Below are positions 1-63,684 of a DNA stretch of 63,684 nucleotides, piece after piece (position 1 is the stretch's first letter; every line of letters begins with the position of its first letter). The stretch is from Clostridia bacterium (GTDB lineage: Bacteria > Bacillota > Clostridia > Oscillospirales > Acutalibacteraceae), in the NCBI GenBank assembly GCA_017517135.1, contig JAFXAK010000018.1, forward strand, positions 1 through 63,684. Direction: 5' to 3'. A program made the position numbers and the translations under genes. The notes beneath the pieces are model-generated. The model did no database searches, was not told the origin of the DNA, and worked only from the letters and a program-made list of their open reading frames with translations.

Positions 1-111
1 ACCTTTGGTGGTGGCTACCTTGAACAAAAAAATCGGCAGGTTTTTATCTCAGGCTCAGGAAACAATTTTGAACATCATATTTTTTTTGAGAAAAGTGTCA
101 CCTATCATTGA
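1..111 (+). CDS. 3' end of an unidentified gene (partial)
   Basis: Frame 1 is open from the window edge to a TGA at 109-111, giving 36 residues that begin TFGGGYLEQK and end SVTYH. The gene would start outside the window. I recognise no family from this tail. It could also be a chance open stretch, because no codon-usage test is possible on so few residues. The 100 bases after it hold the promoter of the next gene and no clear terminator. Confidence 0.25.
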   Translation, partial: TFGGGYLEQKNRQVFISGSGNNFEHHIFFEKSVTYH

Positions 112-151
112 CGACTCTACAAGAAAAGAACAGAAAAAAGCAAAATAATCC

Positions 152-180
152 TTGCTTTTCACAAAACAATAAAATATAAT
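152..180 (+). promoter_or_regulatory. sigma-A type promoter of the alcohol dehydrogenase gene
   Basis: TTGCTT at 152-157 and TATAAT at 175-180 are separated by 17 bp. This lies 36 bp before the start codon at 216, which has a GGAGG ribosome binding site. Confidence 0.5.
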
Positions 181-215
181 ATATACGGTAAAAAATTAAC
201 AACGGAGGAAAAGAA

Positions 216-1424
216 ATGTCAAAAGTATTCAAAGCATATTGCAGAATCTATCAGAATGTGATGAAGGTTGCCTGCAATTTCCTTGACTGGTCTGAGCCTG
301 AGCTTATCAAGGGTGCAGGTGCGGTCAGACAGCTTCCTGCTCACATAAAGCAGAAAGGCATTGATAATGTTCTTGTTGTTACGGACAAGGGACTTATGAG
401 CCTTAATCTTCTTGCTCCTCTCTTTGAAGAGCTTGACAAGGCAAATATCAGGTATACTGTATTTGATAATGTTCAGCCTAACCCCACAATCAACAACATT
501 GAGGATGCCCGTGAGCTTTATATTAAAAATTCCTGCAAGGGTATCGTAGCCTTCGGCGGCGGCTCACCTATGGACTGTGCAAAGGCTTGCGGTGCAAGAC
601 TTGCCCGTCCGAAGAAAACTGTTCCCGAGCTTCGCGGTGTTCTCAAGGTTATCAAGAAAATTCCGCCTCTCTTTGCTGTTCCCACAACAGCCGGCACAGG
701 CTCTGAAACAACCATTGCTGCTGTTGTTTCAAACCCCGTAACCCACGAAAAGAACGCAATAAACGATCCCGTATTAAGACCGAAAACTGCTGTGCTTGAT
801 CCCGAGCTTACAGTAGGACTTCCCAAGAAAATCACATCCACAACAGGTATGGATGCTCTCACCCACGCAGTTGAAGCATACATAGGCAAGAGCAACACAA
901 AGGGCACAAAGGCTGCTGCAGAGAAAGCCACAAAGATGATTTTTGAAAACATCCTTGAAGCATACGAAAACGGAACAAACCTTGCTGCCAGAGAAAATAT
1001 GCTTGAAGCATCCTATCTTGCAGGTATCGCTTTCACAAGAGCATATGTAGGCTATGTTCATTCAATCGCACATAACCTCGGCGGTATGTACGGTACTCCT
1101 CACGGACTTGCAAATGCAGTAATTCTCCCCTATGTCCTTGATTATTACGGTGAAACAGCTTATAAGCCCCTTGCAAAGCTTGCAGATATCGCATTCAGCG
1201 ACTGTGCTTCTCTTTCAACCGAGCAGAAGGCTAAGTATTTCATCGAAAAGATAAGAGAATTCAACGCAAAGATGGAAATTCCCGCAAAGTTTGATTTCAT
1301 AAAGGAAGAAGATATCCCCCTGATAGCAAAAAGAGCGCTCAAGGAAGGCAATCCTCTCTATCCCGTTCCAAAGATTATGGATCAGACAGACTGCGAAAAG
1401 CTTATAAGACAGTTAATGGTATAA
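216..1424 (+). CDS. iron-containing (type III) alcohol dehydrogenase
   Basis: A 402-residue member of the Fe-dependent alcohol dehydrogenase family, which interconverts alcohols and aldehydes/ketones with NAD(P)H, typically in the cytoplasm of fermenters. Visible signatures are the dinucleotide loop GGGSPMDCAK near residues 113-122, PTTAGTGSE near 155-163, and the metal-site segments GMDALTHAVEAY near 211 and HSIAHNLGGMYGTPHG near 282-297, which supply the Asp/His ligands. Length is normal for the family. The start is set by AACGGAGG six bases upstream. It is a single transcription unit with its own promoter and terminator. Butanol-, lactaldehyde- and propanediol-type members look alike, so the substrate is not assigned. 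Confidence 0.93.
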   Translation: MSKVFKAYCRIYQNVMKVACNFLDWSEPELIKGAGAVRQLPAHIKQKGIDNVLVVTDKGLMSLNLLAPLFEELDKANIRYTVFDNVQPNPTINNIEDARELYIKNSCKGIVAFGGGSPMDCAKACGARLARPKKTVPELRGVLKVIKKIPPLFAVPTTAGTGSETTIAAVVSNPVTHEKNAINDPVLRPKTAVLDPELTVGLPKKITSTTGMDALTHAVEAYIGKSNTKGTKAAAEKATKMIFENILEAYENGTNLAARENMLEASYLAGIAFTRAYVGYVHSIAHNLGGMYGTPHGLANAVILPYVLDYYGETAYKPLAKLADIAFSDCASLSTEQKAKYFIEKIREFNAKMEIPAKFDFIKEEDIPLIAKRALKEGNPLYPVPKIMDQTDCEKLIRQLMV

Positions 1425-1437
1425 AAAACTGATTTTC

Positions 1438-1474
1438 GGACAGCAATCCTTTTTCGGGTTGCTGTTCTTTTTTT
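1438..1474 (+). terminator. Rho-independent terminator of the alcohol dehydrogenase gene
   Basis: A 12-bp stem (1438-1449 with 1456-1467, two G-T wobbles) with loop TTTTTC is followed by a run of seven T. Confidence 0.85.
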
Positions 1475-1517
1475 GTGTGCAAGACTTAAAAAACTGCAAA
1501 TATCTTATATAAATATA

Positions 1518-1547
1518 TTGATTTCATAACAAAAGTTGTGTTATACT
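1518..1547 (+). promoter_or_regulatory. promoter of the Gfo/Idh/MocA gene
   Basis: TTGATT at 1518-1523 and TATACT at 1542-1547 with an 18-bp spacer, 37 bp ahead of the start codon at 1585. Confidence 0.5.
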
Positions 1548-1584
1548 TTCCGTGTATAAATAATTATAATAAGGAGTTTTTACA

Positions 1585-2745
1585 ATGTCAGAAAAAGTGC
1601 GTGTCGGCATAATAGGTGTCGGCAATATGGGCTCAAGCCATCTGAATAATTATGTAAAAGGCAAAATGCCTGAAATAGAAGTAACCTGTGTGGCAGATAC
1701 AGACGAGAAAAAGTTTGCGGCAGCTCTGGAGAAGGTTCCCTCGCTTGTCTGCTTCAATAATGCAACCGAGCTTTTCAACTCAGGTCTTTGCGATGCTGTT
1801 ATCATTGCAACACCTCACTATGACCATCCTCCTCTTGCAACAGAAGCTATGAAGGCCGGCCTTCATGTTATGAGCGAAAAGCCTGCCGGTGTTTATACAA
1901 AACAGGTCAGAGAGCTTATTGAATTCACAAAAACAAGCGACAAGACCTATGCTATAATGTTCAATCAGCGCACAAACTGCATCTACCGTAAGGTAAAGGA
2001 AATGATAGATTCCGGAGAATACGGTCAGATAAAGAGAGTAAGCTGGATTATAACCTCCTGGTACCGTACACAGGCATACTATAACTCAGGCGGATGGAGA
2101 GCAACATGGGCAGGCGAAGGCGGCGGTGTTATGCTCAATCAGTGTCCGCATCAGCTCGACTTGTGGCAATGGCTTTGCGGTATGCCCACAAAGGTAAAGG
2201 CTGTATGTCACGAGGGCAAATGGCACGATATCGAGGTTGAAGACGATGTTTCCATCTATGTTGAATATCCCAACGGTGCAACGGGAACATTTATCACAAC
2301 AACCGGCGACTATCCCGGCACAAACAGACTTGAAATAACTCTCGATAAGGCAAAAATCATATGTGAAGATGAAAAAATCAGAATGTTCAGGCTCACTCAG
2401 AGCACAGACGATTTCACAAAGAATGCCGCTGAGGGCTTCGGCTCAATTGACGGTGAATGGGAAACCGTTGAAACAGACGGTCTCAACGAGCAGCATGTAG
2501 GTGTTATGAATGCATTTGCAGCACATATTCTCCGCGGTGAACCCCTGGTTGCAAACGGTGAAGAGGGTATAAACGGACTTACTATTTCAAATGCCGCTTT
2601 CCTCTCCTCCTGGCTTGACGAAACCGTTGTGCTTCCCATTGACGAGGATCTCTTCTATGAAAAGCTGCTTGAAAAAATCAAGAGCTCAAAAGCAAAAACA
2701 AATGTTGTTGAACAAGTACAGGCTGATATGAGTTCAACATTCTGA
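1585..2745 (+). CDS. Gfo/Idh/MocA family NAD(P)-dependent oxidoreductase
   Basis: A 386-residue sugar/inositol dehydrogenase-type protein. The N-terminal Rossmann fold shows GIIGVGNMGSSH (residues 8-19), the family EKP motif lies in MSEKPAGVY near residue 96, and the substrate domain has the catalytic-type HQLDLW segment near residue 190. Enzymes of this family oxidise or reduce a sugar, inositol or sugar-acid hydroxyl in the cytoplasm; the substrate cannot be read from the sequence. AAGGAG precedes the ATG. mreB follows only 23 bp later, so transcription from its promoter may run into the cell-shape operon, although no functional link is known. Confidence 0.9.
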   Translation: MSEKVRVGIIGVGNMGSSHLNNYVKGKMPEIEVTCVADTDEKKFAAALEKVPSLVCFNNATELFNSGLCDAVIIATPHYDHPPLATEAMKAGLHVMSEKPAGVYTKQVRELIEFTKTSDKTYAIMFNQRTNCIYRKVKEMIDSGEYGQIKRVSWIITSWYRTQAYYNSGGWRATWAGEGGGVMLNQCPHQLDLWQWLCGMPTKVKAVCHEGKWHDIEVEDDVSIYVEYPNGATGTFITTTGDYPGTNRLEITLDKAKIICEDEKIRMFRLTQSTDDFTKNAAEGFGSIDGEWETVETDGLNEQHVGVMNAFAAHILRGEPLVANGEEGINGLTISNAAFLSSWLDETVVLPIDEDLFYEKLLEKIKSSKAKTNVVEQVQADMSSTF

Positions 2746-2768
2746 GTTTACTGAAAGGATGAACATTT

Positions 2769-3779
2769 ATGCTGTTCTCACAGGATATCGGCATTGATTT
2801 AGGAACTGCAAATACTCTTGTATGCGTCAGAAACAAGGGAATTGTAATAAGAGAGCCGTCTGTTGTTGCAGTTGATGTCAAGGCAAATCCCGTAAAGGTT
2901 GTTGCCGTAGGCGAGGAAGCAAAGCAGATGATAGGCAGAACCCCCGGCTCAATCACAACATTAAGACCTCTTAAAGAGGGGGTTATAGCAAACTTTGAAA
3001 TGACTGCGGATATGCTCCGCGAGTTCATAAAAAAAGCGATGCGCGGCTCTCCCTTCAGCAGAGCAAGAGTTATGATATGTATTCCCTCGGGCGTTACCGA
3101 GGTTGAGCGCCGTGCCGTTCACGACGCTGCCAAAAGTGCAGGCGCAAGATATGTAAGTCTCATTGAAGAACCTATGGCAGCAGCTATCGGTGCAGGCCTG
3201 CCCGTTGCAGAAGCTGTAGGAAGTATGATTGCAGACATCGGCGGCGGTACTGCTGAGGTTGCTGTTATTGCACTCGGAGATATCGTTACCGCAAACTCGG
3301 CAAAGGTTGCGGGTGACTCCTTTGATGATGCCATTGTTCAATACATAAAGAGAAAATACAATCTTCTCATAGGAGAAAGAACTGCCGAAGAAATCAAAAT
3401 AAGTATAGGCTCTGCCGCTCCCTATGAGGGCGAGGGTGCTATGGATATCAAGGGCAGAAACCTTGTTGACGGTCTGCCTAAGAATGTTGAAATAACATCA
3501 GAAGATATACGCGAGGCTTTGTCTGATCCCGTCAATCAGATTGTTGAAACAATACGCCTTACCCTTGAAAAAACTCCCCCTGAGCTTGCCTCCGATATTA
3601 TGGATTCGGGGATTACTCTCACAGGCGGCGGTGCTCTTTTAAGAGGTATTGACAAGCTGATTGCCGATGCTACGGGTATGCCCGTACACATAGCGGAAAA
3701 TCCTCTTGACTGCGTTGTAACGGGTACTGCGATTTGTCTTGAAAAAGATAATCTCAACATAGGACGCAGATTAAAATAA
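2769..3779 (+). CDS. mreB: rod shape-determining protein MreB (actin-like)
   Basis: 336 residues with the actin-fold nucleotide motifs: DLGTANT near residues 10-16 (phosphate 1), IGGGTAEVAV near 157 (phosphate 2) and TGGGALLRG near 285 (adenosine). MreB forms membrane-associated filaments that direct lateral peptidoglycan synthesis with MreC, MreD, RodA and PBP2. mreC, mreD and the PBP2 gene follow in the same orientation with short gaps, the classic elongasome order. Mbl-type paralogues are hard to separate by eye, but the mreCD context favours MreB. Confidence 0.95.
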   Translation: MLFSQDIGIDLGTANTLVCVRNKGIVIREPSVVAVDVKANPVKVVAVGEEAKQMIGRTPGSITTLRPLKEGVIANFEMTADMLREFIKKAMRGSPFSRARVMICIPSGVTEVERRAVHDAAKSAGARYVSLIEEPMAAAIGAGLPVAEAVGSMIADIGGGTAEVAVIALGDIVTANSAKVAGDSFDDAIVQYIKRKYNLLIGERTAEEIKISIGSAAPYEGEGAMDIKGRNLVDGLPKNVEITSEDIREALSDPVNQIVETIRLTLEKTPPELASDIMDSGITLTGGGALLRGIDKLIADATGMPVHIAENPLDCVVTGTAICLEKDNLNIGRRLK

Positions 3780-3807
3780 TTTTAATTCAGGCAAACGGAG
3801 AAAGAAA

Positions 3808-4650
3808 ATGCACAGATACTTTTCAGACACAAAATTCAAAATCACTCTTTGCATAACATTAAGTCTGCTTATGGGAATATTTGTTGCTGCTGTTTCAGAC
3901 AGCGGCTCTTCTCCGTTTTCCTCCGCTTTAAGCGTTGTTATGACTCCCTTGCAGACATTGGCATCGGAAATTGCCGAAAAGCTCGATTCCTTTGAAGCAA
4001 AGTTTGTAAGTTCGGGGGTATATGAACAGGAAATAGAGTCGTTGAAGCAGGAGCTTGACGAATACAAGGCATTGCTCGTTGACTACGAAAAGCTGAAGCA
4101 GAAAACCGAAGCTTATGAATCCTTTCTTGAGGTCAAGGAGGAAAATCCCGATTTTACTTTTGTTTCGGCAAATGTCATTATGCGTGACAATTCCGACATA
4201 TACGGCTCATTCACTCTCAACAAAGGCACATCCGATTCCGTACAGAAAAACAATCCCGTTATTTACGGCAAATATCTTATCGGTGTTGTAAAAGAGGTTA
4301 CCCAAAATTCCTGTACCGTATACACGCTGTTCAATCCGTCAGTCAATGTCAGCTCCTATGAAATCAGAACAAGAGAGGACTGCATAATTGAAGCACAGAC
4401 TGATTTTTCAAAGCAGGGCATTCTTAAGCTTACAGGTCTTTCCCGTTCAACTCCCATTGTTTCGGGCGGTATTGTCTGCACCTCGGGAATAGGAGGTATT
4501 TATCCCCGTGATCTGATCGTAGGTTCGGTAAAAGAAATAATAGACGAGGAAACCGATATTTCCGTTTATGCAACAATTCAGCCTGCTATTGATTACAGCT
4601 CTCTTTCCGATGTGTTTATTATCACCGATTTTGACGGTAAAGGCGAATAA
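3808..4650 (+). CDS. mreC: rod shape-determining protein MreC
   Basis: 280 residues: an N-terminal membrane anchor (about residues 9-27), a periplasm-side coiled coil (about 70-105, rich in E, K and L) and a C-terminal beta-rich MreC domain containing NNPVIYGKYLIGVV. MreC bridges the MreB cytoskeleton and the PBP2/RodA synthase outside the membrane. It sits 28 bp after mreB and its TAA lies 4 bp before the mreD start, consistent with one operon and coupled translation. Confidence 0.93.
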   Translation: MHRYFSDTKFKITLCITLSLLMGIFVAAVSDSGSSPFSSALSVVMTPLQTLASEIAEKLDSFEAKFVSSGVYEQEIESLKQELDEYKALLVDYEKLKQKTEAYESFLEVKEENPDFTFVSANVIMRDNSDIYGSFTLNKGTSDSVQKNNPVIYGKYLIGVVKEVTQNSCTVYTLFNPSVNVSSYEIRTREDCIIEAQTDFSKQGILKLTGLSRSTPIVSGGIVCTSGIGGIYPRDLIVGSVKEIIDEETDISVYATIQPAIDYSSLSDVFIITDFDGKGE

Positions 4651-4654
4651 TCTG

Positions 4655-5173
4655 ATGAAATCAAAAGAATCCTTTTATCACATATTAAGAAAAATATCAA
4701 TAATACCTGTTATCATATGCACCGCCCTGCTTCAGAACAGCTCTGACAGTTCCTCGGGTATCGGTGTTTTTCTGCTTGTTCCCTTAACAGTCAGCATAGC
4801 GATGTTCGAGCATGAATTTTCAGGTATGCTCTACGGTCTCTTGTGCGGTGCGCTGTGGGATTTATCCTCTGCTATTCCCGACGGTATATATACCTTATAT
4901 TTCACGGTTTTTGCCTGTCTTGCAGGTCTGTTCACCCATTATCTTTTAAGAAATACTCTTATTTCGGCTTTTGTACTCAATATTTTCGGCACACTCGGTG
5001 TGTGTATGCTGAATTTTATTTTCAACTGTCTGGCAAAGGATGCTGCCGATATATGGAACACTATAAAATTCTTCTATATTCCATCCTTTGTTTTAACTGT
5101 TGTAACAATTCCGTTTATATATTTCCCCGTTAGATTTTTAGAAAGAAAAATACGGACAAAAACAATAATCTGA
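4655..5173 (+). CDS. mreD: rod shape-determining protein MreD
   Basis: 172 residues, nearly all hydrophobic with about five membrane helices, typical of MreD. The ATG at 4655 (MKSKESFYH) is chosen over an in-frame upstream start inside mreC because it has an AAAGGCG-like ribosome binding site and leaves the normal short N-terminus. MreD is the poorly conserved integral-membrane partner of MreC. The call rests on topology, size and position between mreC and PBP2. Confidence 0.88.
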   Translation: MKSKESFYHILRKISIIPVIICTALLQNSSDSSSGIGVFLLVPLTVSIAMFEHEFSGMLYGLLCGALWDLSSAIPDGIYTLYFTVFACLAGLFTHYLLRNTLISAFVLNIFGTLGVCMLNFIFNCLAKDAADIWNTIKFFYIPSFVLTVVTIPFIYFPVRFLERKIRTKTII

Positions 5174-5188
5174 AAGGCGTGAAACACA

Positions 5189-5491
5189 TTGAAAAACAAA
5201 CTCAATAAAAAAGCCCTGTTTGTTTCTCTTTTTTTCTGTGCGGCATTCCTTGCGTTTATTGTTCTGCTGTTTAATATACAGATACTGGATTCCTCTGATT
5301 ATTCGTATTCGGCTGCAACTGTTTCAAGCCATAATGTATCGGTTGAGGCATCAAGAGGCGAAATGCTTGACACAAACGGAAATGCTCTTGTTTATAATGA
5401 GCAGATCAACACCGTAATTTTTGATGCTCTCAGCTTCCCGACAGAAAACGAACAGAGAAACACCGTTATTCTGGCACTTATAAAACCTTGA
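5189..5491 (+). CDS. mrdA: penicillin-binding protein 2, N-terminal fragment before a frameshift
   Basis: A TTG start after AAAGGCGTG opens a frame with one membrane anchor (about residues 8-30) and the start of a class B PBP dimerisation domain (EASRGEMLDTNGNALVYN near residue 52). It stops at TGA 5489-5491. The rest of the protein continues in another frame from 5484-5487 on, so the two frames together encode one PBP2. PBP2 is the transpeptidase of the elongasome and is expected directly after mreBCD. The frame change must fall between the stop of the second frame at 5481 and this TGA, around AAA CCT TGA. An indel, an assembly error or +1 recoding would all fit. Confidence 0.85.
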   Translation: MKNKLNKKALFVSLFFCAAFLAFIVLLFNIQILDSSDYSYSAATVSSHNVSVEASRGEMLDTNGNALVYNEQINTVIFDALSFPTENEQRNTVILALIKP

Positions 5492-7304
5492 AAAAAATGA
5501 AGAAAGCTGGGTTGACACCTTACCTCTTGAATTCGACAGCGAAACTCAAGAAATCCGGTTTGAAGAAAAAAGAGAAACCGATATCAAATGGCTTAAATCC
5601 ACGGATATGTCAGGACTTAATTCCTATGCAACCGCACAGAACTGCTTTGATGCACTCATAGAAGAATTTGAGCTTGAAGGCTATTCAAAAACAGATGCGC
5701 TGAAAATTGCATCTGTCAGATACTATATGCGCAGACTCGGTTTTTCGGCATCAAACCCCTATACCTTCTCGCAGGATGTTTCAATCCGTACTATAGCATA
5801 CATCAAAGAAAACAGCGACATTTTCCCCGGAGTGGAGGCACAGGTAACATCTGAACGGAAATATGTGGGTGACGGCACATTTGCCTCTCACATCCTCGGT
5901 GTTGTTTCGGCTATCAGCTCGGATGAATATGCCGCAAAAAAGGAAGAAACTCAAGTCTTACTTGACAATAATCTGCTTACTCAGGATGAAATTCTCGAAA
6001 TAAAAGCAAAGGCATATTCTCTCAATGATAAAATAGGAAAAAGCGGTCTTGAGCTTGCAATGGAAAAATATCTCAGAGGGCAAAACGGAACAAAACAAAT
6101 ACTTATTGATTCCGACGGCAACACAACCGAAGAATATTCCGTTATGCCTGAAACAGGCAACACAATCGTAACAACCTTTAATAAAAATCTGCAGGAAATA
6201 GCAGAAAATTCACTTGCCAAAAGAGTTAACGAGGTAACCGACAGCGAAGCTCTTGCAAACGGTATGACATATGCAGGTGCGGTTGTTGTCATAGATGTCA
6301 ATTCCGCTGCCGTTCTGGCGGCTGCTTCATATCCCGATTATTCCCTTTCCACTTATCAGGAGGACTATGCTCAGCTTGCCGCTGATGCGGGAAGTCCCTT
6401 ATGGAACAGAGCCTTCCAGAGTGCATATTCTCCCGGCTCAACAATGAAGCCCGTTATAGCAATAGCTGCCCTTGAAGAGGGCATTATCACGGGAGACTCC
6501 CGTATTACCTGTACGGGACAATACGAATATCTTGACCAGACCTTCGCCTGCTTTAACAAAAACGCACACGGTACAATAAATGTAAAACGCGCATTGGGCG
6601 TTTCCTGTAATATTTTCTTCTTTGACCTTGCAAGAAAATTAGGCATTGATAAAATGAACGAATACTCAAAGCTTTTCGGTCTCGGGCAGAAAACAGGCAT
6701 TGAAATATATGAGGAAGCAGGTATTCTTGCAGGTATCGAATACCGAGATTCTATAGGTCAGGGCTGGAAAGCGGGTGAAACATTGCTCGCGGCAATCGGT
6801 CAGTCCGACAACTCCTTCACTCCGTTACAGCTTGCAAACTACTGTGCAACAATAGCAAACGGCGGAACCCGTTATGTCCCCTACCTCGTAAGCAAGGTTA
6901 TCTCCTCCGATTTTTCTGAGGTTTTATACGAAAAAACACCCGAAATAGCATGTGAAACCAATGTCTCACAAACAACCTTGGATGTTGTTAAAGAGGGTAT
7001 GTATCTTGTTGCAAACGAAACCTCCTGTAAGCCGTACCTCGGCTCATTGAAATACAAGGTAGCCTGTAAAACGGGTACTGCCGAAAAAACACGAATAATA
7101 AACGGTGTTACCTATGAAGGTACCGACGGTTTTCTTATCGCATTCGGTCCTTATGAAGATGCTGAAATTGCAATAGCCGTTGTTATTGAAAACGCGGGCA
7201 GCGGCTCGTCAACCGCACAGGTTGCCGCAGATATATTCGAATACTATTTCTCTACTATGGACACCGTAAAGGATGTTCAGAATGAAAATACTCTTTTAGG
7301 GTGA
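5487..7304 (+). CDS. mrdA: penicillin-binding protein 2, transpeptidase part after the frameshift
   Basis: This frame is open from 5484 and reads LEKNEESWVDTL into the rest of the PBP2 dimerisation domain and a complete transpeptidase domain. All three catalytic motifs are intact: SPGSTMKP (SxxK), SCN in GVSCNIFF (SxN) and KTGTAEKT (KTG). The first ATG in this frame is at 5607, with no good ribosome binding site. Joined to the upstream fragment, the product would be about 704 residues, right for PBP2. About 600 codons stay intact downstream, so the lesion is very recent, an artefact, or bypassed by recoding. The tail overlaps the minD start region. Confidence 0.88.
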   Translation, partial: LEKNEESWVDTLPLEFDSETQEIRFEEKRETDIKWLKSTDMSGLNSYATAQNCFDALIEEFELEGYSKTDALKIASVRYYMRRLGFSASNPYTFSQDVSIRTIAYIKENSDIFPGVEAQVTSERKYVGDGTFASHILGVVSAISSDEYAAKKEETQVLLDNNLLTQDEILEIKAKAYSLNDKIGKSGLELAMEKYLRGQNGTKQILIDSDGNTTEEYSVMPETGNTIVTTFNKNLQEIAENSLAKRVNEVTDSEALANGMTYAGAVVVIDVNSAAVLAAASYPDYSLSTYQEDYAQLAADAGSPLWNRAFQSAYSPGSTMKPVIAIAALEEGIITGDSRITCTGQYEYLDQTFACFNKNAHGTINVKRALGVSCNIFFFDLARKLGIDKMNEYSKLFGLGQKTGIEIYEEAGILAGIEYRDSIGQGWKAGETLLAAIGQSDNSFTPLQLANYCATIANGGTRYVPYLVSKVISSDFSEVLYEKTPEIACETNVSQTTLDVVKEGMYLVANETSCKPYLGSLKYKVACKTGTAEKTRIINGVTYEGTDGFLIAFGPYEDAEIAIAVVIENAGSGSSTAQVAADIFEYYFSTMDTVKDVQNENTLLG

Positions 7305-7309
7305 TACTT

Positions 7310-8044
7310 ATGTCAAGAACAATTGTAATAGCTTCGGGCAAAGGCGGAGTGGGAAAATCAACACTTTCAGCACAGCTGGGAATGAACTTTTCTCTTGAAG
7401 GCAACAAAACATTGCTTGTGGATTGCGATGCGGGACTTTCCTCGCTTGATGTTATGCTCGGCTGTGCACAAAGCTGCGTTTTCAGCTGGTATGATATTTT
7501 TTCAGAGCAATGCAACGCCCCTGATGCACTCGTGCAGATAAATGAAAATCTTTTTCTTCTTCCCTCACCTAAAAACGCGGTTGGGGATAATAATGAAAAT
7601 ATAATCAAAGATATTTTAAGCGCAATGCAGGATGACTTTGATATAATAATAATTGATGCGCCCGCAGGTCTTAACGAGGGACTTGGAAGAGCTGCTGCAG
7701 CAGCTGAATTTTCGATAGTTGTTGCTACGGCGGATGAGGTTTCAGTCAAGGCTGCGGCTGCAGTTGATAAAACCCTGAGAGATATGGGAATAAAGCAATC
7801 ACGGCTTCTTATAAACAGATATGATATAAAAGCCGCAAAAAAGGGCAAACTGCTTACTGTTGATGATATAATAAACAAAACCTATGTTCAGCTTTTAGGA
7901 ATTGTTCCCGAGGATAAAAATGTTATGTACAGCACCGTTACGGGGCAAATCAACAAAAAAAGCAAATTTTCAAAGGCAATCAGCAGAATATCTCAGAGAA
8001 TTTCAGGAAAAAATGTTGAACTTTCTCTGTCTTTATTAAAATAA
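7310..8044 (+). CDS. minD: septum site-determining ATPase MinD
   Basis: A deviant Walker A P-loop ATPase of the ParA/MinD family: GKGGVGKST at the N-terminus, switch I region VDCDAGLSSLD, and Walker B IIIIDAPAG. MinD binds the membrane as an ATP dimer and, with MinC, blocks polar division. The C-terminus (FSKAISRISQRI then LSLSLLK) could act as the membrane-targeting helix. The ATG at 7310 is preferred to a GTG at 7301 because AGGGTGA lies five bases before it. Clostridial clusters normally place minC before and minE after minD; neither is here. A general ParA-like role is the alternative. Confidence 0.82.
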   Translation: MSRTIVIASGKGGVGKSTLSAQLGMNFSLEGNKTLLVDCDAGLSSLDVMLGCAQSCVFSWYDIFSEQCNAPDALVQINENLFLLPSPKNAVGDNNENIIKDILSAMQDDFDIIIIDAPAGLNEGLGRAAAAAEFSIVVATADEVSVKAAAAVDKTLRDMGIKQSRLLINRYDIKAAKKGKLLTVDDIINKTYVQLLGIVPEDKNVMYSTVTGQINKKSKFSKAISRISQRISGKNVELSLSLLK

Positions 8045-8047
8045 TTA

Positions 8048-8076
8048 TTGATAATTTGTCAGATTTATGTTATTAT
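8048..8076 (+). promoter_or_regulatory. promoter of mgsA
   Basis: TTGATA at 8048-8053 and TATTAT at 8071-8076, 17-bp spacer, in the 119-bp gap between minD and mgsA. mgsA therefore need not depend on the mre operon. Confidence 0.5.
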
Positions 8077-8163
8077 TACTGAATAGATACTGATATTTGC
8101 AGCAAAAAACTGTTATCAGACAATAAAAAATTAACAAATTATATATTAAGGGACGGTGGACTA

Positions 8164-8559
8164 ATGCATATCGCACTTATCGCTCACGATTCAAAAAAAG
8201 AACTTATGACACAGTTTTGTATCGCTTACTGCGGAATACTGAGTCATCATTCAATATGTGCTACCGGAACAACAGGTAAGCTTATTGAGGATGCCACAGG
8301 ACTTCCCATAACAAAATTCTTAAGCGGCTCACAGGGAGGCGCACAGCAGATAGGCGCACTCATTTCCTGCAATGAAATTGACTTGCTTTTAATGTTCAGA
8401 GATCCGCTTAATCCTAAGCCCTATGAGCCCAATGAGCAGGACTTATTAAGACTTTGTGATGTTCACAATATCCCTGTTGCAACAAATATCGCAACGGCCG
8501 AGTCGCTTGTTATCGGTCTTGAAAGAGGCGACCTTGACTGGCGTGAGCTCACAAGATAA
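8164..8559 (+). CDS. mgsA: methylglyoxal synthase
   Basis: 131 residues converting dihydroxyacetone phosphate to methylglyoxal and phosphate, a bypass of lower glycolysis when phosphate is short. The family pattern is clear: HDSKKELM at the N-terminus, TGTTGKLI phosphate loop, SGSQGGAQQIGALI near residue 55, and FRDPLNPKPYEPN near 80. Length is typical. In many clostridia mgsA ends the mre-min-rodA cluster, which fits its place here. Confidence 0.95.
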   Translation: MHIALIAHDSKKELMTQFCIAYCGILSHHSICATGTTGKLIEDATGLPITKFLSGSQGGAQQIGALISCNEIDLLLMFRDPLNPKPYEPNEQDLLRLCDVHNIPVATNIATAESLVIGLERGDLDWRELTR

Positions 8560-8598
8560 TAAGGCTTTATATTCCCGTCAGGGACTTTACCAAAACAT

Positions 8599-8622
8599 AA
8601 GGGCGGTTATTAAATCGCCCTT
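8599..8622 (+). other. perfect hairpin between mgsA and hisS
   Basis: AAGGGCG at 8599-8605 pairs with CGCCCTT at 8616-8622 around a 10-nt AT-rich loop. The downstream bases (GCATTATTAA) are not a T run, so this is a weak terminator or a processing/attenuation hairpin. It lies 28 bp before hisS. No T-box sequence is present. Confidence 0.45.
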
Positions 8623-8650
8623 GCATTATTAATTTCAGAGGAGATTTTTT

Positions 8651-9997
8651 ATGCCCTTACTCACAAAAGCACCGAGAGGTACCGCAGATATTCTCCCCTC
8701 GGAGAGCTACAAAATCCGTTATATTGAAAATACGGTATCCGAAATTGCTTCTCTTTTCGGCTTCAAAGAAATAAGAACACCCGTTTTTGAACATACCGAG
8801 CTTTTCAACCGCAGCGTAGGCGAAACAACAGATGTTGTTCAGAAAGAGATGTATACATTTGAAGACAACGGCAAGCGTTCAATAACACTTCGTCCCGAAG
8901 GCACCGCCGGCTGTGCAAGAGCATTCCTTGAACACGGTCTTTTCAATGAGCCTATGCCGCAGAAGATGTTTTATCTCACCTCCTGCTACCGCTACGAAAA
9001 GCCTCAGGCAGGCAGACTCAGAGAATTCCATCAGTTTGGCGTTGAGTGTCTCGGTGCCTCAACTCCTGCAGCAGATGCAGAAATTATAGCTCTCGCTCAG
9101 AATGTTTTTGATTTCTTTGAGCTTGACGATATAAACCTTGAAATCAACTCAATAGGCTGTCCCGTATGCAGAAAGGAATACCATAAAGCATTGCTTGAGT
9201 ATTTTGAAAGTAAAAAAGGCGACCTTTGCGAAACCTGTCTTTCAAGACTTGAAAAAAATCCTATGAGAATACTTGACTGTAAAAGTCCCGTATGCTCCGC
9301 TATTGCAAAGGATGCTCCCGTAGTGCTCAATTTCCTTTGCGAGGAATGTGATAACCACTTCAAGGCTGTGCAGAAGCATCTTGATGCTATGCAGATTCCA
9401 TATACAATCAATCCTCAGATAGTAAGAGGACTTGATTATTACACAAAAACAGTATTTGAGTTTGTTTCAACCTCTATCGGTGCTCAGGGTACTGTCTGCG
9501 GCGGCGGAAGATATGACGGACTCATTGAACAGCTCGGCGGTAACAGCCTGCCAGCAAGCGGCTTCGGTATGGGTATTGAAAGACTCAAGCTCCTGCTTGA
9601 AGCTCAGCACACCTCTCTTCCCGAAGAGCCCCGTGTTCAGCTTTATATAGCACCTGCTTCAAAGGACTATTCGTTTGAAGCTTTAAGACTTGTAAATGAC
9701 CTTCGTATGGAGGGTATTTCAGCACTGACCGACCTTGAAGAGCGTTCAATCAAGGCTCAGATGAAATATGCAAACAAAAAGAATGTTATGTTCACTATGG
9801 TTTTAGGCTCTGACGAAATCGAAAGCCATAAGGCTACGGTGAAAAATATGGACAACGGTGAAACAAAAGAAATTTCTCTTGACAATTTTACAGAGGAATT
9901 TATGAGAATCATTCTCGATGCCGCCCTTGCCGATATAGGTCAGACGGACAATCTTAATTTCGGAGATTTCACACTTCTCAACGGAGGAAAAATATAA
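8651..9997 (+). CDS. hisS: histidyl-tRNA synthetase
   Basis: A 448-residue class II synthetase that charges tRNA-His. Motif 1 region RGTADILPSE is at the N-terminus, TLRPEGT near residue 80, motif 2 YRYEKPQAGRLREFHQFG near 117-134, the histidine-binding RGLDYYTKTVFEF near 258, and GGGRYDGLIEQLGG near 285. A C-terminal anticodon-binding domain and a short extra tail follow. The stop codon is immediately followed by the aspS ATG, so the two are translated from one mRNA, a common pairing in Firmicutes. Confidence 0.97.
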   Translation: MPLLTKAPRGTADILPSESYKIRYIENTVSEIASLFGFKEIRTPVFEHTELFNRSVGETTDVVQKEMYTFEDNGKRSITLRPEGTAGCARAFLEHGLFNEPMPQKMFYLTSCYRYEKPQAGRLREFHQFGVECLGASTPAADAEIIALAQNVFDFFELDDINLEINSIGCPVCRKEYHKALLEYFESKKGDLCETCLSRLEKNPMRILDCKSPVCSAIAKDAPVVLNFLCEECDNHFKAVQKHLDAMQIPYTINPQIVRGLDYYTKTVFEFVSTSIGAQGTVCGGGRYDGLIEQLGGNSLPASGFGMGIERLKLLLEAQHTSLPEEPRVQLYIAPASKDYSFEALRLVNDLRMEGISALTDLEERSIKAQMKYANKKNVMFTMVLGSDEIESHKATVKNMDNGETKEISLDNFTEEFMRIILDAALADIGQTDNLNFGDFTLLNGGKI

Positions 9998-11770
9998 ATG
10001 GAATTTTTAACAGGATTAAAAAGAACCGACTATTGCGGTAATTTCAGACTTTCGGATGCAGGAAAAGAGGTTACTGTTTTCGGTTGGGTACAGCGTGCAA
10101 GAAACCTCGGAAGTCTTATTTTCATAGACCTCAGAGACAGAACGGGTATCATTCAGTTGGCTTTTGACGAAAACACCGCAAAGGATGTTTTTGAAAAGGC
10201 TGAGCTTGCAAAGAGCGAATATGTACTTGCGGCAGTTGGTACTGTCAGAGAAAGAAGCGCAAAGAGCGACAAAATTCCCACAGGTGATATTGAGGTTTTC
10301 GTAACCGAGCTGCGTATTCTTTCAAAGAGCGAAACAACTCCCTTTGAAATTATCCCCGACTGTCAGACAGCAGAAAACACAAGACTTAAATACCGTTATC
10401 TTGACCTTCGCCGTCCCGACTTGCAGAGCAATCTTCTTTTAAGAAACAAGGTAACAAAAATCACAAGAGATTATTTCTATGACAACGGCTTTATTGAGAT
10501 TGAAACTCCCATCCTCTGCCGTTCAACCCCCGAGGGTGCAAGAGATTTCCTTGTTCCCAGCCGTATTCACAACGGCTCCTTCTATGCTCTTCCCCAGTCT
10601 CCTCAGCTTTACAAGCAGCTTTCAATGGTAGCAGGCTTTGACCGCTATATTCAGATTGCCCGTTGCTTCAGAGACGAGGACCTCAGAGCAGACAGACAGC
10701 CTGAATTTACACAGATAGACCTTGAAATGTCTTTCGTTGATGTTGAAGATGTACTTCAGATGATTGAAGGCTACATTGCAAAGGTATTCAAAGAGGCTAT
10801 AGGCGTGGATATTCCCACTCCCCTGCCCAGACTTAAATATAAGGATGCTATGGAGCGTTACGGCTCCGATAAGCCCGATACCCGCTTCGGTATGGAGCTT
10901 TTCGACCTTACGGATATTGTTAAGGATTGCGGCTTCAGCGTATTTGAAAGCACGGTTGCAGGCAACGGTACTGTCAGAGCATTCACAGCAAAGAATGCAG
11001 CATCCGTTCTCACAAGAAAAGAAATTGACAAGCTCACAGAGCATGCAAAAGGCATCGGTGCTAAGGGCCTTGCGTGGATAAGACTTACCGAAGACGGTAT
11101 GGCTTCCTCCTTCGGCAAGTTTGTTTCCGAAGAAAAGATGCAGGAAATCTTAACTGCTGCCGGTGCAGAAAAGGGAGATGTTGTTCTCATCATAGCAGAT
11201 CCCAAGAAGACCTTTGCTCTCACAACACTCGGCACACTTCGTAACGAGGTCGCAAAGAAGCTTGATATCATCTCAGACGGCTACAACTTCCTTTGGATTG
11301 TTGAATTCCCGTTCTTTGACTGGGATGAGGATACCGGGACTTGGGTTGCTATGCACCATCCCTTTACCTCTCCTCTTGATGAATGTCTTGACTATCTCGA
11401 AACAGACAAGGCAAATGTCCGTGCAAAGGCATATGACCTTGTTCTCAACGGTATTGAGCTTTCAAGCGGCTCAATCCGTATAACAAATCCCGAATTACAG
11501 GGCAGAATTTTCAATCTTCTCGGTCTTTCCGATGAAGAAGCATATGAAAAATTCGGATATCTGCTTGATGCCTTCAGATTCGGTCCTCCCCCTCACGGCG
11601 GTATGGGTATCGGTCTTGACAGACTTGTTATGCAGATGCTCTCCGCAGAAAGTCTTCGTGATGTTATTGCATTCCCCAAGCTTAAGGATGCAACAGAAGC
11701 TATGACAGAATGTCCCGCTGAGGTTGACAGCGAACAGCTCAAGCTCCTCGGTATAGAAATCAGCAAATAA
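9998..11770 (+). CDS. aspS: aspartyl-tRNA synthetase
   Basis: A 590-residue bacterial-type AspRS: N-terminal OB-fold anticodon domain (VTVFGWVQRARN near residue 25), class II motif 2 FRDEDLRADRQPEFTQIDLE near residues 222-241, a GAD insertion domain (about 300-400) and motif 3 GIGLDRLVM near the end. The ribosome binding site GGAGG lies in the last codons of hisS. The sequence alone does not show whether it also charges tRNA-Asn. Confidence 0.97.
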   Translation: MEFLTGLKRTDYCGNFRLSDAGKEVTVFGWVQRARNLGSLIFIDLRDRTGIIQLAFDENTAKDVFEKAELAKSEYVLAAVGTVRERSAKSDKIPTGDIEVFVTELRILSKSETTPFEIIPDCQTAENTRLKYRYLDLRRPDLQSNLLLRNKVTKITRDYFYDNGFIEIETPILCRSTPEGARDFLVPSRIHNGSFYALPQSPQLYKQLSMVAGFDRYIQIARCFRDEDLRADRQPEFTQIDLEMSFVDVEDVLQMIEGYIAKVFKEAIGVDIPTPLPRLKYKDAMERYGSDKPDTRFGMELFDLTDIVKDCGFSVFESTVAGNGTVRAFTAKNAASVLTRKEIDKLTEHAKGIGAKGLAWIRLTEDGMASSFGKFVSEEKMQEILTAAGAEKGDVVLIIADPKKTFALTTLGTLRNEVAKKLDIISDGYNFLWIVEFPFFDWDEDTGTWVAMHHPFTSPLDECLDYLETDKANVRAKAYDLVLNGIELSSGSIRITNPELQGRIFNLLGLSDEEAYEKFGYLLDAFRFGPPPHGGMGIGLDRLVMQMLSAESLRDVIAFPKLKDATEAMTECPAEVDSEQLKLLGIEISK

Positions 11771-11783
11771 GGTATGACAAAAT

Positions 11784-11810
11784 AAAGGGGCTTCTTGTTG
11801 AAGTCCCTTT
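11784..11810 (+). other. strong hairpin after aspS
   Basis: An 11-bp stem (11784-11794 with 11800-11810, one G-T pair) with loop TTGTT. No T run follows (ATGTGTAC), so it is a weak terminator or an RNA-stability element. It ends 8 bases before the AAAGGAG of the next gene. Confidence 0.5.
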
Positions 11811-11833
11811 ATGTGTACAAAGGAGTTTTTATT

Positions 11834-12964
11834 ATGTACGATAAAAAATTGACTTTTTCAAAAGACGGCAAATTCAAGATTATGCAGATTGCGGATGTAC
11901 AGGAAAGCACTTGCGTCTCCTCCGACACAATAAAGCTTATTTCTTTGGCTGTGCGAGAGGAAAAGCCCGATCTTGTTGTTTTCACGGGCGATCAGCTCTA
12001 CGGTCTTCTGCCCTTTTTCAGAATGGGTAACCCTTATGTAAATGTAAAGCAGACCTTATCGGATATTGTAAGCCCTCTGGAATTCAACAATATCCCCTTT
12101 GCCGTTACCTTCGGCAACCACGACTGCCAGACAGGTGTTTCAAACAAGGAGCAGGCTGATATATACACATCATTCTCACAGTATGTGGGCGGAAATTACA
12201 GAAATGAAGACGATAAGGGAACATATACAATCCCCCTTTACTCCGAAGACGGCAAAGAAATTCTTTTCAACCTCTATCTCATAGATTCCAACGGACAGAG
12301 CATTACGGGTGAATATCTTCCCGTAAGCGAGGAGCAGATTGAGTGGTATAAAAAAGAAAGAGATGCTCTTTTTGAAAAAACCGGAAAATATGTTCCGTCT
12401 GTTGTTTTTCAGCATATTCCCGTGCCTGAATTTTTCGATGTTATCAAAAAGGTTGACAGAGGCACAAAGGGCTCAGTTGAGGCTTTCAGAACTCACAAAA
12501 ACGAATTCTATACTCTTCCCGAGGACATCATAATAAACGGCGGATTTATGTATGAATCCCCTGCAATCCCCGACAAAAATTCGGGCGAATTTGATGCATT
12601 GAAGGACAAGGGCGATGTACTTGCAATTTTTGTAGGTCACGACCACATAAACTCCTTCACGGCAACACTTGACGGCATTGACCTCGTTTATACTCAGGGA
12701 ACAGGCTTTAATGTATACGGTCCCGGCAGAAACAGAGGCGTAAGAATTATTGAATTGGACAAAAACGACCTCACAAAGGTTACATCAAGAACAGTCACCT
12801 TCGGCAGCCTTACAAATGACAAAATCAGCGCCCCCGTAAAGGAATTTGTGCTCACACATATCCCGAGCAGTATGGAACAGGTAAAACGCATTGCCGCTGT
12901 GGGCATAGGTGCCGTATGCACACTCGCTCTTGGAGCGGCTGTGTATAAAAAGCTAAAAAAATAA
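11834..12964 (+). CDS. calcineurin-like metallophosphoesterase with C-terminal membrane anchor
   Basis: 376 residues from the ATG at 11834, chosen over an upstream in-frame start because AAAGGAG precedes it by 9 bases. Metallophosphoesterase motifs appear in order: MQIADVQ (usually DxH, here DxQ), FTGDQ, FGNHD, VFQHIP and FVGHDH. A hydrophobic segment of about 18 residues near the end, closed by KKLKK, looks like a tail anchor, and there is no signal peptide, so the catalytic domain should face the cytoplasm. The substrate is unknown; nucleotide or phosphoprotein hydrolysis are family possibilities. Confidence 0.85.
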   Translation: MYDKKLTFSKDGKFKIMQIADVQESTCVSSDTIKLISLAVREEKPDLVVFTGDQLYGLLPFFRMGNPYVNVKQTLSDIVSPLEFNNIPFAVTFGNHDCQTGVSNKEQADIYTSFSQYVGGNYRNEDDKGTYTIPLYSEDGKEILFNLYLIDSNGQSITGEYLPVSEEQIEWYKKERDALFEKTGKYVPSVVFQHIPVPEFFDVIKKVDRGTKGSVEAFRTHKNEFYTLPEDIIINGGFMYESPAIPDKNSGEFDALKDKGDVLAIFVGHDHINSFTATLDGIDLVYTQGTGFNVYGPGRNRGVRIIELDKNDLTKVTSRTVTFGSLTNDKISAPVKEFVLTHIPSSMEQVKRIAAVGIGAVCTLALGAAVYKKLKK

Positions 12965-12982
12965 CTCTGAGAGGCTGTAAAA

Positions 12983-13870
12983 ATGAAGATATCTCAAATT
13001 TTGAACAATAATACATTCTCTCTTTCCTTTGAGGTTTTTCCGCCGAAAACAGACACATCCTTTATGAGCGTAAAAACTGCAGTTGAGGAAATTGCAAAGC
13101 TAAAGCCCTCTTTTATGAGTGTAACCTACGGAGCGGGCGGTGGCACAAGTAAATACACACTCGATATAGCAAAAGACATCAAGGAGACCTACGGTGTTCC
13201 GACGCTTGCACATCTTACCTGTGTTTCCTCATCAAAGGAAACCGTAAAGGAAAAAATCAGGGAGATTGAAAACGCGGGGATAAGCAATATAATGGCGCTC
13301 AGAGGAGATATTCCTCAGTCTATGATAAATGATGACCGAAGCCGATGGGAATACACTCACGCCATTGAGCTTATATGTCAGTTAAAGGAATTCAACAAGG
13401 ATTTCTGCATAGGTGCTGCGTGCTACCCCGAAATACATCCCGAAAGCCGTAATCAGAAAGAGGATATATTCTATCTCAAAGAAAAGGTTGATGCCGGCTG
13501 TGAATTTCTCACAACACAGATGTTTTTTGATAACAATCTGCTTTATAATTTCCTTTATAAAATCCGTGAAGCAGGGATAACCGTACCTGTTATTCCCGGT
13601 ATTATGCCGATAACAAATGCAAATCAGGTTGAAAGAGCACTTAAACTGTCGGGCTCCTTTATGCCGCAGAGATTCAAGAGCCTTGTTGACAAATTCGGCT
13701 CAAATCCGGAGGCTATGAAACAGGCAGGTATTGCATATGCAACAGATCAGATAATCGACCTGTATGCAAACGGCATCACAAACATACATGTTTATTCAAT
13801 GAACAAGCCCGATATTGCCGAAAAGATTCAGTCAAATCTTTCATGCATACTCGGCACTCAGAACATATAA
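12983..13870 (+). CDS. metF: 5,10-methylenetetrahydrofolate reductase
   Basis: 295 residues of the MTHFR TIM-barrel flavoprotein family: FEVFPPKT near residue 16, VTYGAGGGT near 48, MALRGD near 102 and TQMFFDN near 175. It reduces 5,10-methylene-THF to 5-methyl-THF, the methyl donor for the cobalamin methionine synthase encoded 28 bp downstream. AGAGGCTG precedes the ATG. Adjacent metF and metH form a compact methionine methyl-branch unit. Confidence 0.95.
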   Translation: MKISQILNNNTFSLSFEVFPPKTDTSFMSVKTAVEEIAKLKPSFMSVTYGAGGGTSKYTLDIAKDIKETYGVPTLAHLTCVSSSKETVKEKIREIENAGISNIMALRGDIPQSMINDDRSRWEYTHAIELICQLKEFNKDFCIGAACYPEIHPESRNQKEDIFYLKEKVDAGCEFLTTQMFFDNNLLYNFLYKIREAGITVPVIPGIMPITNANQVERALKLSGSFMPQRFKSLVDKFGSNPEAMKQAGIAYATDQIIDLYANGITNIHVYSMNKPDIAEKIQSNLSCILGTQNI

Positions 13871-13898
13871 TAATTGTAATTTCAGCGGAAGTGAGAAT

Positions 13899-16289
13899 AT
13901 GTTACTTGATTTCTTAAAAAACAACACCGTTTTTCTTGACGGCTCAATAGGTACTTACCTGCAGTCTCAGGGACTTAAAGCCGGAGAAAAAACGGAAGAA
14001 TGGAATATAACTCATCCCGAAGCAGTCTGCAATATACACAAGGCATATTTTGATGCGGGGAGCAATATTGTAAACACCAATACCTTCGGTGCAAATTCTC
14101 TGCATTTCAATGACGGGGAATTAGAAGAAATTATAGCTTCTGCCGTTTCACTTGTAAAAAAAGCAAGAGATGAAAGCACGGGTACACAGGAAAAATTCAT
14201 AGCTCTCGACATAGGCCCTACGGGAAAGCTTTTAAAACCCTACGGTGAGCTTGACTTCGAGGATGCTGTGCAGATATTTGCAAAGACCGTTTCAATCGGT
14301 GTAAAATACGGAGTAGATTTAATTTTCATTGAAACAATGAATGACCTCTACGAAACAAAGGCGGCACTGCTTGCGGCAAAAGAAAACTGCTCTCTGCCCG
14401 TGTTTGTCAGCAATGCCTACTCCGAAGACGGCAAGCTTATGACAGGTGCCACACCCGATGCGGTAATCAGTCTGCTCGAGGGTATGAATGCGGATGCTAT
14501 AGGCGTAAACTGCTCTCTCGGCCCCGATGCCTTGCAAAAGGTTATCGACGAATATCTCACCTACTCCTCCCTGCCCGTTATCTTCAAACCTAATGCAGGA
14601 CTTCCCGAAAACATTGACGGAAAAACTGTATATAACATAAATGAGGATAAGTTTTCAGACGAGATTGCACTCAGTATAAAAAAAGGTGTCCGCTGTGTGG
14701 GCGGTTGCTGCGGCACAAACGATAAGTACATAAAGGCTGTTTACGATAAATGCAAGGCTTTACCCGTAACGCCCGTAACACAAAAGAACAGAAGCGTTGT
14801 TTCTTCCTACACACATACGGTTGAATTCGGAAAAACTCCCGTTCTTATCGGTGAAAGAATCAACCCTACGGGCAAAAAGCTCTTAAAGGAAGCGCTCAGA
14901 AACAATGATATGGAATATATCCTCAAAGAGGGATTGGGACAGGAAGAAAAACAGGTGCATATACTTGATGTCAATGTAGGCTTACCCGAAATTGACGAAA
15001 AGGAAATGCTGACAAAGGCTGTATGTAATCTGCAGAGCGTTCTCAATTTACCCTTGCAGATAGACACGGCAAAGGTGGACGCTCTCGAAAGTGCTCTCCG
15101 CCGTTACAACGGTAAGGCTATGATAAACTCCGTGAACGGTAAGGAAGAGAGTATGAAAGCCGTATTCCCTCTTGTGAAGAAATACGGCGGTCTGGTAGTC
15201 GCACTCACTCTTGACGAAAACGGCATTCCCGAAACGGCTCAGGGAAGAGTTCAGATTGCAAAGAAAATAATTAAAACCGCAAAACAGTACGGAATTGACA
15301 AGAAAGACCTGATTTTTGATACTCTCTGTCTTTCCGTAAGTGCTGATAAAAATGCGGCTGTGACCACACTTGAAGCTATGAGCATAATAAAAAATGAGCT
15401 CGGATGCAATACAACGCTCGGTGTTTCTAACATTTCTTTCGGCCTTCCCCAACGCGATGTGATAAACAGCACTTTCTTTACTATGGCATTACAAAAAGGG
15501 CTTTCTGCGGCAATTATGAACCCGTATTCGGCACAGATGATGTCCGCTTACTATGCATTCAACGCTTTAAGCGGTACAGACGAGAATTGCAGCTCATATA
15601 TTGATTTTGCAGGCACGCTTACTGTTTCACAGTCGCTTAACACGGATGCGGTTCAGAAAACACAGACTGCCGCAAGCTCTCCCTTACAGGAAGCTATAAT
15701 CAAGGGACTTAAGGACAATGCAGGTGAGCTTACAAAAACACTGCTTGAAACAAAAGAGCCTTTAAGCATTGTACAGGAAGAAATAATCCCCGCCCTCGAT
15801 ATTGTGGGCAAGGGCTTTGAAAATAAAACTGTTTATCTTCCGCAGCTTCTTATGAGTGCAGAAGCTGCAAAAACGGCTTTTGAGCAGATAAAACTTAATA
15901 TGCAAAATCAGAAAACCGACGGGAACACAAGCGTTAAATTTGTTCTTGCAACTGTAAAGGGCGATATACACGATATAGGTAAAAATATCGTAAAACTGCT
16001 TCTTGAAAATTACGGATTTGATGTTATTGATCTCGGCAAGGATGTACCTCCCGAAGAAGTCGTAAAAGCCGTAAAAGAGCATCACGCTCCTCTTGTGGGC
16101 CTGAGTGCATTGATGACAACAACACTTGATGCAATGGAAGAAACCGTAAAACTTATAAAGGAACAAGCCGAGTGGTGTAAAATAATTGTAGGCGGTGCGG
16201 TACTGACCGAGGAATACGCTAAAAAAATCGGTGCAGACAAATATGCAAAGGACGCAATGGAAACAGTACGCTTTGCACAGAATATATAA
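13899..16289 (+). CDS. metH: cobalamin-dependent methionine synthase, short form without reactivation domain
   Basis: 796 residues from the ATG at 13899 (GGAAGTGAGA upstream). The homocysteine-binding barrel (about 1-300) carries zinc-ligand cysteines in GVNCSLGP near residue 204 and GGCCGTND near 267. A pterin-binding barrel (about 320-570) has LIGERINPTGKK. The B12 module (about 590-796) ends with GDIHDIGKNIV near 687, whose His is the lower cobalt ligand. The protein stops after the B12 domain; full-length MetH proteins of about 1,150-1,200 residues add an AdoMet-binding reactivation domain, so reactivation must come from another protein or not occur. It acts directly after MetF. Confidence 0.94.
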   Translation: MLLDFLKNNTVFLDGSIGTYLQSQGLKAGEKTEEWNITHPEAVCNIHKAYFDAGSNIVNTNTFGANSLHFNDGELEEIIASAVSLVKKARDESTGTQEKFIALDIGPTGKLLKPYGELDFEDAVQIFAKTVSIGVKYGVDLIFIETMNDLYETKAALLAAKENCSLPVFVSNAYSEDGKLMTGATPDAVISLLEGMNADAIGVNCSLGPDALQKVIDEYLTYSSLPVIFKPNAGLPENIDGKTVYNINEDKFSDEIALSIKKGVRCVGGCCGTNDKYIKAVYDKCKALPVTPVTQKNRSVVSSYTHTVEFGKTPVLIGERINPTGKKLLKEALRNNDMEYILKEGLGQEEKQVHILDVNVGLPEIDEKEMLTKAVCNLQSVLNLPLQIDTAKVDALESALRRYNGKAMINSVNGKEESMKAVFPLVKKYGGLVVALTLDENGIPETAQGRVQIAKKIIKTAKQYGIDKKDLIFDTLCLSVSADKNAAVTTLEAMSIIKNELGCNTTLGVSNISFGLPQRDVINSTFFTMALQKGLSAAIMNPYSAQMMSAYYAFNALSGTDENCSSYIDFAGTLTVSQSLNTDAVQKTQTAASSPLQEAIIKGLKDNAGELTKTLLETKEPLSIVQEEIIPALDIVGKGFENKTVYLPQLLMSAEAAKTAFEQIKLNMQNQKTDGNTSVKFVLATVKGDIHDIGKNIVKLLLENYGFDVIDLGKDVPPEEVVKAVKEHHAPLVGLSALMTTTLDAMEETVKLIKEQAEWCKIIVGGAVLTEEYAKKIGADKYAKDAMETVRFAQNI

Positions 16290-16297
16290 CAATATAA

Positions 16298-16335
16298 AAG
16301 AGGATGTAAGAACAACAAATTCTTTACATCCTCTT
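16298..16335. terminator. bidirectional terminator between metH and the PHP gene
   Basis: A 13-bp stem (16298-16310 with 16323-16335, one G-T pair) is flanked by AT-rich sequence on both sides. It serves the converging metH (+) and PHP-domain (-) genes. Confidence 0.75.
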
Positions 16336-16339
16336 AATT

Positions 16340-17029
16340 TTATTCTGTCTTTCCTTTTCTGATAAGCCGGAAATTTCCGCTTTTAAGTATTCTCAACAAA
16401 TCCTCGTTTGTTTTTATTTGCTCGTCGGTTTCAATACCTCCGAAATCTGTATGTGTAACCGAATGGAAGTCGCTGCCCGAGGTACATATACTGAATTTAC
16501 TCTCCCTTGCCCACTTTTCAGCCTTTGCATTTTCCTTATCTTTTGTGCCTTTTCCGTTATAAATTTCACAGCCGTGAATATATCTTATATCAGCACGGTG
16601 ACGGAAAATTCTGCAGGGGTGTGCCTCAATAACAAGGTAAGCGTAGCTCTCGGCAAGCTTAAAAAAGCTTTTGAGTGATTTTGCAAGAAGATTACCCGAA
16701 TTTTTCAAAAAGTCCTCTGTTATACCGAAAACAAGGAAATCGTTTATTGTGGCATAGTAACGAAGTTCCATTCCTAAAAGCACCGTAAAATTTTCATCTG
16801 CATATTTTTTTGCTTCATTATATCCTTTAAGAAAAGTGTCAATACTCTTCTGCGGAGAAAAAAAGTGCTTGCCGAAAAAGGTGTGCGCAGAATAGTGATC
16901 GGTAATAACAACACCGTCATAGCCTTTTTCCTTATATATTTTTACAACATCCGCTGCTTTCGCACTTGCACATTTACTGGTTTCTGCCGTGTGACAATGC
17001 AGCTCATACTTATATTTTTTTACGCTCAT
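16340..17029 (-). CDS. PHP-domain metal-dependent phosphoesterase
   Basis: 229 residues beginning with the PHP signature YELHCHTAETS, then GYDGVVITDHYSAH near residue 35, IEAHPCR near 134 and GSDFHS near 183; these histidines and aspartates form the trinuclear metal site of the family. Stand-alone PHP proteins include histidinol phosphatases and nucleotide or RNA phosphoesterases, and this one cannot be placed further. It converges on metH and is divergent from groES, with a 200-bp intergenic region that holds the groESL control elements. Confidence 0.85.
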   Translation of the reverse strand: MSVKKYKYELHCHTAETSKCASAKAADVVKIYKEKGYDGVVITDHYSAHTFFGKHFFSPQKSIDTFLKGYNEAKKYADENFTVLLGMELRYYATINDFLVFGITEDFLKNSGNLLAKSLKSFFKLAESYAYLVIEAHPCRIFRHRADIRYIHGCEIYNGKGTKDKENAKAEKWARESKFSICTSGSDFHSVTHTDFGGIETDEQIKTNEDLLRILKSGNFRLIRKGKTE

Positions 17030-17131
17030 ACGCTCTCACTTCCTATAGACACATTATATATTAAATTAAGAGGATGAGTAAATACAAAATGTAAATTTTT
17101 TATTTTTTTTGAAAAAATTTCAACAAAACTA

Positions 17132-19173
<2,042 letters not shown>

Positions 19174-19197
19174 TTCAAAAATCAATAAACATTAAAA

Positions 19198-19234
19198 AAA
19201 ATACAGATAGCATATTTTGTGCTGTCTGTATTTT
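19198..19234. terminator. bidirectional terminator between groEL and the RluA-type gene
   Basis: A 14-bp stem (19198-19211 with 19221-19234, one wobble) with A-rich 5' and T-rich 3' flanks suits both the + strand groEL and the - strand gene ending at 19246. Confidence 0.8.
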
Positions 19235-19245
19235 CTTTATGATTG

Positions 19246-20121
19246 TTATATTATTTTATCTGCTATTTTTTTCATATCCTCAGGCATTTCTGCCTTGAAA
19301 AACATCTTCTCCCCCGTCACGGGATGCACCAAAGTAACATTCTCACAATGCAAAGCAGCTCTGTTGATGTCGGTGCTTTCTGAGCCGTACATATCATCCC
19401 CTGCAAGTGGTGTTCCCATTGACGAAAAATGAACTCTTATCTGATGCGTTCTGCCTGTTTCAAGGTTTATTCTCACAAGGCTCATTTTTTCGCTTGCAAT
19501 TTCTTCTCTCCAATGAGTTACCGCTTCGTCCCCTTCTTCGCCCACTGCGCGCAGAGTTTTCATAGGATCGGGACGGTATATTTTTTTGTTTATCGTGCCG
19601 TGTCCTTTATACTCACCCTCAACCAAAGCAACATACTCTTTTGTTATATTTTCGGCAAGTCTTGAAGCAGAATGCTTATTGAGTGCGCACACAACAACTC
19701 CCGATGTGCTTTTATCAAGTCTGCCGACGGCTCTGAATACGGGGTATTTATTTTTTTGAGCAAGATATGCCGCAACCTCGTTTGCAAGTGTATCCCCCTG
19801 ATGATTATGGGTAGGATGCATTGCAAGTCCTGCAGGCTTATTTATTACTAAAATATCCTCATCCTCATAAAGCACAGATATATCATCAAAATGTGTTGCC
19901 GGGATTTCATTTTTTTCTTCGGGGAAAGTTATTTCAAGAACATCTCCCGTTTTCAGTTTATCAACAGTCCTTGCGTGAACACCGTTGAGCTTTATTGCCT
20001 CGGGAGTGTGTCTTAATTTTACAACCATACGGGCAGACATCTGCAGATTTTCTCGCAGACATTTTATTATTTTTTCACCGTTAAGGTCTTCTTCAACAGT
20101 ATATTTCAGAATTCTCGGCAC
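19246..20121 (-). CDS. RluA/RluD family 23S rRNA or tRNA pseudouridine synthase
   Basis: 291 residues. An N-terminal S4-like RNA-binding domain (about 15-75) is followed by the RluA catalytic domain: VLYEDEDILVINKPAGLAMHP near residue 83, the active-site motif GRLDKSTSG near 137 (Asp is the nucleophile) and ETGRTHQIRVHF near 220. It isomerises selected uridines in structured RNA. RluD acts on helix 69 of 23S rRNA, but several paralogues share this architecture and a second copy lies at 25910, so target specificity is open. It converges on groEL and is divergent from uvrB. Confidence 0.9.
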   Translation of the reverse strand: MPRILKYTVEEDLNGEKIIKCLRENLQMSARMVVKLRHTPEAIKLNGVHARTVDKLKTGDVLEITFPEEKNEIPATHFDDISVLYEDEDILVINKPAGLAMHPTHNHQGDTLANEVAAYLAQKNKYPVFRAVGRLDKSTSGVVVCALNKHSASRLAENITKEYVALVEGEYKGHGTINKKIYRPDPMKTLRAVGEEGDEAVTHWREEIASEKMSLVRINLETGRTHQIRVHFSSMGTPLAGDDMYGSESTDINRAALHCENVTLVHPVTGEKMFFKAEMPEDMKKIADKII

Positions 20122-20201
20122 CTATCTCACCTCTTTGCAATTATTTTAATTCTTCTTTGCTTTTAAGTCAACAATATGTTGTATTTTTTATAAAGATTAC
20201 A

Positions 20202-20221
20202 AAACAAACATTTGTTTGTTT
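20202..20221. promoter_or_regulatory. LexA-like operator upstream of uvrB (putative)
   Basis: A palindrome with 9-bp perfect arms, AAACAAACA, two bases, then TGTTTGTTT. Its core AAAC-N4-GTTT is close to the Firmicute LexA box GAAC-N4-GTTC. It lies 16 bp before the uvrB -35 box, and uvrB is a classic SOS gene. A general AT-rich palindrome for another regulator is possible. Confidence 0.42.
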
Positions 20222-20237
20222 ATTTTTCAAAGAAGTG

Positions 20238-20266
20238 TTTACAATTAAAAATATTAGTGGTAAAAT
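20238..20266 (+). promoter_or_regulatory. uvrB promoter
   Basis: TTTACA at 20238-20243 and TAAAAT at 20261-20266 with the ideal 17-bp spacer, 36 bp before the GTG start. Confidence 0.65.
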
Positions 20267-20302
20267 ATCATTGAATTTTCATAAAAGACAGAGGATTTTT
20301 CA

Positions 20303-22264
20303 GTGGATAAATTTATATTACACAGTCAATTTTCTCCCACGGGCGACCAACCGCAGGCTATAAAGGAGCTTGCAGACGGTGTAAACAAGGGATATAAGGA
20401 ACAGACGCTTCTCGGTGTTACGGGCTCGGGAAAAACATTTACTATGGCAAATGTTATCGCCGAGCTTAACCGTCCCACACTTGTTCTTGCGCACAACAAA
20501 ACTCTTGCCGCACAGTTATGCTCCGAATTCAGAGAGTTTTTCCCCGAAAATGCCGTTGAATATTTCGTTTCATATTATGACTACTATCAGCCTGAGGCAT
20601 ATATTGCTTCAACCGATACCTATATCGAAAAGGACTCTGCCGTAAACGATGAAATTGACCGTCTGCGCCATTCCGCAACATCAGCCTTGTCCGAAAGACG
20701 GGATGTTATCATAGTGGCAAGTGTTTCTTGCATATATTCTCTCGGCAATCCCATAGACTACCGCAATATGGTGATTTCCCTGAGAACGGGAATGGAAAAG
20801 AGCCGTGATGAGCTTATCGAAAAGCTTGTTGAGATACAATATGAAAGAAACGATCTTAATTTTATAAGAAACAAATTCCGTGTCAAAGGCGATGTTGTTG
20901 ACATCTTCCCTGTTTACACAAGCGAATATGCAATAAGAATTGAATTTTTCGGTGATGAAATAGACCGTATATGCGAAATAAATCCTCTTACGGGAGAAAT
21001 AAGAAACTCCCTTTCGCATGTTGCAATATATCCTGCCTCCCACTATGTTGTATCCCCCGAAAAGCTCGAAAAGGCCATTGCTGAAATTATGGCAGAAATG
21101 GAAGCCAGAGAAGCGGAATTTATTTCTCAGGGCAAGCTTATTGAAGCACAGAGAATCCGTCAGCGTACCGAATACGATATGGAAATGCTCAGAGAAACGG
21201 GCTTTTGCAAGGGAATTGAAAACTATTCAAGAATAATGTCGGACAGAAAACCGGGCGAAGCGCCGTTCACATTGCTGGACTTCTTTCCCGAGGATTTCGT
21301 TTTGTTTGTTGATGAATCGCATGTAACCTTACCTCAGGTAAGAGGTATGTTCGGCGGTGACAGGTCGAGAAAGGACTCACTTGTTGAATTCGGCTTCCGT
21401 CTGCCGTCCGCTTATGACAACAGACCGCTTACATTCGATGAATTTTATGCAAAAACGGGGCAGAAAATATTTGTAAGTGCAACTCCGGGAGAAACAGAAA
21501 AGCGATTGAGCGTTCAGACAGCAGAACAGATAATCCGTCCCACAGGTCTTTTAGATCCCGAAATTGATGTACGCCCCGTTGAGGGACAGATTGATGACCT
21601 TATATCCGAAATCAACATCCGTACGGCAAACAAGGAAAGAGTGCTTATCACAACCCTTACAAAGAAGATGGCGGAAAATCTTACCGATTATCTCATTGAC
21701 TACGGCATTAAAGTCCGTTATATGCACTACGATATTGACACCATTGAACGAATGGAAATCATACGCGATTTAAGACTCGGAGAGTTTGATGTGCTTGTTG
21801 GTATAAATCTGCTAAGAGAGGGACTTGACATTCCCGAGGTTTCTTTAGTTGCAATTCTTGATGCCGACAAAGAGGGCTTTTTACGCTCTGAAACCTCTCT
21901 TATACAGACGGTGGGCAGAGCGGCAAGAAATGCAAACGGACGGGTTATTATGTATGCCGATACCGTTACGCCGTCAATGGAAAAGGCTATTAAGGAAACC
22001 TACAGAAGAAGAGAAAAACAGCAGAAATACAACGAGGAGAACTCTATTACTCCCAAGACTATTGTTAAGGGCGTGAGAGAAATTCTTGAAATATCCAATA
22101 CTCACAAGCGTAAGGATATTGACGGCAAGAAGCTTACAAGAAAAGAACGAGAAATGCTGATAGAACAGCTTACCCGTGAAATGAAAGCGGCTGCAAAGAT
22201 ACTCGAATTTGAACACGCCGCAGCAATAAGAGATAAAATTGAAAAATTAAGGAAATTAAATTAA
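20303..22264 (+). CDS. uvrB: excinuclease ABC subunit B
   Basis: 653 residues from a GTG start preceded by AGAGG. Helicase motif [11 protein letters not shown] is near residue 39, the beta-hairpin [11 protein letters not shown] near 90-100, DESHVTLPQ near 338, and a C-terminal UVR domain (about 615-650) that binds UvrC. UvrB verifies the lesion handed over by UvrA in nucleotide excision repair. uvrA follows 14 bp later, giving a uvrBA operon; uvrC is not in the window. Confidence 0.98.
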
Positions 22265-22278
22265 AGAGGTCAAAAAAA

Positions 22279-25113
22279 GTGGCACAGAAAAAAATCCGTA
22301 TTGTGGGCGCAAAGGAACACAATCTTAAAAATGTAAATCTTGAAATTCCGCGTGATAAGTTAGTCGTTTTCACAGGGCTTTCAGGCTCGGGCAAGTCAAC
22401 TCTTGCCTTTGATACAATTTATGCTGAAGGACAAAGACGCTATATTGAATCTCTCTCCTCTTATGCCCGTCAGTTCTTAGGACAGATGGAAAAGCCTAAT
22501 GTGGAGCTCATTGAAGGTCTTTCACCTGCAATTTCAATAGATCAGAAAACAACATCAAAAAATCCCCGTTCAACCGTAGGTACGGTTACTGAAGTTTATG
22601 ATTACCTGCGCTTGCTTTATGCAAGAGTGGGTGTCCCTCACTGTCCTGTGTGCGGAAAAGAAATCCGTCAGCAGACTGTTGACCAGATGGTTGATAAGAT
22701 TTGTACCTTACCCGAAAGAACAAAGTTTATGATTATGGCTCCCGTGGTAAAAAACCGTAAGGGTGAGCATGTCAAGGTTCTCGAAAGCGCCAAGAAATCA
22801 GGCTTTGTGAGAGCGAGAATAGACGGCAGTATGTATGACCTCTCAGAAGAAATAAAGCTCAACAAAAACAACAAGCATATTATTGAAATCGTTGTTGACC
22901 GTCTTGTTATGAAAGACGACATAAAATCCCGTATTGCGGATTCTCTCGAAACTGCTCTCAAGCTCTCTGAGGGGCTTGTTCTTGTAAGCGTTGTTGACGG
23001 GGAAGAAATGCTCTTTTCTCAACAATTTTCCTGCCCCGAGCACGATATCAGCATCGGAGAGCTTTCTCCGAGAATGTTCTCATTCAACAATCCTTTCGGC
23101 GCGTGTCCGAAATGTACGGGCTTGGGAATTTTCAAAAAAGTATCCCCTGACCTTATTATCCCTGATAAAAGGCTGTCCATAAACAAGGGGGCTATTCACG
23201 GCTGCGGCTGGACAAATGAAAAATACGGCACAATAGCAAGAATGTATATGGAAGGTCTTGCCGACAAATACGGATTCACCCTTGATACTCCGATTAAAGA
23301 TATTTCCGAAGAGGGTGTAAATGCAATTCTTTACGGCACGGGAGAAGAAAAATTAAAGCTTCACCGCACAACCTCAATAGGTTCAGGCACATATGAAGCA
23401 CCCTTTGAGGGAATTATAAACAATCTTGAAAGAAGATACAGAGAATCCGCAAGTGAGTGGGCAAGATGGGAAATTGAGCTTTTTATGACAGACCACGCCT
23501 GTCCTGACTGTAAGGGAGCAAGACTTCGTCCGGAAATGCTCTCAGTTACCGTGGGCGGAATTAATATCAACGAATTTACCAATCTTTCCATAAGCGAAGA
23601 GCTGAAATTTATCGATAATTTAGTTTTTGATGAAAGAGAAAGCATAATTGCAAGCGGTATTGTCAAGGAAATAAGGGCAAGACTTGAATTTTTAAGCAAG
23701 GTAGGTCTTGATTACCTCACCCTTTCGCGTTCCTCGGGAACATTATCGGGCGGAGAAAGTCAGAGAATACGCCTTGCCACACAGATAGGCTCTGCTCTTA
23801 CGGGCGTTTTATATGTTCTTGACGAGCCGAGCATCGGTCTTCATCAGCGAGACAACGAAAAGCTTATTTCCACTCTTAAAAACCTCAGAGACCTCGGAAA
23901 CACTCTTATAGTTGTTGAGCACGACGAAGACACCATGCGTGCGGCGGATTTCGTTGTTGATATAGGTCCCGGTGCCGGTATTCACGGCGGTGAAATTGTT
24001 TGTGCAGGTAAGCTGTCTGACATTGAAAAGTGCAAGCACTCAATCACGGGACAGTATCTCTCAGGCAAAAGAAAAATCCTTGTCCCCGAAAAAAGACGCG
24101 AGGGCAACGGCAAGTTCCTTTGCATCAAGGGGGCACAGCAGAACAACCTTAAAAATATAGATGTTTCGTTCCCATTAGGCAAATTCATTGCCGTAACAGG
24201 TGTTTCAGGCTCGGGTAAATCCTCGCTTATAAATGAAATTTTATATAAGCAGCTCGCAAACGACCTCAACGGAGCAAAAAAACAGCCCGGACTTCACAGA
24301 GAAATCACGGGACTCGAATATGTTGATAAGGTTATAGATATTGACCAGTCGCCCATAGGCAGAACACCCCGTTCAAATCCTGCAACCTATACGGGGGTAT
24401 TCACAGACATAAGAAAGCTCTTTTCGGAAACCACCGATTCAAAAAGACGAGGTTATGCACCAGGCAGATTCTCCTTCAATGTTTCGGGCGGCAGATGTGA
24501 AGCGTGCCAAGGTGACGGTATCGTAAAAATAGAAATGCATTTTCTTGCCGATGTCTATGTCCCTTGTGAGGTATGCAAGGGCGCGAGATACAACAGGGAA
24601 ACTCTTGAAGTGAAATACAAAGGAAAAAACATAAGTGATGTCCTCAATATGACGGTTGAGGAGGGCGTGCATTTCTTTGAGAGTATTCCTCAGATAAAAA
24701 GAAAACTCCAGACACTTTATGATGTAGGTCTGGGTTATATAAGCATAGGTCAGCCTGCAACACAGCTCTCGGGCGGTGAAGCACAGAGAGTGAAGCTTGC
24801 AACAGAGCTTTCAAAGAGGGCGAGCGGCAAGACCGTTTATATTCTTGATGAACCCACAACGGGACTTCACACGGCAGATGTACACAAGCTCATTGAGGTG
24901 CTTCAGACACTTGTTGAGGGCGGAAATACGGTAATCGTAATCGAGCACAATCTTGATGTAATAAAGTGTGCCGACCACATTATAGACTTAGGCCCCGAGG
25001 GCGGCTCGGGAGGCGGAGAAATCGTTGCAGAGGGTACCCCCGAGGAAGTATGCAGAAACGAAAAAAGCTTTACGGGAATGTATCTTAAAAAGCTTCTGTT
25101 TTCAGATTATTAA
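22279..25113 (+). CDS. uvrA: excinuclease ABC subunit A
   Basis: 944 residues starting at GTG. Two ABC ATPase modules: Walker [10 protein letters not shown] near residue 33 and GVSGSGKSS near 640, signature [12 protein letters not shown] near 490 and [12 protein letters not shown] near 833. Zinc-binding CxxC pairs are visible (CPVC near 115, CPKC near 278, CEAC and CEVC near 740-765). UvrA dimers find distorted DNA and load UvrB. Its TAA overlaps the radC stop codon on the other strand by three bases. Confidence 0.98.
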
Positions 25114-25829
25114 TCGAAAAAGAACCGGTAATCTCTGCTCTTTTTACCTTTTGAAAAGCTGAAAACATCCTCTTTGCTGAAAATCAGATGGTCGCATACG
25201 GAAATATTCAGATTTTCAAGAGTTTTCACGATCATCCGTGTTGTACTTTCATCTTCCTTTGACGGAGCGGCGAAGCCGTGAATATGATTGTGAGCAAGCA
25301 CTATTCCCTTTGCATCGCAGTTAAGAGCATCAACAACAATCTTATTGATATCAAGAACAATACCTGTTGAAGAGTTGCTTGTATATTCACAGATACGCTT
25401 TACACATTGCTTACCGTCTAAGCACAGCAGGATTGCCGTTTCATTTTCAAGACCTATAAAACGGTGGCGCAGATACTCAACGGCTTTTTCCGTGGTTGTG
25501 ATTGTCTGCTTTTCCTCGGCCCTGTCAACCATATATCTTCTGGCAACCTCGGTCATCAGCTTGATATGGAGTGCAGAGTTGGGACCTATTCCCTTCACCC
25601 TCTGCAAATCCTCGTATGAAGCATCAAACACTCCCGAAAATGAACCGAATTCCTTTAACAGCCGATGCGCTATGTCGTTTGTGTCCTCCCGCGGGATTGA
25701 GTAGAACAGCAACAGCTCCAACAAATTATGGTCAGGGAATGACTGTGCACCGCCGCTGAGATATCTTTTTCTCACACGCGCTCTGTGATTTGCGTGAATA
25801 TTTACCTCTTGTTTCTTCTTTTCAGGCAT
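25110..25829 (-). CDS. radC: RadC-like JAB/MPN-domain protein
   Basis: About 239 residues from the ATG at 25829, which has TGGAGAAAG just upstream and is preferred to a start at 25862. The N-terminal half has a helix-hairpin-helix ([13 protein letters not shown]), the C-terminal half the JAMM metalloprotease-like fold with [15 protein letters not shown]. The two metal histidines and the Asp are kept, while the usual HNHPSGD has become HNHIHGF. RadC proteins have no agreed function; a DNA-repair role was proposed but is not well supported. It is convergent with uvrA and divergent from the next gene. Confidence 0.88.
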
Positions 25830-25851
25830 AGCTTTCTCCAAAAATAAAGTA

Positions 25852-25880
25852 TTGAAAAACAATAAAATTTATTGTAATAT
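25852..25880 (+). promoter_or_regulatory. promoter of the second RluA-type gene
   Basis: TTGAAA at 25852-25857 and TAATAT at 25875-25880 with a 17-bp spacer. The start of transcription would be near 25887, which supports the ATG at 25910 over an in-frame TTG at 25880. Confidence 0.55.
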
Positions 25881-25909
25881 TGATAAAAAATATTGTATGG
25901 GTAAATCAA

Positions 25910-26878
25910 ATGAAATCTTTTATTATAGGGCAAAATGATGCAGGTCAGCGTTTTGATAAGTTTATAACCAAAACGCTCCCCTCTCTTCCGAAATCTCTTA
26001 TGTATAAATATCTGCGCACAAAGCGAATAAAGCTCAACGGCAAGAAGGCTGACATTTCAACACGACTCAACAAGGGCGATGTGGTTGATATGTACATAAA
26101 CGACGAGTTTTTTGCCGAAAAAGAGGAAAAATATTCGTTTTTGGGTGCGGGAAAAGCTCTTGATATCATATACGAGGATGAGAACATAATGGTACTCGAC
26201 AAAAAGGTCGGTATACTTTCCCACCCCGATGAGGGCGAATATGTTGACACCCTCATAACAAGAGTTCAGCGTTACCTTTACGAAAAAGGCGAATATGATC
26301 CTAAAAATGAGTTTTCGTTCACTCCCGCCCTTGCAAACAGAATAGACAGAAACACGGGCGGAATTGTGCTTGCGGCAAAAAATGCCGAGGCTCTGAGAAT
26401 ACTCAACGAAAAAATCAAATTAAGGGAAATCAAAAAATTATATCTGTGTGTATGTATCGGCAAGCCGCCTAAAAAAAGCGGTCTGCTACAGGACTATATG
26501 ATAAAGGACGAGAAGAAAAACAAGGTATCCGTTCTGAAAAAACAGATTGACGGGGCAAAAACAATGCTCACGAAGTACCGTGTTATCGACACAAAAGACG
26601 GTCTGAGCCTTGTTGAGGTCGATTTGCTGACAGGCAGAACACATCAGATAAGAGCACATATGGCATCTGTAGGCTGTCCGCTTCTCGGTGACGGTAAATA
26701 CGGCACAAACGAGCTTAACAAAAAATTCGGCGGCTACAAAAAGCAGTTCCTTTATTCCTACAAAACCGTATTCGATTTTGAAACGGATGCAGGTATACTT
26801 TCCTATCTCAAGGGTAAGGGCTTTGAAGCAGAAAACATCTGGTTTGTTGATGCCTTTAATGACGGAACAATTTTATAA
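25910..26878 (+). CDS. RluA family pseudouridine synthase
   Basis: 322 residues starting MKSFIIGQNDAGQRFDKF. An S4-like domain occupies about residues 1-75. The catalytic core follows with IIYEDENIMVLDKK near 86, active-site ANRIDRNTGG near 142 (Asp nucleophile) and LTGRTHQIRAHMA near 243. The N-terminal pattern resembles RluC-type enzymes that modify 23S rRNA, but the target is inferred only. No good Shine-Dalgarno is seen and the leader is short. Its stop codon directly abuts the ligA stop on the opposite strand. Confidence 0.9.
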   Translation: MKSFIIGQNDAGQRFDKFITKTLPSLPKSLMYKYLRTKRIKLNGKKADISTRLNKGDVVDMYINDEFFAEKEEKYSFLGAGKALDIIYEDENIMVLDKKVGILSHPDEGEYVDTLITRVQRYLYEKGEYDPKNEFSFTPALANRIDRNTGGIVLAAKNAEALRILNEKIKLREIKKLYLCVCIGKPPKKSGLLQDYMIKDEKKNKVSVLKKQIDGAKTMLTKYRVIDTKDGLSLVEVDLLTGRTHQIRAHMASVGCPLLGDGKYGTNELNKKFGGYKKQFLYSYKTVFDFETDAGILSYLKGKGFEAENIWFVDAFNDGTIL

Positions 26879-28885
<2,007 letters not shown>

Positions 28886-28955
28886 TCATTATAATATTTT
28901 TTGTCGGTTTTGTCTATAAAAAATAAAAGTTTTAATATTTTATATTTTTACGAGA

Positions 28956-29004
28956 TAAAAACAGAAATCCGCACCATATCACTCTGCTATGATGCGGATT
29001 TCTG
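28956..29004 (-). terminator. terminator of the XRE-regulator gene
   Basis: A 12-bp perfect stem (28962-28973 with 28993-29004); on the minus strand it is followed by TTTTT. The 148-bp gap between this gene and ligA otherwise holds only AT-rich sequence and the ligA upstream region. Confidence 0.8.
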
Positions 29005-29006
29005 AT

Positions 29007-30101
29007 TTAACATTCAATACTGTTTATCAATTTCTTAAATACAGGTTTTTCTTTAAAAGCTTCCGAAAGCGGATATCTGTTTGTCAACAGATGCTTTACT
29101 CTGCTTTGCATTTTGCTTGTTCCGAGGTTTGTTTTTGTCTTTTCAAATATTGCACCGTTTACAGCAGGTGATGTGCTTACACAAATTTCAGGTAAGCTGT
29201 CAAAGGCTTTGGCAAGTCTTACTTCTTCTTCAAAACACCGTATAGCTTCTTCTTCGTCACCGCTTAAATATTTTTTTACACCAAGATAGCCATAAACATA
29301 GATAATGTGATTAAAGCTCTTTCCGTAATCTTCATCAGGCATAACAGCTTTCAGCAAATCAATAAAACACTCCAGGATATTTTCATCATATTCCTCAGGC
29401 TCGTCATATACTCTGAATAAACTTTCGCCAAGTAATCTCAGAAGCTCAGCAACACCGTTTGCACAGGCTTGTTGTCTTTTCTGTGTGTCATTGTGATAAA
29501 TATACATAGCCTCAATATCTCTTGAATTCTGCATTAAAGGCATACCCGACAGCACTTTTTCAGCAAAAGTTATATCAACTCCGCTTGAATCAATCACACT
29601 TAATCTGCTCAGATACCTACACATTATTTTTTTTGCCCAAATCCTGATACTATCGGTTGTACATTGCTCCTGAATCAAGTCATAAATACTCTGTGTCTCA
29701 TTTCTGACCTCAAGCAAACGATTTGCATTAAGATTTGCATTTGTAAGGCAGTTCAGATATTTTACAAGCAAATCGAAATCCCCCGGGAATTCACATACCG
29801 CTTGCTTCATCAATGCTGTTACCTCTTCAGGCTTATGCTCACTCCAAAGCCTTGAATATTCGTCGCAATAATGCTGTATTTTTCGTTCCTGTTCAATTTT
29901 GTTAATGCCGAGAAGGCTGTCAACGCTTGTGCCGAAAAAAGAAGCTATTGCAGGAAGCATAGTAATATCGGGGTATGTTTCATTTCGTTCCCATTTGCTT
30001 ATGCTCTGATTGCTGACACCGAGAAAATTCGCAAGCGTTTCCTGCGTTATGTTTTTATCCTTTCGCATTGATTTTATTGTTTCGCCAATATTGATTGTCA
30101 T
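29007..30101 (-). CDS. XRE-family helix-turn-helix regulator with helical C-terminal domain
   Basis: 364 residues from the ATG at 30101 (GGAG nine bases upstream; a longer in-frame start at 30170 lacks support). The first 65 residues are a Cro/C1-type HTH: KNITQETLANFLGVSNQSIS then KWERNETYPDI. The remaining 300 residues are predicted helical and repeat-like (TPR-type), a layout seen in regulators that sense peptides or other ligands. Targets are unknown. It is divergent from the NAD(P)HX repair gene with about 200 bp between, so it may regulate its own or that promoter. Confidence 0.85.
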   Translation of the reverse strand: MTINIGETIKSMRKDKNITQETLANFLGVSNQSISKWERNETYPDITMLPAIASFFGTSVDSLLGINKIEQERKIQHYCDEYSRLWSEHKPEEVTALMKQAVCEFPGDFDLLVKYLNCLTNANLNANRLLEVRNETQSIYDLIQEQCTTDSIRIWAKKIMCRYLSRLSVIDSSGVDITFAEKVLSGMPLMQNSRDIEAMYIYHNDTQKRQQACANGVAELLRLLGESLFRVYDEPEEYDENILECFIDLLKAVMPDEDYGKSFNHIIYVYGYLGVKKYLSGDEEEAIRCFEEEVRLAKAFDSLPEICVSTSPAVNGAIFEKTKTNLGTSKMQSRVKHLLTNRYPLSEAFKEKPVFKKLINSIEC

Positions 30102-30297
30102 TTCAGTCAACTCCATTAAAAAATCAACAGCGCTGTTGTCATCTGTATCGTAACAATTTTTTAAGAACAAATCAATGACTTGTTCGGAGATATCAAATCA
30201 ACTGTTTGTTGGATTATTTACAATATGGTTGACAGCAATTTTATTTTTGTTATTGCCATACCGTCTCCCGTATGTTAAAATCAATTCGGGTGATATT

Positions 30298-31821
30298 ATG
30301 ACTATACTTTCCGCTTCTCAGATAAGAGCTGTTGAACAAACGGCAAATGATGCAGGACTTCCCTACAGAGATATGATGGAGAAGGCAGGCAGAGGCTGTG
30401 CCGAATATATTTTACAAAGCTGCGGTAAATTCAATACTGTCTGTGTGCTTATAGGCAAGGGCAAAAACGGCGGTGACGGCTATGTTTTGTCGCGTTATCT
30501 TGCAAATGCGGGCAAAAAGGTCTTTGCAGTTAAAATGTTTGATTGCGAAAGCGATTCTCTTTCGGAAAGTATGAAGGATATTCTTCCCGATTCGGTTGAG
30601 CTTTTGTATCTTTCGGACAACAAGGAAAAAATATTCTCTCTTATTGAAAAATGCGATATCATCACCGATGCTGTTTTCGGAATCGGCTTTTCGGGTGCTT
30701 TGCCCGAGCATATAAAAGAGGTTTTTTGTGAATGCGCAAAAAGCAAGGCACTTAAAATTGCAATAGATGTCCCCAGCGGCTTATCGCACCTCAGCGAAAA
30801 TCTCTCGAACTGCTTCAGAGCAGACCGTACACTTTCTATGCTTGCATACAAAAAAGAGCATATATACAAGCCTTACAGCTCTCTTTGCGGAAAAACAAGC
30901 ATTATCCCCATAGGAATACAAATAAATTCAAAAAGCTTTCTTAATGCCGTGACAGCAAAAGAAGCGGCAAAGGGCTTCCCCGAAAGAAAATACAATTCAC
31001 ATAAGGGTACATTCGGACACGCTCTTCTCCTGACAGGCAGCAGAAAATACCCCGGTGCCGCCGTTATGGCAACAAGAGGGGCTTTGAATACGGGTGCGGG
31101 ACTGGTTACACTCGCATTTCCCGATTGCTGCTACAACACGCTTACTGCAGCTCTTTCGGAATGTATATTCTCTCCCCTTGAAAGTGATCCTATGGGCTTT
31201 ATATCGGATAAAAATACCGATTGGCTCAAAAACAACTGCAACAAATTTTCTGCAATAGCTGTCGGATGCGGAATGGGACAGACTGCCGCAACCGCAAAGT
31301 GTATAAGCACCCTCATAAAAAATTACAAGGGTACGCTGATAATAGATGCAGACGGCATAAATTCAATCTGCGATAATATAAATATATTGAAGGATGCCGC
31401 AGGTACAGTCTGTCTGACACCACATCCGGGTGAAATGTCCCGTCTTACAGGTCTTCCGGTGCAGACAATAAATGAGCACCGCGAGGAAATAGCCGCTTCG
31501 TTTGCAAAACAGTTCGGCTGTTTTGTTGTTCTGAAAGGGGCTAATACGGTTATTGCAACTGATGACGCTACCGTTTTTGTAAACACAACGGGCAATCCCG
31601 CTCTGTCGAGAGGCGGCAGCGGAGATCTGCTTACGGGTATAGCCGTGTCATTGTCGGCTCAGGGCAATTCACCCCTGCAGTCACTTATCTCTGCCGTTTA
31701 TCTTCACGGCCTTGCAGGTGATATTGCCGCTGAAAAATACACACAGTTCGCCGCAACCGTTGAACGCATAACAGACTGTATTCCCGAAGCTCTTTCACAA
31801 ATATGTGAAAAAGGCTTGTGA
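30298..31821 (+). CDS. nnr: bifunctional NAD(P)H-hydrate epimerase / ADP-dependent NAD(P)H-hydrate dehydratase
   Basis: 507 residues from the ATG at 30298, preceded by GGGTGAT; an in-frame start at 30175 would add a hydrophobic leader not seen in this family. The N-terminal YjeF epimerase domain has LIGKGKNGGDGYVLSRYL near residue 53; the C-terminal ribokinase-like dehydratase domain has LTPHPGEMSRLTG near 376 and GGSGDLLTGI near 438. It repairs hydrated, redox-dead NAD(P)H. The next gene overlaps its stop codon. Confidence 0.94.
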   Translation: MTILSASQIRAVEQTANDAGLPYRDMMEKAGRGCAEYILQSCGKFNTVCVLIGKGKNGGDGYVLSRYLANAGKKVFAVKMFDCESDSLSESMKDILPDSVELLYLSDNKEKIFSLIEKCDIITDAVFGIGFSGALPEHIKEVFCECAKSKALKIAIDVPSGLSHLSENLSNCFRADRTLSMLAYKKEHIYKPYSSLCGKTSIIPIGIQINSKSFLNAVTAKEAAKGFPERKYNSHKGTFGHALLLTGSRKYPGAAVMATRGALNTGAGLVTLAFPDCCYNTLTAALSECIFSPLESDPMGFISDKNTDWLKNNCNKFSAIAVGCGMGQTAATAKCISTLIKNYKGTLIIDADGINSICDNINILKDAAGTVCLTPHPGEMSRLTGLPVQTINEHREEIAASFAKQFGCFVVLKGANTVIATDDATVFVNTTGNPALSRGGSGDLLTGIAVSLSAQGNSPLQSLISAVYLHGLAGDIAAEKYTQFAATVERITDCIPEALSQICEKGL

Positions 31822-32366
31822 TTTTCGTGAAGCAAAGCATTAAGGTTTTATCGGCTGTAATAATTCTGAGTTTTCTGTGCGCCTGTTCTCAGCTGCAGCC
31901 GTTTTCTTCTTTCTCTCCCTATAGCGAGTTCTCTCTGGAAATGGATGCACAAAAGGGAGAAAGTGAGTTTTCCGCAACACTTAATGCAGCTGACGCTTAC
32001 AATATTTCACTTTTGTTTCATACCCCGTCTCAGCTTGACACCTTCCAAATCACACTCACGCCCGAGGGATATTCTGTCAATGCCTACGGCATAAATGATG
32101 CTTTACCGCCCGAATATATAGGTGAAAATTCCTTGCTTGATATTATATTTTCTTCAATACAGACATTTATCTATTCGGATTTCAGCGATTTCAAAAAAGA
32201 CAGACAAAGCGGGAATTATACAGCAGAAATTACGGTAAACAACACGCTTGTCTCGGCGGTTTTCGCTCCCGACGGTTATCTTTTGTCTTTGTCTGCCCCC
32301 GACAAAGCTTTTTCGGCAACATTTACAAACACTCAAACAGATATTGACAAACAGCAAGAAAAATAA
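31818..32366 (+). CDS. putative lipoprotein of unknown function
   Basis: Up to 182 residues. A GTG at 31818 overlaps the previous stop; a second GTG at 31827 gives a cleaner signal peptide, MKQSIKVLSAVIILS then a lipobox FLCAC. After lipidation on Cys the mature part is about 155 residues, Ser/Phe-rich, with alternating beta-like segments and no motif I recognise. It should be anchored on the outer face of the membrane. The overlap with nnr implies co-transcription. The alaS promoter overlaps its last codons. Confidence 0.7.
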   Translation: MIFVKQSIKVLSAVIILSFLCACSQLQPFSSFSPYSEFSLEMDAQKGESEFSATLNAADAYNISLLFHTPSQLDTFQITLTPEGYSVNAYGINDALPPEYIGENSLLDIIFSSIQTFIYSDFSDFKKDRQSGNYTAEITVNNTLVSAVFAPDGYLLSLSAPDKAFSATFTNTQTDIDKQQEK

Positions 32367-32372
32367 TATAAT
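32344..32372 (+). promoter_or_regulatory. consensus promoter of the alaS T-box leader
   Basis: TTGACA at 32344-32349, 17 bp, TATAAT at 32367-32372: a perfect sigma-A consensus. The -35 box lies inside the end of the lipoprotein gene. Transcription would start near 32379, just before the T-box stem I. Confidence 0.85.
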
Positions 32373-32395
32373 TAAAAAAAATATTCAAGCGATAT

Positions 32396-32587
32396 CATAC
32401 AGTTATTCTGAATCAACGGACTTTTCAGAGAGAAAAACATCGGTGTGAGTTTTTTAAGTTCAGAGCAGAAACGCCGCTGTATGCCGCCCTGATGATGAAT
32501 CAGGCGTATTTTCTGCGTTAAAGGATAAAGAGTGGTGCTTGTGCGCAATTCGGGTGGTACCGCGGTTTTTAAGCCGTCCCGTTTTTT
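32396..32587 (+). promoter_or_regulatory. T-box riboswitch controlling alaS
   Basis: The T-box sequence GGGTGGTACCGCGG is at 32552-32565, followed by a terminator (GGG...CGG with CCG...CCC) and TTTTTT ending at 32587. Stem I is closed by CATACAG (32396-32402) with CTGTATG (32477-32483). Inside it CTGAA pairs with TTCAG, and a distal hairpin GAAAAAC...GTTTTT carries AGAGAG and GGTG elements. The expected specifier bulge on the 3' side contains GCA and GCC, both Ala codons. A further stem CCTGAT/ATCAGG follows. Uncharged tRNA-Ala would stabilise the antiterminator and switch on alaS. Confidence 0.93.
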
Positions 32588-32654
32588 GTGTGCAGGTATA
32601 TTTTTTTGTGCAAAAACAAATGATATATATTTTTTATGAAAGGACAGTTCAAAA

Positions 32655-35285
32655 ATGAAATGGACAGGACTTAACGAAATCAGAGAAAAATACCTTTCTT
32701 TCTTTGAAAGCAAGGAGCATCTGCGTCTGGGCAGCTTTTCACTTGTACCTCAGGGCGACAAGAGTATTCTGCTTATCAACGCAGGTATGACACCTATGAA
32801 AAAATACTTCACGGGCGAGGCAACTCCCCCCTCAAAGAGAGTTACAACATGTCAGAAATGTATCCGTACTCCCGACATTGAAAATGTTGGTAAAACTGCC
32901 CGTCACGGCACCTATTTTGAAATGCTCGGCAACTTCTCCTTCGGTGATTATTTCAAAAGAGAAGCCACAGCCTGGGCTTGGGAATTTTTCACAAAGGTTA
33001 TGGAAATCCCCGCAGAGCTTCTTTATGTCAGCGTTTATCTTGAAGACGATGAGGCATATGACATCTGGACTAAAGAGGTAGGCGTTGATCCCTCTCATAT
33101 GGTTCGTTTCGGCAAGGAAGATAACTTCTGGGAGCACGGTGCAGGTCCCTGCGGTCCCTGTTCTGAAATTTATTTTGACAGAGGCCCCTCAAAGGGCTGC
33201 GGCAAGCCCGATTGTAAGGTAGGCTGTGAATGTGACCGCTTTATTGAGGTATGGAACCTTGTTTTCACCCAGTTTGAAAACGACGGCAACGGCAACTACA
33301 CAAGACTTAAAAATCCCAACATCGACACAGGTATGGGACTTGAAAGACTTGCATGCGTTATGCAGGATGTTGACAATCTCTTCGAGGTTGACACCGTCCG
33401 CAATATAATGAAGCATATCATTGAAATTTCAGGTATTGAATATCACAAGGATGCTAAGAAGGACATTTCTCTTCGTGTTATCACAGACCACATCCGCAGC
33501 ACAACCTTTATGGTTGGTGACGGTGTTCTTCCCTCCAACAGCGGCAGAGGCTATGTACTCAGAAGACTTCTCAGAAGAGCTGCCCGTCACGGCAGACTTA
33601 TAGGCATAGACCACCCCTTCCTTGCAGAGGTCTGCGAAACTGTTATCAAGGAAAATGCAAATGCATATCCCGAGCTTACCGAAAAGCAGGAATACATCAA
33701 AAAGATCATTGCAATGGAAGAGCAGAGCTTCTATAAGACCATTGACAGCGGCTTAGGTCTTCTCAACGAAATGATGGCTTCAAGCGAAAACGGTGTTCTT
33801 TCGGGAGAGGATGCATTCAAGCTTCAGGATACCTTCGGCTTCCCGATTGACCTTACAAAGGAAATCGTAAGCGAAAACAATATGACGGTTGACGAAGAGA
33901 AATTCAGACTTCTTGTTGAAGAAGCAAGAATGAAGGCAAAGAGCGTCAAGAGAGACGGTGCCGAAACAGACTGGAGAAATTCAGATGTTTCTTTCAATGA
34001 CCTCAAAAAAACAGTATTTGAAGGCTATACAAAGAGAACAACCGAATCAAAGGTTTTAGCTATAGTCTGTGACGGAGAAAGAAAAGACGAAGCTTCTGCG
34101 GGCGACGAAGCAACACTCGTGCTTGACACAACAGTTCTCTATGCAGAGGGCGGCGGTCAGGTAGGTGACACAGGCGTTATCTCGGCAGACGGCTTTGAAT
34201 TTACGGTATCAAACACAACAAAGAACAACAACGGTATTTTCCTTCATAAGGGTGTTGTTTCAAAGGGCAGCGTAGCTGTCGGAGATTGCTGTGTTTCTGC
34301 TGTTGATGCTTCAAGAAGAGAAGCAATAAAGAGAAACCACACAGCGGCTCACCTTTTACAGGCTGCTTTAAGAAAGGTGTTAGGCACTCATGTTGAGCAG
34401 GCAGGTCAGCTTGTAAATGACTCAATAGTAAGATTCGACTTCACTCATTTCTCAGCTCTCACAAAGGACGAGCTTACAGCTATTGAAAACGAAGTAAACA
34501 CAGTTATTTTCGCGTCTCTCCCCGTTTCATCAGAGGAAAAGACACTTGCCGAGGCAAAGGCTATGGGTGCTATGGCTCTCTTCGGTGAAAAATCCGGTGA
34601 GACAGTAAGAGTTGTTGATGCTGCCGGCTATTCACTTGAGCTTTGCGGAGGTACACACGCTGCCAACACAGGCAATCTCGGTATTTTCAAAATTACAGCC
34701 GAAAGCTCAGTTGCATCAGGCGTGAGAAGAATTGAAGCTGTTACAGGCTTTAATGTGCTTAAAAACATCAATGATACCTTAGCTCTCGTATATGAAACTG
34801 CAGCAGCCCTCAAATGCGGTAATATAAACGCACTCCCCGAAAAGGCTGCCGCATTAAGTGCAGAGCTTAAAAATAAGGACAAGGAAATTGAAAAGCTGAA
34901 GGCAGAAGCCGCAAAGGCAAAGGCAGGCGAGCTTTTCAAGGAGCTTGGCGTGGTTAAGGGCATCAAGGTTATAACTGCAGATATGGGCGAGGCTGATGCA
35001 AATGCACTCAGAACAATGCTCGACTCTGCAAAGAGAGACGATGCGGTTGTTATTGTTGCCGGTAAAAACAGCGAAAAGGGCACTTGCTCCTTTGCCTGTG
35101 CCTGCGGCAAGAATGCTATAGCAAACGGTGCTCACGCAGGAAATATCGTAAGAGAAACAGCAAAAATCGCAGGCGGTGCAGGCGGCGGCAAGCCCGACTC
35201 GGCAATGGCAGGCGGTAAGGATATAACAAAAATAAACGATGCTTTAGCAGCGGCTCTCTCAATCGTTACTGCTGTTATGGGTTAA
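32655..35285 (+). CDS. alaS: alanyl-tRNA synthetase
   Basis: 876 residues. Class II catalytic domain from residue 1 (FFESKEHLRLGSFSLVPQGD, PCGPCSEIYFD near 170), editing domain with HTAAHLLQAALRKVLG near 565 and CGGTHAANTG near 665 supplying the zinc-binding His/Cys residues that hydrolyse mischarged Ser- and Gly-tRNA-Ala, a coiled coil (about 725-760) and a C-terminal DHHA1-type C-Ala domain (GGGKPDSAMAGG). Start supported by AAAGGACAG. Expression is set by the T-box upstream. Confidence 0.98.
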   Translation: MKWTGLNEIREKYLSFFESKEHLRLGSFSLVPQGDKSILLINAGMTPMKKYFTGEATPPSKRVTTCQKCIRTPDIENVGKTARHGTYFEMLGNFSFGDYFKREATAWAWEFFTKVMEIPAELLYVSVYLEDDEAYDIWTKEVGVDPSHMVRFGKEDNFWEHGAGPCGPCSEIYFDRGPSKGCGKPDCKVGCECDRFIEVWNLVFTQFENDGNGNYTRLKNPNIDTGMGLERLACVMQDVDNLFEVDTVRNIMKHIIEISGIEYHKDAKKDISLRVITDHIRSTTFMVGDGVLPSNSGRGYVLRRLLRRAARHGRLIGIDHPFLAEVCETVIKENANAYPELTEKQEYIKKIIAMEEQSFYKTIDSGLGLLNEMMASSENGVLSGEDAFKLQDTFGFPIDLTKEIVSENNMTVDEEKFRLLVEEARMKAKSVKRDGAETDWRNSDVSFNDLKKTVFEGYTKRTTESKVLAIVCDGERKDEASAGDEATLVLDTTVLYAEGGGQVGDTGVISADGFEFTVSNTTKNNNGIFLHKGVVSKGSVAVGDCCVSAVDASRREAIKRNHTAAHLLQAALRKVLGTHVEQAGQLVNDSIVRFDFTHFSALTKDELTAIENEVNTVIFASLPVSSEEKTLAEAKAMGAMALFGEKSGETVRVVDAAGYSLELCGGTHAANTGNLGIFKITAESSVASGVRRIEAVTGFNVLKNINDTLALVYETAAALKCGNINALPEKAAALSAELKNKDKEIEKLKAEAAKAKAGELFKELGVVKGIKVITADMGEADANALRTMLDSAKRDDAVVIVAGKNSEKGTCSFACACGKNAIANGAHAGNIVRETAKIAGGAGGGKPDSAMAGGKDITKINDALAAALSIVTAVMG

Positions 35286-35308
35286 TCAAGTTACGGAGGA
35301 AAAAATCA

Positions 35309-35647
35309 ATGGATTGTATTTTCTGTGCAATAGCAAACGGAGAAATTCCTACAAACAAGGTATATGAGGACGATAAGATTTTAGCCTTTTATGACCTTGA
35401 GCCTCAGGCTCCCGTTCATATACTCATTATCCCTAAAGAACACATCAAGTGGGCATATGATGTAAACGAAGAAAACTCTCAGGTTATAGCTCACATCTTT
35501 GCAAAAATTCCCGAAATTGCAAAAAAGCTCGGCATTGAAGACGGCTTCAGAATAGTAAACAACTGCGGTGCTTTAGCAGGACAGAGCGTTCAGCATCTCC
35601 ATTTCCACCTTATGGCAGGAAGAGCATTCACCTGGCCCGCAGGCTAA
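35309..35647 (+). CDS. HIT-family nucleotide hydrolase/transferase
   Basis: 112 residues beginning CIFCAIANGEIPTNKVYEDD, with the histidine triad HLHFHLM near residues 97-103. HinT-type enzymes split nucleoside phosphoramidates, including aminoacyl-AMP. A role in clearing alanyl-AMP is an attractive inference because the gene lies 24 bp after alaS with a GGAGG site, but HIT genes have many neighbours. A long stem after the stop codon separates it from the next small gene. Confidence 0.93.
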   Translation: MDCIFCAIANGEIPTNKVYEDDKILAFYDLEPQAPVHILIIPKEHIKWAYDVNEENSQVIAHIFAKIPEIAKKLGIEDGFRIVNNCGALAGQSVQHLHFHLMAGRAFTWPAG

Positions 35648-35662
35648 AAACTTAATCACACA

Positions 35663-35715
35663 TTTAACCCCCTTTCATATTATGTTAGTGTAAGACACAA
35701 AGAAAGGGGGTTAAA
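35663..35715 (+). promoter_or_regulatory. 14-bp hairpin masking the ribosome binding site of the Cys-rich peptide gene
   Basis: A perfect 14-bp stem pairs 35663-35676 with 35702-35715 around a 25-nt loop. The 3' arm contains AAAGGGGG, the only ribosome binding site for the ATG at 35719. After the stem come AAAATG, not a T run, so it is a poor terminator on the + strand. A smaller GTGT/ACAC stem can form in the loop. It may control translation of the peptide. Confidence 0.65.
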
Positions 35716-35718
35716 AAA

Positions 35719-35856
35719 ATGTTATTTGGTAACTGTAACGGTGGTTGTAACTGGATCTATATCATAATCCTCATCCTTCTCCTTTCAAATGATTGCGGAT
35801 GTCAGTCCAACAATACATCCTGCGGCGGCTGTGGCTGTGGTTGCGGCTGTAACTGA
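35719..35856 (+). CDS. 45-residue Cys/Gly-rich hydrophobic peptide
   Basis: A short gene whose product starts MLFGNCNGGCNWIY, continues with a hydrophobic stretch (IIILILLLS) and ends with a CGGCGCGCGCN tail. Nine of 45 residues are Cys. The ATG is eight bases after AAGGGGG. The gene has its own strong terminator (35870-35909), which argues that it is real. One short membrane helix with a metal- or disulfide-capable C-terminal tail is the visible design. I know no assigned function. Membrane-associated metal binding, a toxin-like peptide or a spore-associated small protein are guesses only. Confidence 0.7.
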   Translation: MLFGNCNGGCNWIYIIILILLLSNDCGCQSNNTSCGGCGCGCGCN

Positions 35857-35869
35857 TTAAATTAAAGAG

Positions 35870-35909
35870 AGAGCATTTGTCGGCTATGCTGACAGATGCT
35901 CTTTTTTTT
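35870..35909 (+). terminator. Rho-independent terminator of the Cys-rich peptide gene
   Basis: A 12-bp stem AGAGCATTTGTC / GACAGATGCTCT (one wobble), loop of 9, then a run of T. Confidence 0.92.
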
Positions 35910-35911
35910 CG

Positions 35912-35940
35912 TTGACAAAACAGACAGCATTCTGTAATAT
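35912..35940 (+). promoter_or_regulatory. strong promoter of the first GPH transporter gene
   Basis: TTGACA at 35912-35917 and TAATAT at 35935-35940 with a 17-bp spacer and a TG extension before the -10 box. It begins directly after the preceding T run. Confidence 0.75.
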
Positions 35941-35975
35941 ATAAATATACAAAAAAAATAAACGGAGAGAAGAAA

Positions 35976-37412
35976 ATGAACTATATTTCAAAAAAAGAAA
36001 AAGTAAATTTCTACACGGGACTTTTCGGGCAGAATCTTGTATATTCGCTCGTAGGCGGCTCGTTCTTCACCTACTTTATGACCGATATTGCATTCTTCCC
36101 CGCATTGGTGGTTTCCGCACTTCTCATTGTTATGAAGGTATGGGACGGCATAAACGATCCGATTGTAGGCTCGTTTATCGACCAGCATACATTTAAAAAC
36201 GGAGAGAAGCTTCGTCCGTTTTTAAGATACACTCCCCTGCCCGTAGGTATTTCAACAATTCTTCTGTTCTTTGTTTTCTCAACAAAGGAAGACCTCTTGT
36301 GGCTGAGAATATCATATTTTGTTATAATGTACATCTGTTGGGACTTAGCATACACCTTGCAGGATGTTGCATTGTGGGGTATCACGGCTTCCGTTTCTCC
36401 CAATTCAGACGAAAGAGATGTTTTTGTTAAGTGGGCAAGAATCATAGGCTCTTCCGTTTTCGGTATTTTCTCAATGGGTATTCCGATGATAATGGAAATG
36501 GTTGCAAATGCAGTCGGCAGCTCAATGGCTCTTATGACACTTGTGTGTGCCGTTATTTTCGGTCTGGGCGGTGCGATGATAAGCCAGAGAGCATCTGCGG
36601 CAAAGGAAAGAATACTTGCAGCACAGGATAAAAAGCAGTCCAATCTCTGGGAAAGCTTCAAGCTTCTTTTCCAGAACAGAATTCTTCTTCTCACAACCTT
36701 AGCAAACCTTTTCGGTGCACTCGCCTTCGGTAATAACCTTTTAACATACTTCTTCAAATATAAAATCCCCGAGGACTTTATCGGCGGCGGTCTTATCGGT
36801 GCCCTCGGTCTTACAACAATATGCTCTGCAATCACGGCAATTCCCTCTGTTTTCGGTATGCTGTTTGCAGACAAAATCAAGAAATTCTGCAAGGGCTATA
36901 TAAATGCTATGATGCTTATGCAGGCTTGTAATCTCATTTCAAGAGTTATTGCCTTCTTCATAGGCTTTGAGGGCAACAACATATGGCTTTCTATGATAAT
37001 TATCGGTATCGGTAACTTCCCTATGGGTGCTTCGTCCATTGCCCAGACCTCTGTTTTCTGTGACAGTATCGACTATATGGAATGGAAAACAGGCAAACGA
37101 ACAGAGGGCATCACATTTGCAATGCAGACCTCGTTTACCAAGATTTCAAGCGGTATAACAGCAGGTCTTGCAACACTCGCACTTCATCTTCTTGACTACA
37201 AGGCTATTGAAGACACAGCAGAAACCTTTATCGGCACACAGTCCGCTGCATTCGAAGCATGGATTTGGCCCTTGGTTATTCTCACCCCTGCAATAGCAAG
37301 TCTTCTCTATATAATTCCTCTTATGTTCATCCGCTACACTCCCGAAAAGAGAAAACAAGTTGAAACAGAGCTTAAGGAAAGACGCGCAGCACTTAATAAT
37401 ACAATTAAATAA
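35976..37412 (+). CDS. GPH-family (MFS-type) sugar:cation symporter
   Basis: 478 residues with about 12 membrane segments. Family features include an early KVWDGINDPIVGSFID near residue 51 and WKTGKRTEGITFAMQTSFTK near residue 369, typical of melibiose/glucuronide-type glycoside-pentoside-hexuronide transporters. It would import a glycoside or uronide with Na+ or H+. Its own promoter and a shared terminator make it monocistronic. The GH2 glycosidase 2 kb away is a candidate partner. The substrate is not readable. Confidence 0.88.
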   Translation: MNYISKKEKVNFYTGLFGQNLVYSLVGGSFFTYFMTDIAFFPALVVSALLIVMKVWDGINDPIVGSFIDQHTFKNGEKLRPFLRYTPLPVGISTILLFFVFSTKEDLLWLRISYFVIMYICWDLAYTLQDVALWGITASVSPNSDERDVFVKWARIIGSSVFGIFSMGIPMIMEMVANAVGSSMALMTLVCAVIFGLGGAMISQRASAAKERILAAQDKKQSNLWESFKLLFQNRILLLTTLANLFGALAFGNNLLTYFFKYKIPEDFIGGGLIGALGLTTICSAITAIPSVFGMLFADKIKKFCKGYINAMMLMQACNLISRVIAFFIGFEGNNIWLSMIIIGIGNFPMGASSIAQTSVFCDSIDYMEWKTGKRTEGITFAMQTSFTKISSGITAGLATLALHLLDYKAIEDTAETFIGTQSAAFEAWIWPLVILTPAIASLLYIIPLMFIRYTPEKRKQVETELKERRAALNNTIK

Positions 37413-37416
37413 ATTT

Positions 37417-37465
37417 AAAAGACTGCCTCAAAACATCAAAAACAGATGTTTTGAGGCAGTCTTTT
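37417..37465. terminator. 21-bp bidirectional terminator
   Basis: A perfect 21-bp stem (37417-37437 with 37445-37465), loop AAAAACA, with A-rich and T-rich ends. It serves the GPH transporter (+) and the M56 peptidase gene (-). Confidence 0.92.
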
Positions 37466-37467
37466 TT

Positions 37468-38943
37468 TCAGTTATAAAGATATGCTATATCATATGCGTC
37501 ACCAATCATTGTGTCATATCCCGTTTGTATATAAATCCATAAAGTTGCATAACTAATAGCCTCTACCCCTTGAAGATTCTGATTATTTTCCGCTAAAATT
37601 GCTTCCATATCCGCTGTGGTAAACTGACCTGCTCTATAATAAGGATATTCAACTTCTCCCATACCGATTAATGAATCAGTATCAATCAGGATAAAATATG
37701 TATCTCCCTTTGATGTTTGCTCGGTTATGTAACCGTTTTCATTAACCGTCACATCAAGTTCCTGCGGTATTTCACCATTTGCTCTTAATTCATAAGATAA
37801 GCGGTATGTATCAATACAATGAAATAATGCTGCATTACCTGTGGGGATATATTCAATGCCCGTAATATTCGCTTCTTTCACCGTAACACCCGATTTTGCC
37901 AGCTCTTCAATTCTGTCTGTTACACAGTCTGCGGCATATTCATACACTGCTACTTCATATCCGGCTTGGACATTCTCTCCGATAGTAACGGGAATTTCAA
38001 CCGTTTCTTTCTTTGCTTCAGAGAAAACAAATCCGACTGTAGCAACACAAACAAGTGCAACAACAATAACCGCGGCAACAGCTGTTTTCTTCTGTCTTGT
38101 CAATCTTTTTATACGCTGTTTTAACATAGCCTTTCCGTAAAGTGCGGCGGCAGGTGCAAAAAACAGTCCTTTGTGCTGTTCTTTTGCAGAAAGATCGATA
38201 ATTGTTCTGCCGTATTCATTTTTATTTTCCGAACTGAAAAGCTTTACTGTGCTTTCATCACAGGCAAATTCCGCATCTGCTTTTGAGAGAATTGCCGCCA
38301 ACCACACAAGCGGATTGTACCAATGCAATATAACACAAACACAGCGCAAAAGGGACCAGAGATTGTCGTGATGCTTGTAATGTGTATATTCGTGTGCAAG
38401 TATGTGCGCGCGCTTTTTTTCGTCCTCAAAATCGCCCCGTGCCATATATACATTAGGCTTTATAACACCGTAAAGACAAGGATTTGCCGTAAGAGAGCAA
38501 ACAAAAACTTTTAACGGATAGTTTTCTTTCTCCACCGCTTCGCGTGAGTGTCTGACTTTCAGATAAAAATGCAGATTACTTATTAACAAAACGCAAGCAA
38601 AAACAATTATCCCCATTATCCATACAGTAAAAAGAGGACCGTCTGATGCTATAGTATCATTTATATTGCCTGCCGCTTCGGGTACTGTCTCCCAAAAGCT
38701 TTCAAATCCCGTATTTATCAATGGCAGCTCGTTTGCAAAATAGTAATCGTACTGAAAACGGGAATGAAACAGATTTTGCAGGCTAAAGCTGCTGCTGAAT
38801 AAATTAAACGGAACAAGCAGTCTTATCAACACAATAAGCCATAGCGAATACTGAAATTTTGCGCTGACTTTGTTTTTGAATATAAAGCGAAGAAAAACAA
38901 AAATAATTATAAGAACAGAACAGGAAATTATCCAATCGAACAT
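37468..38943 (-). CDS. M56-family membrane metallopeptidase (BlaR1/MecR1-like sensor)
   Basis: 491 residues: N-terminal membrane helices, the zinc peptidase motif HEYTH near residue 188 with the downstream acidic ADAEFACDE segment, a further membrane helix near 290, and about 180 residues outside. BlaR1 proteins sense an extracellular signal and cleave the BlaI repressor. Here the outer part is short and lacks the SxxK and KTG motifs of the beta-lactam sensor domain, so the signal is something else. The blaI-like gene lies 2 bp upstream in the same operon. Confidence 0.87.
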   Translation of the reverse strand: MFDWIISCSVLIIIFVFLRFIFKNKVSAKFQYSLWLIVLIRLLVPFNLFSSSFSLQNLFHSRFQYDYYFANELPLINTGFESFWETVPEAAGNINDTIASDGPLFTVWIMGIIVFACVLLISNLHFYLKVRHSREAVEKENYPLKVFVCSLTANPCLYGVIKPNVYMARGDFEDEKKRAHILAHEYTHYKHHDNLWSLLRCVCVILHWYNPLVWLAAILSKADAEFACDESTVKLFSSENKNEYGRTIIDLSAKEQHKGLFFAPAAALYGKAMLKQRIKRLTRQKKTAVAAVIVVALVCVATVGFVFSEAKKETVEIPVTIGENVQAGYEVAVYEYAADCVTDRIEELAKSGVTVKEANITGIEYIPTGNAALFHCIDTYRLSYELRANGEIPQELDVTVNENGYITEQTSKGDTYFILIDTDSLIGMGEVEYPYYRAGQFTTADMEAILAENNQNLQGVEAISYATLWIYIQTGYDTMIGDAYDIAYLYN

Positions 38944-38945
38944 TT

Positions 38946-39332
38946 CTATTCATCTCCTTTTCTTGCATTATCTAAAATCTCATACAGCTCCTCTATTTCT
39001 TCCCGTGTTAAATCCTGTTTTTGTGCAATTGCACTCATCATAACGCTGATACTGCCGTTATACACTCTTGAAAGGAAATTCTGAGTTTCCTTAACAACAG
39101 CCTCCTGCCTTTCAACAAGAGGCGAATACATTTTCAAATCATTTTTCTCCTCGCACTCAATAAGACCTTTTTCAGTCATTCGTCTGAGCATAGTAAGTGT
39201 GGTAGAGCGGCTCCAGCCTACACTTTTTTTCATATATTCAACAGTTTCTCTGCCGTTCTTGGGAGAATTTTCCCACAAGCATTCAAGCAATAGCCACTCA
39301 TTGTTTGTAAGTCCGTCGTGAAATTTAGACAT
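38946..39332 (-). CDS. BlaI/MecI/CopY-family winged-helix repressor
   Basis: About 128 residues from the ATG at 39332, chosen because GAGGTGAT precedes it; an in-frame start at 39368 would cover the promoter region. The winged helix is clear: LTNNEWLLLECLW, then VGWSRSTTLTMLRRMTEKGL (recognition helix), then a C-terminal dimerisation helix. Repressors of this family bind TACA/TGTA-type dyads as dimers and are inactivated by the partner M56 peptidase, encoded just downstream. Two dyads lie at its own promoter, which suggests autoregulation. Confidence 0.92.
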   Translation of the reverse strand: MSKFHDGLTNNEWLLLECLWENSPKNGRETVEYMKKSVGWSRSTTLTMLRRMTEKGLIECEEKNDLKMYSPLVERQEAVVKETQNFLSRVYNGSISVMMSAIAQKQDLTREEIEELYEILDNARKGDE

Positions 39333-39349
39333 TAACATCACCTCTTGCT

Positions 39350-39364
39350 GTTTACTTTGTAAAC
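39350..39364. promoter_or_regulatory. operator dyad for the BlaI-like repressor (putative)
   Basis: A perfect palindrome GTTTAC-TTT-GTAAAC centred just downstream of the -10 box of the repressor gene. A second GTTTACA half-site lies at 39383-39389 in the spacer, giving a TGTAAAC...GTTTACA pair across the promoter. BlaI/MecI boxes have the same TAC-GTA dyad logic. Confidence 0.6.
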
Positions 39365-39366
39365 TC

Positions 39367-39396
39367 ATTATACACTACAGGTGTTTACATTGTCAA
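39367..39396 (-). promoter_or_regulatory. promoter of the BlaI-like/M56 operon
   Basis: On the minus strand TTGACA (39396-39391), 18 bp, TATAAT (39372-39367). Both hexamers are perfect consensus, as expected of a promoter held down by a repressor. Confidence 0.8.
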
Positions 39397-39466
39397 CTGT
39401 ATTTTTTCAACAAAAAAAACAGTATGATATTCTACAAACTGAACAAAACACTTTTTCAGATAACGG

Positions 39467-39495
39467 TTGAAAACGGCAAGCAAAAACTGTATAAT
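39467..39495 (+). promoter_or_regulatory. promoter of the GH2 gene
   Basis: TTGAAA at 39467-39472 and TATAAT at 39490-39495 with a 17-bp spacer, 41 bp before the ATG at 39536. Confidence 0.65.
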
Positions 39496-39535
39496 AAAAA
39501 TGATATGTAAAAATATAAATTTTACGGAGGCAAAT

Positions 39536-41803
39536 ATGAGAAACATAAAGATATTAAATGCAAACTGGCTCTTTTCAAAAGAGGCTAAAAATGTTCCCTC
39601 AACTCTCCCTGCAGACTGGACTCAGCTTAATCTCCCCTACACCTGGAACGGTGAAGACGGTCAGGACGGCGGCAACGATTACTACAGAGGCGTTTGCTAT
39701 TTCGCAAAGAGCATAAAGGCAGACGAGCTGCCCGACGGCGCGGTTAAATACATTCAGTTTGACGGTGTAAACTCTTCCTGTGAAGTATTTTTCAACGGCA
39801 AAAGCATCACTAAGCACGACGGCGGTTATTCAACCTTCAGAGCCGAACTTAAGGATATAAAGGACGAAAACTTAATAGTTGTTGCAGTTGATAACTCCTC
39901 AAATCAGAGAGTTTATCCTCAGAATGCAGACTTTACATTCTATGGCGGTATCTACCGTGATGTTAAATTAATCGGTGTTGCCGAAAAGCATTTTGACCTT
40001 GATTATTACGGCTCTCCCTCTATTATGGTCACTCCCGAAATCAAGGGTGCAGACGCTGAGGTTACAATCAAAACATATATAAACGATGATGACGACTGCA
40101 AGGTAAGATATGAAATCATTGCAGACGGTAAGGTTATTGCCGAAACAACCGAGGACGAGGACGATAAGGCAAAAATCACCATCAATAATGTACATCTCTG
40201 GAACGGCATAAAAGACCCTTACCTTTACACCGCAAAGGCAACTCTTATTTACAAGGGTGAAGAGGTGGACGAAATTTCAACCCGCTTCGGCTGCCGCAGC
40301 TTTAAGGTTGATCCCGAAAGGGGCTTCTTCCTTAACGGTGAAAGCTATCCTCTGCGAGGTGTTTCCCGTCATCAGGACAGACCTCAGATAGGCAACGCGC
40401 TCCTTCCCGAGCATCACAAGGAAGATATTGAGCTTATTCTTGAAGTGGGCGCAAACACAATCCGTCTTGCTCACTATCAGCACTCACAGGTTTTCTATGA
40501 CCTTTGCGACGAAAAAGGACTTGTTCTCTGGGCTGAAATCCCCTATATTTCAAGACATATGCACGACGGCTTCGATAATACAGTAAGTCAGATGACCGAG
40601 CTTGTTGTTCAGAACTATAATCATCCGTCAATCGTTGTGTGGGGTCTTTCAAACGAAATCACCATCGCCGGCTCAACAGATCCTCATCTTGTAAAAAATC
40701 ATCAGGTACTCAATGACCTGTGCCATAAGTTGGACAAAACCCGTCTTACAACCATAGCTTCCGTTACAATGTGCTCCCCCGACAATGAATATATACACAT
40801 AAGCGACATCGTTTCCTACAACCACTATTTCGGTTGGTACGGCGGCACAACAGATATGAACGGGCCCTGGTTTGATGACTTCCACAAGAAGTATCCGAAT
40901 AAGCCCATAGGCCTCAGCGAATATGGCTGCGAAGCTCTTGACTGGCACACATCAAATCCCGTTCAGGGCGACTATACGGAAGAATATCAGGCTTATTATC
41001 ACGAGGAGCTTATAAAGCAGATTGCCGAAAGACCTTATCTGTGGGCAACTCATGTATGGAATATGTTTGACTTTGCCGCTGATGCCCGTGCAGAGGGCGG
41101 TGAAAACGGTATGAACCACAAGGGACTTGTTACCTTTGACAGAAAGTATAAGAAGGACTCCTTCTATGCATACAAGGCTTGGCTTAATCCCGAAAAGATG
41201 GTGCATATCTGCGCAAAGAGATATATTGACAGAGTTGAGGATGTAACAAAGGTAACTGTTTACTCAAACTGTGACGAGGTTGAGCTTTTCGCAAACGGTG
41301 TAAGCGTTGGTAAACAGACAAAGGGCAAATATCCCTTCTTCTACTTCAATGTTAAAAATGAGGGCGAAACCGTGCTTACAGTAAAAGCCGGCGAGCTTGA
41401 GGATACAGCAACAATCCGTAAGGTTGATACTCCTAACGAAGCCTACATTATGAAAGAAGAAGGCTCAGTTATCAACTGGTTTGAAATCAACACTCCCGAC
41501 GGCTATTTCTCAATCAATGATACAATCGGCGATATAATGTCAACAATGGGCGGTAAGCTTGCTTTTGTTAAAATTGCCCTTAAGGTAAAAAGCTCTCTTT
41601 CAGGCGGCAATGACAAGGAAAAAGGCGGCGGAATGGAAGTTGCAGGCTTCAAGCTCAGTGCAAGTATGATAAAAAATGTTTATGCTATGGCAAAGGGCTT
41701 TACTGTTAAACGAGTTTTCTCAATGCTCGACGGAAAGTTTACAAAAGAAACAATACTTGAAATAAATGCAATACTCAATAAGGTCAAGAAGCCTAAGAAA
41801 TAA
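39536..41803 (+). CDS. glycoside hydrolase family 2 (beta-galactosidase/beta-glucuronidase-like)
   Basis: 755 residues from the ATG at 39536 (ACGGAGG upstream). N-terminal jelly-roll sugar-binding domain (about 20-170), immunoglobulin-like domain (about 175-270) and a TIM barrel from about 275. The acid/base is Glu in WGLSNEI near 373 and the nucleophile Glu in GLSEYGCE near 462. The C-terminal part has a beta-sandwich (VELFANGVSVGKQ) and a helical tail. There is no signal peptide, so it acts on imported oligosaccharides. GPH transporters at 35976 and 44266 are likely suppliers. Exact glycosidic specificity is not clear. Confidence 0.9.
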   Translation: MRNIKILNANWLFSKEAKNVPSTLPADWTQLNLPYTWNGEDGQDGGNDYYRGVCYFAKSIKADELPDGAVKYIQFDGVNSSCEVFFNGKSITKHDGGYSTFRAELKDIKDENLIVVAVDNSSNQRVYPQNADFTFYGGIYRDVKLIGVAEKHFDLDYYGSPSIMVTPEIKGADAEVTIKTYINDDDDCKVRYEIIADGKVIAETTEDEDDKAKITINNVHLWNGIKDPYLYTAKATLIYKGEEVDEISTRFGCRSFKVDPERGFFLNGESYPLRGVSRHQDRPQIGNALLPEHHKEDIELILEVGANTIRLAHYQHSQVFYDLCDEKGLVLWAEIPYISRHMHDGFDNTVSQMTELVVQNYNHPSIVVWGLSNEITIAGSTDPHLVKNHQVLNDLCHKLDKTRLTTIASVTMCSPDNEYIHISDIVSYNHYFGWYGGTTDMNGPWFDDFHKKYPNKPIGLSEYGCEALDWHTSNPVQGDYTEEYQAYYHEELIKQIAERPYLWATHVWNMFDFAADARAEGGENGMNHKGLVTFDRKYKKDSFYAYKAWLNPEKMVHICAKRYIDRVEDVTKVTVYSNCDEVELFANGVSVGKQTKGKYPFFYFNVKNEGETVLTVKAGELEDTATIRKVDTPNEAYIMKEEGSVINWFEINTPDGYFSINDTIGDIMSTMGGKLAFVKIALKVKSSLSGGNDKEKGGGMEVAGFKLSASMIKNVYAMAKGFTVKRVFSMLDGKFTKETILEINAILNKVKKPKK

Positions 41804-41810
41804 AATGTAA

Positions 41811-41848
41811 AAAAATCATCCCGTATGTACCGAAAATACATACGGGAT
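41811..41848 (-). terminator. terminator of the DUF4143 ATPase gene, also able to stop GH2 transcripts
   Basis: A perfect 12-bp stem (41818-41829 with 41837-41848); on the minus strand a T-rich tract follows. On the + strand the downstream sequence GTGTTTCTT is weaker. Confidence 0.8.
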
Positions 41849-41855
41849 GTGTTTC

Positions 41856-43151
41856 TTATATTAAAAATGCGGCATATAAGGGAACGGTTTTTATTGAATT
41901 TTCAAAACCGAAATTTTTCTCTGAGAGCTTTATTGAATACTCAGGCTCAAACAGCTTTGTATATATCTTCAGACTTTTTGCTTTCACATTTTCTGCGGCT
42001 TTTACCTCGATGGGAATTATTTTTCCCTGACGCTGAATAATAAAATCTATTTCAGCTTCTCGGTCGGACTCCCAATAATATGAGGTATAGCCATTGGACA
42101 AAAGTATCTGATTGACATAATTTTCAACCATTCCGCCCTTAAAATCATCAAGCTCGCTGTTCTTATACAGAATATCACTTGCATCAATCTCTTTTTTTGC
42201 ACAAAGCAATCCGCAATCGGATATATAAATCTTAAATGAATCTATATCTCTGTAGTTTTCAGGGGGCTTTTTTATCTGCTCAAGCTTATAAATCTGAGAA
42301 ATTATGCCGGACAAATTAAGCCATTCTATTGCATTTTCAAATTCTGCGGCACGGGCTCCCTTTTTTATCAGCTTATATTGAAATCTTGTGTTCTTTTTAG
42401 ACAGCTGAACAGTTATATTATTATAGACAAGACTTGTTTTTTTAATTTCATTTGAGGTATTATATTTGCTCATATCATTAAGATAACCGGCAAGAATCAT
42501 ATCCTGAATATGTCTTATAAGTATAAAATCCTTTGTTTCAGCATATTTTGCCACACATTCGGGCATTCCGCCCACAACAAGATATTTTCGGTATAATTCC
42601 AAAGCAGCAGTATGCAATGCCGCAGGCATCGGCTTATTTTCTTCAAAGCATTGACGGATTAAATTTATCAGCTTTTCTTCTCCGAGTGCAAGCATAAATT
42701 CTTCTATATCCAAAGGATACATGGTTTTTATATCAACCTTGCCTACAGGAAAAGAAAATTCTTTTCTGTTTACGGCAACACCGAGCAAGCTGCCCGCAAC
42801 AATGATATGATATTCGTTTGCATCCTCACAGAAATATTTAAGAGATGTAAGGGCGCGTTCACAAAGCTGAACCTCATCAAAAATTATAAGTGTTTTTTCT
42901 CTTACTATCGTTTGCCCTGAAATATGTGACAGAACAGGAATTAAATACTCAGGGCTTATATTTTCACTAAAAGTTTCATTAAGGGACGGATTTGTTTCAA
43001 AATTAAAGTATGCAACATTTTCATAATATTTTCTGCCAAATTCGAGAGCCGTGTATGTTTTACCGACCTGTCTTGCACCTTGCAATATAAGAGGTTTTCT
43101 CTGAGGACTATTTTTCCAATCAACAAGATACTGCATTATTTTTCTGTACAT
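41856..43151 (-). CDS. AAA_14/DUF4143 family ATP-binding protein
   Basis: 431 residues from the ATG at 43151 (GAGGTGTTG upstream). Walker A ILQGARQVGKTYTA near residue 22, Walker B TLIIFDEVQL near 90, and the DUF4143 half from about 200 with the end segment YYWESDREAEIDFIIQ near 375, which resembles a PD-(D/E)xK nuclease-like core (E...D-x-I...EVKA). These proteins are widespread in gut bacteria and archaea, often in many copies, and their function is unknown. It stands alone between two terminators. Confidence 0.85.
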   Translation of the reverse strand: MYRKIMQYLVDWKNSPQRKPLILQGARQVGKTYTALEFGRKYYENVAYFNFETNPSLNETFSENISPEYLIPVLSHISGQTIVREKTLIIFDEVQLCERALTSLKYFCEDANEYHIIVAGSLLGVAVNRKEFSFPVGKVDIKTMYPLDIEEFMLALGEEKLINLIRQCFEENKPMPAALHTAALELYRKYLVVGGMPECVAKYAETKDFILIRHIQDMILAGYLNDMSKYNTSNEIKKTSLVYNNITVQLSKKNTRFQYKLIKKGARAAEFENAIEWLNLSGIISQIYKLEQIKKPPENYRDIDSFKIYISDCGLLCAKKEIDASDILYKNSELDDFKGGMVENYVNQILLSNGYTSYYWESDREAEIDFIIQRQGKIIPIEVKAAENVKAKSLKIYTKLFEPEYSIKLSEKNFGFENSIKTVPLYAAFLI

Positions 43152-43282
43152 TTTCAACACCTCAAAAATAAGTATACCACCTATTCGTGTAAAAATCAAT
43201 ATCTTTTTGTTTTATTTTTACACCAAAACACACGAACAAAACACAAAATTCAACACAAAACAACACTAATGCAATTAAAAGA

Positions 43283-43323
43283 AAAAAACTCCGCCCTGCT
43301 TCAAAAAAAAGAACACGGGCGGA
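43283..43323 (-). terminator. terminator of the 44266-43332 operon
   Basis: Read on the minus strand, TCCGCCC...GGGCGGA forms the outer stem with TTC/GAA inside, followed by GTTTTTTTC. It lies 9 bp after the stop codon at 43332. Confidence 0.8.
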
Positions 43324-43331
43324 ATTGATTT

Positions 43332-44252
43332 TTAGTTATAGAAATTATAAAGCACAGCCGTGTCGGTTACGGTGTTGTCTACATACCAGGACATTCCGAT
43401 TTTTACAACGGTTACATCAAGAGATGCAACCTCTTCGCCGTTTTCGGTGTTTACTTTTACTTTAACGCTCTGCACCTCGCTTATATCGTCTGTGCTGACA
43501 CCGTAGGTTTCAAAGATTTGAGTGTTTGCTGCCTTTTTGTATTCATCAGCATCAACAGTCTTCACTTCATCTGCAACACAGGTGAATTTATAATCCTCGC
43601 CGTATGCTGTCTGATAAACACCCGTTGATTTAGAGGAAAGCTGAACACCCGTGTTTTCATCGAAAACATCCTGAGTACCCGTCAGAGAATCGCCGTACTC
43701 GCTGACATTCGCTTCAAATGCCGTGAAGAAAATTTCGTCTGTAAAATACTTATCTCCGAAAACTTCTTCTCTTGTTTCGGTGAGCTTTGCTATGTATGAG
43801 CTGTATACCGAAGCATAATCATCCCAACCGTATTCTTCTACAAGCTGAACATAGTAAGCATACATTTTTTCGGTAAGCTGACCTGAGAGTGTGCCGTCAT
43901 CGTTCAGGGTTTTCTCTCCCTTGAAGGAATCGTCATTGTAGCCTGTGAGAGAATCTGTATTGCCGCCGATTTCAAAATCAGTATCTCTGTAAACGGCAGG
44001 ATTTATATAATATTTTCTTATGAAATCACCGTATTTACTGCCTTTGCTTGCGAGAGTGTTTTTATATGCATTATAGCCGTCACCCGTCTGCACAATAGTG
44101 TCAACATATGTTCTTGCAAGCTCCTCGGGATGAAAGGCGGTGTATCTTGCCTTAAAGGTTAAAACGCAGGTGAGCGAGAGAAATACGGCAATTGCAATAA
44201 ATGTAATAACTGCATACAGTTTTGTGTTAAAGCTTTTTTCTTTATTTGCCAT
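43332..44252 (-). CDS. membrane-anchored extracytoplasmic protein of unknown function
   Basis: 306 residues from the ATG at 44252, which has AAGGGGG eight bases before it. A short basic N-terminus, one membrane helix (about residues 11-33) and an acidic, Tyr/Asp/Thr-rich remainder of about 270 residues place the bulk outside the membrane. No cysteine-based or catalytic motif is visible. It overlaps in transcription with the GPH transporter upstream (its ribosome binding site is in that gene's last codons), so it may assist that transporter or bind its substrate. That link is inference. Confidence 0.72.
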   Translation of the reverse strand: MANKEKSFNTKLYAVITFIAIAVFLSLTCVLTFKARYTAFHPEELARTYVDTIVQTGDGYNAYKNTLASKGSKYGDFIRKYYINPAVYRDTDFEIGGNTDSLTGYNDDSFKGEKTLNDDGTLSGQLTEKMYAYYVQLVEEYGWDDYASVYSSYIAKLTETREEVFGDKYFTDEIFFTAFEANVSEYGDSLTGTQDVFDENTGVQLSSKSTGVYQTAYGEDYKFTCVADEVKTVDADEYKKAANTQIFETYGVSTDDISEVQSVKVKVNTENGEEVASLDVTVVKIGMSWYVDNTVTDTAVLYNFYN

Positions 44253-44265
44253 TTTCTTTTCCCCC

Positions 44266-45729
44266 TTATCCTTCATTTACTGAGCCTTTTTCGGCTCTGC
44301 GTTCAATAAGTGCTTTGGTTATATTCTCTTTCTTTGTGCCTACCATATCATAGAACAGCACGGGCACAGCCTGAAGCACAACAAAGGCGGCAGGGATTAT
44401 GGTGTATATCATCAGAAGCTTATTGAGTGTGCCGTCTGTCTGTGTGGCATAGGCAACATTCGCATCTGTTGACACAAGATAACCTGACCATGTGTACAAA
44501 AGCCAGGGACCGAGCGCCTTTGTGAACGCGGAGGCAACCTTTGAGAAAAGACCGTAGCCTGCATATGCGAGACCTTCCTGTCTTTTGCCTGTTTTGTATT
44601 CAATTTCATCAACACAGTCTGCAATCATAATATTGGGGGTAACATTGGTGTTACCGTGCTGAAGACCGCAGAAGAAATTGAGAATAAGGAAAGGAATTAT
44701 AAGTCCGTCATTGAAGCCCACACCTCTTGAAACAAGGAAAAGTATAGCAAGAGAGGAAGCACCGTAAAGGCTGAAAAGAATAAAGGTCTGCTTGGTTGAG
44801 AACTTTTTAAGAACTATATTTACAAGAAGAGTACCCACCGCAGTACCTATACCCATAGGAAGCAACAATGCAAGCTTTAAGTCCTTTGAGCCTAAAAGAT
44901 AAATTGCTATGTAGAGAGAAACCGTGCCGTATACACCTCTGCCGAAGCCGCAAAGCTTGGTGAGTGAAACCATAAGGAGGTTTTTGTTTGTGAAAACAAC
45001 CTTTACAGCGTCCTTAAGGCTTACCTTCTCCTGAGTAAAGGGCACACGCTCTTTGTTGTTAACAAAGAAAATCATAACAAAAAGAATAAGTCCCAAAGCA
45101 CAGACGGCTGTTGAAATAACAAGGTCGAGGCCTTGTCCCTCTGCGTTTTTATACTGCTGCTGTCCCATAAAGGCTTTCATAAGAAGACCTACAACAAGCA
45201 CAACAACCATACCGCCCGACTGACCGATAGAACGCAGGAAGGAGGCAATCGAAATTGCAGTTGAACGCTCCGATGGCTCGGGTGAACACAAAGAGCCGAA
45301 GCAGTTTGCAGGACTTTCAACAGCACAGCAGAACATTGTGTATGCAGAATAAACCAAAAACATCCATATAATAGCAAGCGTCTGATTATTTGTATTGGGA
45401 GCCACAAACACAAGCATTGAAATAACGGCAAGCGGAATAACACCGAAGCCTACCCACGGCTTTACCTTACCGAACTTTGTTCTTGTGTTGTCAACAAGAT
45501 AGCCGATAACAAGCTCACAAACGGCACCGACAATACCTGCAACAAGGAAAACTATTGAGATTACATTTGACATTGTGTCTGCATCAAAGCCCTTGCCCTT
45601 GAATGCAAAATCTGCGAAGAAAGTGGCAGTATAGTCGGGCATCCAGCCTGTGAGCAGAGCAACACCGAAAAGACCTATACCGAAAGTAATTATTTCCGAT
45701 TTTTTCATATACTTTGTTTTTTCGGACAT
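44266..45729 (-). CDS. GPH-family (MFS-type) sugar:cation symporter
   Basis: 487 residues with about 12 membrane segments. It shares family marks with the transporter at 35976, including an EYKTGKRQEGLAYAGYGLFSK segment near residue 377 and an early GYLVDNTRTKFGKVKPWV near residue 75. It probably imports a disaccharide or glycoside with a cation. It is first in a two-gene operon with the anchored protein at 43332. AAGGAGG precedes the ATG. The two GPH proteins in the window differ widely, so they are not a recent duplication. Confidence 0.88.
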   Translation of the reverse strand: MSEKTKYMKKSEIITFGIGLFGVALLTGWMPDYTATFFADFAFKGKGFDADTMSNVISIVFLVAGIVGAVCELVIGYLVDNTRTKFGKVKPWVGFGVIPLAVISMLVFVAPNTNNQTLAIIWMFLVYSAYTMFCCAVESPANCFGSLCSPEPSERSTAISIASFLRSIGQSGGMVVVLVVGLLMKAFMGQQQYKNAEGQGLDLVISTAVCALGLILFVMIFFVNNKERVPFTQEKVSLKDAVKVVFTNKNLLMVSLTKLCGFGRGVYGTVSLYIAIYLLGSKDLKLALLLPMGIGTAVGTLLVNIVLKKFSTKQTFILFSLYGASSLAILFLVSRGVGFNDGLIIPFLILNFFCGLQHGNTNVTPNIMIADCVDEIEYKTGKRQEGLAYAGYGLFSKVASAFTKALGPWLLYTWSGYLVSTDANVAYATQTDGTLNKLLMIYTIIPAAFVVLQAVPVLFYDMVGTKKENITKALIERRAEKGSVNEG

Positions 45730-45758
45730 AATTAAACCTCCTTAAATTTATTAGTGAT

Positions 45759-45788
45759 AATATATCATATTACAGCATTTGTATTCAA
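45759..45788 (-). promoter_or_regulatory. promoter of the second GPH operon
   Basis: On the minus strand TTGAAT (45788-45783), 18 bp, TATATT (45764-45759), 30 bp before the start codon. Confidence 0.45.
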
Positions 45789-45822
45789 TGGTTTATTTCG
45801 ACAAATAAATATAATTTTTTTG

Positions 45823-45851
45823 TTGTTTTTGTTTTTGTGTTGAGCTATAAT
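45823..45851 (+). promoter_or_regulatory. promoter of the GNAT gene
   Basis: TTGTTT at 45823-45828 and TATAAT at 45846-45851, 17-bp spacer, divergent from the GPH operon promoter. Confidence 0.5.
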
Positions 45852-45882
45852 AAAAATATAAATATTTTGCTGAGGTGTTCTT

Positions 45883-46467
45883 ATGAAAAAAAGACCTATG
45901 AACAGAAAAACGCTCGAGTATTTTGCGCGTATGGCGGCTGATGCTTATATGAATGATCCCGTACACGCAAGAGCAACAAAAAATGAAAAAATAAGAAGAA
46001 GATATATTTATCACTTTATGATAGAGCGTCTTTCCACCTCAAACAGAGAGGATATAATCTATTTCGACGAGGAAAACAGAGGAATTTGTGTGTGGCGCGA
46101 GGCTCACAACGAATACAATATGTTTGACTTTCTCTTGTGCCCCAACTGGGTTTTCCTTGTGCTGTATCTCCCCTCAACAATAAAAACACTTTCGGCTTAT
46201 TCTCACCTTGATGTAAAGGTATTCCCCGAAAACACCCTCATCATCTCCCCCGTTTTTGTCGATCCCGAGCATCAGGGAAAGGGTATCGCAACAAAGCTTA
46301 TAAAGCAGGGCATTGCAGATTTAGTCCCCAAGGGCTATAAATTAGGCCTCGAAGCACAGAACGAGGATAATGTTAAGCTCTACGAAAAATTAGGCTTTAA
46401 GACGATTAAGCACGAATATTTTGAAAAAATAAATATGCACAGCTATTATATGATGTATCAGCCGTAA
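45883..46467 (+). CDS. GNAT-family N-acetyltransferase
   Basis: 194 residues with the acetyl-CoA binding motif VDPEHQGKGIATKLIKQGI near residues 126-144 (Q-x-x-G-x-G/A loop) and motif B NVKLYEKLGF near 168. Short helices precede it. The acceptor substrate could be a small molecule, peptide or protein N-terminus and cannot be told. GAGGTG precedes the ATG at the normal distance. Confidence 0.88.
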   Translation: MKKRPMNRKTLEYFARMAADAYMNDPVHARATKNEKIRRRYIYHFMIERLSTSNREDIIYFDEENRGICVWREAHNEYNMFDFLLCPNWVFLVLYLPSTIKTLSAYSHLDVKVFPENTLIISPVFVDPEHQGKGIATKLIKQGIADLVPKGYKLGLEAQNEDNVKLYEKLGFKTIKHEYFEKINMHSYYMMYQP

Positions 46468-46516
46468 AACCGGCAGCAATATCCCTTTCCATTTTTCACA
46501 GAAAAGAGTGTATTCA

Positions 46517-46798
46517 ATGAAAAAAACATATTCTGTTTTGCTGTCTGTTTTTGCAGTGGAATTTTTGGTTGTATGCATATTAGGGCAAAACAATATAAAA
46601 TTGGATTCTTGGATTGGCGGTATAATAGGCCTGTTAGTATTTATGTTGCCTCTGCTGATTCTTCTGTTTTTGCTGAGTAAAGATTATGCAATACCTAAAA
46701 ACAAACAATTACTCTGCAAAATCGGTTTTTTGATTACCCTTATCAGCTCTGTTTCAGGAGTAATTGCAACATTAATACAAAATTTTAACGGTGGTTAA
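46517..46798 (+). CDS. small membrane protein with three predicted helices
   Basis: 93 residues from the ATG at 46517 (an in-frame GTG at 46508 is less likely, as AGAAAAGAG fits the ATG). Hydrophobic segments lie at about 6-24, 30-55 and 68-88, with short polar links. No family is recognised. It lies 50 bp after the GNAT gene and just before a block of G-rich repeats. It could be a transporter accessory or an immunity-type membrane protein; neither can be supported further. Confidence 0.6.
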   Translation: MKKTYSVLLSVFAVEFLVVCILGQNNIKLDSWIGGIIGLLVFMLPLLILLFLLSKDYAIPKNKQLLCKIGFLITLISSVSGVIATLIQNFNGG

Positions 46799-46853
46799 TT
46801 ATGAAAAAGACACAAGCAGGGTACGATTCTATGACAGGGGACGACAGGACAGC

Positions 46854-46882
46854 GACAGGACAGGGGTCGGTTCTATGTCTTA
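46854..46882 (+). repeat. 29-nt G-rich repeat, copy A
   Basis: It begins GACAGGACAGGGG and ends TTCTATGTCTTA. Copy B at 47990-48018 matches at 25 of 29 positions. Extra GACAGG units precede copy A (46833-46853), and ACCCCCTGTC just after can pair back with GACAGGGG to form a hairpin. The two copies bracket the first LRR-like gene. The pattern recalls REP-type elements of clostridia. Confidence 0.7.
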
Positions 46883-46944
46883 CTACCCCCTGTCTTGCTA
46901 AAAACATATAACAAAATATGGAGTCCAGGAAGGAATCTGATACC

Positions 46945-47940
46945 ATGACTATTGACCTTAAAAAAGAGGTTGCTGATTTCGATACATTGAAAAAACGCTA
47001 TTTTATACGTGATGGCTTTGTTTTTACATCTTGGAGTGATGCTCCCTATCATTTTGATGTTCTTGTTGTAAGGTCACCAGAAGATGCGGATGGAAACACT
47101 CAAAAATTTCCCTTATCCATTCATTCCTTAAAGGAACATATTAGTCTTATCGCAGAACAACAAATAAAAAGAGTTCAAATTATTGCAGATGATATTTCTT
47201 TTATCACTGAATGTCCGTCATTAAAGGAAATTGCTGTTTATCCCTCAAATTCAACAAAAAAAGAATTTGATTATTCTCCACTCTACAAACTCAAAAAGAT
47301 AGAATCTTTAAGTTGTCAAACAGTTTACGGCAATAAATATCAGCTATCTTGTTCAATCGATTATTCAGAAATTCATGGATTGAAAAGATTAGCTGTATAT
47401 TCAAAAGAGCATCTAAATTATAATTTGGTGAAATCAATAGAATCTCTTTGGATATCTAACATAAAAGAGCATCAGGATTTTCGTCAGTTAAGTTGTAGTA
47501 CAGAACTCAAAGAACTAACAGTTTTGCAATGTGGAGTGAATTCTTTGGACGGTATTGAACGATACCATAAATTGCAGTCTTTGGATTTATCATATAATCG
47601 TGCTCTTAATGATATTTCAAAACTGGAGACTGTTGCAGACTCATTGCGCTTACTAAGTATTGAGTCTTGTCCTAAAATCAAAGATTTTTCTTGCTTACAC
47701 AAATTGACTAATTTAGAACATCTTTCATTGTACGGTAATAATTCAATTCCCGATTTAGCTTTTCTTGAAAAAATGAAAAACTTAAAAACATTTACATTTT
47801 CAATAGAAGTTGCTAATGGAAATTTATTACCGTGTTTACACTTGGAATATGCTTCCTGCCTGAAAAACAAAAAATGGTATAATTTAAAAGACAAAGATTT
47901 ACCTAAAAAAATACCATTAAAACCTTTTAAAATCAGGTAG
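46945..47940 (+). CDS. leucine-rich-repeat-like protein A
   Basis: 331 residues from the ATG at 46945 (AGGAAGGA upstream; an ATG at 46918 in frame is possible). After an N-terminal region of about 110 residues come irregular LRR units of about 22 residues, such as LQSLDLSYNRALNDISKL and LEHLSLYGNNSIPDLAFL, ending near residue 300, then a basic C-terminus. No signal peptide or membrane helix is present, so it should be cytoplasmic. It is paralogous to the gene at 48031. The AT-rich codon use, unlike neighbouring housekeeping genes, suggests transfer. The role is unknown; a protein-binding or immunity function is a guess. Confidence 0.75.
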   Translation: MTIDLKKEVADFDTLKKRYFIRDGFVFTSWSDAPYHFDVLVVRSPEDADGNTQKFPLSIHSLKEHISLIAEQQIKRVQIIADDISFITECPSLKEIAVYPSNSTKKEFDYSPLYKLKKIESLSCQTVYGNKYQLSCSIDYSEIHGLKRLAVYSKEHLNYNLVKSIESLWISNIKEHQDFRQLSCSTELKELTVLQCGVNSLDGIERYHKLQSLDLSYNRALNDISKLETVADSLRLLSIESCPKIKDFSCLHKLTNLEHLSLYGNNSIPDLAFLEKMKNLKTFTFSIEVANGNLLPCLHLEYASCLKNKKWYNLKDKDLPKKIPLKPFKIR

Positions 47941-47989
47941 AGCTAAGACAGTGTCTAAAAAAGACAGGGAAAAAAGTAAGACAGGGGGG

Positions 47990-48018
47990 GACAGGACAGG
48001 GGCTAGTTCTATATCTTA
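47990..48018 (+). repeat. 29-nt G-rich repeat, copy B
   Basis: It matches copy A (46854-46882) at 25 of 29 positions and has similar extra GACAGG units on its 5' side (from 47962). It ends 12 bp before the second LRR-like gene, so the leader of that gene is made of repeat sequence. Confidence 0.7.
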
Positions 48019-48030
48019 AAACAGTAAGGA

Positions 48031-49002
48031 GTGGGCCATATTAAGTTCGTTTCATTCAACCAATTGCCGTTATATGCAGATGATTTTTCATTTCGTTTTT
48101 TTGATGACATAAAAAAGAACGATGCTATTGTGGTATTTAACCCGGCAGATGCACTTATTATTTCACCCGTGCTTTTACGCTCCAGACATTCTTTGGAAGA
48201 ACATATTGAGCATATCAACAGCAACAACATAAAAAAAGCAATCGTTGTTGCAGAAAATATTGAGTTTTTGAAACAATGTCCCAGTTTAGAATATCTGAAG
48301 ATTTTTCCTGCTATAAGTGCTAATGAATTTGATTATTCACCGCTTTATGAGATGCCGAACATAAAATGCTTGCACTGCGAAACAATGTATGGGGAAGATG
48401 AAGAAAAGATAACAACTATTGATTACAGCCGTTTTCCCGGTTTGAAAAGGCTTGGTATAAAAGGCGGAAAAGGACACCTTAATGTTCATACTGCAAAAGA
48501 GGTTGTATCTTTATTTTTCGATTTCGGCTTTCCAAATGCAAAAACATTGACCGGTTTTATTCCCGAAGGCAAACTTAAAAATATTTCGATAAACCAGTCG
48601 CCCATACAATCTCTTGATGGAATTGAAGCGGCTTTACAGCTGTGTAAATTGGAGTTATCGTATAATCGCAGACTGACAGATATTTCAGCATTACGCCATT
48701 TGAGTGAAACATTGCGTTATCTTGAGATAGATACTTGCGGAAAAATTTGTGATTTTTCAGTACTGAAAGAGCTGCATAATCTGGAATTTTTAACTCTGAA
48801 AGGATCAAATGTGATTCAGGATCTGTCTTTCCTGAATAAAATGCCAAATCTGAAAAACTTTCACTTAACAATGAATGTAGAAAACGGTGATTTGAGTTTG
48901 TGCGAACAATTACCGTATGTCAGAATCAAAAATCGTAAACACTATTCACACAAAGATAGCGAATTACCCAAAAATTATACTGCCCCCGATGATATTATTT
49001 AA
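48031..49002 (+). CDS. leucine-rich-repeat-like protein B
   Basis: About 323 residues. It shares its layout and several segments with protein A: EFDYSPLYEMPNI (A: EFDYSPLYKLKKI), LDGIEAALQLCKLELSYNRR, and the end HKDSELPKNY (A: LKDKDLPKKI). The start is uncertain: the GTG at 48031 touches AAGGAG with no spacer, which is too close for normal initiation, so a non-ATG codon slightly downstream or loss of the true start during repeat insertion should be considered. Cytoplasmic and of unknown role. Confidence 0.7.
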   Translation: MGHIKFVSFNQLPLYADDFSFRFFDDIKKNDAIVVFNPADALIISPVLLRSRHSLEEHIEHINSNNIKKAIVVAENIEFLKQCPSLEYLKIFPAISANEFDYSPLYEMPNIKCLHCETMYGEDEEKITTIDYSRFPGLKRLGIKGGKGHLNVHTAKEVVSLFFDFGFPNAKTLTGFIPEGKLKNISINQSPIQSLDGIEAALQLCKLELSYNRRLTDISALRHLSETLRYLEIDTCGKICDFSVLKELHNLEFLTLKGSNVIQDLSFLNKMPNLKNFHLTMNVENGDLSLCEQLPYVRIKNRKHYSHKDSELPKNYTAPDDII

Positions 49003-49090
49003 GTCGAATTAAATAAGACATTATACGGACTATTGTATTATTCCTCTTGACAAGACAGTAATTTAATAAAATATATAGGAGGTATGCACA

Positions 49091-49666
49091 TTGATTTTTT
49101 TAGAGAAAATAAATCACCTTATCAAATCCTATAACAGCAATATGTATAAGCCGATGGATGAAGCTGTCTTATATGGTTTATATGATAAAACACCGCCGCT
49201 TGCCGAGCATATTATTTTCAATCCTATGCCGGCAGATGTTATGCAGAATATGGTAAATAATTATAAAAGAACCTTTCCCGAACAGTTACTTACTATATAT
49301 CGGGCTATGAACGGAGCTAATTTATTCTGGTCAACATGCCTGATTCGTGACATAAAAATTCCTATGAGTTATTTTTCAATCTACGCAATCCCCCTGACCT
49401 ATGACAGAAGACATATCGAACCTTTTAATATCAGCATAGAAGACCTTAACCGACCGAAAAATACCCCCGATAGCTGGTTAAAATTCGGATCTTTCTATAA
49501 ACCGAAAAATTTTTCAGACAGATTTGATTTATTTGTTGACACAGACAACGGCTGTGTTTTTTCCGTAGACCATGATGCAGAAAAATGTGACACCATTGAA
49601 AGTTGGAATACTGTTGATGAATGTTTGTGTTATATCTTTGATTTGTTAAATGAAGCTGAATTGTGA
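49091..49666 (+). CDS. SMI1/KNR4 (SUKH)-like protein, possible immunity protein
   Basis: 191 residues from a TTG start eight bases after a perfect AGGAGG. The middle reads YKRTFPEQLLTIYRAMNGAN, then FSIYAIPL, WLKFGSF, DLFVDTDNGCVFSV and SWNTVDECLCYIFDLL. This order (acidic helix with FP..L...Y...NG, Ile-Tyr turn, GCV strand, late helix) matches the SUKH superfamily, many of which neutralise contact-dependent or polymorphic toxins. No toxin gene is adjacent; the two LRR-like genes upstream are the only context. Confidence 0.65.
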   Translation: MIFLEKINHLIKSYNSNMYKPMDEAVLYGLYDKTPPLAEHIIFNPMPADVMQNMVNNYKRTFPEQLLTIYRAMNGANLFWSTCLIRDIKIPMSYFSIYAIPLTYDRRHIEPFNISIEDLNRPKNTPDSWLKFGSFYKPKNFSDRFDLFVDTDNGCVFSVDHDAEKCDTIESWNTVDECLCYIFDLLNEAEL

Positions 49667-49699
49667 ATGGTTTTATAAAACAATCAATGGTTTATAAAA

Positions 49700-49781
49700 A
49701 GTCAGAACACTCCTCATACAGTACGCTGAGGGCAGCGTACCCTGCCTGACGAAGACGAAAATTCTCTGCGAAATCCTGACT
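49700..49781 (+). other. candidate structured RNA between the SUKH-like gene and the ferredoxin reductase
   Basis: The 180-bp gap holds no gene. AGTCAG (49700-49705) can pair with CTGACT near 49776-49781, enclosing a perfect 8-bp hairpin GTACGCTG-AGGG-CAGCGTAC at 49721-49740. The segment is more GC-rich than its flanks and is followed on the + strand by a terminator at 49807. This may be a small RNA or a degenerate mobile repeat. Confidence 0.3.
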
Positions 49782-49806
49782 ATACTTATCATAACCAAAA
49801 TTAAAA

Positions 49807-49842
49807 ACTGCCGAAGCTACTTTGGTTTGTAGCTTCGGCAGT
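49807..49842. terminator. bidirectional terminator next to the ferredoxin reductase gene
   Basis: A perfect 14-bp stem (49807-49820 with 49829-49842) with a T run on both strands. It ends the - strand reductase operon and can stop + strand transcripts. Confidence 0.9.
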
Positions 49843-49849
49843 GCTTTTT

Positions 49850-51052
49850 TTATTTCGCAACGGGGATGTTGATTTCAAGGTCTGTCAGGGGGAAGGAGCA
49901 GCAGGGGTGGAAGCAGTTGAATTTGTAGTCTGCAAGTCTGCGGTATTCGAGGTGCTTCGGTACATAAACCTCACCTGAAATCAGATGTGAATGACAAAAT
50001 CCGCACTCACCGCTTCTGCAACGGGCAGGAACGGGAATCCCGCTTTGTTCGAGAATCTGCATAACAGAATCTGATGATTTACCCTTTATGATATATGTTT
50101 TATCCTGTACTGTTACTGTAATTTTAACCGTTTCGGGAACATCTGACGGGTAGTCCTCCTGTGTTGACGGATTATGGAACTCACCGAAAAGCTCGTGACG
50201 GACATATTTCTTTTCAAGTCCTAACTTTTCAATTTCCTTGTCAACAAAGGCATACATCTGCTGTGAGCCGCAGATAAATACCGAATAAGGCTCATTTTCG
50301 GGAGCGTATTTCTTTATAAGCTCGGCTGTAATAAAGCCTTTTTCCATATTCTTGCTTACTTTTTTCTCGTCACTCAGCACATGAACAACCTTGATTTTAT
50401 CACAGCTCTTTTGGAGTTCTTCAAGTTCATCCTTAAAGAGAATACTGTTCTTATCACGGCTGCCGTAAAGCAAGGTCATTTCAAAGTCCTCGTCACCGTC
50501 ATTAATTGCGTTTGCCATTGAAAGGAAGGGAGTGATGCCGCTGCCGCCTGCAATACAGATAACCTTTTTTGCATCTCTTAAGGGCTGATATTCAAAATTA
50601 CCCGCAGGAGCAGAGGCTGTAACACAAGTTCCTACTGTCCAGTTATCAAAAATATAGCTTGATACAAGACCGCCCTCTACCCTTCTTATTGTGAGCATAT
50701 ATTTTCCGTTGAGTGAATCCTTGGGAGAAGAAGAAATTGAATATGCTCTTGAAACCGGCATACCGTTTATTGTTTCAAAGATACTGAGATACTTTCCTGC
50801 TCCGAAATATGTAAGAGCTTTTGTTCCCTTTTCGGTGTCGGGAACAAGCACAAAGCTTTTACAGTCCTCAGTCTGTTCAATAATTTCTGCTACCTTAAGA
50901 TACTGCTTCTTGGGATGCAGTGCCTTTGCAAGTGCTGTTGCACTATCCTCAACATTCGGGAGCTTTGCCTCTGCATTGTTAAATCTTTTTTGTCTGCCTG
51001 CAAGTAAAGCAACGAACTTACTTGCTTTTAATTCTTTTAATGAGCCTGACAT
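49850..51052 (-). CDS. flavin reductase with NAD and plant-type 2Fe-2S ferredoxin domains
   Basis: 400 residues. After about 55 N-terminal residues of unknown role come an FAD-binding barrel with SRAYSISSSP near 113, an NAD(P) domain with CIAGGSGITPF near 172 and CGSQQMYAF near 268, and a C-terminal 2Fe-2S domain with CRSGECGFC near 346 and a fourth Cys in FHPCC. This order is that of Hcr-like and phenol-hydroxylase-type reductases, which pass electrons from NAD(P)H to a partner. Its start follows the stop of the flavoprotein at 51054 by one base, so that enzyme is the natural partner. Confidence 0.9.
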   Translation of the reverse strand: MSGSLKELKASKFVALLAGRQKRFNNAEAKLPNVEDSATALAKALHPKKQYLKVAEIIEQTEDCKSFVLVPDTEKGTKALTYFGAGKYLSIFETINGMPVSRAYSISSSPKDSLNGKYMLTIRRVEGGLVSSYIFDNWTVGTCVTASAPAGNFEYQPLRDAKKVICIAGGSGITPFLSMANAINDGDEDFEMTLLYGSRDKNSILFKDELEELQKSCDKIKVVHVLSDEKKVSKNMEKGFITAELIKKYAPENEPYSVFICGSQQMYAFVDKEIEKLGLEKKYVRHELFGEFHNPSTQEDYPSDVPETVKITVTVQDKTYIIKGKSSDSVMQILEQSGIPVPARCRSGECGFCHSHLISGEVYVPKHLEYRRLADYKFNCFHPCCSFPLTDLEINIPVAK

Positions 51053-51053
51053 C

Positions 51054-52607
51054 TTATTTACCCTCCTTCAATGCCTTAACAACCAAACCACCGGCTTTTT
51101 CACCTGTATAATATGCACAGCCGTAGCCGTCACCACGCTCCTGAGTTGCACCGCAGAAGAAGAAATTATCAAACGGCTGATCATTCAGATACTGTGCGGT
51201 ACGGGGAATAAGGCTGTCCCACATATCAAGTCTGTAGCCGTAGGGGGTACCCAAGGGAGTGTTGAGATATCTTGCAAACGTGGGAGGAAGAGCAACTTCT
51301 ATTTCTTCAATATAGGGGGTAATTGAGATATTGAGAGCCTTTTCGCAGGTTTCAATCATATCCTTTGCGACCTTATTTTTGAACTTCTTATAATCCTCGG
51401 GCTTAATGTCCTTCATAACATCCCCGAAGGTCATTGTTGTAAGGAAAAGCTGACTTGTGCCCTCGGGAGTACAATCGGGGATAATTTCATTAAGGCAGTT
51501 TATGATACAATATCCGCTGAAAAAGCCGTTACAAGCCTCATACTGCTTATCTGAATCTGAGTCGGGAGCAATAAATACGGAATAGTCTGTTATGCCGAGC
51601 TCTTCCTTTGTTTTGTTCATGCCGAGATATACTGTGGTAAGAGTTGCGGCTGTTTCACGGGCGTTGAGCATTTTAAGCTGCTTTTCGGGAACATCCTTTT
51701 TATCAAACAATTCACCGAAAACCTTATAGGGATAGGAATTGCAGATAAAGTATTTACCGTAAACCTCTTTTTCTCCGTTGATAACAACACCTGCAGGCTT
51801 GCCGTCTTTAACGATAAACTTTGTTACCTCAGAATTATACCATATATCGCCGTCGTTATCTCTGATAACCTTATCGAGTGCAAGGCTCATTTCGTGGCTT
51901 CTCTTATCAGGGATACCCGTTCCGCTGCTAACATAAGCATGAAGCACAGTCATATAATAAAGGAAGTCAAAGCGTGATGCGGGTGAACCCATATAGCACC
52001 AATAGGTATTAAAAATATCCTGTGCTTTTTTGGGCATACCGAGTGCATCAAGACCTTCAGTAATATTATGTGCTGCCATTCGCAGAGCATCAGGCAGATA
52101 TTTAAGAACAGAGGGAATATTTTTGGGATTGTCAAGACTGTCAAAAATCTGAAACAAATTAGCAGACAGCTCAAATGCTTTTATACAGCTTTCATATGAG
52201 CCCGGAACCAATTCATCCAATTTTCTTGCGAAAGCTTCAAAGCCTACGGGCATACGGGCATCAACAGTGACATTTACACCGTTTTCATTTATAAATGCAT
52301 CCTTATCTCCATCTTTAGCGGGAACTATAAGACGGAAGGTAGAATTATGCTTATGCCATGTTACATCCGCATCAAAGCGATTGAACATAAGATCAACAGC
52401 ACCGGGATCACCATCAGAGCCTATTCCTGCCAGCTCGTGAAGTGACGGTTCAAATTCGAACCTGCCTCGAACAAAAGACGAAGCAGAACCGCCGGGAATG
52501 TTGTGACGCTCAAGAAGCAAGGTTGAAAGTCCTGCTTTTGCACAGGTCGCAGCCGCAGCAAGACCGCCGTTTCCTGCACCGATTACGATTACATCATATT
52601 TTTTCAT
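51054..52607 (-). CDS. CrtI/phytoene-desaturase-like FAD-dependent oxidoreductase
   Basis: 517 residues from the ATG at 52607 (TTGGAGGAAAA upstream). The N-terminal dinucleotide fold VIVIGAGNGGLAAAA and ERHNIPGGSASSF are typical of the phytoene desaturase/retinol saturase family, and the C-terminal FAD segment FFCGATQERGDGYGCAYYTG closes the fold. These enzymes desaturate, isomerise or saturate polyenes and other lipids. No carotenoid synthesis genes are present, so the substrate is unknown. Co-transcription with a 2Fe-2S reductase implies that electrons are supplied for a reduction. Confidence 0.88.
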   Translation of the reverse strand: MKKYDVIVIGAGNGGLAAAATCAKAGLSTLLLERHNIPGGSASSFVRGRFEFEPSLHELAGIGSDGDPGAVDLMFNRFDADVTWHKHNSTFRLIVPAKDGDKDAFINENGVNVTVDARMPVGFEAFARKLDELVPGSYESCIKAFELSANLFQIFDSLDNPKNIPSVLKYLPDALRMAAHNITEGLDALGMPKKAQDIFNTYWCYMGSPASRFDFLYYMTVLHAYVSSGTGIPDKRSHEMSLALDKVIRDNDGDIWYNSEVTKFIVKDGKPAGVVINGEKEVYGKYFICNSYPYKVFGELFDKKDVPEKQLKMLNARETAATLTTVYLGMNKTKEELGITDYSVFIAPDSDSDKQYEACNGFFSGYCIINCLNEIIPDCTPEGTSQLFLTTMTFGDVMKDIKPEDYKKFKNKVAKDMIETCEKALNISITPYIEEIEVALPPTFARYLNTPLGTPYGYRLDMWDSLIPRTAQYLNDQPFDNFFFCGATQERGDGYGCAYYTGEKAGGLVVKALKEGK

Positions 52608-52651
52608 TTTTTCCTCCAAATTACTATATTGAATAAAATTGACATATTTAT

Positions 52652-52680
52652 ATTATATCAAAGCATTGCAACATTTACAA
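52652..52680 (-). promoter_or_regulatory. promoter of the flavoprotein-reductase operon
   Basis: On the minus strand TTGTAA (52680-52675), 17 bp, TATAAT (52657-52652). Its -35 box overlaps the -35 box of the divergent DUF2804 promoter. Confidence 0.65.
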
Positions 52681-52702
52681 CTGATATTTTTTATGTTACA
52701 AT
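52674..52702 (+). promoter_or_regulatory. promoter of the DUF2804 gene
   Basis: TTTACA at 52674-52679 and TACAAT at 52697-52702, 17-bp spacer. The -35 hexamer shares bases 52675-52679 with the opposing promoter. Confidence 0.65.
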
Positions 52703-52724
52703 ACAATAAAAGCGAGGAATGAAA

Positions 52725-53819
52725 ATGAATAATGAACTGAAAAAAACATATAAACCCTTTTATGAATGGAAAAGTAAATCTTTACAGAGAGAATATACCG
52801 AGCCTACTCCCCTGCTGAATGCCGACGGCACTCTCAATGCAAAGGGCTGGGCAAGGAAAAATGTTTTTGAATACGACAGAAAGCTTGTAAAAAAAGAACG
52901 GCTTATAAGCCGTAAGGAATGGGACTATTACACGGTAACAGACGGCAAAAAGCAGCTGCTTATAAGCTTTGCAAATGTGGGAATAGGCGGTTTTATGGGC
53001 TGCAGGCTTGTTGATCTTGAAACAGGTGTAACAGATGCGGATGCTTCTACCATTTTTGCAGGCGATAAATTTGTCCCCTTAAAAAGAATAGACTGTCCCG
53101 GCAGATTCAGCGGAAAAACTCGCACCACGGAATTTGATTTTCACACAAAAGAAAACTGCAGAACTGTATATTTCAAAAAAATGCACAAGGGAAAATTACT
53201 CGAATGTACACTCGAAATGGATATCCCCGACTGTCTTGAAAACATAACAACCGTTCTCCCCTTTGAGAATAAGCCTACAATGTTTTTTATGACAACAAAA
53301 CAAAACTGTATGCCTGTCTCGGGTGTTCTTCGTTGGGGTGACTACACCTACAGCTTTTCCAAAGACACCGCATTCTGCTCGCTTGACTGGGGGAAGGTGA
53401 ACACCCCCAGAGAGCTTGTGTGGTACTGGGGCAGCGCGGCTGCTTACCTGCCCGATAAAAACGGCAATAAGCATATTTTCGGTTTTGAAATAACCTGGGC
53501 AATCGGCGATGAAAGCCACGCTACGGAAACCTGTATTTTCTACGACGGCAAGGTGCATAAAATCGGTGCAGTTGATGTTGAAAGCTTCCCCAAAGACCGA
53601 TTTATGGAGGAATGGAAATTCATCTCCGAGGACGGTCGCTTCAACCTTACAATGCGCCCAACCTTCGACAACAAAAGCGACCTGAACCTTAAAATTGCGC
53701 GTATGAACTGTCATCAGCTTTACGGAATATTCAACGGAGATGTAACTCTCGACGACGGCACGAAGCTCCCGATAAAAGACTTATTTGCATTCTGTGAATA
53801 TGTTGAGAATAAATGGTAA
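52725..53819 (+). CDS. DUF2804 domain protein
   Basis: 364 residues from the ATG at 52725 (GCGAGGAATG upstream), beta-rich, with the family order FYEWKSKSLQREY, WDYYTVTDG, NVGIGGFMG, LDWGKVNTPRELVWYWGSAA near 225 and a late DDGTKLPIKDLFAF. There is no signal peptide or membrane helix. The function of DUF2804 is not established; the fold looks like a lipid- or hydrophobe-binding beta barrel, which is inference. The promoter shared with the CrtI-like operon suggests a joint role. Confidence 0.8.
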   Translation: MNNELKKTYKPFYEWKSKSLQREYTEPTPLLNADGTLNAKGWARKNVFEYDRKLVKKERLISRKEWDYYTVTDGKKQLLISFANVGIGGFMGCRLVDLETGVTDADASTIFAGDKFVPLKRIDCPGRFSGKTRTTEFDFHTKENCRTVYFKKMHKGKLLECTLEMDIPDCLENITTVLPFENKPTMFFMTTKQNCMPVSGVLRWGDYTYSFSKDTAFCSLDWGKVNTPRELVWYWGSAAAYLPDKNGNKHIFGFEITWAIGDESHATETCIFYDGKVHKIGAVDVESFPKDRFMEEWKFISEDGRFNLTMRPTFDNKSDLNLKIARMNCHQLYGIFNGDVTLDDGTKLPIKDLFAFCEYVENKW

Positions 53820-53827
53820 ATAATATA

Positions 53828-53856
53828 TTGACATTCAGTGCGAATTGGTGTATACT
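53828..53856 (+). promoter_or_regulatory. tRNA-Leu promoter
   Basis: TTGACA at 53828-53833 and TATACT at 53851-53856 with a 17-bp spacer, 19 bp before the tRNA 5' end. Confidence 0.85.
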
Positions 53857-53874
53857 GATAAGCACTGAAAATAA

Positions 53875-53961
53875 GCCGATGTGGCGGAATAGGCAGACGC
53901 AAGGGACTTAAAATCCCTCGCTGGCAACAGCGTACCGGTTCAAGTCCGGTCATCGGCACCA
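53875..53961 (+). tRNA. tRNA-Leu (anticodon TAA)
   Basis: An 87-nt class II tRNA. The acceptor stem GCCGATG pairs with CATCGGC, the anticodon stem GGGA/TCCC encloses CTTAAAA with anticodon TAA, there is a long variable arm (CGCTGGCAACAGCG), a T arm with GGTTCAAGTCC, and an encoded ACCA end. It has its own promoter and terminator. Confidence 0.97.
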
Positions 53962-53965
53962 AAAA

Positions 53966-53997
53966 AAGAGACTTGTGTATACAGGTCTCTTTTTTTG
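53966..53997 (+). terminator. tRNA-Leu terminator
   Basis: An 11-bp stem (53966-53976 with 53981-53991, one wobble), tetraloop GTAT, then T run. It begins five bases after the CCA end. Confidence 0.9.
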
Positions 53998-54002
53998 TGT
54001 TT

Positions 54003-54176
54003 ATGTCCGCAGGACATACATCGTTACGAGCAAAGCGAGTACTTCATTTGACAGCCTGCTGTCAACTTCATTGTCCGTAAAGCGGACATAAAACGAAGTT
54101 GCCTTACGGCAAACGAAGTGGCTTTGCCAATGAAGTGTGCCTAAGGCACAACGAAGTACCCTTCGGGTAACGGAAT
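54003..54176. repeat. array of 8-nt direct repeats alternating with different perfect palindromes
   Basis: A repeated unit AACGAAGT (54092, 54112, 54150; AATGAAGT at 54129; degenerate AACGGAAT at 54169), or its reverse complement ACTTCATT (about 54041 and 54065) in the first half, separates short hairpins of differing sequence. The hairpins are ATGTCC-GCA-GGACAT, TAC-GA-GC-AAA-GC-GA-GTA, TGACAGC-CT-GCTGTCA, TGTCCG-TAAAG-CGGACA, TTGCC-TTAC-GGCAA, TGGC-TTT-GCCA, GTGCC-TAA-GGCAC and ACCC-TTC-GGGT. Structure is conserved while sequence is not. It fills most of the 330-bp gap between the tRNA-Leu and the next gene. No promoter, protein or CRISPR-like unique spacer explains it. Confidence 0.85.
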
Positions 54177-54293
54177 TGTTTCCGCAAATCCGCCATTATC
54201 ACCAATACTCAACAACATCCCTTATCCCTATTGCAAAACCTCGGCTTTAATGTTACAATTTCCTTATAACACTTTGCAAAAGGAGAAAAAACG

Positions 54294-55157
54294 ATGAATA
54301 AACTGACAGATACCTTTAAGCTTTATAACGGTGTGCGTGTGCCTTGTGTGGGGTACGGGACTTATCTTACTCCCGACGGGGATATTGCTAAAAATTCGGT
54401 AAAAGAGGCTCTGAAGGTCGGCTACAGGCATATTGATACTGCTTTTATATACGGCAACGAAAAGGCTGTCGGTGAGGGGCTCAGGGAATCGGGTATCGAC
54501 AGAAAAGAAATATTTGTCACAACCAAGCACTGGGTTACTATGCGAGGCTTTGAAAAAGCAAGTGAAGCCATTGATATTTCACTTAAAAATTTAGGACTTG
54601 ACTATCTTGACCTTTATCTTATCCATTGGCCTTGTGTTGAAAAGGTTTCTCCCGATTGGAAGGAAATTAATGCCTCCACATGGAGAGCATTTGAAGATGC
54701 ATACAAAAGCGGAAAAATCCGTGCTATAGGTGTTTCTAATTTTCAGAAAAAGCACTATGATGCATTGGCTGAACGCTGTGAAATCAAGCCTATGGTTAAT
54801 CAGATTGAATTTCATCCCGGCTACATACAGAGCGAAACAGTAGCATATTCACAGAAACAGGGTATGCTTGTTCAGGCTTTCAGCCCTCTCGGCTGCGGTG
54901 CAGTTCTCTCAGATAAAACATTAGAAGCAATCGCAAAGAAATATAACAAGAGTGCTGCACAGCTTTGTCTGAGATTTGTGTTGCAGTCAGGTCTTAATGT
55001 GCTTACAAAATCGGTTACCCCCTCAAGAATAATTGAAAATGCCGATATTTTTGATTTTGAGATAAATGCCGAGGATATGGCTGTTATTTCAGCTTTACCT
55101 GAGCTGGGTTTTACAGGCTGGCTTCCCGAAAATGCGCCTGCTGATGCATTAGCTTAA
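54294..55157 (+). CDS. aldo/keto reductase
   Basis: 287 residues of the AKR superfamily (AKR5-like). The catalytic tetrad is visible: Asp in RHIDTAFIYGNE near 49, Tyr in the same segment, Lys in VTTKHW near 80 and His in YLIHWPC near 111. GVSNFQKKHY near 147 and VNQIEFHPGY follow. It reduces aldehydes and ketones, including sugars, with NADPH in the cytoplasm. AAAGGAG precedes the ATG. It heads a run of four same-strand genes (MFS, GH20, MBL) that probably form one operon for a sugar or glycan. Confidence 0.92.
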   Translation: MNKLTDTFKLYNGVRVPCVGYGTYLTPDGDIAKNSVKEALKVGYRHIDTAFIYGNEKAVGEGLRESGIDRKEIFVTTKHWVTMRGFEKASEAIDISLKNLGLDYLDLYLIHWPCVEKVSPDWKEINASTWRAFEDAYKSGKIRAIGVSNFQKKHYDALAERCEIKPMVNQIEFHPGYIQSETVAYSQKQGMLVQAFSPLGCGAVLSDKTLEAIAKKYNKSAAQLCLRFVLQSGLNVLTKSVTPSRIIENADIFDFEINAEDMAVISALPELGFTGWLPENAPADALA

Positions 55158-55183
55158 CCAAATATCAAAAATGGGGAATGAAA

Positions 55184-56638
55184 ATGAAAAACAAGGTACT
55201 CACTCCTGAACAGTCACAAAGACTTCAGAACAAAAGAGAAAAAGAAATCAGAAAATGGGAGAAGGAAAAGGCACGGCCTCAGAGGGCTTATTATATGGCT
55301 TTTCTGGTGTTCATAATCTGTGTTGTTTATATCACCGATGAAATTGCATCACAGATAGGCACGCTTATGAAAACCGAAATTGCGACTGACCTGCTTGCAA
55401 AATACGGTGAAAGCTCTATTGGCTTTTTAGATATTGCGGGTATGGTTGCAATTCCGTTTTCTCTGCTCTCGCTTTTCTATAAGCCCCTTGCAGACCGTTA
55501 CGGCAGAAAGCTTTTTCTTATTATCAATACTTTCGGGATGTCACTTGCGATGTTCATAATTTTCCTTTCGGGGAATCTTTATGTTTATCTTATAGGCGTA
55601 TGTGTTATGTCCTTCTTTGTTCCGCACGATATGCAGGTTGTGTATATTATGGAAACCGCACCGCCTAAATACAGAGCAACAATGTATTCACTTGTAAAAG
55701 CTGTTGCGACCTTCGGTATTATGCTTGTCCCATTGCTTCGCCGTATGCTTATGACAGAGAATTCACAATGGAGAATGGTTTATCTGGTCCCTGCTGTTAT
55801 CGGTATGGTGATTTCATTTATCGCCTTGATTTTCACAAAGGAAACCGATGCCTTTATTGATTCTCGTCTTCGCCATCTTAAAATGTCTGACGAAGAAAGA
55901 GAAAAAGAAAAGCTAAAAAAAGACTCTCAGGGTGCACAGGGCGGTTTTGTGGCGGCTGTTAAGTTTGTTGCACATCACAAGCAGCTCAGATGGCTTTATG
56001 TTACGGTGGCACTCAGTACTATAGGCGTGCTTATCACAATGCACTATCAGACAATTATCTCCTACGGTTATGCGGAAAATTATCTCGCTCAGGGACTTTT
56101 CTCTTCATTGGAAAAGGCTCTCAACAGCGTGGCAGTCAACGAAGTAACATCTGCATTATTCCTCTTCCCCATAGGCAGCGGAATTGCTCAGTTAGTACAC
56201 GGCTTTATTTCCGACAAATGGGGCAGAAAATGCTCGTCTGTTGTTGTGGCGGTTATTACGATTATTTCGCTCGTTCTGTTCTCCCTCGGCTCAAAGCAGG
56301 GCTGGTCACCGTATATTGTCGGATTATTCAGCGGTGCAAGTGTGGGGGCGTTCTGGAGCTGCGGTGATATTATTGCTCTTATGGTAAGCGAATCCGCTCC
56401 CACAAATCTGCGTTCTTCTATTATATCAACACAGTTTCTTGCAATGGGCTTCGGATATATTATAGCCTACGGTGTGGGCTTACCTTTGATTACGGCATTG
56501 GGCAATTCGGCGATATCAAAAATTGTGCTTTACCTTGCTCTGCCGGGACTTCTCATTTCTCTTGTTGTGCTCATTGCAAAGGTAAAAGAAACAAAGGGAG
56601 CAAATCTTCATGATGTTACAGGCTCCGAATGGGATTAA
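55184..56638 (+). CDS. MFS transporter
   Basis: 484 residues from the ATG at 55184 (GGGGAATG upstream). A charged 36-residue cytoplasmic N-terminus (KREKEIRKWEKEKARPQR) precedes 12 predicted membrane segments, with MFS motif A variant ADRYGRK in loop 2-3 and SDKWGRK in loop 8-9, both as in sugar porters. The neighbouring GH20 enzyme makes a GlcNAc- or chitobiose-like substrate plausible, but this is inference. Confidence 0.88.
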   Translation: MKNKVLTPEQSQRLQNKREKEIRKWEKEKARPQRAYYMAFLVFIICVVYITDEIASQIGTLMKTEIATDLLAKYGESSIGFLDIAGMVAIPFSLLSLFYKPLADRYGRKLFLIINTFGMSLAMFIIFLSGNLYVYLIGVCVMSFFVPHDMQVVYIMETAPPKYRATMYSLVKAVATFGIMLVPLLRRMLMTENSQWRMVYLVPAVIGMVISFIALIFTKETDAFIDSRLRHLKMSDEEREKEKLKKDSQGAQGGFVAAVKFVAHHKQLRWLYVTVALSTIGVLITMHYQTIISYGYAENYLAQGLFSSLEKALNSVAVNEVTSALFLFPIGSGIAQLVHGFISDKWGRKCSSVVVAVITIISLVLFSLGSKQGWSPYIVGLFSGASVGAFWSCGDIIALMVSESAPTNLRSSIISTQFLAMGFGYIIAYGVGLPLITALGNSAISKIVLYLALPGLLISLVVLIAKVKETKGANLHDVTGSEWD

Positions 56639-56650
56639 CGAGGTGCTATT

Positions 56651-57829
56651 ATGTTTGAATACCGAGGCTTTATGCTTGACAGCGTGCGTCATATGCAGAG
56701 TATTGAAGAAATCAAGAAGCTGATTGATGCTCTCAAAGTGCTTAAAATCAATAAGTTCCATTGGCATCTGACAGACGACCAGGGCTGGAGATTTGAAAGT
56801 GAACGCTTCTCTGTGCTTAATACCGTGGCAGCTGTGAGACCTTATTCCGATTTCGGGAAAACATACGAATACGGGGCATACGGCAGAGTGTACACAAAAG
56901 CCGAGATGAAGGAAATCGTCAGTTACTGTGCAGAGAAAGGCATTGAGGTTATCCCCGAATTTGATATTCCCGGTCACACAAGCGCACTTTTGTCTGCAAT
57001 GCCGTCCCTCTCCTGCACAGGAGAAAATGTAAAAATAAAAACTCATCAGGGAATTTTCAAGGATGTGCTTTGTCTGTCAAAGGAAGAAACATATAATACG
57101 GTAACCGCAATTATTGACGAATTTCTTGAAATATTCCCCGGAAAATATTTTCATATAGGCGGGGATGAAGCACCGTCCGAGAGTTGGGAAGCTTGTCCGT
57201 GCTGTCAGAAGTATATGAAAGAACACAGCATAGAAAATTATGCACAGTATCAGAACTGCTTTATGAACAGGATTGTTGATTATCTTGAAAGCAAGAACAG
57301 ACATTGCATTGTATGGAACGATTCAGCAAAGGGCGGCAATCTCGATAAAAGAGCGATTATTCAGTACTGGAAAGAAAGTCCCAAGCCGAGCGTAAGGTTT
57401 CTCAACGAGGGCGGAAAAGCAATACTCTCCCCCTTTTCCTACTGCTATTTTGACTATGATTATAACATCACACCTCTCAACCGCACCTATTCCCTTAAAG
57501 CAGATTTACCCGGTCTTACAGACAAAGGCAGACAGAATATCCTCGGCATTGAGGGAACAGTATGGACCGAATACATAAGTGAAGACACACAGTTAGAAAG
57601 ACTTGTTTTTCCGAGACTTATCGCAGTTTCAAAGCTTGCACTCGGAGAAAGCAGCAAGCCGTATAAAGAATTTTTGAATGATGTTCACAGCATACAAAAA
57701 CAGCTTGACAGCATCTCGTTCTGTGATGAAAAGCTATGGACAAAGCCCAGAGCCGCCTTTGTTTACGGCTGGCTTAAATATGTGAAGGAGCACATCACCA
57801 AGGATTTTATAAAGGAACTGATAAAATAG
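56651..57829 (+). CDS. beta-N-acetylhexosaminidase, glycoside hydrolase family 20
   Basis: 392 residues beginning at the catalytic barrel (YRGFMLDSVRHMQS), without the usual N-terminal GH20b domain. HWHLTDDQGWRFES is near 37-50, EFDIPGHTSA near 103, and HIGGDEAP near 168 contains the Asp-Glu catalytic pair of substrate-assisted hydrolysis; WNDSAKGG and WTEYI follow. It removes terminal GlcNAc or GalNAc. It has no signal peptide, so it acts on imported sugars or glycopeptides. AGGTGC precedes the ATG. Confidence 0.93.
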   Translation: MFEYRGFMLDSVRHMQSIEEIKKLIDALKVLKINKFHWHLTDDQGWRFESERFSVLNTVAAVRPYSDFGKTYEYGAYGRVYTKAEMKEIVSYCAEKGIEVIPEFDIPGHTSALLSAMPSLSCTGENVKIKTHQGIFKDVLCLSKEETYNTVTAIIDEFLEIFPGKYFHIGGDEAPSESWEACPCCQKYMKEHSIENYAQYQNCFMNRIVDYLESKNRHCIVWNDSAKGGNLDKRAIIQYWKESPKPSVRFLNEGGKAILSPFSYCYFDYDYNITPLNRTYSLKADLPGLTDKGRQNILGIEGTVWTEYISEDTQLERLVFPRLIAVSKLALGESSKPYKEFLNDVHSIQKQLDSISFCDEKLWTKPRAAFVYGWLKYVKEHITKDFIKELIK

Positions 57830-57859
57830 TTTATCAATTTTAATAAGGGGAAAATGAAA

Positions 57860-58630
57860 ATGAAAATAACATGGTACGGAACTGCAACCATAGGAATTGA
57901 CGACGGCAAAACAAGGCTTCTTTTTGATCCGTTCGTGCGGATGAACAAACGGATTGAAACAACACCTGTTGAGGGCTTTGCGGGGTTTGATGCGGTTTTG
58001 ATTACACACGGGCATTTTGACCATTTATACAGTATACCAAAACTCACCGAAGTTGATAAAAATGTTCCCGTATACTGCACCAAAACTCCCCGTCAGTCTC
58101 TTATCAACAAAGGAGTTAGTGCAGAAAGGATAAAAACTATCAAGCCTGACGATATTTTTGAAATCGGGGATTTTACTATCCGTGTGCACCGTTTCAGACA
58201 TATCATTTTTGATCCTGTCTATATTTTATCTGTCGTGCCCAAATGCGCGCTTATGTTGCCGAGACTGTTTAAGCAGGTAGCAATAAACCGTACAATGCCC
58301 GAGGGAAAAGAAATTGTGGCTTTTGAAATTGAATCCCACGGCAAAAAAATATTTCTTACAGGCTCTTTCAGAGATACTCCCGGAATTGCATATCCTAAAG
58401 ATATTGATATGCTTATTCTTGCCAACGGCGGCAGCGTTTTTGTACCCGAAAAAACAAAGGAATTTATAAGCAAATATCATCCCAAGAAAATTTTTGTTGA
58501 CCATTTCGACAACGCCTTCCCTCCCCTTACAAGAAATGTAAGCGTGGAAAGACTGAGAAAAACAATAAAGAAAAATCATCCCGATATTGAGTTTATCAAG
58601 CCCGAAATATGCAAGGCGGTTGAAATATAA
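57860..58630 (+). CDS. metallo-beta-lactamase-fold hydrolase
   Basis: 256 residues from the second of two ATGs (57860, nine bases after GGGG). The metal motif LITHGHFDHLYS near residue 48, FRHIIFDP near 115, LTGSFRDT near 166 and VDHFDNAFPP near 212 give the His/Asp ligands of the UlaG/L-ascorbate-6-phosphate lactonase-like branch. These are cytoplasmic hydrolases for phosphoesters or lactones. Position at the end of the AKR-MFS-GH20 run suggests processing of a sugar intermediate. Confidence 0.85.
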   Translation: MKITWYGTATIGIDDGKTRLLFDPFVRMNKRIETTPVEGFAGFDAVLITHGHFDHLYSIPKLTEVDKNVPVYCTKTPRQSLINKGVSAERIKTIKPDDIFEIGDFTIRVHRFRHIIFDPVYILSVVPKCALMLPRLFKQVAINRTMPEGKEIVAFEIESHGKKIFLTGSFRDTPGIAYPKDIDMLILANGGSVFVPEKTKEFISKYHPKKIFVDHFDNAFPPLTRNVSVERLRKTIKKNHPDIEFIKPEICKAVEI

Positions 58631-58780
58631 TTGTATGCCGTATGCCGTTTTTTGAATCTACCGCATACATCTGTGAAGAAAATTAAATAGCTTCTGCTTT
58701 TCATATGTACTGTCATAAAAAAACAAAAATTCACAGAAGCCATATTGACAAACACAAGCTACAGAAAGGATGTGTTATAA

Positions 58781-59614
58781 TTGAATAATAAAAATCAGAT
58801 AAGTATAATCATAAAAGAATATTTTGACATTATTTCTCCTCTGCTGACATTTGAAGACTGTGAAACAATTTACAAAACAGAACGGCAGATTTTATCTTTG
58901 TTGTGTGAAGTAAAAAAGTGCACCGAGCTCGTTGATGAGTGTTGGGCGATAATTGAAGACACAAAATGTCTGCAGTTATCTTCTGATAGTCTGCTTCCGA
59001 TTTCATCCGATAACTCTCCCCACAGTGTTGCTTATAACATAAAAACGGAGATATTATCCGAGTGCCGTATAAACAGGATAAAGAAATTTGAAGAATTTAC
59101 CTTCATTGAAAATCTTAAAGACGAGGCAAATGTCGGTGAACGAAACTCGTGCCAGCTTCTTGCTGTTTTAAACTGGCTGGGACTTATTGTTCCTGAAAAT
59201 CGTGTTTCCGCACAAAACATCTGGGCGGTTCTGGCAATAAACGGGGACCGACTGTCTATTGAAATGCTGATATTCGGACACAAAATTCTCGGCGAAGTCG
59301 AGCAAGAAAAAAAGTGGATGCATATATATGACATACTGCAGACTGAATATGATGCATTTTCCGTAATCGCGCTGTATTCAAATTATGCAGAATATGCAGA
59401 GGAGGAAGTACAGCTTGCCAATCTGATAATGTTCATCTCGCAAAAAAATCATAATAAAGGCACAAACAATATTGATCGTGCGATGACACACTATATACTC
59501 AACAGTAAATCTGATTACAAATCAAAAATGGATAAGCTTTCATCTGAAACAAATTATTACCTTGCAACACATATCGAAGACAAAGCATCGGCAAAAAAAT
59601 ACGGTTTTAACTAA
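58781..59614 (+). CDS. helical protein of unknown function, first gene of the TraG-like ATPase module
   Basis: 277 residues from a TTG start (AGAAAGGA ten bases upstream). Nearly all-helical prediction, acidic at the N-terminus, with Trp/Tyr-rich middle helices (NWLGLIVPENRVSAQNIWAV near residue 130) and an end rich in Lys and Ser. No membrane segment, signal or catalytic motif is visible and I recognise no family. The TraG-like ATPase begins 56 bp later, so the two are likely co-transcribed; an adaptor or substrate-binding role for the ATPase is a guess. Confidence 0.68.
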   Translation: MNNKNQISIIIKEYFDIISPLLTFEDCETIYKTERQILSLLCEVKKCTELVDECWAIIEDTKCLQLSSDSLLPISSDNSPHSVAYNIKTEILSECRINRIKKFEEFTFIENLKDEANVGERNSCQLLAVLNWLGLIVPENRVSAQNIWAVLAINGDRLSIEMLIFGHKILGEVEQEKKWMHIYDILQTEYDAFSVIALYSNYAEYAEEEVQLANLIMFISQKNHNKGTNNIDRAMTHYILNSKSDYKSKMDKLSSETNYYLATHIEDKASAKKYGFN

Positions 59615-59669
59615 ATAAAAAGTCATAAAATCTTACGGACTACAGTGTCCGAAAAGGGGTGAAAAACAA

Positions 59670-61967
59670 ATGAGTATTCTGCGAGACAGATTTATTGACG
59701 AACACATAAACAAAAACTATCCAAACGCTAAAATTATCAATTACAATGATCCTGACAGTGCCCTTGTTTTTTACAGCGCTGAAGAATTGCAAGCTGTTGA
59801 AGATGATTGGTTTCCTTTGTGTTGTTACAAGGATCCTCAGACCGGAAAAGCTGTGTATGGCGGCAGAAAAAAGATATTTCATACATACACTGAAGGTGAA
59901 ACGGGAGCAGGCAAAACATCGAGATTTGTTATGCAATCAATACTTGCACTGTCAAGCATGAAAAATAAGCCCAGCTTTGTTATTGTGGATATACACGGTG
60001 AAATAATTGAGAATTTATACACCCACCTAAAGAAAAACGGATACGATATAAAAATTCTGAATTGCGATAATCCGCAGAGATCAGACACCTATAATCCGTT
60101 TTCCGAATTAACGGAGGAATGCTTAAAAACTCAGTGTATCAGCAATGATACAATAAACAAAATCCGAAAAATATCCGAAATTATCCAGCCTGTTGAATCT
60201 ACAAATGATCCTATCTGGGACCGAGGAGCAAGATCGTACACCAACGGCTGTATTCTTGATAAGTTTGAGGATCTTATTAGCGGAGATTTGCCTGCGGAAT
60301 GTATGACAATTTACAATGTAATACAGAACCATCATTGGCTGCGTGATGAATTGGCACGCTCTCCGAGAGGCAATAATTTATTCGATATACCGCATTACAA
60401 GAAAAAAGGTATACAAGCTCTCTCTGCACAAAAAATGATTTCCGTAACAAACAATGCAGACAAAACCCGAGCTTCTTATTTTGGTGTTGTTGAAAATCAT
60501 TACGATACCTTCGGGCAGCCCTCCTTATACAGTCTGTCTTCAAATAATACGATTGATATTTCCGATTTCATAGACAAACCTACAGTTATTGTTATTCAAT
60601 CCGGAAGCACAAAAATCGGTGATAATTTAATTTCACTTCTGGTAAATGAAATATATACCTATATCGTAAAAATCGGCAAGGACTGCAAGTCCAAAAGGTT
60701 ACCCCGAAATATTCACTGCTTCCTTGATGAATTCGCGAACTGTAATATTGCAGACGGTACGGAATATATCAAAATGCTTACAACATCAAGAAAATTCGGT
60801 ATGTTCTGGCATATGATTCTGCAATGTGATGCACAATTAGAGAGAAAATTTGACTCAAATATTGCAAGAATTATCAGAGCAAACAGTACCGAAATATTCA
60901 TGGGATCACACGACTATGAAACCGCAGTCCGTTTTGCAAAATCCTGCGGTCAGAAAACTATAGAAGCCTTAGCAAGTATTATTGAGCAAAAGGATCCGCG
61001 CCTTGAAGTTGTTGATTTAATGACAACAGAAAAATTAAATTTAACAGAAGAAGGCTATATTTATGTCAAATCCAACCGACATCCGTTGCTGAAAACCTAT
61101 ATTGAGGCATTTTATAATTGTAGCGAATTTGTTCCCGTTGAAGATATCGACCTGATTTATCCTTACAATGATTTTGATTATCAACAAACTGCGTTTTTCC
61201 CTGACGAGCTGCCGCAAGTAATAACTATTGCAGAATATGATTTACTGCAATATATAAGGGAAGAAAAAAAATCTCTGCAAGAACTGCAGGAGCATTTCAG
61301 TATATATGATGTAACAGAAATAATCAAAAGTCTGGCACGCAACGGAGCCGTTGCTCTGCTTAAAAATCATATGGTCAGCTCCAATATTACCGAAAGGCAG
61401 TTTGATTTATATGATTTCAGCAAGAAAAACGGACTGAACAGATTTTTGACTGCAGAAAATCAGGAAAACGGCAACCGCGGCGTAAATAATTCATCCGCTA
61501 ATGCAAATAAACCTGCAAAATTGAGCACAAAAGAAATTGAGGCATGGTTTTCCGGGGCGGTAACGGACAATCCCCTGCTTGAGGATATCAGGAAGCATTT
61601 AGAGATTTATAACGGCGGATATATTCTGACAAAACTTCGCTCTTTTACCTGCGTTCCTGATTTTTTCCTGAATGCAATCAGGTTTTTTATGATGTCAAAA
61701 GAAGAGCAAACAGAAAACACCCTTGATTTCCCCAAAGGAGTTCATACCATAAAATTTGAAATCATTGAGGAGTTTATCAAAAACAATGCTTTCAGTACAA
61801 AAGAAAAATGGCAGGAAAAACTACAGTACGAATATGATTATCTTTTGACTGAAAATCTTTTCCCTGATTCCGTTCTGCAAAAATTCGAAGTGGCAATAAA
61901 AGAATTTCAGGAATTATCATTATCGGAAATCCGTGAAATAAAAAAGATTGTTACAGAAAACAACTGA
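59670..61967 (+). CDS. soluble VirD4/TraG-like (type IV coupling protein family) ATPase
   Basis: 765 residues. Walker A GETGAGKT at 76-83, Walker B VIVDIHGE at 104-111, then KKNGYDIKILNCDNPQRSDT and YNPFSEL, the coupling-protein pattern, and the second acidic box HCFLDEFANC near 350. No N-terminal membrane helices, unlike conjugation proteins. After the ATPase (to about 470) comes a winged-helix-like stretch (about 515-570), a low-complexity linker and a helical C-terminal domain. It should pump or remodel DNA or protein in the cytoplasm. No relaxase, mating-pore or integrase gene is near, so it is not part of a visible conjugative element. Confidence 0.85.
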   Translation: MSILRDRFIDEHINKNYPNAKIINYNDPDSALVFYSAEELQAVEDDWFPLCCYKDPQTGKAVYGGRKKIFHTYTEGETGAGKTSRFVMQSILALSSMKNKPSFVIVDIHGEIIENLYTHLKKNGYDIKILNCDNPQRSDTYNPFSELTEECLKTQCISNDTINKIRKISEIIQPVESTNDPIWDRGARSYTNGCILDKFEDLISGDLPAECMTIYNVIQNHHWLRDELARSPRGNNLFDIPHYKKKGIQALSAQKMISVTNNADKTRASYFGVVENHYDTFGQPSLYSLSSNNTIDISDFIDKPTVIVIQSGSTKIGDNLISLLVNEIYTYIVKIGKDCKSKRLPRNIHCFLDEFANCNIADGTEYIKMLTTSRKFGMFWHMILQCDAQLERKFDSNIARIIRANSTEIFMGSHDYETAVRFAKSCGQKTIEALASIIEQKDPRLEVVDLMTTEKLNLTEEGYIYVKSNRHPLLKTYIEAFYNCSEFVPVEDIDLIYPYNDFDYQQTAFFPDELPQVITIAEYDLLQYIREEKKSLQELQEHFSIYDVTEIIKSLARNGAVALLKNHMVSSNITERQFDLYDFSKKNGLNRFLTAENQENGNRGVNNSSANANKPAKLSTKEIEAWFSGAVTDNPLLEDIRKHLEIYNGGYILTKLRSFTCVPDFFLNAIRFFMMSKEEQTENTLDFPKGVHTIKFEIIEEFIKNNAFSTKEKWQEKLQYEYDYLLTENLFPDSVLQKFEVAIKEFQELSLSEIREIKKIVTENN

Positions 61968-61981
61968 GAAGAGGAAACAAA

Positions 61982-62680
61982 ATGCTTAATGACACAGACA
62001 CACTTATAAGTAATGTTATAAAAAAAATTGTTGACGATTTCGGACCTGCTATCTTTGCAGACAAAAAGAAAGCCCTCGCCGTTATTGCTGATTATTTTTC
62101 AAAAAATAACATAACGGATGAAAAAATGCTGGTTGATCATGCGATTAAAACAGGTGTGATTGAAATTATCGCAACATCGGATAAAAGCAATTATGCAGAT
62201 TGCAGAAAAAAGGCATTACAAATATTAACAGAAGAGCAATTTATAGCAAAAAAATGGGCAGATAAGCTTCTTTTGTGGTTTGATGAGGCACTCAGCAATA
62301 CCGATATCACACAACCTGCCCAAGAATCAGAAAATTGCGAAGAAGCAAACACTGAAAATATCAACACGGAGCATATTAACCCTGTTGATGCAATTTTAGA
62401 TGAAAATAATTGCGATAATGTCTTTTTGTACGATGAGGACGGAACTGCAACGGAATTTGAACAAATAGCAGTAGTCCCTGTAAATGATAACATTTGTGCA
62501 ATATTGCGTCCCGTTGTCACTATTCCGGGAATGAAAGAAGGTGAGGCGTTAGTATTTGTTATTGATGAATTCGATGATGGAGAAGAATTCCTTTATGTAA
62601 CAGAAAATGAGAGCTTAATAGATGAGGTATTTGACATATACTATAAAATGCTTGAGGAATCCGATACGGATGAATCCTGA
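61982..62680 (+). CDS. two-domain protein: helical N-terminus and DUF1292-like C-terminus
   Basis: 232 residues, 14 bp after the ATPase gene with GAGGA at the start. Residues 1-105 are helical (FADKKKALAVIADYFSKNN, LTEEQFIAKKWADKLLLWF), like the adaptor domain found in several clostridial chaperone and regulator proteins. An acidic Asn/Glu linker follows. Residues 146-230 (NVFLYDEDGTATEFEQI to DEVFDIYYKMLEES) match the DUF1292 (YrzB-like) pattern. The charge is strongly negative. It probably works with the ATPase; the role is unknown. Confidence 0.75.
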   Translation: MLNDTDTLISNVIKKIVDDFGPAIFADKKKALAVIADYFSKNNITDEKMLVDHAIKTGVIEIIATSDKSNYADCRKKALQILTEEQFIAKKWADKLLLWFDEALSNTDITQPAQESENCEEANTENINTEHINPVDAILDENNCDNVFLYDEDGTATEFEQIAVVPVNDNICAILRPVVTIPGMKEGEALVFVIDEFDDGEEFLYVTENESLIDEVFDIYYKMLEESDTDES

Positions 62681-62737
62681 AAAAGAGCTTCGCCTATACC
62701 GACTGTTCGGTATAGGCGAAGCTCTTTTAATTTTCGT
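62681..62737 (+). terminator. very stable terminator of the three-gene ATPase module
   Basis: A perfect 22-bp stem (62681-62702 with 62707-62728) with tetraloop CTGT, directly after the stop codon, followed by TTTAATTTT-type sequence. The left arm is A-rich, so it can also act for the minus strand Doc remnant. Confidence 0.9.
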
Positions 62738-62762
62738 GTTCCTTTATCCAACTGAGTATTTT

Positions 62763-63104
62763 TTAATAATCTGTTTTTCCGTCCGCAACAGAAAGACCTG
62801 AGTGAATAAGCTCGAGTTGTGTGTATTTGATTTTCACATTGTTAAGCTGCAATGTCATTAACATTACAAGCACACCGATTCGCTTGTTGCCGTCAATAAA
62901 AGCGTGATTGTTTGTCAGCGAAAACATAAGTCTTGCTGCCTTTTATTCAACAGAGGGATATGCCTCATTATCTCCGAAAGAAGATACTGCACTGTACACC
63001 GCAGATTCAAGAAGGCTTTGCTCCCGTATGCCGTGACTGCCGCCTGTTAGGTTGATGAGCTTCTCATGCAATACAACTATTTCTTCAACCGTTAACAATA
63101 TCAT
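62763..63104 (-). pseudogene. doc: Doc-family (Fic fold) toxin, inactivated by an in-frame stop
   Basis: The minus strand from ATG 63104 reads MILLTVEEIVVLHEKLINLT and GGSHGIREQSLLESAV, all typical of death-on-curing toxins. TAA at 62945-62943 interrupts it where the family has Glu (SVE then stop then KAARLMFSL). Beyond the stop the same frame keeps the Fic motif NHAFIDGNKR, to a natural stop at 62763. One base change (GAA to TAA) explains the lesion. Doc phosphorylates EF-Tu. Its ATG overlaps the antitoxin stop (TAATG), the usual coupled arrangement. Confidence 0.88.
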
Positions 63105-63258
63105 TATTTAGCAAGCTCCGATAAGGCTTCCATATTTTCGTCAATCAATTTGTCAGCAACAGTATCAATTTTTGCTTTCCGCATCTGTATTGCGGCTGCA
63201 ATAGTGTTGTACTCATCAAAATCAACAACATATCTCGGTTTGTTTGTAACAAAGTCAA
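63104..63258 (-). pseudogene. C-terminal remnant of a Phd-like antitoxin, cut by an IS200-type element
   Basis: The minus strand encodes about 51 residues, VDFVTNKPRYVVDFDEYN then IAAAIQMRKAKI to SELAK and stop, the end of a small antitoxin paired with Doc. Upstream the frame runs into the hairpin that opens the transposable element and meets a stop there, so the N-terminal DNA-binding part and the promoter are lost. The loss of the antitoxin is tolerable because the toxin is also broken. Confidence 0.75.
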
Positions 63259-63323
63259 CCCCTGGCTATGCCAGGGGGAAAAAAGAGCTTATAGCGAGGA
63301 AAAAAGTAGACAAGAAAAAAACA

Positions 63324-63373
63324 CCTTGATATAGTAGAAGTGGTTTGCCGACCACACAACTAAAATATCAAGG
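63324..63373 (+). promoter_or_regulatory. leader hairpin over the tnpA ribosome binding site
   Basis: CCTTGATAT (63324-63332) pairs with ATATCAAGG (63365-63373), with an inner stem GTGGT/ACCAC. The outer 3' arm runs into AAGGAGG, the tnpA Shine-Dalgarno. In Salmonella IS200 a leader hairpin represses transposase translation; this may be an analogous control. Confidence 0.6.
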
Positions 63374-63384
63374 AGGTCTTTAAC

Positions 63385-63684
63385 GTGAAAGAAAAAGACA
63401 TAAATAGTTTAGAACATACAAGTTGGAGATGTCAATACCATATTGTATTTGCCCCAAAATATAGACGACTTGCAATATACAAGGAAACAAAAGTAGATAT
63501 AGGAAAGATATTGAGACAGCTATGTCAACAAAAAGGAATAGAAAAAATAGAGGCAGAACTGTGTCCTGACCATGTGCATATGTTAATAAGTATCCCACCG
63601 AAGTATAGTGTATCACAGGTAATGGGATTCCTTAAAGGAAAGAGTAGCCTAATGATATTCGACCTGCATGCAAATCTCAAATAC
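63385..63684 (+). CDS. tnpA: IS200/IS605-family transposase TnpA (partial, runs off the window)
   Basis: The first 100 residues from a GTG start after AAGGAGG. It has SWRCQYHIVFAPKYRR near residue 13, the HUH metal motif in CPDHVHMLISIPPKYS near residue 61, and GFLKGKSSLMIF. The catalytic Tyr normally lies further downstream, outside the window. TnpA moves single-stranded copies by a peel-and-paste mechanism. The part seen is intact. Confidence 0.93.
   Translation, partial: MKEKDINSLEHTSWRCQYHIVFAPKYRRLAIYKETKVDIGKILRQLCQQKGIEKIEAELCPDHVHMLISIPPKYSVSQVMGFLKGKSSLMIFDLHANLKY

Follow-up and report, generated by a model that had tools for sequence, protein, structure and literature searches.

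The hairpin array behind the tRNA-Leu(TAA) gene of the window (the whole 63,684-nt stretch of Clostridia bacterium DNA analysed here) is probably a solo copy, without a gene, of a small mobile element akin to the S23/IVS kind. Copies of the array are dispersed, keep a fixed orientation, prefer sites behind terminators and tRNA genes, and have hairpin arms that covary. They are linked to a gene encoding a four-helix-bundle protein, and linker type goes with protein type. Behind one and the same tRNA in different genomes, arrays appear to be present, absent or swapped for another family, and homology between copies is limited to the unit, which lies between unlike flanks. Transposition next to a tRNA gene was among the guesses of the initial annotation and is supported here, but its "cruciform landing site" is reversed: the array appears to move, and the tRNA and terminator are where it lands.

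Inspection of sequence and folding gives eight hairpins alternating with short linkers at 54002-54169, as initially described, all parts lying on the + strand. The landing site, tRNA-Leu(TAA) (53875-53961; ARAGORN and Rfam RF00005), is followed by an intrinsic terminator (hairpin plus T-run, 53962-53999), to which the array (54000-54177) is directly joined on the 3' side. The left half consists of X with hairpin 1 (54000-54018; X 5' part 54000-54010, hairpin 54002-54018), linker CATCGT (54019-54024), hairpin 2 (54025-54041), linker CTTCAT (54042-54047), hairpin 3 (54048-54065), a second CTTCAT (54066-54071), and hairpin 4 with X' (54072-54092; hairpin 54072-54088, X' 54082-54092). To the right of X' follow ACGAAG (54093-54098), hairpin 5 (54099-54112), ACGAAG (54113-54118), hairpin 6 with the arms TGGC/GCCA (54119-54129, from folding and comparison of copies), ATGAAG (54130-54135), hairpin 7 (54136-54150), ACGAAG (54151-54156), the last hairpin 8 (54157-54169), and the right end ACGGAATT (54170-54177), an approximate boundary drawn by comparison of copies, many of which end in AAACGGAATT or AAACGGATT instead. 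Terminator, linkers and hairpin 2 were read from sequence, and hairpins 3, 5, 7 and 8 from folding. X and X' form an inverted 11-nt pair (TTTATGTCCGC at 54000-54010 and GCGGACATAAA, the reverse complement of the left end, at 54082-54092) that encloses the left half only and is missing from the initial description, and X' is retained in the copies L026 and L127 though hairpin 4 is gone there.

Other details of the first description also hold: the repeat changes orientation midway (after hairpin 4), the hairpins close with T-A or TT-AA steps, and hairpin 2 has tandem G-A oppositions. The repeat itself had been given as a fixed 8-mer or its reverse complement. The 8-mer AACGAAGT is exact at 54092, 54112 and 54150 (three of six occurrences in the whole window, where 2.1 are expected), but no exact reverse complement of it occurs in the array, and the remaining linkers are relatives of it (CATCGT, CTTCAT twice and ATGAAG). 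The linker is better described by a 6-nt core, CATCGT/CTTCAT in the left half and AYGAAG in the right half. Downstream lies a host gene (54294-55157, + strand, 287 aa; ORF list), which we take from its appearance to be an aldo/keto reductase. By the ORF list the window copy encodes no PF05635 (four-helix-bundle) protein, and the PF05635 genes of this genome sit elsewhere; as no such gene is present at the locus, the array is a solo copy. It lies behind tRNA-Leu and not inside a 23S rRNA gene (ARAGORN, Rfam), and at gathering score Rfam detects nothing but tRNA in the window, with no ribozyme family. The contig end of the window (63385-63684, + strand) carries a truncated Y1 transposase frame; two further pieces sit at the ends of contigs C24 and C27, a pattern suggesting that a single repeated element interrupted the assembly.

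The array has a hairpin-chain score of 61, whereas 10 shuffled versions of the window do not exceed 42, and its RNA fold has z-scores against shuffles of -4.9 (+ strand) and -5.3 (- strand). In a 464-kb sample (the window plus 20 stretches of 20 kb), eight chains score at least 48, of which six overlap tRNA/array regions; one chain reaches 46 after shuffling of the sample. The other two (L078 with 64, L075 with 54) lie in apparently coding sequence, and the chain score alone therefore cannot single out the window array, which is set apart by its repeated linkers. The sample has 315 ORFs of 200 aa or more, and an upstream chain of at least 45 is found for a single one, the ORF behind the window array. 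A detector combining repeats and fold was dropped because shuffles alone gave 219 two-unit, 16 three-unit and 4 four-unit clusters. CRISPR repeats are about 23-47 nt long with unique, non-palindromic spacers. The window array shares with them regular short repeats and variable spacers, but its repeats are 6-8 nt, its spacers are palindromic, and its orientation flips midway; the initial view that it is neither CRISPR nor coding is upheld, as the repeats and spacers show no trait of CRISPR and the array has no part in coding.

Relatives contain many copies, whose absence would have refuted the initial annotation. The pattern of the first hairpin (TTTRTGTCCGCAGGACAYAA) occurs in 109 stretches of the genome collection, and among the matches listed, 72 of 80 come from Clostridia, Oscillospiraceae or Ruminococcus MAGs. 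These stretches yield 113 instances, 99 of them with at least three linkers; the 113 include apparent chance matches to hairpin 1 without an array (L092, L096, L102, L106, L142 and L157 from Mesonia/Salegentibacter, and L160), of which L096 satisfies the three-linker rule through mismatches. Placement can be assessed for the 96 instances with enough upstream DNA. A hairpin plus T-run lies directly 5' of 87 of these, as against 70 of 2260 random positions, and a same-strand tRNA lies within 60 nt of 49 and within 500 nt of 54, with 18 tRNA types represented among the landing sites; opposite-strand tRNAs are absent from every upstream 500 nt scanned. Phage and plasmid records contain no match of the element and viral contigs none to the hairpin-1 pattern, and a search for other RNA families near six loci (Rfam) returned tRNAs and one T-box only. 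In several loci where no tRNA directly adjoins (L068 at ~15841, L085, L087, L091, L097 and L144), a sequence like TGTTGCCATTTTAAGCTGTAAACACAAAAA, which fits no Rfam family, precedes the terminator. Solo arrays at different loci (L090, L133, L159 and L177; also L112, L144 and L188) have a common block to the right of the array, with a promoter-like site (TGTGATATAAT) before different host genes, possibly a mobile promoter.

A BLAST search of the array against 27 genomes of the genus gives seven copies in its own genome (an eighth place is a terminator matching itself only) and matches in four other genomes. The seven share one orientation and all lie behind terminators, the sites being tRNA-Leu (the window copy), tRNA-Met, tRNA-Pro, tRNA-Arg, tmRNA, and the tandem modules L022 and L026. 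The latter two have no full tRNA directly before them; instead the tRNA-end-like CTCGCACCA precedes their second terminator. Hairpin 6 shows paired changes among these copies (TGGC/GCCA in the window, TGAC/GTCA in L022 and L025, TTGC/GCAA in L026). Between copies in general, some hairpins are exchanged completely (hairpins 2-3 in L026 and L127), and those kept at their position show compensatory changes. At the tRNA-Met locus (L019), the 3' end of tRNA-Met and the first part of its terminator occur a second time ~100 nt to the right of the array, which looks like the outcome of an insertion or exchange at the tRNA end.

Because column alignment misplaces hairpins 2-3 in several rows, covariation was assessed on the spacers left when arrays are cut at linkers: 417 in all, 262 of them distinct, obtained from 103 of 119 elements. 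The outer pairs are Watson-Crick in 1195 of 1339 cases (by position), compared with means of 36-54% when 3' arms are shuffled within position, at the five positions with at least 40 spacers. Because the arms covary so far above the arm shuffles, the hairpin sequence changes while the structure is kept, and the spacers are not conserved as ordinary sequence lacking compensation, the other outcome that would have refuted the initial annotation. The claim that folding and not sequence is preserved is supported, but the hairpins are not freely variable, each position tending to keep its own. An alternative origin for such stems is replication template switching, which would make neutral palindromes and keep them perfect, the linkers being mere separators. 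The near-perfect Watson-Crick pairing of the stems fits this, as does the mismatch pattern: in the left half G-T exceeds A-C (28 vs 7) and G-A exceeds C-T (41 vs 8), in the right half the counts are 16 vs 18 and 6 vs 12, and a symmetric detector gives G-T vs A-C counts of 10 vs 5 for this family, 5 vs 0 for others and 320 vs 225 for background, so that the strand asymmetry is suggestive but not robust. Template switching may explain how stems stay perfect; as a full account it is very improbable, leaving unexplained the conserved linkers, the X/X' plan across unlike families, the tRNA targeting and the gene linkage.

Transcript ends of 24 tRNA/tmRNA genes in the own genome were read by eye, with one tRNA (C14) outside the count. 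A hairpin array lies behind 11 of them: five belong to the CTTCRT family and two each to families with the linkers TATGTAATC, TATATCATC and TATGAAAT. By eye, the other linker families follow the same plan: linkers to the left, the left end repeated in inverted form at the centre, and the linkers in reverse complement to the right. Apart from these 11, the tRNA-Gln(TTG) end carries a four-helix-bundle gene together with ATTCATTA-type repeats accompanied by few hairpins, and the tRNA-Val end carries an apparent relic. In L032, behind tRNA-Val(TAC), ATCCATTGC and then directly TACGCATTGATTTT follow the terminator, which looks like a deletion between the first and last hairpin. At tRNA-Leu(TAA) in 10 genomes of the same genus, compared at the tRNA only (the fetched regions L338 and L339 lack this tRNA and are excluded), four have other families (arrays in L328 and L330, a decayed one in L332, repeats with few hairpins in L333) and six have none.

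The fixed place and orientation behind tRNA terminators, and stems whose structure is kept by covariation with almost only Watson-Crick pairs, could also be read as a selected host structure, for instance a gyrase, insulator, terminator-backup or 3'-end-protection array serving highly transcribed tRNA genes and spread by duplication. We consider this improbable, as arrays are absent from 13 of the 24 own ends and from those six relatives at tRNA-Leu(TAA), families appear to be swapped at the same tRNA, a protein gene is linked to the arrays, and transfer between species is limited to the unit.

Comparison of paired loci shows near-identical units in unlike flanks among relatives of the window copy. 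L138 and L143 have tRNA-Tyr and its upstream DNA in common (85% identical) and differ in their terminators; from X to the stop codon of the gene there are 3 mismatches in 564 nt, and beyond the stop the sequences are unrelated. L239 and L240 lie behind different tRNAs (tRNA-Gln and tRNA-Ser) with unrelated upstream DNA, and identity starts at the tRNA end GCCA, covering the terminator (40/40), array (169/185), pre-gene stretch (61/79) and gene (359/360) and running 45 nt past the stop, which includes the start of a neighbouring ORF in L370. As the pre-gene middle is so much less conserved than the gene, this pair is a mosaic, which argues for exchange of parts and not only of complete units. 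Homology in two further pairs (89% and 79% identical) runs out ~116 nt beyond the stop codon in L372 and 2-3 nt short of it in L373/L374, so that right boundaries vary from before the stop codon to at it (L138/L143) and beyond. The solo pair L166/L185 is 98% identical over 225 nt including the terminator, with unrelated flanks. The unit yielded no gene for a recombinase or transposase, and no target-site duplication or empty site was established; with the own genome set aside, an empty-site search with the downstream flank returned nothing but 64-72% matches in or close to the reductase gene.

The left boundary of L239/L240 at GCCA, together with the CTCGCACCA copies in L022 and L026 and the second tRNA-Met 3' end in L019, recalls elements that integrate at tRNA genes. 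The arrays would then be remnants or satellites situated in the attachment region of another element, whose tyrosine integrase uses the tRNA 3' end. This is unlikely: with 18 tRNA types and tmRNA in use, many integrases would be needed, no integrase was recognised in the list of ORFs around the window array, and phage, plasmid and viral sequences gave no match.

The unit extends beyond the array that was initially described: the preceding terminator and the inverted X/X' ends belong to it, and full copies also have a promoter and a four-helix-bundle gene. Such a gene lies within 1 kb of 24 of the 113 instances (the match in L126 being weak and partial), leaving 89 without it, including the window copy. 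In several gene-bearing copies it starts ~210 nt after X, preceded by a promoter-like TTGCAC...TATAAT, the first part of which is inside the last hairpin. The protein (~118 aa) belongs to PF05635/TIGR02436, the S23 or "23S rRNA IVP" family (named 23S_rRNA_IVP and four helix bundle protein in Pfam and NCBIfam), and a sequence search gave 2rld as the only solved relative. The own genome has three PF05635 genes, two with a hairpin array, located 218 nt behind tRNA-Gln(TTG), 214 nt behind tRNA-Arg(ACG) (counted from an early start codon) and 267 nt behind tRNA-Gln(CTG); the linker of the window copy is found at none of the three.

REP/BIME elements are dispersed palindromes with short conserved feet in both directions, which a partner protein, RAYT, moves or is proposed to move. 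The window array resembles them in its short palindromes, its conserved foot in both orientations and the dispersal of its copies between genes. Of 60 relatives, 30 have Y1_Tnp matches, some of which are weak and lie in longer, possibly RAYT-like frames. A REP/BIME-like family moved by a RAYT-like Y1 tyrosine transposase, with the four-helix-bundle gene as a passenger, is nevertheless improbable. Alongside its seven array copies the own genome has just four Y1 matches, of which at least three break off at contig ends and which look like one broken IS200-type element; the gene linked to the arrays is PF05635 and not Y1. The arrays further differ from REP/BIME in hairpin sequences that vary between families and in their site behind tRNA terminators; the linkers read in the window array are of other sequence than the GTAG/GGAG-type foot.

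Beyond the own genome, 44 of 60 relatives have PF05635 matches. For 108 of their genes with at least 250 nt upstream, compared with 315 control ORFs, a same-strand tRNA/tmRNA lies within 450 nt of 35 (controls 3), a hairpin chain of at least 35 precedes 46 (controls 3) and one of at least 45 precedes 33 (control 1), and a 7-mer is repeated at least four times in the upstream 200 nt of 56 (controls 4). Linker and protein types agree among the 87 genes with a repeated 6-mer: linkers are shared in 52 of 1570 pairs at 40-50% protein identity, 48 of 972 at 50-60%, 76 of 200 at 60-75% and 41 of 63 at 75-95%, a total of 217 of 2805 pairs that is reached in none of 1000 permutations. This agreement could reflect co-inheritance by linkage alone, without binding. 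Upstream of many four-helix-bundle genes (L340, L346, L199, L209 and others) there are ~7-nt tandem repeats without hairpins, perhaps a simpler form of the linker.

In a sample of the phylum, PF05635 matches occur in 29 of 149 genomes, and of 25 genes examined there, one is preceded by a hairpin chain and none by a tRNA in the nearest 450 nt. Since most of these genes lack it, the tRNA-plus-hairpin form is a variant in one part of the PF05635 family. Elsewhere the gene lies within 23S rRNA genes (L349 and L360 by Rfam; L353, L356 and L364 by eye) or inside an RNase P RNA gene (L355 and L357, at 1229-2003, - strand), where the Rfam match extends over 775 nt for a model of 367 positions. Short tandem repeats lie before several of these genes, GGTTAGA being an example from those inside 23S rRNA genes. 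The S23 protein has been described as a homopentamer without known function and the IVS termed selfish or possibly mobile (PMC4990558); PF05635 has been likened to Avd of diversity-generating retroelements (PMC10053308), though a search of the own genome gave no match to a reverse transcriptase and no variable target gene was noticed. In a CRISPR survey (PMC10910872), 23S rRNA IVP appears in a figure legend and other non-CRISPR repeat arrays are described. Among the titles and abstract starts listed from the open PMC set, none describes such arrays or their link to PF05635.

Full array units share the PF05635 protein family with the 23S rRNA IVS that carries an S23 gene (Leptospira, Brucella, Coxiella), and both are small and tied to structured RNA genes. 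They differ in that array units lie behind, not inside, the RNA genes, have linkers and variable hairpins, and have gene-less solo copies. The full unit consists of a terminator followed by X with hairpin 1 and a series of linkers and hairpins up to X', a second series in which the linkers are in reverse complement, and finally a promoter and the four-helix-bundle gene; such units lie one way round directly behind tRNA/tmRNA genes, at the CCA end or the terminator. The four-helix-bundle protein may recognise the linkers on a folded strand (RNA or single-stranded DNA), with the hairpins as spacers presenting the linkers in register, and it may act in cis on its own unit and in trans on solo copies such as that of the window. 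Strand joining would be left to a host or other enzyme, or to an activity not yet known in the PF05635 family. Several findings weigh against a mobile element of the S23 type: the unit has no recombinase or transposase and its right boundaries vary; 73 of the 108 relatives' genes, and all 25 of the phylum sample, lack a tRNA within 450 nt; most instances (89 of 113) are gene-less, and no own gene carries the window linker; L239/L240 is a mosaic; and linkage alone can explain the agreement of linker and protein. More tentatively, the arrays could represent a new class of mobile element with a four-helix-bundle (S23/Avd-like) protein as its sole protein, which would read a clade-specific linker on a folded hairpin array and direct insertion at structured RNA genes (behind tRNA/tmRNA genes, and inside 23S rRNA and RNase P RNA genes in other Bacillota), with no known recombinase.

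Two other kinds of small or site-specific element invite comparison. MITEs are short gene-less copies found beside gene-bearing ones, with terminal inverted repeats and target duplication. The arrays likewise occur as solo and gene-bearing copies and have inverted X/X' ends (around the left half only), but they have no known transposase partner and no established target duplication, and their orientation is fixed relative to the tRNA. Group IIC introns insert in one orientation directly after intrinsic terminators, as the array units do; the array differs in being far shorter, with no ribozyme match in the window and no RVT_1 match in the own genome.

For the S23/IVP proteins, known from rRNA intervening sequences, there is now a visible candidate substrate: the linked array, in which a clade-specific linker recurs between variable but covarying hairpins and whose landing site is a tRNA gene or terminator. 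What these proteins do thereby becomes directly testable. The arrays also form a natural series of folded structures for studying the upkeep of palindromes, and they put a name to one feature that recurs behind tRNA genes in gut Clostridia.
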